This document shows, piece after piece, positions 1 through 20,841 of a DNA stretch of 20,841 nucleotides (positions are counted from its first letter, which is position 1; each line of letters starts with the position of its first letter). Where the stretch lies: the IMG/VR virus record IMGVR_UViG_3300045999_007492, positions 1 to 20,841 of that record; one strand, given 5' to 3'. The position numbers were made by a program, and so were the translations under genes. The DNA comes from a virus. The notes under the pieces are model-generated. The model saw only the letters and a list, made by a program, of their open reading frames with translations. It did not search any database and was not told where the DNA came from.

Positions 1-26
1 AAAAAAATTAGAACACGGAGATAGAA

Positions 27-148
27 ATGACAGTCAAAACAAGTGATGAGATACTTTCGGTGTCTACCAGTTGGACGACATCGAGGAGTTCTTGTGCCGC
101 GTGGCAGAAGATTTAGAGACCTGGTACAAAAGGATTGATAATGAATAA
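27..148 (+). pseudogene. Small ORF with an apparent frame break, upstream of thyX
   Basis: An ATG at 27 has a good Shine-Dalgarno (GGAG at 17-20, 6-nt spacing) but its frame stops after 29 codons at 114-116. From position 50 a different frame (-1 relative to the ATG) stays open and reads like ordinary protein, including YQLDDIEEFLCRVAEDLETW and ending KRIDNE. It stops with TAA at 146-148, overlapping the thyX ATG at 141 in the usual phage style of coupled genes. A single-base loss between about 50 and 64 would explain both halves, giving a native protein of about 40 residues. Seen: the two frames and the overlap. Inferred: that they belong together. It could be a real mutation, a sequencing error or an unrecognised recoding event; no slippery heptamer is visible. 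Function unknown. Confidence 0.4.
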
Positions 149-977
149 GACCTTCACTAAAGGCGGCATGCCTTTCAAGGCGGATCTGATCGCGGACTCT
201 ACCTCTTTTGGGGCGCGGATCTCCACCTTTGCGCTTACCTACCCGCGCTTCATTCATGCGCAGATGATGACCCATCGCATGCTCTCGCGAAACGCTCAGT
301 CGAGCCGCGCCATGCCGGTCAACAAGATGCTGCAGGAACCCCCGGTCATCCCGACTGACCTGCGGTACAATCAAAAGGGGATGCAGCCTGCGGAGTCCCT
401 CACACCGGAGGATACGGACAAGGCTGTTGCCGTGCTGAGGGAACTGCACGACCAGACCATGGCTGCGGTCAGCAAGCTCAATAAGATCGGCGTCCACAAG
501 CAATGGGCCAACCGCTATCTCGAGCCCTTTCGAACCATCACGGCTATCTACACTGGCACTGATGATGCCTGGCAGGCTTTCTTCGCACTACGCGCGCACC
601 CGGACGCGCAGGAGGAGATATGCTGGCTCGCGCAGGCTATCAAAGAACTTTACGATGCTTCGACGCCTGAAGAAACGTCATTGCATATGCCGTTCGTAAC
701 GGAGCAGGAGAAGCAGGAACTGCCTGTCAAGATTCAGTTCCAGGTATCCTCCGCTCGCTCGGCCCGCGTGAGCTATCTCACGTTCGAGGGAACGCGCGAT
801 GTGGAGAAAGATAAAGAACTGCATGACCGTTTGAGCAAAGCAGATCCTCCGCATTTGTCACCATTGGAGCACTGCGCAGTATCCGACTATGGACGCAGCG
901 CCAATTACAACGGCTGGCGGTCTTATCGCAATATGGTCGAACGGGGATTTTCACACTTCGAAGCACTTTTGCCTTGA
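141..977 (+). CDS. thyX: Flavin-dependent thymidylate synthase, phage circularly permuted form
   Basis: ThyX makes dTMP from dUMP using methylene-tetrahydrofolate, FAD and NADPH, supplying thymidine for phage DNA synthesis. The 278-residue product carries the ThyX signature at 44-56, THRMLSRNAQSSR, which fits RHRxxSxNxxSxR except that the first Arg is Thr. NRYLEPFRTI (124-133) and LRAHPDAQEEI (150-160) correspond to the dUMP and flavin-binding helix of cellular ThyX. The elements that normally lie N-terminal of the RHR motif appear at the C-terminus instead: ARSARVSY (205-212), EKDKELHDRL (222-231), HLSPLEHC (238-245) and NGWRSYRN (257-264). This matches a phage ThyX family I recognise. Start: ATG 141 preceded by AAAAGG (7-nt spacing) is preferred over the in-frame TTG at 135. 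Not an operonic neighbour of other nucleotide genes within this window. Confidence 0.9.
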   Translation: MNKTFTKGGMPFKADLIADSTSFGARISTFALTYPRFIHAQMMTHRMLSRNAQSSRAMPVNKMLQEPPVIPTDLRYNQKGMQPAESLTPEDTDKAVAVLRELHDQTMAAVSKLNKIGVHKQWANRYLEPFRTITAIYTGTDDAWQAFFALRAHPDAQEEICWLAQAIKELYDASTPEETSLHMPFVTEQEKQELPVKIQFQVSSARSARVSYLTFEGTRDVEKDKELHDRLSKADPPHLSPLEHCAVSDYGRSANYNGWRSYRNMVERGFSHFEALLP

Positions 978-1006
978 TCAAATCTCAATTTTCCGACATA
1001 CTGTCG
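974..1006 (+). promoter_or_regulatory. Possible weak promoter with a palindrome over the -10
   Basis: TTGATC (974-979) and CATACT (997-1002) are separated by 17 bp, each matching 4 of 6 sigma-70 consensus bases. The perfect inverted repeat CGACA-TAC-TGTCG (994-1006) covers the -10 element, which would suit a repressor operator. It sits in the only gap between thyX and the next gene. Both parts are weak individually. Confidence 0.25.
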
Positions 1007-1020
1007 ACAAGGAGGCCATC

Positions 1021-1416
1021 ATGGCTTTGATTACACACCAGCACGCAAAAGACTTGTTCATCAAGGTTCTTGACCAGTTCGACAAGGAACGAGAGGCGCT
1101 TGATCTCGTTGACCGCGTCCGTCGAGAAAGCACCAACATTCTGGGTGCCGCAGTCAAGCAACTCAAGGGCATCTACTTCGCAACGGACGAGGGCGTGGTC
1201 TTCATCGCGCGCGTCAAGGGAAACTCGGTCAACATCCGACGTGCCTCTAACCGCACGCTTGAGCGCCTGCGCCGAGAGCCAGGGATGCTGGTGGATGTCC
1301 GCACGGTAGCCAAGGGCCGCAACCTTGAGCCTATCCCTATGCGAGGGGAGGTCGATACGTCTCAGTGGTTCCCGACCATCAAGCACGAGGCTGGTGGCGA
1401 GGACGAGGAAGAATAA
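1021..1416 (+). CDS. Hypothetical protein, 131 residues, charged
   Basis: The start is set by a strong Shine-Dalgarno AAGGAGG (1010-1016) five bases before ATG 1021; the frame is open further upstream, but that extension would overlap thyX. The product starts MALITHQHAKDLFIKVLDQF. It has a mostly helical, charged N-terminal half (KEREALDLVDRVRRES, about residues 22-37). A beta-like segment follows with GIYFATDEGVVFIARVKG (about 49-66), then a basic stretch NIRRASNRTLERLRREPG and a very acidic tail GGEDEEE. No catalytic motif, signal peptide or membrane segment is visible and I do not recognise the family. Its stop overlaps the next start (TAATG at 1414-1418), so the two are probably translated together. 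The acidic tail after a basic core could suit a small nucleic-acid-associated protein, but this is a guess. Confidence 0.8.
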   Translation: MALITHQHAKDLFIKVLDQFDKEREALDLVDRVRRESTNILGAAVKQLKGIYFATDEGVVFIARVKGNSVNIRRASNRTLERLRREPGMLVDVRTVAKGRNLEPIPMRGEVDTSQWFPTIKHEAGGEDEEE

Positions 1417-2141
1417 TGGACGCGGACGCCTACTTGGAGGCTATGCTTGAGGAAGATAAGGTGCGCCCTCTCCCCGGCCATCTTATCGGCCTCAAGCATA
1501 CCAAGAACAAGCACATCGACCTTGAAGGCTATGGACAGATAGCCGTCAGCCAGCAGACCGCCAGCGGCCTTGTCGTAGTCTCCAACGACACGAGAGAGGC
1601 GGAGAACTACAAAGCACTGCTGGTCACTATCCTTGTCTTGGGGGACGAGCCCGACAAGTGGAATACTCGTTGGTTTGACAAGAAAAAAGACTGGAAGACC
1701 ACCTTTGCAGAGCAGCGCATCGATGTCGGAACGACTGTAGCCATTCGAGCAGTCTCGGGCGTAGACCAAGTCAAAGGCAGCAAGTTCATCCAGCTTCGCT
1801 ACGACGAGGTGAGTGCCATTGGACAAGCAGAAGACGCGACCGACGTCCCCGACATGCTGCCCGCACCGGGCTGGGTGCTGGTGCAGCTTGATACGTCGGA
1901 GCATAAAAATAAAGCGGGGCTTCACATCTATGCAGGGCTTCAGCAGGTGCTAGACCAAGGGCAGATGTCCTATGGGACTATCATCGGCCTGCCTAGGGGC
2001 TACCCCTTCGATGATCTGCATGTGGGCGATACTATCTGCTTCCCTACGCATACGGGCGCGGGGGCGACGGAGTTCGTCGAATTCGAAGAGGGTCTTCGTT
2101 GCTTGCCCATTGACGACATCCTAGGAGTCGTCGATGCTTGA
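1416..2141 (+). CDS. Tandem GroES-like co-chaperonin, candidate
   Basis: The 241-residue product looks like two GroES (Cpn10) domains in one chain. The C-terminal copy (about 147-241) is the clearer: LPAPGWVLVQLD, then a mobile-loop-like EHKNKAGLHIYAG (162-174), SYGTIIGLPRG (185-195), LHVGDTICFPTHTGAGATEF (201-220) and LPIDDILGVVD at the end. These follow the GroES order of first strand, mobile loop with a Gly-Ile/Val-Leu tip, xGxVxxxG, VGDxVxF and DIxAVV. The N-terminal copy (about 19-137) is diverged: LPGHLIGLKH, GLVVVSND, KALLVTILVLGD, VGTTVAIRAVSG and IQLRYDEVSAIG. Known precedent: T4 gp31 replaces GroES for capsid folding, and chloroplast Cpn20 is a tandem GroES. ATG 1416 overlaps the previous stop. 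Role in folding capsid proteins with host GroEL is inference. Confidence 0.6.
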   Translation: MDADAYLEAMLEEDKVRPLPGHLIGLKHTKNKHIDLEGYGQIAVSQQTASGLVVVSNDTREAENYKALLVTILVLGDEPDKWNTRWFDKKKDWKTTFAEQRIDVGTTVAIRAVSGVDQVKGSKFIQLRYDEVSAIGQAEDATDVPDMLPAPGWVLVQLDTSEHKNKAGLHIYAGLQQVLDQGQMSYGTIIGLPRGYPFDDLHVGDTICFPTHTGAGATEFVEFEEGLRCLPIDDILGVVDA

Positions 2142-2229
2142 GTGGATTATCGGAACCACTATAGGCCTTGCAATGGTCTTCATCGCATTGTCGGCATGGG
2201 TTATCTTTGGGGACCCGTTTAAGAAGTGA
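2134..2229 (+). CDS. 31-residue single-span membrane miniprotein
   Basis: A short ORF beginning inside the end of the GroES-like gene (ATG 2134; that gene stops at 2141). It has a well-placed AGGAG at 2123-2127 with 6-nt spacing and stops at TGA 2227-2229. The peptide is MLEWIIGTTIGLAMVFIALS followed by AWVIFGDPFKK: one uninterrupted hydrophobic helix of about 22 residues with a dilysine C-terminus. The positive end suggests N-out/C-in topology. It is too short for ordinary gene callers, but the ribosome site, the overlap with both neighbours and the membrane-like composition support it. Phage proteins of this shape include holin-associated, superinfection-exclusion or membrane-anchoring peptides; nothing here identifies which. 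No lysis genes are nearby in the window. Confidence 0.6.
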   Translation: MLEWIIGTTIGLAMVFIALSAWVIFGDPFKK

Positions 2230-2240
2230 GGCGAGGTTCT

Positions 2241-3080
2241 ATGTTCGGGGTAGGATTCAAGCCCAATATCAAACGAGAAGAGCTACGCACCGTTCTTGAG
2301 CGTTGCATCCTCAACCCTGATAAGGCTTGGATCCCCATCTCTCCTGCTCCTCGTGTCGCGTCTTCGGTAGCAGATATCCCCCGCTGGAATCGAGGCTTTC
2401 CTCGCATTTCGGACGATACGAAGCTACCGGCGCGACACGAGGTAGAGGAACTGTGTGACGCCTATTTCCGCATGGGTTTCTGGGACTTCGCGTTTGTGAT
2501 AGTCACCTACGCCTATACCGGAGAGATGCGCATGCGCGAGCTTGATAGACTCATCTGGGAAGGGCTCCCAGGAGTCTCTAGGCTTTGGATCGTGCGCGAG
2601 GACATGGCTATCCCCCTTCCCAAGACAGGGCCGATAAGACGGGCGGCAGAGACATGGTGGGCGCTATCTGGCGGCTATAGCAATCACTTGCGAAAGTGTA
2701 TGCCCATCTATGAGAGCGAGTTCCTAGAGCACTTCCGCTCGCTCAATTCCCCCATCTTGCTGTCCTTGCCTTTCGAGTCGGACGACCCCGACTATGTATT
2801 GTCTCGGCTATGCAAGGCTATAGGTAATGAACTAGCCTATCCACTGAAGCCTTCGCTATCGCTGTCTTCAGGCGTGGACTTCTCCGAGACTCAGATAAAA
2901 GGCCCCATTCGGTTCTACAAGGACATCCCGATCGACTGGTCGCCTTTCGACAACGAGGTCGAGAGCATCAAGAAGACCCCGTGGGGCCTTAACTGGTTGG
3001 AAGCTGCCAAGGATACCATTCCAGCACGGATTTACCGGCGGGCTCACAATTTCCGACTGCATCGATTCGAGAAACTTTGA
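2241..3080 (+). CDS. Hypothetical protein, 279 residues
   Basis: I do not recognise this family. ATG 2241 is chosen because GAGG (2233-2236) precedes it; an in-frame GTG at 2226 would add five residues and has no ribosome site. The product starts MFGVGFKPNIKREELRTVLE. A Trp/Pro-rich N-terminal part includes DKAWIPISPAPRV, followed by a helical middle (ARHEVEELCDAYFRMGFWDF) and a charged C-terminus rich in Arg and His (RIYRRAHNFRLHRFEKL). No signal peptide is evident. A TGEMRMRELDRLIWEGL segment faintly recalls tyrosine-recombinase box I but has an extra residue and no convincing partner motifs. Its 3' end overlaps the reverse-strand gene at 2989-3339 tail to tail by 92 bp. It lies between the chaperonin-like gene and the terminase operon, where small packaging or host-takeover genes are common. 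Confidence 0.75.
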   Translation: MFGVGFKPNIKREELRTVLERCILNPDKAWIPISPAPRVASSVADIPRWNRGFPRISDDTKLPARHEVEELCDAYFRMGFWDFAFVIVTYAYTGEMRMRELDRLIWEGLPGVSRLWIVREDMAIPLPKTGPIRRAAETWWALSGGYSNHLRKCMPIYESEFLEHFRSLNSPILLSLPFESDDPDYVLSRLCKAIGNELAYPLKPSLSLSSGVDFSETQIKGPIRFYKDIPIDWSPFDNEVESIKKTPWGLNWLEAAKDTIPARIYRRAHNFRLHRFEKL

Positions 3081-3339
3081 GTTTCTGCGCGTCTGAGAGA
3101 TTCTTGCTGACGAAACGACGGTGAGCGGAGAGGCAGCAGTTGGGGGTGAGTTCGATATCCTCCACCAAATCGATAGGACCGCAAGTCCATATCTTGCCAT
3201 CTCTAGGGCGGTATACACGCAGTCCAAGCATCCCCAATACTTCGCCGGGAGGACAAGGCATCTCGGCATTGTAGGCGATGGAGTTGTTGGTCGTAAGGAG
3301 CCACTCGACCTTTCTGACAGCGTCGTCGACTTCAGTCAT
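2989..3339 (-). CDS. Hypothetical protein on the reverse strand, 116 residues
   Basis: The only reverse-strand ORF I accept. It fills 3081-3339, where no forward ORF looks coding, and reads as plausible protein: MTEVDDAVRKVEWLLTTNNS at the start, then PPGEVLGMLGLRVYRPRDGK and IDLVEDIELTPNCCL. Codon use resembles the forward genes. A promoter candidate (TTGCAT-17 bp-TAGAAT with extended TG) ends 9 nt before the ATG, with a close AAGGA between. The last 30 or so residues overlap the convergent 2241-3080 gene by 92 bp and look less natural, so the functional part may be the first 85 residues. Family unknown; four Cys (residues 29, 53, 69, 70) precede one in the overlap. Its divergent position next to the packaging operon would suit a regulator, but no helix-turn-helix is evident. 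Confidence 0.55.
   Translation of the reverse strand: MTEVDDAVRKVEWLLTTNNSIAYNAEMPCPPGEVLGMLGLRVYRPRDGKIWTCGPIDLVEDIELTPNCCLSAHRRFVSKNLSDAQKLKVSRIDAVGNCEPAGKSVLEWYPWQLPTS
3070..3086. terminator. Hairpin at convergent gene ends (weak)
   Basis: Perfect 7-bp inverted repeat AGAAACT-TTG-AGTTTCT that includes the stop codon of the 2241-3080 gene and lies inside the 3' end of the opposing reverse gene. Being symmetric it could act on both strands, but the stem is AT-rich and no T-run follows on either strand, so termination is uncertain. Confidence 0.25.
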
Positions 3340-3344
3340 GGTCC

Positions 3345-3377
3345 TTGCATTCTATCAAGTTTTATGGGATAATGCAA
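3345..3377. promoter_or_regulatory. Interlocked divergent promoters on a 7-bp inverted repeat
   Basis: The 33-bp interval begins with TTGCATT and ends with AATGCAA. Forward: TTGCAT (3345-3350), 17 bp, GATAAT (3368-3373), with extended TGG before the -10. Reverse: TTGCAT (3377-3372), 17 bp, TAGAAT (3354-3349), with extended TGA. Each -35 overlaps or abuts the opposite -10, so only one polymerase could bind at a time. The forward start site would fall near 3380, exactly at the terminase small-subunit ATG, implying a leaderless or near-leaderless mRNA; the reverse start site would lie about 3 nt before its ATG. The -35 matches are only 3 of 6 but the symmetry is exact. Confidence 0.5.
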
Positions 3378-3379
3378 GC

Positions 3380-3895
3380 ATGGCCTCTAGGTGGGAAAAC
3401 AATCTTCCGGCAGCGATTCAACTTCTTCTTGACGTCAAGGACGAGGAACTAGGCGATTTCGCAGAGACCATTCGCAGTCAGACAGTCATCTCTCGCCTAG
3501 CATACAAGCGGGCCGTTGAGGCAGTCGCGCAGTCCGAGTATAGCTCGGCAGAGATTGTCGAGATGGGGGATACAACCGATGGTCCTAGCAACATTAGTGT
3601 TCTTCGCGATCGGGATATCACTTCCCGGTTGGAGATGGCCACAAAGGCGAACAAGGCCCTCGTGGATGTTAAAGCTGCCCGACTAGAGGCCCTTGAAAAG
3701 TTCAAAGAGAAGGCTCTCGATCAGCCCAAACCAGCAAACATCGTCTTCCATCGTACAGAGACGAGCCCCTCGCTGCTTGTGCGCAGGCTGCTCATTCTCG
3801 GGCGTACTGAGGAGGCTAAGACGGTGGCTCGGGACAACAAGTTGGACTGGGCGCAGTTCGAGCAGCATCGCTCAGTAGAGAGTGTCGAATCATGA
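3380..3895 (+). CDS. Terminase small subunit, candidate
   Basis: The 171-residue product begins MASRWENNLPAAIQLLLDVK and lies directly before the large terminase, overlapping it by ATGA (3892-3895), the usual position of the DNA-recognition subunit that selects phage DNA for packaging. Sequence similarity is not recognisable to me. It is mostly helical: AETIRSQTVISRLAYKRAVE in the first third, then a long charged helix (RLEMATKANKALVDVKAARL, ALEKFKEKAL) of the kind that forms the oligomer core of small terminases. The C-terminus SLLVRRLLILGRTEEAKTVA may contact the large subunit. ATG 3380 has no Shine-Dalgarno but sits six bases after the GATAAT -10 element, the arrangement of leaderless genes. 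An upstream in-frame ATG at 3338 is possible but would place the promoter inside the gene. Function is from position only. Confidence 0.55.
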   Translation: MASRWENNLPAAIQLLLDVKDEELGDFAETIRSQTVISRLAYKRAVEAVAQSEYSSAEIVEMGDTTDGPSNISVLRDRDITSRLEMATKANKALVDVKAARLEALEKFKEKALDQPKPANIVFHRTETSPSLLVRRLLILGRTEEAKTVARDNKLDWAQFEQHRSVESVES

Positions 3896-5373
3896 TTGAG
3901 CCCGACGAGCAGAGCAGTAGCTCTGAGCAAGAGGACGATATCGCGGGGGATTGGGGCGACATCAATGACCTGCTCGTGTGGCCCTGCCAAGAAGATTTCA
4001 TCTTCTCCGATTCCCCTAAAGCGGGGCTCTTTACAGGGGCCGGATACGGAAAGAGCAATGTGCTGATTCAAGCAGCCCTCAAACAGGCGGTAGAGCAAGA
4101 TGGATGGTGGAATCGGAGCCTAGACTGGAAGAGTAACCCCCTAAAGATCCTGATGGGGGCTCCTCATAATCGATACCTCGTCACACGCCTCATCCCAGGC
4201 TTCAATGGGCAGGTTGATGACTTCGAGCGACGCATCGGCAGAACCATCACCAAACGAACGGGTCGTAAGGGGGATGGATGGTTCACAAGTGCGAGCGAGC
4301 GACGACGGGAGATGGAGAACGGCACAACGTTCTACTTCTATGGACTGCATGAATCAGGAAACGCCGTCGCCATGGACTCCATCGGATTGTACATCGATGA
4401 GGTCACCATGCTCCGAAACCAAGACATTTGGCAACGTGCGCAGAATCGTTGCCGCGACCCGCGAGCAAATACACAACGCATTCGAGTAGTTGGGACTCCT
4501 GAGAAGGGGCATTTCATCTACGACGACTTCTATGACAACGATATTGTGAAGCCGGGCTGCGAGGTCTTTACGGCCTCTAGCCTGACGAACCCGCTTCTCA
4601 CCGATCAATTCTTTCAGACGATGGCTTCGGCGTCTGATTTCTACATCGACATGCAGGTTATGGGACAATGGGTTAAAGGCGCTTCCGGTCAGCGATTTGC
4701 GCGTTCTTTCGACGAAGACGTGCATCTACAGCCTATGAGTATCCCACCAAACCATCCTGGGGCGCGGTTCGATATCGGCTGGGATCCTGGATACGCCAGT
4801 GGACAGATCGTCATCATGTACTACAGCGAGAAGCGCAAGATTTGGTACGTCGTAGACGAGATCGTTATCCAGGGCTTCGGCACACAGTCCGCTTGTGAGA
4901 TGTTGAAGAATAAGGGGTACGGTGCGCATAACATACGACGCATTTTCATGGACCCGAAAGACGCTACAAAGCACAAGTCAAACGGGCCGCAAACAGATGA
5001 AAGCATTGTGCATAAGATGCTGGGCGTTCGCCCACGGGTGGCCTCGGTCCCCGGTCGAAATGCGATGCTTCGAACTCGTCTTGATGCTCTTGATGAGATG
5101 CTCAAAAATAATCGTGTAATCATCAACAGCACGCTAAAGCCAAAGAACACGCGCTCGCGCGGATTGGTCAACGCAATCAAGAACTTCTCTCTCCAGAAAT
5201 CTCGAAGCGATGAAGGCCGCGAACTAGATCGCCCTACATCGGAAACAGTGCAAGAGTGGAAGCACTCTATCGATGCGATACATTATGTGCTCATGAACTA
5301 CGAGCATGACGTCTATCGCAAGGTAACTCGAAACGACCCCGACAAAGTGGTCCATCGTCGAAAAGAGAGGTAA
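3892..5373 (+). CDS. terL: Terminase large subunit (DNA packaging ATPase and nuclease)
   Basis: The 493-residue protein drives DNA translocation into the procapsid and cuts the concatemer. The ATPase domain has Walker A GAGYGKS (49-55) with Lys54 and Ser55, Walker B IGLYIDE (164-170) with Asp169 and Glu170, and coupling motif VVGTP (199-203). The RNase H-like nuclease domain has its three acidic positions: Asp294 in FDIGWDPGY, Asp354 in IFMDPKD and Asp461 in HSIDAIHY. Length is normal for the family and both domains appear intact. The first 20 residues are Ser/Glu/Asp-rich and likely disordered. It is followed by the portal gene only 3 bp after its stop, the standard packaging order. Packaging type (cos or pac) cannot be told from the sequence. 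Confidence 0.93.
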   Translation: MIEPDEQSSSSEQEDDIAGDWGDINDLLVWPCQEDFIFSDSPKAGLFTGAGYGKSNVLIQAALKQAVEQDGWWNRSLDWKSNPLKILMGAPHNRYLVTRLIPGFNGQVDDFERRIGRTITKRTGRKGDGWFTSASERRREMENGTTFYFYGLHESGNAVAMDSIGLYIDEVTMLRNQDIWQRAQNRCRDPRANTQRIRVVGTPEKGHFIYDDFYDNDIVKPGCEVFTASSLTNPLLTDQFFQTMASASDFYIDMQVMGQWVKGASGQRFARSFDEDVHLQPMSIPPNHPGARFDIGWDPGYASGQIVIMYYSEKRKIWYVVDEIVIQGFGTQSACEMLKNKGYGAHNIRRIFMDPKDATKHKSNGPQTDESIVHKMLGVRPRVASVPGRNAMLRTRLDALDEMLKNNRVIINSTLKPKNTRSRGLVNAIKNFSLQKSRSDEGRELDRPTSETVQEWKHSIDAIHYVLMNYEHDVYRKVTRNDPDKVVHRRKER

Positions 5374-5376
5374 CTA

Positions 5377-7134
5377 ATGGTGCAGTCTATTCAGCGCATG
5401 GCCGCTAAGATTTTCAAACGCCCGCAACTCACTGGCACCATCGTCGAGCCGGTCACGGAGTCGGAGATCAACGATGAACAGATTCCGGGCTATGCGGAAC
5501 TTCGCGAATTGCGCGAAGGCACGATGGACTATACAACGTGGCTTCAGTCCAGCTATAGCTATGAGATGCAGCGGCGCAAAGCCTACTATGAGATGACACA
5601 GGTCGAGACCGATGCGGGCAGCATTGCGGGCATGGAGGAGACCTATATCACTCCGGGGCAGTGGAATCTTGCACACAGCGGCCCCGGCTGGCAGGACCTT
5701 CGCGCCATGCTGCCTGATGCTACCGAGGAGACGTGTGTCAAGCCTGTCATGACGAACCTTTGTCAGGTCATCATCGACAATCGGCAGGTGGTCTATGATT
5801 CACCGGCAGAGAAGCGCGAGGTGCTTGTCAATGGCAAGGTCGACGTCGCGTATACCAATACGCTGAAGCTGCTTTACGATGCCTGTGCGCATGATCTTGC
5901 GAGCAAGCATCTCTGTAAGTGGACAGGACTCTTCGCCACGGCATTCCAATGCGTGACCTATGATGAGTTGGACGACCGCCTCATCAAGACGAATCTCGAG
6001 CCCTATCGCGTCATGGTCATCGATGTGCCGCAGGCGCGGGGCAATCTGCAGCACCCAGACTGCATGGTGGCCATCGCTCAAGACCTTGAGAACATCGCGG
6101 ACATCGACCGAGACGAGACTTTCCAGGTCACTTGGCAGGTTTGGTGGCGGGATATGTGGTGGTACGAGCAGCAGCCGGGTGTGCCGTACAAAGATGTCAA
6201 TTTGACGCAGGCGGGCTACAACACCAACCCCTTCAAAGATAACAAGGGCCGTTCAGTTAAGCCCGTCCTGGTCGTTCACGATAACCCCACGGTCACGCGC
6301 GTGCATGAGCCTGGTAGCGATATCCTCGTGAATCAGAATCAGGTCATAGACCGCATGCTCACAGGGGCTGCGCACACCATCGAGTATCAGAACTTCGCAG
6401 TGCCTGTTATCACTGGAGCAGACCTTGAAGAGGTCGAGAGCCAACCCTATAGCCCTGGCGCGCCGCAGGTCTATCGCAATCCTGACACCTCTTTCCAGTT
6501 CGCGCATCCCGCTGCCCCCATCGGCGAAGTAGTTGGTGCCGATACTCGTATCATGCGCACGTTCGCGCGGCTGCACTCCATCGACCCTGAACTCGTCGAC
6601 CCTGAGACCAAGGTACAGTCGGGTGTCTCGCGCATGCAGGCGCGCACGGCCCTCGTCGAACGCCGTAATCAGGAGTTCCCCAAGTGGAACGTCTACGAGC
6701 GCGAGAGCTTCTGGATTAGCATCATCGTTTGGAATGCTTTTCATCCGTCGCAGACTTTGGCAGTGCCCGACCGCTATCCGCGCCCTAACGGTGTTGACAT
6801 CGAGATGCTTGTGCAGTTCGGTGAAGTGGACCTCAGTGTTGATCCTCTCACGGAAGCCACAGTCATCGATATGTATCTGCGCAATGACCTTATCACCCGT
6901 GCAGACGTGATTGCCTCCAATCGGCGTGTGCCGATTCAGCGGGCCACGGAGATTCTCAAGCAGATTCAAGAGCAGAACCAGAAGGACAAACCTGAGCCTA
7001 CTTCTCTGCTCAAGGAGACAACTCCGCGCATCGGACAGAATGGTAATCGCCCCATGGTCAATGAACGCGACCGCAGCAAGACCGGAGGCAATACCACGAG
7101 CGGCACGGGCAATATCACCATCGGCGGTAACTAA
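5377..7134 (+). CDS. Portal protein
   Basis: The 585-residue product sits immediately after the large terminase, preceded by GAGAGG (5365-5370, 6-nt spacing), and has the size and layout of a portal: the dodecameric channel at the capsid vertex. A Trp-rich beta segment VTWQVWWRDMWWYEQQPGVP (about 251-270) suits the wing. The segment VQSGVSRMQARTALVERRNQ (about 412-431) ending near FPKWNVYERESFW is the long helix typical of portal proteins, where an SG motif precedes a helix and a crown or stem region. The last 80 residues are low-complexity and hydrophilic (KQIQEQNQKDKPEP, then GGNTTSGTGNITIGGN), expected to be a flexible crown. The stop TAA overlaps the next ATG. Specific subfamily is uncertain, but position and architecture make the call solid. 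Confidence 0.82.
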   Translation: MVQSIQRMAAKIFKRPQLTGTIVEPVTESEINDEQIPGYAELRELREGTMDYTTWLQSSYSYEMQRRKAYYEMTQVETDAGSIAGMEETYITPGQWNLAHSGPGWQDLRAMLPDATEETCVKPVMTNLCQVIIDNRQVVYDSPAEKREVLVNGKVDVAYTNTLKLLYDACAHDLASKHLCKWTGLFATAFQCVTYDELDDRLIKTNLEPYRVMVIDVPQARGNLQHPDCMVAIAQDLENIADIDRDETFQVTWQVWWRDMWWYEQQPGVPYKDVNLTQAGYNTNPFKDNKGRSVKPVLVVHDNPTVTRVHEPGSDILVNQNQVIDRMLTGAAHTIEYQNFAVPVITGADLEEVESQPYSPGAPQVYRNPDTSFQFAHPAAPIGEVVGADTRIMRTFARLHSIDPELVDPETKVQSGVSRMQARTALVERRNQEFPKWNVYERESFWISIIVWNAFHPSQTLAVPDRYPRPNGVDIEMLVQFGEVDLSVDPLTEATVIDMYLRNDLITRADVIASNRRVPIQRATEILKQIQEQNQKDKPEPTSLLKETTPRIGQNGNRPMVNERDRSKTGGNTTSGTGNITIGGN

Positions 7135-7856
7135 TGGACGAGTTTCTCAACGGGCTTAGTGCCGACCTGGATGCGTTCCTGGAAGACATGCAGGGGCGCG
7201 TTGAGGCTATGACCGACGATATCCTGACGCAGGTCGAAGAGGATAATCTGAGTCGTTCCGACCTCATGTTCTGGGCCGCTGCGGTAGCAATCGCCCTCGG
7301 CCCAGAACTGAGGCGTTTGAATACCTTCATGTCCTCCCGTAGCCTAAAGATTGCCGAGCAATTCGGCGATGATGAACTTGCTCGAACCTATAGACGCAAA
7401 GCCATGCTCATGGCTGATGCCAATATCGGTATCGCAGCCGCTGCCATCAATGCCAAGACCCAAGAGACAGTCATTGCAGGCGTCAGGGGCCGAGAACTTG
7501 CGGACGGCATCAGAACTATCATCGAACAAGAGATGGCAGATTTTGTTAAATCCATGGACACAACGGTGTCCTTGTTTGACCGTATTGCTATCCGAGATGT
7601 CGGCGAAACAAGAGATAACCTCTGGATCTATATGGGACCTGCAGACAATCGCAATAGGAAGTTCTGCGCGGATATCGTGCGACGCAAAGTGGCCTTCACT
7701 CCGAGTGGCATTGAGAAGCTGAACGAGCATCCAGACCTGCATAAGTATGTTCCTCCCAATGTGAGCGTTCTTTGTGGGGGATACGGCTGCCGCCATGTGT
7801 GGTGGCCCGTAAGCAACGACTACGTCCAGCAAGCGGGACTAAGGATTGAGTCATGA
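7134..7856 (+). CDS. Minor head protein (SPP1 gp7 / Mu gpF-like head morphogenesis), candidate
   Basis: The 240-residue product follows the portal with a TAATG overlap (7132-7136), the normal place for a minor head protein carried inside or attached to the portal. Its N-terminal two-thirds is helical (SADLDAFLEDMQGRVEAMTD; MADANIGIAAAAINAKTQET). The C-terminus has the head-morphogenesis signature in which a Cys-containing turn is followed by a short strand and a Cys-x-His end: NRKFCADIVRRKVAFTP (about 180-196), then VSVLCGGYGCRHVWWPV (about 210-226). Known members of the family have a C-x2-C or C-x-C variant with a final HPNCRC-like motif; here the order is FCADIV then CGGYGCRH. It is shorter than Mu gpF, so it may be a reduced version. 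It overlaps the next gene by ATGA. Confidence 0.65.
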   Translation: MDEFLNGLSADLDAFLEDMQGRVEAMTDDILTQVEEDNLSRSDLMFWAAAVAIALGPELRRLNTFMSSRSLKIAEQFGDDELARTYRRKAMLMADANIGIAAAAINAKTQETVIAGVRGRELADGIRTIIEQEMADFVKSMDTTVSLFDRIAIRDVGETRDNLWIYMGPADNRNRKFCADIVRRKVAFTPSGIEKLNEHPDLHKYVPPNVSVLCGGYGCRHVWWPVSNDYVQQAGLRIES

Positions 7857-8374
7857 CTATCAATGTCAAAGGCTCTGCTACTTACGGACGCAAGAAGCTA
7901 GACCGGATGAAAATCCGTAAGGAAGTCGCACACCGTATCAAAGAATATATCATGGAGCGAGTCAGCATAAGAGGACAGGGGGCCAATGGTAAGCTGAAGG
8001 GCTATTCGACCAATGCTCTCCCCATCTTTAAGCCAGGCGCAGGTCAAAAGCCTATGCAAAAGCCCTCACGAGGATGGGGAGCTTTCTATCAAGGCGGCTA
8101 TAAGCAATATCGAGACGAAGCCGGTCTCATCTCCAATAAGTTCGTCTTCTCCAACAAGGGGGCAGCCTGGCGAGACTGGATGAAAGCTACGCAGGAGCCC
8201 GACGGGCCATTGCGCTTTGGTTTCTCAGATTCGTTAAACGTGGAGGCAGCCGATAAAGCTATTGAGAACGGACGAGAGGATATGCTTGACCTGAGCGCCA
8301 TTGAACTCAATCGATTCGGACAGGATTACATAGAATTAGCTCTTGAGCAAATCTGGACTGAAGAAAGAGCTTGA
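7853..8374 (+). CDS. Phage virion morphogenesis / neck protein, candidate
   Basis: The start overlaps the previous stop (ATGA 7853-7856) and has AAGGA at 7841-7845. The 173-residue basic protein contains GANGKLKGYSTNALPIFKPG (about 43-62), then WGAFYQGGYKQYRDEAGL (about 75-92). Later come a strand-rich LRFGFSDSLNVEAADKAIEN and a C-terminal helix. This resembles proteins annotated as virion morphogenesis or tail completion, where a G-x-Y-S motif and a G-G-Y-x-x-Y-R turn precede a strand and an A-x-K-A helix. Role by position: attached to the minor head protein and head-neck assembly. The similarity is remembered, not computed, and the gene could alternatively be a capsid inner protein. It is the last gene before a promoter, so it probably ends the terminase transcription unit. 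Confidence 0.5.
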   Translation: MTINVKGSATYGRKKLDRMKIRKEVAHRIKEYIMERVSIRGQGANGKLKGYSTNALPIFKPGAGQKPMQKPSRGWGAFYQGGYKQYRDEAGLISNKFVFSNKGAAWRDWMKATQEPDGPLRFGFSDSLNVEAADKAIENGREDMLDLSAIELNRFGQDYIELALEQIWTEERA

Positions 8375-8399
8375 CTCTTGGTATATTTCTTGATAAAGT
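8371..8399 (+). promoter_or_regulatory. Sigma-70-type promoter for the capsid operon
   Basis: TTGACT (8371-8376; 5 of 6 consensus), 17 bp, then TAAAGT (8394-8399; 4 of 6) with an extended TGA immediately before it. The transcription start would be near 8406. It overlaps the stop of the upstream gene and precedes the scaffold start by about 65 bp, with the 5' leader forming two small hairpins. Confidence 0.65.
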
Positions 8400-8404
8400 A
8401 GGCT

Positions 8405-8446
8405 TGCTACCATAAGTAGCACCTCCATCCCGGTCTCTCTGCCGGG
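8405..8446 (+). other. Two 5'-leader hairpins upstream of the scaffold gene
   Basis: TGCTAC-CATAA-GTAGCA (8405-8421, 6-bp stem) lies at the predicted 5' end of the transcript from the 8371 promoter. A second hairpin CCCGG-TCTCTCTG-CCGGG (8429-8446) follows. No T-run follows, so this is more like a stabilising leader or operator than a terminator. The first repeat could also be a repressor site at the start point. Confidence 0.45.
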
Positions 8447-8470
8447 TCACCAAACAGAGTAGGAGTGACA

Positions 8471-9154
8471 ATGAGTGAACCCGTACAGGACGAGCAGTCC
8501 GAGACGGCGACGCAGAATGCTGCCCCGTCTGAACCCGTTGAAAAGCCCCATACCGACGATGTAAAGAAAGCCAAAGCAGAAGCTGCGCGCATGGCGAAAG
8601 CTCTTTCCGACCTTCAGAAGAAGGCTCAGGAACTTGAGGATTTCAAGAAGAACGCCGAGCGCGAAAAGATGTCTGCTGAAGAGCGCATCAAGGCCGAGAA
8701 AGAGGACCTTGCTCTGCAGCTCAAGCAGCACCAGGAGAACCTCGCTGCCGCTCGTACCGAGCTGGAGCAAGAGCGTCTCATCAACAAGCTCATCGCTAAC
8801 GGCCTCGACGACCCCGATTTTGGCTCGTTGATTATCAAGAACTTCAATGCGGAGGATGAAGCCTTTGAGGACTTCGTTGGACGCATGAAGACGAGCAAGA
8901 AGTTCGGGCGATTCTTTAAGGGAGAGCAGCAGAAGGCAGAGGCTCCTGAACAACCTAGACCGACTGCGCCTACGGCCCCTAACTCCGGGTCTCAGCGTTC
9001 AAATCGAGCGGCTGATGAGGTCTCCGAGGCGGATAAGCGTCTTGCAGAGGACCGATACCCCAAGGATAAGGCCAAGCAGGCAACATTCCTGAAGAACCTG
9101 GTGGAAGCCCGCCGCATTCGCAAACAAAACGAGGTAGACTATGGTCGAGGGTAA
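8471..9154 (+). CDS. Capsid scaffolding protein, candidate
   Basis: The 227-residue protein begins at ATG 8471 after AGGAG (8461-8465, 5-nt spacing); an in-frame GTG at 8465 is inside that site. It is highly charged, Ala/Glu/Lys-rich, and has a strong coiled-coil stretch over about residues 31-107 (KKAKAEAARMAKALSDLQKK, then QELEDFKKNAEREKMSAEER and LALQLKQHQENLAAARTELE). A conserved-looking LINKLIANGLDDPDFGSLII (about 102-121) follows, then a disordered Pro/Ser linker (PRPTAPTAPNSGSQ) and a basic C-terminal helix that would contact the coat protein. This coiled-coil plus basic tail layout is the usual scaffold design in HK97-type phages, and the location two genes before the major capsid protein fits. 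Scaffolds assemble inside the procapsid and exit. No protease domain is present. Confidence 0.8.
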   Translation: MSEPVQDEQSETATQNAAPSEPVEKPHTDDVKKAKAEAARMAKALSDLQKKAQELEDFKKNAEREKMSAEERIKAEKEDLALQLKQHQENLAAARTELEQERLINKLIANGLDDPDFGSLIIKNFNAEDEAFEDFVGRMKTSKKFGRFFKGEQQKAEAPEQPRPTAPTAPNSGSQRSNRAADEVSEADKRLAEDRYPKDKAKQATFLKNLVEARRIRKQNEVDYGRG

Positions 9155-9617
9155 GAGCGGAGAAAAGAAGAAGAGCCTGCAGGAGCGAATCGCTGAGAAG
9201 GCCAAGAGCCGCGCGTTCAATCCTACCTTCCTTGACGGTAAAGCCCAGCTCTTCAATATCAGGAACTACGGTGTCGATTACACTGCAGGCGGACAGCTTG
9301 CGGCGCGCTTTGTCGCGAACGATGACGCCCGAATCAGCATGATGCGCGCGCAGGGATATATGTTCCCCGATGAGTGGGACACTGAACTTCCTCGCCGCAC
9401 CTTTGGTGGCCTTACGCTTATGCTCCGCGAGCAGGAAGCGGCTGAACATCGTCGAAATGTACTCGAAACCCTTGCAAGGCAACAGGACGCCAAGCGAGCG
9501 GACATTCCTGATAATCTCAATAAGCCCTGGCAGCAGGGCGGTGTTCAGGGCGCGATCGAGCGCGTCACTGGGCAGGCCAAGGCGAACTATACTCGGGAGC
9601 CTATCACTCCCGACTAA
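9141..9617 (+). CDS. Hypothetical protein between scaffold and capsid genes, 158 residues
   Basis: ATG 9141 overlaps the scaffold end by 14 bp, with GAGG at 9131-9134. The product is basic at its start (MVEGKSGEKKKSLQERIAEK), then FNPTFLDGKAQLFNIRNYGV and a compact middle with FPDEWDTELPRRTFGGLTLM. A helical LREQEAAEHRRNVLETLARQ follows, and the C-terminus is Gln/Gly-rich and probably flexible. No membrane segment, no Cys, no recognisable catalytic motif. A virion or assembly role is likely from the context. I do not recognise the family; an inner capsid or assembly factor is one possibility. Confidence 0.75.
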   Translation: MVEGKSGEKKKSLQERIAEKAKSRAFNPTFLDGKAQLFNIRNYGVDYTAGGQLAARFVANDDARISMMRAQGYMFPDEWDTELPRRTFGGLTLMLREQEAAEHRRNVLETLARQQDAKRADIPDNLNKPWQQGGVQGAIERVTGQAKANYTREPITPD

Positions 9618-9621
9618 CCAC

Positions 9622-9635
9622 GGCCCTGCGGGGCC
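9622..9635 (+). other. Tetraloop hairpin upstream of the decoration gene
   Basis: GGCCC-TGCG-GGGCC: a 5-bp all-GC stem with a UNCG-type loop (UGCG), ending a few bases before a very strong Shine-Dalgarno (AGAGGAGG, 9638-9645) of the next gene. No T-run follows, so it is not an intrinsic terminator; an mRNA-stabilising or processing element is likelier. Confidence 0.55.
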
Positions 9636-9652
9636 AAAGAGGAGGTTGATCC

Positions 9653-10144
9653 ATGCCGGATCTCAAGCCCGTTAGCAATCATACGCGCACCCAGCGTTAC
9701 TACCTCGCGGCCTCGCAGACGATCAATGTTGGCGATCCCGTTCTTCTCAACTCGGCAGGCTATGTCGAAAAGGCCACGGCTGCGTCCGCGACCCTTCTCG
9801 GTATCTGCGCAGAGAAGATCACGGCGTCTACTGTTGGTCAGGCGGTCGTTGTCTTCGATGATCCCGATCTCGAGTTCGAGATCCTCGCGGACGATGTGGC
9901 TGAGGCCATCCAGACCGCCGTCGGTGAGACGCACGACCTCGTCGTCACGGGCGGTGCGTTCCTTGCCAATCTTGGTGCTACCACTACCAACGTCATCAAG
10001 GTGCTGGCAGTGAACACCAATTTCGATCCGCTTCTCGACGGCGAGACCATCTACGGTTCTTCTCTCGCGGGTAACTTTGTTCCCCCGTGGAATGACAAGA
10101 AGAAGATCCGCTGCAAGTTCGCCATTCACCAGAAGGCTAACTAA
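9653..10144 (+). CDS. Capsid decoration / head-stabilisation protein, candidate
   Basis: The 163-residue product precedes the major capsid protein, where small capsid-cement proteins are commonly encoded. It is beta-rich with alternating hydrophobics: RYYLAASQTINVGDPVLLNS (about 15-34), GYVEKATAASATLLGICAEK (36-55), then GQAVVVFDDPDLEFEILADD (62-81) and THDLVVTGGAFLANLG. The pattern of a G-D-P-V turn, an A-T-A stretch leading to LLGI and a following VxVFDDPxxEF strand recurs in the cement proteins of several siphovirus families. No Cys cluster or membrane segment is present; the basic end (KKKIRCKFAIHQKAN) could bind capsid or DNA. Codons ending in C are frequent, as in the capsid gene, consistent with high expression. 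Ribosome site is strong. The fold is inferred, not shown. Confidence 0.6.
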   Translation: MPDLKPVSNHTRTQRYYLAASQTINVGDPVLLNSAGYVEKATAASATLLGICAEKITASTVGQAVVVFDDPDLEFEILADDVAEAIQTAVGETHDLVVTGGAFLANLGATTTNVIKVLAVNTNFDPLLDGETIYGSSLAGNFVPPWNDKKKIRCKFAIHQKAN

Positions 10145-10153
10145 TTTAATCCT

Positions 10154-10169
10154 AGCGGGGCAACCTGCT
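10154..10169 (+). other. GNRA tetraloop hairpin upstream of the major capsid gene
   Basis: AGCGGG-GCAA-CCTGCT (6-bp stem with one G-U pair, GCAA loop) sits between the decoration stop (10144) and the capsid Shine-Dalgarno (GAAGGAGG, 10171-10178). No T-run. Same design as the hairpin before the decoration gene: stable tetraloop, then strong ribosome site. Confidence 0.5.
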
Positions 10170-10187
10170 TGAAGGAGGAAAAGGACC

Positions 10188-11114
10188 ATGGCAGTTGCTA
10201 GTTTGATGCAGCTCTTCCGCGAGACGGACGAGCGTTTCCTCTCGATCTTTATGACCGAGTGGGCTGTTGCTGAGAACGAAGTTGCCCCGCTCGTTCGTGA
10301 GCGCGACCTTCAGGGCCGCGATCATGACCGTTATGCGGAGCGTTATCTCGGTACGGCTACCGCCCCCATCGCGGGCGAGGGCCAGCCGTTCACCTACATC
10401 AGCCCGAATGAGGGTAAGTCGGTCGAGATTCTCACCGACATCTACCAGTTCGGCATGAAGGTGACGGAAGAGATGCGCGACTTCGGTCGTGGCGGTTGGA
10501 ACGAGTATCCCTCGATGATGGTCGACGTGTATAACCACACGAAGGTCGTCATGGTTGCGAACCTCCTCAATCGCGCGTTCAATTCCAGCTACGCCACCCT
10601 TTACGATGCGAAGGAGCTTTGCGCTACCGACCATCCGCTGGCTGGTGGCGGCACGGCCTCCAACGAACTCGCTACGGCGGCTGACCTCTCCGAGGCGACC
10701 GTTGAGGCGATGATCGAGCTTATGCAGCGTACCCCGAATGAGGACGGTGTTCTCATCAACCGGTATCGCCCGACGCTCCTCATCACCTCTCCGTCGACTT
10801 GGGGCACGAACGTGCGTCTTACCCAGTCGCAGTTCACCACCGACGTGTCGAGCAATCGCGGCGACAATACTGTCAACGCGATCACCTCGGTCTACGGGCT
10901 TCAGACCTTCACGCACCCCTACCTGCAGGACGCGGATGCCTCGTTCATCCTCGACTCTGCTCGTACTCCGCTTGAAGTCATCTACGCCCGCCGTCCGACG
11001 CTCTACCCCGGCTACATCGAGCAGGGCACCCGTAACTGGGTGTGGACCAGCAAGATGCAGCTCGCGGTCAAGGCGACCGGCTGGCGCGGTATCGTGGGTA
11101 CTGCTGGAGCCTAA
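10188..11114 (+). CDS. Major capsid protein
   Basis: The 308-residue protein has the expected size, position and composition of an HK97-fold coat protein without a fused protease or scaffold domain. The start MAVASLMQLFRETDERFLSI is followed by an E-loop-like polar segment (GTATAPIAGEGQPFTYISPN, about 55-74), then a long helix (NEYPSMMVDVYNHTKVVMVA, about 105-124; LNRAFNSS). A polar loop with AGGGTASNELATAADLSEAT, the strand-rich RPTLLITSPSTWGTNVRL (about 194-211) and a C-terminal GTRNWVWTSKMQLAVKATGW complete the chain. The pattern of a spine helix and a final TGWRG-like strand is consistent with Mu/N4-type coat proteins. Codons are strongly biased toward C-ending and GC-rich choices, as for the most highly expressed gene. 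The Shine-Dalgarno (GAAGGAGG) is excellent. Assembled inside a scaffold shell encoded upstream. Confidence 0.83.
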   Translation: MAVASLMQLFRETDERFLSIFMTEWAVAENEVAPLVRERDLQGRDHDRYAERYLGTATAPIAGEGQPFTYISPNEGKSVEILTDIYQFGMKVTEEMRDFGRGGWNEYPSMMVDVYNHTKVVMVANLLNRAFNSSYATLYDAKELCATDHPLAGGGTASNELATAADLSEATVEAMIELMQRTPNEDGVLINRYRPTLLITSPSTWGTNVRLTQSQFTTDVSSNRGDNTVNAITSVYGLQTFTHPYLQDADASFILDSARTPLEVIYARRPTLYPGYIEQGTRNWVWTSKMQLAVKATGWRGIVGTAGA

Positions 11115-11139
11115 TTAACGGTCGGCACCTAGTGTGCTA

Positions 11140-11180
11140 ACCAGAATCTGGGCCCGGTTGTCGGGCTCAGATTCCCTGGT
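11140..11180 (+). other. Long hairpin after the major capsid gene
   Basis: Core stem of 12 bp, AATCTGGGCCCG (11145-11156) with CGGGCTCAGATT (11162-11173), loop GTTGT, one G-U pair. It is extended by ACCAG/CTGGT (11140-11144 with 11176-11180) across a 2-nt bulge, about 17 bp in all. It is followed not by a T-run but within a few bases by the next gene's Shine-Dalgarno. Likely a capsid mRNA 3' stabiliser or attenuator that lowers expression of the downstream connector gene. A smaller stem GGCAC-CTAGT-GTGCT (11124-11138) precedes it. Confidence 0.6.
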
Positions 11181-11194
11181 CATGGAGGGGGACC

Positions 11195-12169
11195 TTGTCT
11201 ACATACAACGTTTTGCTGTATCGGCAAGGGGGGACTTTGTATCTCGACGAGCCCCTTCCAGACCAGCCTTCTGCTTGCACCATCTCAATTACCCAGTTGG
11301 ATGGTAACGGCCTGGCTGATCTCGGCGGTGGATTCGCGAACATTACAGATGTCGCTGCCACGGTCGATAATCTCGTGCTTACTCTACCTGCTAAGGCTTC
11401 GCCTTGGCGCACTGTGACCCCTACTGCTACGGCAGGCACCATTGGGGACCTAACGGCAGAGGGCCGACGTTTCCTCCTTAATCGCGGCGGACGCAAGCGA
11501 TGGGCGCGAGTATCCGAGTTTGATACCGCTGGGGGAGAGGTTACCGAGGTTCGGTTCGACGAGGGCATTGATTATGCCGTCAAGACTGGCGATACCATCA
11601 AGGGTGTTCGCTGCTCGTACACCGTCAACTGGGCGTCGGTTTCTAGCACGTTCGTTGGACGTGTCAAAGCCACTTGGAAAGTCACTGTAGAAGGCACTGT
11701 GCGCACCATCGTCAAAGTGTACGACGTGGTTAAGCAGGTGCTGTTCTGCCCCGCTACTTGGACGGATGTAGGTCGTTTGCGCCCTGATGTAGACAACGAA
11801 CTCTCCAAAGTTCAAGATAAAGAAATGCTCATTCAGCAGGCCTGGCAGGATATTGTCAGAGACCTCGACGCGATGGGCATTCGACATAATCTCGTCATCC
11901 CCGATGGAAGTACTATTCTTCGGGATGCCGCTGTGCTACAATGCCTAATCAATCTGACACAGTATCAAGGGCTGGCTGCGCCCCCTGGATACATAGGACA
12001 GACGGATGACTACATTGATGCACTGGAAGCCAAGAAGCAGTCCATCCTCGGAAAGTTCGCAATCCCTGTGGACTTCAATCAGGATGGCAACTTGGACACG
12101 ACTGAGCAGTACGGGAACAAGCGGCAGGTATGGTTCCGCCGTCCCCCTCGGTCTAAAGGGCGCGACTAA
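11195..12169 (+). CDS. Head-tail connector / neck protein with an EF-hand-type loop, candidate
   Basis: TTG start at 11195 behind GGAGGGGG (11184-11191); no nearby in-frame ATG. The 324-residue product opens with beta strands (MSTYNVLLYRQGGTLYLDEP, CTISITQLDGNG, VDNLVLTLPA), has a middle beta domain with SYTVNWASVSSTFVGRVKAT, then a helical C-terminal half (LSKVQDKEMLIQQAWQDIVR, DYIDALEAKKQSILGKF). An N-terminal beta domain followed by a helical bundle suits the connector or adaptor position between capsid and tail. At 293-304 the sequence DFNQDGNLDTTE fits the EF-hand or dockerin loop with Asp1, Asn3, Asp5, Gly6, Asn7, Leu8, Asp9 and Glu12, so calcium binding is likely. The stop overlaps the next start (TAATG). 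Name is from position; no confident family match. Confidence 0.5.
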   Translation: MSTYNVLLYRQGGTLYLDEPLPDQPSACTISITQLDGNGLADLGGGFANITDVAATVDNLVLTLPAKASPWRTVTPTATAGTIGDLTAEGRRFLLNRGGRKRWARVSEFDTAGGEVTEVRFDEGIDYAVKTGDTIKGVRCSYTVNWASVSSTFVGRVKATWKVTVEGTVRTIVKVYDVVKQVLFCPATWTDVGRLRPDVDNELSKVQDKEMLIQQAWQDIVRDLDAMGIRHNLVIPDGSTILRDAAVLQCLINLTQYQGLAAPPGYIGQTDDYIDALEAKKQSILGKFAIPVDFNQDGNLDTTEQYGNKRQVWFRRPPRSKGRD

Positions 12170-12645
12170 TGGCTCTTGATTGTGTCATCCGGCGTCTATA
12201 CGCCACCATCTGCCGGGACCCGGATACGGGCGAGGGGGGACTGGTTCCCACGGCCTCTGATTTCCATGCGGAGGGGTTCAGCCGGGTTGACAACATTCGC
12301 ATTCCTAATGCGGTCAAGGGCTCGGTCGATCGCATGGTCGAGATTGACTACCTCGGCACCGATAAATATCAAGCCTTCGCTAATGGCGCGGGCACTAGAC
12401 GCCGCGCTACGCATAGGCTCCTCATGCGAATCGGATATTTCGCGGGGGATAACCACAACGAGACGCAAATGGTCATCGCGGCGGATGATAGCCTAATCGG
12501 GCTCTACATCCAGAAACTTGACAATATCCATGGTGAATGCGAAGGTCTCTGCCTTGAGAAGGTCGAGGTGGATTCCAGCGAGGTTATCAAGCTCGATAGC
12601 CAACGCTACGAGCTGCAGATGAGTCTCAAAGTACAGGTCTATTGA
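12169..12645 (+). CDS. Tail terminator / head-tail joining protein, candidate
   Basis: The 158-residue protein starts at the TAATG overlap (12167-12171), with AAAGGG at 12155-12160. It is beta-rich: LDCVIRRLYATICRDPDTGE near the start, FSRVDNIRIPNAVKGSVDRM (about 38-57), then HRLLMRIGYFAGDNHNETQM (82-101). A C-terminal pair of strands follows, SEVIKLDSQRYELQMSLKVQ. The mix of a central LLMRIGY strand, a D-x-x-L helix and two closing strands is typical of small tail-terminator or connector proteins that sit between the connector and the tail tube gene. No motif is diagnostic and similar folds occur in other neck proteins. It is followed after 16 bp by the tube gene with a good ribosome site. 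Confidence 0.45.
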   Translation: MALDCVIRRLYATICRDPDTGEGGLVPTASDFHAEGFSRVDNIRIPNAVKGSVDRMVEIDYLGTDKYQAFANGAGTRRRATHRLLMRIGYFAGDNHNETQMVIAADDSLIGLYIQKLDNIHGECEGLCLEKVEVDSSEVIKLDSQRYELQMSLKVQVY

Positions 12646-12661
12646 CCACGGGAGGCCGCAA

Positions 12662-14068
12662 ATGGTTGACGGAAAGAGATCAGATTACATTGGGCTATAT
12701 TTTATGCCCGAATCCAGTTACGGCGTGGACCCCGGCATTGTCGCGGCATCTAACGTCGACGGTACGAGCGAGACCTATCGCTTTGTGCCTACTTCTAGCC
12801 GTCGAGCCTTCGTTCGCTTGGCAGAGAAGCCCTCGGGCCTTCCTAAGCAGCCGCTCGTCGATGTGCCGCAGATTTACTCGACCCATGACTACGACACCTG
12901 CAAGGTGCGCGGAATCAAGGACACTGGCGAGTTCAGCATCTCCATGCACATCCATGGCCCTGTGACCGACTTCGGCACCACCGGAGCCACGGGCCGCACC
13001 CAGCCTCCTCCCTGGCTACAGCTTGCTGGCAGCGCCTGTGGCTTCCTGCTCGGCAATAAGACGGGGCAGAGCGGCGGAGCTGCGGACACTGTCGCAACGT
13101 CCACCAGTGGCAAGGTCTTCACTGTCACCACTGGGGCTGTTGACGAGGGCCATGTTCTCGCAATCCCCGCACCTGGCAGCAGCACGGACTTTGAGATTGT
13201 CCGCCCGACCACTGTCGCATCGAGCACGTCCGTATCCAATATCGCCTACAACGGGGTGGATTGGGGTTTCACGGCTACTCCTGTCGCAGCTGAGAACGTC
13301 TACTACGCTTGTCAGGGCGCTTTCGATAAGCGTTTCGAGGGCGTGGCTGAATCCTTCACCATGCTCCTGCAGCGCGCAGACAGCAACGCGAGCATCAAGT
13401 TCACGGGCGCGCGCTGCTCCGGGGTGGAGATCACGTCGAAGGTCGGCGAACTCCCCATGATCAAGCTCTCCTTCATCTACCGCGACTATGTCTACGTCAC
13501 TGACGCGATTGACGATGAGCCTGAGTATGTGACCACGTTCCCCTGCCCCGCTGTGACTCAGGGCGCGAAGCTCTGGATCACCTGGGACGAGGATGCCGAT
13601 GGTAATATCGACGCCTCTGATCGCAAAGAGAACATGGAGCTTTCTAGCTTCAATCTCAAGTGGACGCCGGGCTATGTTCGCCGCAAGGCCAGCACTGCCA
13701 GCGACGGTATCGCAGAGGTCATCTGCTCGCAGAAGAGCGAGTTCGAGGTCAGCTTCGAGACCCTCTACAATCAGGATTGGCAGGATTATCTCGGGCTCTG
13801 CTGCAACGAGAACTTCGCCTCGCTGTCGCTCTGCTACTGGGAGCCCAACGCGGACTTCGTCCGCACCAGCGCCACGGATACGCGCCAGGGCGCTTGGTTC
13901 GCCTTCGTGGCCAATGCCCATCAGCTTGAGGATCCGGGCACTGAAGGTGAGATGGACTCCATCATGTACCAGACCATTCGCCTCGGCTGCGGCAACTACA
14001 CCGGGGATAACGGTAACTTTGGAACCAGCACGCACATCGATACCAAGTGGCTTATCGGGGTTGTGTAA
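12662..14068 (+). CDS. Major tail (tube) protein with an EF-hand-type loop, candidate
   Basis: The 468-residue product lies between the neck proteins and the chaperone-tape measure block, the standard tube position. GGGAGG (12650-12655) precedes ATG 12662. Tube-like features: early RSDYIGLYFMPESSYGVD, a GEFSISMHIHGPVTDF (89-104) strand pair, VEITSKVGELPMIKLSFIYR (255-274) and NMELSSFNLKWTPGYVRRKA (324-343), resembling the paired strands of the tail-tube beta-sandwich. An inserted Ser/Thr/Gly-rich segment (about 132-195) may be a surface domain. DEDADGNIDASD (309-320) fits a complete EF-hand loop: Asp1, Asp3, Asp5, Gly6, Asn7, Ile8, Asp9, Asp12. It is longer than minimal tube proteins (about 200-250), consistent with decoration domains. 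No sheath gene is adjacent. Confidence 0.65.
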   Translation: MVDGKRSDYIGLYFMPESSYGVDPGIVAASNVDGTSETYRFVPTSSRRAFVRLAEKPSGLPKQPLVDVPQIYSTHDYDTCKVRGIKDTGEFSISMHIHGPVTDFGTTGATGRTQPPPWLQLAGSACGFLLGNKTGQSGGAADTVATSTSGKVFTVTTGAVDEGHVLAIPAPGSSTDFEIVRPTTVASSTSVSNIAYNGVDWGFTATPVAAENVYYACQGAFDKRFEGVAESFTMLLQRADSNASIKFTGARCSGVEITSKVGELPMIKLSFIYRDYVYVTDAIDDEPEYVTTFPCPAVTQGAKLWITWDEDADGNIDASDRKENMELSSFNLKWTPGYVRRKASTASDGIAEVICSQKSEFEVSFETLYNQDWQDYLGLCCNENFASLSLCYWEPNADFVRTSATDTRQGAWFAFVANAHQLEDPGTEGEMDSIMYQTIRLGCGNYTGDNGNFGTSTHIDTKWLIGVV

Positions 14069-14071
14069 TCC

Positions 14072-14100
14072 TTGACAATACGCTGAGCATGCGATAGAAT
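14072..14100 (+). promoter_or_regulatory. Strong sigma-70 promoter for the tail operon
   Basis: TTGACA (14072-14077, perfect -35), 17 bp, TAGAAT (14095-14100, 5 of 6 at -10). Predicted start near 14107. It sits 4 bp after the tube stop and would drive the tail chaperone, tape measure and later genes. The best promoter match in the window. Confidence 0.85.
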
Positions 14101-14135
14101 GGGGGTCGGTGGAAACACCGTCCCCCTTTGTTTTT
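14101..14135 (+). terminator. Intrinsic terminator overlapping the promoter start site
   Basis: GGGGG-T-CGGTG-GAAA-CACCG-T-CCCCC (14101-14126; 10 bp with one T-T mismatch and a GAAA tetraloop) followed by TTTGTTTTT (14127-14135). A standard rho-independent terminator for the tube operon. Because the start site of the overlapping promoter lies near 14107, transcripts begun there lack the GGGGG arm and should escape, keeping only a 5-bp GAAA-capped hairpin at their 5' end. Confidence 0.85.
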
Positions 14136-14146
14136 GGAGGCCCTAG

Positions 14147-14689
14147 GTGGCACGCAAAGCTCGCTCTAACGCAACTACTATCGCTCGCTTCATTGCCTTC
14201 GACGACGACTCAATCGGGGGCGACCCCAATACGCTCGGTGAACGCTACGAGAAGTACCTCAATACCGCTGATTTGAGGCCTCTGGAACTCGATAAGGACA
14301 AGGCCCCTGCCTACTACTATGTGCGGCCCTTCACGAGCCAGGAACGCGCGATTCTGCGCGATTACTTCGAGTCGGTGCGCGAGGTCTCGGATGAGAACTC
14401 CGAGGAGACCAAGCTGAGCGCCCTCGATACGCAGGACATCGTGGAACGGTTCGGCGTTGTGCGCCGCAGCGTGCTGCAGAACTGCCTGGTTGGATGTATC
14501 GACCATCCTACGGTCGGCGGGGAACTCCCGGACGACGGCGTGCTGCAGGTCAAGCACCTCAAGTGGAATATCGGCAGCCCGGAGCCAGCGGGACTCAAGG
14601 AAGCCATCCTCGCGGACGAGATGCTGGTGGGGGCGATGCTGACCTTCCTGTTCACCATCTCGCGCCTGAGTGAAGACGAAAAAAACTAA
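14147..14689 (+). CDS. Tail assembly chaperone, short (zero-frame) product
   Basis: The 180-residue protein starts at GTG 14147 after GGAGG (14136-14140, 6-nt spacing). It lies between the tail tube and tape measure genes and ends in GAA AAA AAC TAA, a frameshift site, which identifies it as the first of the paired tail assembly chaperones (lambda gpG type) that coat the tape measure during tail tube assembly. The start is basic (MARKARSNATTIARFIAFDD). A middle segment PAYYYVRPFTSQERAILRDY is followed by helices with RFGVVRRSVLQNCLVG and, near the C-terminus, LADEMLVGAMLTFLFTISRL. Mixed acidic C-terminal end (SEDEKN). The 180-residue size is normal. See the longer product that continues in the -1 frame. 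Confidence 0.8.
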   Translation: MARKARSNATTIARFIAFDDDSIGGDPNTLGERYEKYLNTADLRPLELDKDKAPAYYYVRPFTSQERAILRDYFESVREVSDENSEETKLSALDTQDIVERFGVVRRSVLQNCLVGCIDHPTVGGELPDDGVLQVKHLKWNIGSPEPAGLKEAILADEMLVGAMLTFLFTISRLSEDEKN

Positions 14690-15069
14690 TAAAGCTGGCG
14701 TGTTGGGAATCCGAATGGCCTATTCGGCAGCTTCGTTGCGAGGCGTGCGGTGGGCGCAAGGAATCGGATGGGCATATACGCAAAGTTCTAGGGTGCGACA
14801 ATCCGCTCCCTAACAACCGCCAGCATGTCATCAAACGAGGAAACGCGCTTCCTCCTCTGACGCTCAATACCTGCCCTAGAAAAGCGATTCAGCCTGCTAG
14901 TGCATACTTCAGCGTCTACAACTGGGCCAAGAAGGGGCTACTGGAATATCAGTATCCCCCAGAGGCCCTCCCAGCTAAATACGCCGAGGCAATCGAGTGC
15001 ATCGATGTGGAGCTGGATGAGAAGCATAACACGCTGACAGAAGCGAGTAAATCGCGAAGCAAGGAGTAG
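14147..15069 (+). CDS. Tail assembly chaperone, -1 frameshift fusion (gpG-T type)
   Basis: A -1 slip at A AAA AAC (14680-14686) moves ribosomes to a frame that is open from 14686 to TAG 15067-15069, adding 127 residues for a 307-residue fusion. The extension begins LIKLACWESEW; it has no start codon near its beginning, so it is invisible to normal gene finding. It reads as real protein: RCEACGGRKESDGHIRKVLG (197-216), then PLPPLTLNTCPRKAIQPAS and a C-terminal YFSVYNWAKKGLLEY with ALPAKYAEAIECIDVELDE. Cysteines 198, 201, 217 and 243 make a CxxC-based, possibly zinc-binding, pattern. The CPRK...W..KG.L.Y...PAKYAEAI order resembles T-type extensions in other siphoviruses. The whole 380-bp gap before the tape measure is explained by it. 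Confidence 0.85.
14680..14733 (+). other. Programmed -1 frameshift site with a downstream stem
   Basis: Heptamer A AAA AAC (14680-14686) lies in register with the upstream codons (GAA AAA AAC TAA). After a 5-nt spacer, AAGCTG (14692-14697) can pair with CAGCTT (14728-14733), and CCGAAT (14711-14716) with ATTCGG (14722-14727) around a GGCCT loop. This gives a stem whose 3' strand is 12 continuous bases and whose 5' strand carries a 13-nt bulge. Both the slippery site and the spacing match known stimulators. Confidence 0.8.
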
Positions 15070-15075
15070 CCCACT

Positions 15076-18000
15076 ATGGCCCGAACCACTGCACACCTTG
15101 AGGTTACTGTAAACGACAAACAGCTTGTCGACCACGCCTCAACCTTGAAGCAAACTCGGGATACTTGGGATAGCCTTGTCAAGGCAGCCAAAGATTTCAG
15201 CGGGGCCTATACTCAGGACATGGGCAAGGGATTTACCGACCTGGGTAAAGGCCTCGCTGCGTTCAACAGAGTCGATGCTACTAATATCGCTGCTGTTTTC
15301 CAAGGCCTACAGGAAGTAGCTAAAGTCGATCTATCCAAATTCGTTAAATCTACTGAATCTTTTGTGAAGCAATTAGAACCGCTAATAGCTGGTACATATA
15401 ATTGGGCCAATCAGCTGGGACGTGTCTTCGGCTATATCAAATCGCTGGACGAGCGGCTTGATTCATTGGGCATTCAACAGCAAAGGACCGTGCAGCTTTC
15501 CAATCAATTTGAGGGTGAACTCAAGCAGATTACGGACGCGATGAAGCTGCAGGCCGATACCATGAAGGGCCTTGTGCAGAGCTACGCTGGGTTGAACACA
15601 GCAGTACAAAAAACTGCGAATGCTCAGGATAAGGTCACGGATACGACAGTTAAACAAACTAAAGAGATAGAGAAGGGAGTAGCCAGCCTTAAAAACTTTG
15701 AGCGCGCCTTTATTCGACATGCTACAGCGATGTTTATTGCGGATCAATGGCTTAAGTCGATCGTCGATGGCTTCAGAACGGCTGCCCAAGAAATGGATCT
15801 GAGCCGTGTCATGGCGCGAAACGCTGCGGGCTTTCAACAGATTTTTGAGGATACCAAGAAAGCGACCCAGGGTATGGTCAGCAATCTGCAGATCCTAAAG
15901 TCATCTGCACTGATGTCCTCCTTCGGTATTCCGATTCAGAATCTCGCGCAAAACATGGAACTCATCCAGAAGATGGCCATTCGAACGGGCCAGCCGATGG
16001 AATACATGATGGACTCTTTTGCGCGCGGCGTTTCGCGTTTGAGCCCTGCCATCTTGGATAACTTGGGTCTTCAAATCAAACTCGGCGATGCGTATACGGC
16101 TTTTGCAGCTAAGATAGGCAAAAGTACCGACAAGATGGACGCTTTTGACAAAAAGACAGCCGTCTTGAATGAAGTTCTTCGGCAGATGGGAGATTTGACT
16201 AAGGATATTGATCCTTATGCCAGCATTTCAGGACGCCTAGATAGGGTATCTGCTACTTTTGACAACTGGCTCAATGGTCTGAAAGGAAGTATTCTAAAAG
16301 GACTGCTTTCTATCAATATGACGACACAGCAGGCGCTCGGTATGGCTGCCGACTCCTTGGCTATCTATGTCAAAGAGCTTAAAGAATTCGATGTAGTAAG
16401 AACAAACGAAGCCAAGTATGCCACAGTCGCCATCAATGAAATCTATCAGAAAGAGGTAGACCAGCTTGCTGATCGAAGAGAAACCTTCCTTCGTATCTTC
16501 ACTCTTAATCTCATGGACGAAGAGTGGTATTACGAGGGCCGCCGGAACGTCGTCGAAGATTACATCATAAAGCTGGATGCTCTTACTGATAAAGAAGCAG
16601 AGAATCTCGAAAAGGAACGTAAGGCTTCTAAAGCTCGATACGATAGGAATGCTGTTCTGAGCAAACAGCTAGAAGACGTAACCAAGCAGATTGATGCCCT
16701 ATATGAGAAATATACCACAGTTGACGGAGAAACGCTTTCGCCTGCATCCGATGAGATGCTTAAGAACCTTGAAGCACGCAAAAAGAGCCTAGCTGCATCT
16801 ATTGAGTATTTTGAAATGCTCAATTGGAATATTGAGCAAATCTCTAAATACAAACTCCCGGAAGATTCCGTTCTCGCGGCAATTACCAAAGAAGTTAGAG
16901 CTTCTTATGCAAATCAACAGCTTAAAGCCCTAGAGGCTTTCCGCCAAGCTGCGGCTAAGGGGGACGCGTTAAGCCTTGCTCGTAGTGCATGGGATCTTGC
17001 AAAATTAGTAGATTATGAGAAAGCTATAAACAATATTGTGCAAGATCGTTACCGCATATATATGCAAAGAGAAAGCCAAGCCTTTGCAGAACTAGATCGT
17101 GCCAAGCAGCTTGTTATTCAGAGCCAAATGCTTGTGGACAAAGACGGCACACGACTATCCCTTGCTTTCGAGATGGAAGCCAAACAGCAGGAGCTTAATG
17201 CCGCACAAAAGCTCTATGTAGAAATGGATGAAAAAGCCAATGTCCGTAAAGGAGAAGGAGCAGAGTATTCGGCAGAACAAGTTCTCGCTCAAGCTCAGAA
17301 GGTCAAAGGTATCGCGCAAGAAGTAGCCAAGCTACAAGAACGCGCAGCCCTTGATGAGCGCATTAACGGCCTCTTGAAAGACCAGTCCTTCTGGACTGAC
17401 CAGATGAAGCGGGATGAGGCCGCGCGCCTCAGCGGCGGCAAGACTCGCGAAGAGATCCAGATGCGCATGGTCGTGCTGCAGAAGGAACTCAATGATGATC
17501 TGCGTAAACAACGAGATATTGAACTCGGTATTGTGGATAGCACTGCAGACCAGCTCAAGAATAGAATCTCTCTTTGGGGCTTCGCTTCATTCTTCTTGGA
17601 TAAGTTCGTCACCGGCCCTGCCGCTGTGGAGAAGCGCAAGAAAGAGCTTGATGACCTGATCAAGGCTCTAGGCTTGATGGGGTCAGGCGGTGGAGGGGGC
17701 GCTGAGGGCGCGAAAAAAATAGATCAAATGTATGATACCGCAGGATGGGATGAAATCCTCATAGAAGATAAACTACGCCAAGCAGCCCGTGAACGAGCAG
17801 CAGATGCGCTGGCGAGCGCACAAAAGGCCACTACGGAGCGTCTCACACGTCAAGAAGAACTGGCGAAACTTGAGATTGAAATTCTCAATAATAGACGAGA
17901 CCTTCGTATACAAGATGAACTTTTCAAGAGTGATGCAAAGGACGCCAAGGGCACGCTTGCAGACAATATAAAACTGCTCGAGACGCTTAGAACATACCAA

Positions 18001-18639
18001 GAAAAGTATAAAGATGTCATGACCTTTGAGGAGGCCATGTATATCCGAGGATTCATCACTGGCATTCAAGACAGCAACAAAGTCTTGATGGAGCACATTC
18101 GCCTGTGGGAGCAAGTAATTCAAGGGCTTAGAGATTACGGCACCGCAGCAGACTGGGCCATGAAGTATGCTAAGGGAATCATCAGCGACACCGAAATCAA
18201 GGTCATCGGAGACCTCACGGCAAACCTTGGAGGACTGGCGTCTACCATGGAGAAAGCCCTTGGAGGCACAGCCGATAGCTATGACCTGATGGGGGCTGGA
18301 CTCAATGTAATCCGAGGATTCACAGGGGAATACATCAAGGATATGAAGCAGCGCGCCAAGGTCGAGATGCTTATGAACGGTGCCATGTCTTTCGCTGCTA
18401 TGGCCATGGGCAATGTGCCTAAAGCCATCAGCCACGCGACCGCTGCTACCATGTTCGGCCTCGTGGCGGGGGGCGCAATCAGACTCCCCGGACAGGCCAG
18501 CGGACAAGACCAGAAGCAGAGCACCCAAGCAGGCCCGCTCCATATCCACCTCTACTCAGAGATGGCCATGACCGACGCAGAGCGCGGCTACTTGATTGAC
18601 CGGGCTGTACAGCAGGCCGCAGCGGAGGGCCGCGTATGA
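15076..18639 (+). CDS. Tail tape measure protein
   Basis: At 1187 residues this is the longest gene, just after the tail chaperones, as expected for the ruler that sets tail length and later enters the cell. AAGGAG (15061-15066) precedes ATG 15076. Mostly helical and charged, it starts MARTTAHLEVTVNDKQLVDH. The region around 210-345 (RAFIRHATAMFIADQWLKSI, then TRGVSRLSP-type FARGVSRLSPAILDNLGLQI) matches the conserved first part of many tape measures. Long coiled-coil stretches follow (about 490-850). A Gly-rich hinge MGSGGGGG lies at 868-875. Near the C-terminus a hydrophobic segment is seen (MSFAAMAMGNVPKA, then TAATMFGLVAGGAIRL, about 1104-1140). By the lambda ruler of about 0.15 nm per residue the tail would be roughly 170-180 nm. 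Its middle is more AT-rich than the neighbouring genes. Confidence 0.9.
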   Translation: MARTTAHLEVTVNDKQLVDHASTLKQTRDTWDSLVKAAKDFSGAYTQDMGKGFTDLGKGLAAFNRVDATNIAAVFQGLQEVAKVDLSKFVKSTESFVKQLEPLIAGTYNWANQLGRVFGYIKSLDERLDSLGIQQQRTVQLSNQFEGELKQITDAMKLQADTMKGLVQSYAGLNTAVQKTANAQDKVTDTTVKQTKEIEKGVASLKNFERAFIRHATAMFIADQWLKSIVDGFRTAAQEMDLSRVMARNAAGFQQIFEDTKKATQGMVSNLQILKSSALMSSFGIPIQNLAQNMELIQKMAIRTGQPMEYMMDSFARGVSRLSPAILDNLGLQIKLGDAYTAFAAKIGKSTDKMDAFDKKTAVLNEVLRQMGDLTKDIDPYASISGRLDRVSATFDNWLNGLKGSILKGLLSINMTTQQALGMAADSLAIYVKELKEFDVVRTNEAKYATVAINEIYQKEVDQLADRRETFLRIFTLNLMDEEWYYEGRRNVVEDYIIKLDALTDKEAENLEKERKASKARYDRNAVLSKQLEDVTKQIDALYEKYTTVDGETLSPASDEMLKNLEARKKSLAASIEYFEMLNWNIEQISKYKLPEDSVLAAITKEVRASYANQQLKALEAFRQAAAKGDALSLARSAWDLAKLVDYEKAINNIVQDRYRIYMQRESQAFAELDRAKQLVIQSQMLVDKDGTRLSLAFEMEAKQQELNAAQKLYVEMDEKANVRKGEGAEYSAEQVLAQAQKVKGIAQEVAKLQERAALDERINGLLKDQSFWTDQMKRDEAARLSGGKTREEIQMRMVVLQKELNDDLRKQRDIELGIVDSTADQLKNRISLWGFASFFLDKFVTGPAAVEKRKKELDDLIKALGLMGSGGGGGAEGAKKIDQMYDTAGWDEILIEDKLRQAARERAADALASAQKATTERLTRQEELAKLEIEILNNRRDLRIQDELFKSDAKDAKGTLADNIKLLETLRTYQEKYKDVMTFEEAMYIRGFITGIQDSNKVLMEHIRLWEQVIQGLRDYGTAADWAMKYAKGIISDTEIKVIGDLTANLGGLASTMEKALGGTADSYDLMGAGLNVIRGFTGEYIKDMKQRAKVEMLMNGAMSFAAMAMGNVPKAISHATAATMFGLVAGGAIRLPGQASGQDQKQSTQAGPLHIHLYSEMAMTDAERGYLIDRAVQQAAAEGRV

Positions 18640-19430
18640 CATGCTTCCAGTCGCTATTCATGGGCGATGTTGTCGCCGATGACGACTACACGCTCGACCT
18701 GAGCGATGGCACGACAACAGAGACCATCAGCATCCCCAAGGGCTCCTGGTTCGCCAATGCCTATACCTTCTGGCTCTATTGCATCACCTTGCATGGGTCG
18801 ATTGCCATCGATTTCCTGCAGTGGGACAATGAGCAGTTGGAGATTTGGTTCACCGTGCCTGTGACGGCTACATGGACGGCGGGCACAGGGAATATGCCAG
18901 CAGAGGTGGGGGCCGTTGCGCTCTCCGCCTCTAGCACGACTGAGCCTATCCCCAACGCATGGGAGACGACCTTCGCACCGTCGGAATACACACGGGGTGT
19001 CGAGATTCACGGGGCCTCTACCCAGCGTGCGCAAGATGGCACGGCCTACACTATCGCAGGTCTCCCGCACGAGACCCGCACCATGCGCCTTGTCCTAGAC
19101 AGGCGCAGCGGAGCCTACGAGGATACCCTGCTATTGAATCTCCATCGCAATCTGTGGCGCATTGGCCGCAGCGTTAGCTTCTACCCAGAGACCATCACTG
19201 ATACTAACCCAGACTGGGCATCGCTGGCCTCCAAGATTGACAAGTACGGGGATGACGGCTCAGGGCGCTTCGAGAGCCTAGTGCTGCCGCAGGACAATCA
19301 AAATCGCTGGAGGTCAGAACGTCTTGTGGATTGCAAGGACGTGGTTAGCCTCGACCAGGGCGCCAAGTTCTACGTCCGCCAGCCCTTGCTTCTGACTGAC
19401 CCGCTGGCTATTCTCAGGAGGATCATGTAA
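18636..19430 (+). CDS. Distal tail protein, candidate
   Basis: The 264-residue product overlaps the tape measure stop (ATGA 18636-18639) and has GGAGGG at 18624-18629. Being the first gene after the tape measure, it is a candidate for the distal tail hub or a baseplate-like protein, though no family is certain. The sequence is beta-rich with many aromatic residues: FANAYTFWLYCITLHGSIAI (about 36-55), LQWDNEQLEIWFTVPVTATW (about 61-80), then RTMRLVLDRRSGAYEDTLLL and a C-terminal helix (DPLAILRRIM). A hydrophobic stretch (WFANAYTFWLYCITL) could look membrane-like but is interrupted by polar residues and better fits a buried strand. No catalytic motif. It shares a TAATG overlap with the next gene. 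Confidence 0.5.
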   Translation: MTCFQSLFMGDVVADDDYTLDLSDGTTTETISIPKGSWFANAYTFWLYCITLHGSIAIDFLQWDNEQLEIWFTVPVTATWTAGTGNMPAEVGAVALSASSTTEPIPNAWETTFAPSEYTRGVEIHGASTQRAQDGTAYTIAGLPHETRTMRLVLDRRSGAYEDTLLLNLHRNLWRIGRSVSFYPETITDTNPDWASLASKIDKYGDDGSGRFESLVLPQDNQNRWRSERLVDCKDVVSLDQGAKFYVRQPLLLTDPLAILRRIM

Positions 19431-20812
19431 TGGCGAAGCTGCTTGTCCCGTCTCAATATGCGACAATCTCCGCTGCCATTACCGCTGCCGCTGCAGGTGA
19501 TAGCATCATCATCTCAGGCGGAACCTACAGCGAGCATTTGAATCTCACCAGCAAGACTAACCTCATGCTCCGGGGTGCGCAGGGGGAGACCGTTACAATC
19601 AACTGCGTATTGACTTCAGACATAGCAGTAAACCTGAACTCAAGTACAGATATCACGATTCGCAATATCAAGTTCGTACTGACCGGCAGCACGATGGGCT
19701 CCATCATTCAAGGAGCCTCCGCGACCAGCCCCAAGATTCTTGAATGTATCTTCGACATGCAGGGAGTTACGCAGAACGATAGTGCAGATGCGCGCATAAG
19801 CCTAACGGGAGCGATTACATCTAACACCAACCCACTAATCATTGCGCGGTGCAAGTTTATCGGCCCAACCTCCTACTACAGCGATGCGGCTATCAATCTT
19901 ACAATACTTTCGACGACAGCCAATCATCTGATCGAAGGCAATCTGTTCTACAGTATCAACACCACACTCGGCAGTACTGACGCCATTGTCAAAGTAGTAG
20001 CTTCAGGCGGGTCAAATCATAAGATTGTCATCCGCAATAACACAGCGGTACGGTGCGCGGTCTATAAACGTGGTTTCTATATCTCTTGCTCTAGCACCAG
20101 TGCGGCCCTCGTTGCCATGTATAACAACATCATCGACGAGACTACAGTTAGCACGCCCGCAGCATCAGATGCCACCTTCGCCATCGCCGATATCAGTTCG
20201 GGCACCGCGACCATCCAATACAACTACTACTACCATGGCTCTGTCGGCACGGCCCTGACCTATGCACAGGCCTACAGCAGCGTCTACGCCAACAGCAATA
20301 ACTGCCTCGTCAATACGGACCCCCAGGTGGCGGATGGTGGCGGGACATACAGTGCAGCAGTGGGATATATCCCCACAACCTCCCCAGCATACCGCAGCGG
20401 GGTAGCCACAGTATCTACGGAGAAAGCCGCGCGCATGGACCTTGATCGCATGGCTTTTGCGACAGTTCCTAGCCATGGATGCTACGATCCGAGCAGCGGG
20501 GTCCAGGCCATCCACATCAAGCGGCCCTTCACTAATCCGCTGACGGGCTTCGCCCTCACCTACGGCAGCCTGCTAACGCTCACCGGCAGCCCCCGCGCCT
20601 TTAACGACCCAGCGCAGTTGGCGCTCTACATAGAACTTGCGGTGCAGGACGTCAAGCATAATACCTGCCCGTTTGAGTTCTGGTATGTTCCAACAGCCAA
20701 TCATCGCTACCGGGCGGCCTCCTACGCGACTACATTTAGCTTGACTACCAGCAGCACCGCCGGTACAATCATGGGATTCTCCACCCACTCTTCTACGCAG
20801 GACACGGGGTGA
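19430..20812 (+). CDS. Right-handed beta-helix tail protein (spike or receptor-binding), candidate
   Basis: The 460-residue protein starts at the TAATG overlap, with AGGAGG at 19416-19421. The N-terminus YATISAAITAAAAGDSIIIS and GGTYSEHLNLTSKTNLMLRG is the classic entry of a pectin-lyase-like beta-helix. Repeated rungs follow, each with a hydrophobic strand and an N/D turn: TDITIRNIKFVL, PKILECIFDMQG, PLIIARCKFIGP, HLIEGNLFYS, HKIVIRNNTAV, LVAMYNNIIDE and TIQYNYYYHG. The rung ladder ends near residue 290 with NTDPQVADGGG and SPAYRSG. A separate 90-residue C-terminal domain begins around 360 (HIKRPFTNPLTGFALTYGSL). Phage beta-helix proteins act as tailspikes or host-surface depolymerases. No obvious signal peptide; catalytic residues cannot be assigned. 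It may be a structural rather than enzymatic spike. Confidence 0.8.
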   Translation: MAKLLVPSQYATISAAITAAAAGDSIIISGGTYSEHLNLTSKTNLMLRGAQGETVTINCVLTSDIAVNLNSSTDITIRNIKFVLTGSTMGSIIQGASATSPKILECIFDMQGVTQNDSADARISLTGAITSNTNPLIIARCKFIGPTSYYSDAAINLTILSTTANHLIEGNLFYSINTTLGSTDAIVKVVASGGSNHKIVIRNNTAVRCAVYKRGFYISCSSTSAALVAMYNNIIDETTVSTPAASDATFAIADISSGTATIQYNYYYHGSVGTALTYAQAYSSVYANSNNCLVNTDPQVADGGGTYSAAVGYIPTTSPAYRSGVATVSTEKAARMDLDRMAFATVPSHGCYDPSSGVQAIHIKRPFTNPLTGFALTYGSLLTLTGSPRAFNDPAQLALYIELAVQDVKHNTCPFEFWYVPTANHRYRAASYATTFSLTTSSTAGTIMGFSTHSSTQDTG

Positions 20813-20815
20813 ACC

Positions 20816-20841
20816 ATGGCGCTATCTGCCGATTCAAATAC
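20816..20841 (+). CDS. Start of a further gene, cut by the window edge
   Basis: ATG 20816 lies four bases after the previous stop, and the nine visible codons read MALSADSNT. The upstream ribosome site is weak (CACGGGG at 20803-20809). Too short to identify; it continues the tail operon. Confidence 0.5.

Follow-up and report, generated by a model that had tools for sequence, protein, structure and literature searches.

A probable lambda G/GT-type -1 frameshift adds a four-cysteine extension to a putative tail assembly chaperone in a virus and its relatives

The Locus

The stretch of DNA analyzed here, referred to throughout as the window, is an IMG/VR virus record of 20,841 bases. Its tail region is arranged in the order tail protein, gene 14147–14689, extension, and tape measure, so that the putative chaperone and its extension stand directly 5′ of the tape measure gene (Table 1).

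Table 1. Features of the chaperone locus (window coordinates)
Feature	Position	Strand	Details
Probable tail (tube) protein, upstream	12662–14068	+	Weak match to PHROG 290 "minor tail protein" (E = 3e-5), plus position
Zero-frame gene, putative G-like tail assembly chaperone body	14147–14689	+	180 aa; GTG start
Substitution-free stretch versus sister contig, spanning the heptamer	14672–14770	+	99 nt
Slippery heptamer A AAA AAC	14680–14686	+	-1 phase; TAA TAA directly 3′
-1 frame extension, putative T-like domain	14680–15069	+	129 aa including two slip lysines; stop TAG 15067–15069
Candidate downstream stimulatory stem, weak	14692–14733	+	AAGCUG...CAGCUU with inner stem; -15.2 kcal/mol, z -1.5 (49 nt)
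Tape measure protein	15076–18639	+	1187 aa; PHROG 3779 tail length tape measure (E = 1.2e-7)

The zero-frame gene is preceded by GGAGG at 14136–14140, 6 nt 5′ of its start, and it closes with GAA GAC GAA AAA AAC TAA TAA. The 386 nt that separate it from the tape measure ATG would be left as a hole by a gene caller, and the -1 frame is open across them. An earlier, sequence-only reading of this DNA had described these features, and its account of the gene end, of the open -1 frame filling the gap, and of the missing start near the beginning of that frame holds in every case. The frame is open from 14674 to 15069, running 126 codons beyond the zero-frame stop (129 residues when counted from the heptamer), and its first ATG, GTG, or TTG is the GTG at 15007, just 20 codons from the end.

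Neither the length of the frame nor the position of the heptamer is readily expected by chance. Under the local base composition, an open frame of 126 codons has P = 0.003. The zero and -1 frames overlap for just 16 nt (14674–14689), and the in-phase A AAA AAC lies inside that overlap; as the plus strand of the window carries 16 heptamers of the form XXXYYYZ (Y = A/T), ∼0.004 in-phase heptamers would be expected there by chance.

Several observations concern the rest of the window. Between the end of the tail gene and the chaperone (14072–14140) there is a sigma-70-like TTGACA-17-TAGAAT (11 of 12), then a GC-rich hairpin with a T-rich tract, and then the GGAGG and GTG. This region is kept in the sister contig described below, and chaperone and tape measure may therefore be transcribed from a promoter of their own, and/or the tail gene may be followed by a terminator. 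Further upstream, 135–977 encodes a ThyX-type thymidylate synthase (Pfam Thy1, E = 1e-16), and the product of 1365–2141 has a C-terminal match to a phage GroES-like co-chaperonin (PHROG 3188, E = 5e-6), on a longer, uncharacterized N-terminal part. The nearest annotated relatives of the large terminase (3892–5373) are Jerseyvirus-like phages at ∼25% identity, and the best of the tape measure matches listed are Vibrio phages (Demerecviridae); the lineage is mosaic and unclassified.

Selection on the -1 Frame

When viral contigs were scanned directly with the window proteins, the locus turned up in one sister contig only (L002, IMGVR_UViG_3300051212_000869), which differs from the window at 71 of the 929 positions spanning 14147–15075. 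Within the extension, reading in the -1 frame makes 18 of the 22 substitutions synonymous; the two alternative frames give 2 and 0. The expectation is 6.8, and 18 was reached in none of 5000 permutations. The extension is coding, and purifying selection acts on it in the -1 frame. The zero-frame gene behaves similarly, with 44 of 48 substitutions synonymous, and chaperone plus extension are 98% identical between the two contigs.

Substitutions are absent from 99 nt around the heptamer. Given the codon-position pattern, a gap of this size has P = 0.002 over the heptamer and P = 0.016 anywhere, which hints at a possible RNA signal besides the heptamer itself. DNA similarity to the sister stays at ∼91% up to 15591 and then ends within the tape measure gene, of which the remainder (15592–18639) has 74% amino acid identity; the break at 15592 is possibly a recombination breakpoint or a site of fast divergence.

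It is fair to ask whether one continuous gene was simply split by a missing or extra A, given that this is a metagenomic contig with a homopolymer of seven. The sister contig has the same junction despite its 71 differences, and cultured phages likewise have the extension in -1, at heptamers of different sequence. These observations contradict an assembly or sequencing error, to which we assign a negligible probability.

Relatives of the Extension

The way into the wider family was Agrobacterium phage JP1, which matches the extension weakly (E = 0.05), yet over its full length and in the same place before the tape measure. From JP1, tblastn reached other annotated phages, namely Rhizobium phages L338C, P11VFA, RHph_I4, TM16, and Y1_11, Rhodobacter phages RcTiptonus, RcKickapoo, RcMenchie, RcDurkin, and RcZahn, and Alteromonas phage P24. 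When left out of the profile, the extensions of P24 and Y1_11 still match it, at E = 6e-11 and 2.5e-46, respectively. Scans added a further 20 viral contig loci with the extension. A first genome scan gave no match, and a second found the extension in four MAG contigs labelled Hyphomicrobium, Loktanella, Burkholderiaceae, and Acetobacteraceae. The family is carried mostly by phages of alphaproteobacteria. Matches to Staphylococcus in the extension search were set aside as chance; one that was inspected lies within an EF-Tu-like gene.

The window belongs to this family. When a profile was made from the relatives only, leaving out window and sister, and run against every six-frame ORF of the window, the -1 frame came top at E = 2e-4, with the runner-up at 0.62; a profile–profile comparison gave E = 1.4e-5. 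The cysteine signature of the family is present as well: cysteines are invariant across the extensions in the arrangement C-x2-C, then C, then C-P(-R), and the window has C20-x2-C23, C39, and C65-P66-R67.

Gene order agrees. In JP1, L338C, RHph_I4, RcZahn, RcTiptonus, and P24 the -1 frame extension is flanked by an upstream gene on one side and the annotated tape measure on the other, and at the end of its record TM16 shows the two frames related in the same way. Wherever a tape measure is annotated (Agrobacterium, Rhizobium, Rhodobacter, and Alteromonas phages) the extension adjoins it on the 5′ side, the downstream gene being identified by annotation in the phage records only, as MAG and viral contigs are unannotated. 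In the annotated phages the extension either appears as a hypothetical gene in its own right or is missing from the gene list.

The upstream bodies are another matter. No significant homology by sequence was found between the body of the window and the bodies of the extension relatives; because these are not detectably related, conservation within the pair is higher in the extension than in the body.

A Conserved Heptamer and a Variable Start

Among the distinct sequences whose junction is intact, all 27 place the extension at -1 relative to the upstream gene and carry a heptamer in phase (Y1_11, whose junction falls across the record start, was left out). The heptamer is mostly A AAA AAC, with A AAA AAG, A AAA AAA, and G GGA AAC also occurring. 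Please note that the viral scan was done partly with a pattern, KKLRLGV, in which the slip lysines are contained and which could favor A-rich heptamers; loci that were matched only beyond those lysines, such as L028 and L033, have the heptamer too, and the phage records came from tblastn. Counting against the frameshift reading, A AAA AAC is reported to be a weaker site in E. coli than A AAA AAG (PMC5009743).

The variety of heptamers also bears on transcriptional slippage, whereby the polymerase would add a base on the run of seven consecutive A at 14679–14685 and so fuse the frames. Such a run exists in the window, but polymerase slippage fails to account for G GGA AAC, with three A, or A AAA AAG, with six, placed in the exact phase for tRNA slipping, and we regard this route as very improbable.

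The sequence-only reading had pointed to homologues with a start of their own as one finding that would speak against a frameshift, and these deserve careful inspection. Many Rhodobacter- and Rhizobium-type relatives do have an ATG ∼12 codons beyond the heptamer, which in some cases overlaps the stop of the upstream gene (TAATG or TGATG), and annotators call separate genes there. The extension could on that basis be an independent gene, expressed from a non-standard start or by translational coupling at the upstream stop. The methionine is, however, replaced by Leu in locus L038 and by Ile in L037. No start is found before or within the first cysteine pair in the window, the sister contig, JP1, RcTiptonus, or P24, and none of these, nor L037 or L038, has a methionine of its own in the first 30 codons. 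The near-cognate CTG at 14695 has no Shine-Dalgarno nearby on inspection. The ATG is common yet absent from some relatives, whereas the heptamer is present in all 27 even when an ATG is close by; it is the heptamer, not the start, that is conserved. A separate gene is for these reasons a highly unlikely explanation, and a -1 frameshift is much to be preferred.

In 14 relatives a stem lies 8 nt 3′ of the heptamer, with 93% of cells paired versus at most 44% when slid, and it shows compensatory changes, both sides being altered at two pairs. JP1 has a strong downstream stem of its own (z -6.0). The stem is clearer in most relatives than in the window, for which a weak candidate is listed in Table 1 and for which longer stretches showed no folding excess over shuffles.

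For RcZahn, the 2021 genome paper reported no clear frameshift sequence (PMC8601537). This statement is contradicted by an in-phase A AAA AAC at L015:2501–2507, with the extension in -1.

The Four-Cysteine Domain

The sequence-only reading had proposed a homology search of the extension against tail chaperone families, and the outcome is divided: relatives were found in phages, as described above, and Pfam, PHROGs, and NCBIfam gave no family match, tail chaperones included. The zero-frame body likewise has no match in Pfam or PHROGs. As family libraries are silent, the body's label of "tail chaperone" rests on position, architecture, and the frameshift. Homology is not defining here, since the ORFs of G/GT-type chaperones share low sequence similarity between phages (PMC5009743). 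The Cys4 extension family appears to be undescribed in the libraries and papers searched; neither its signature nor its existence as a family had been noticed in the sequence-only reading.

Structure prediction was of limited help. AlphaFold confidence was low for the body (pLDDT 35) and for the extension (pLDDT 51), too low for fold comparison, and the low-confidence model places a helix at the C-terminus of the extension. PDB profile matches of the extension (designed helical proteins, antibodies) were judged to be spurious, and no homologue of solved structure was found.

The four conserved cysteines suggest zinc binding. A fuller proposal, to which we give even odds, is that these cysteines make the extension a Cys4 domain that binds zinc and is better conserved than its partner in the pair, the chaperone bodies that carry it having diverged beyond recognition, and that it would serve as a metal-stabilized tail-tube recruitment module absent from lambda T.

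Comparison with Known Systems

Among the closest known systems is lambda gpG/gpGT, with its G GGA AAG heptamer. The gene order is shared, running from the tail tube through G and the -1 frame T to the tape measure, as is the location of the heptamer near the end of G, and the extensions are similar in size (147 aa from the heptamer in lambda, 129 in the window). Unlike lambda, the window uses A AAA AAC; the lambda T domain is without cysteine and does not match the extension profile, and the window body is not detectably related to lambda G.

Among phages of Caulobacter, gp93/gp94 of phiCbK and gp116/gp117 of CcrColossus have an annotated frameshift before the tape measure and the same heptamers, which in phiCbK-like phages are AAAAAAC and GGGAAAC (PMC3556154). 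Their extensions (gp94 and gp117) differ in having neither the four cysteines nor a profile match. JP1, L338C, RHph_I4, TM16, RcZahn, RcTiptonus, and P24, in contrast, share with the window a homologous -1 extension, an in-phase heptamer, and the CxxC...C...CP signature, although their bodies are too diverged for significant alignment with that of the window.

Proposed Mechanism and Its Meaning

We put at ∼95% the probability that a lambda G/GT-type programmed -1 frameshift makes two forms of a tail chaperone here, the long one bearing the Cys4 extension. This is the class to which the sequence-only reading had assigned the locus, and the heptamer, the -1 selection, and the 27 of 27 relatives strongly support it. 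The reading is supported by position, the in-phase heptamer, the lack of an own start, selection in the -1 frame, and the frame relation in all 27 sequences.

Gene 14147–14689 would encode the short, G-like tail assembly chaperone. On A AAA AAC, some ribosomes would slip back one base and read on to 15066, giving a longer, GT-like protein with a 127-residue Cys4 C-terminal domain. By analogy with lambda, the short form may be made in many copies and coat the tape measure protein encoded next, and the long form, in few copies, may use its extension to recruit the tail tube protein. That slipping occurs in vivo, how abundant the two forms are relative to each other, which partners they bind, and that the cysteines hold a metal are what we infer.

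The mechanism class is already known; the extension family appears to be new. The domain libraries searched lack it, and genomes that carry it show a separate hypothetical gene or a gap. For those annotating such phages, the Cys4 signature together with an in-phase heptamer provides a direct rule for finding these extensions, and the invariant residues offer a handle on the role of the T domain.
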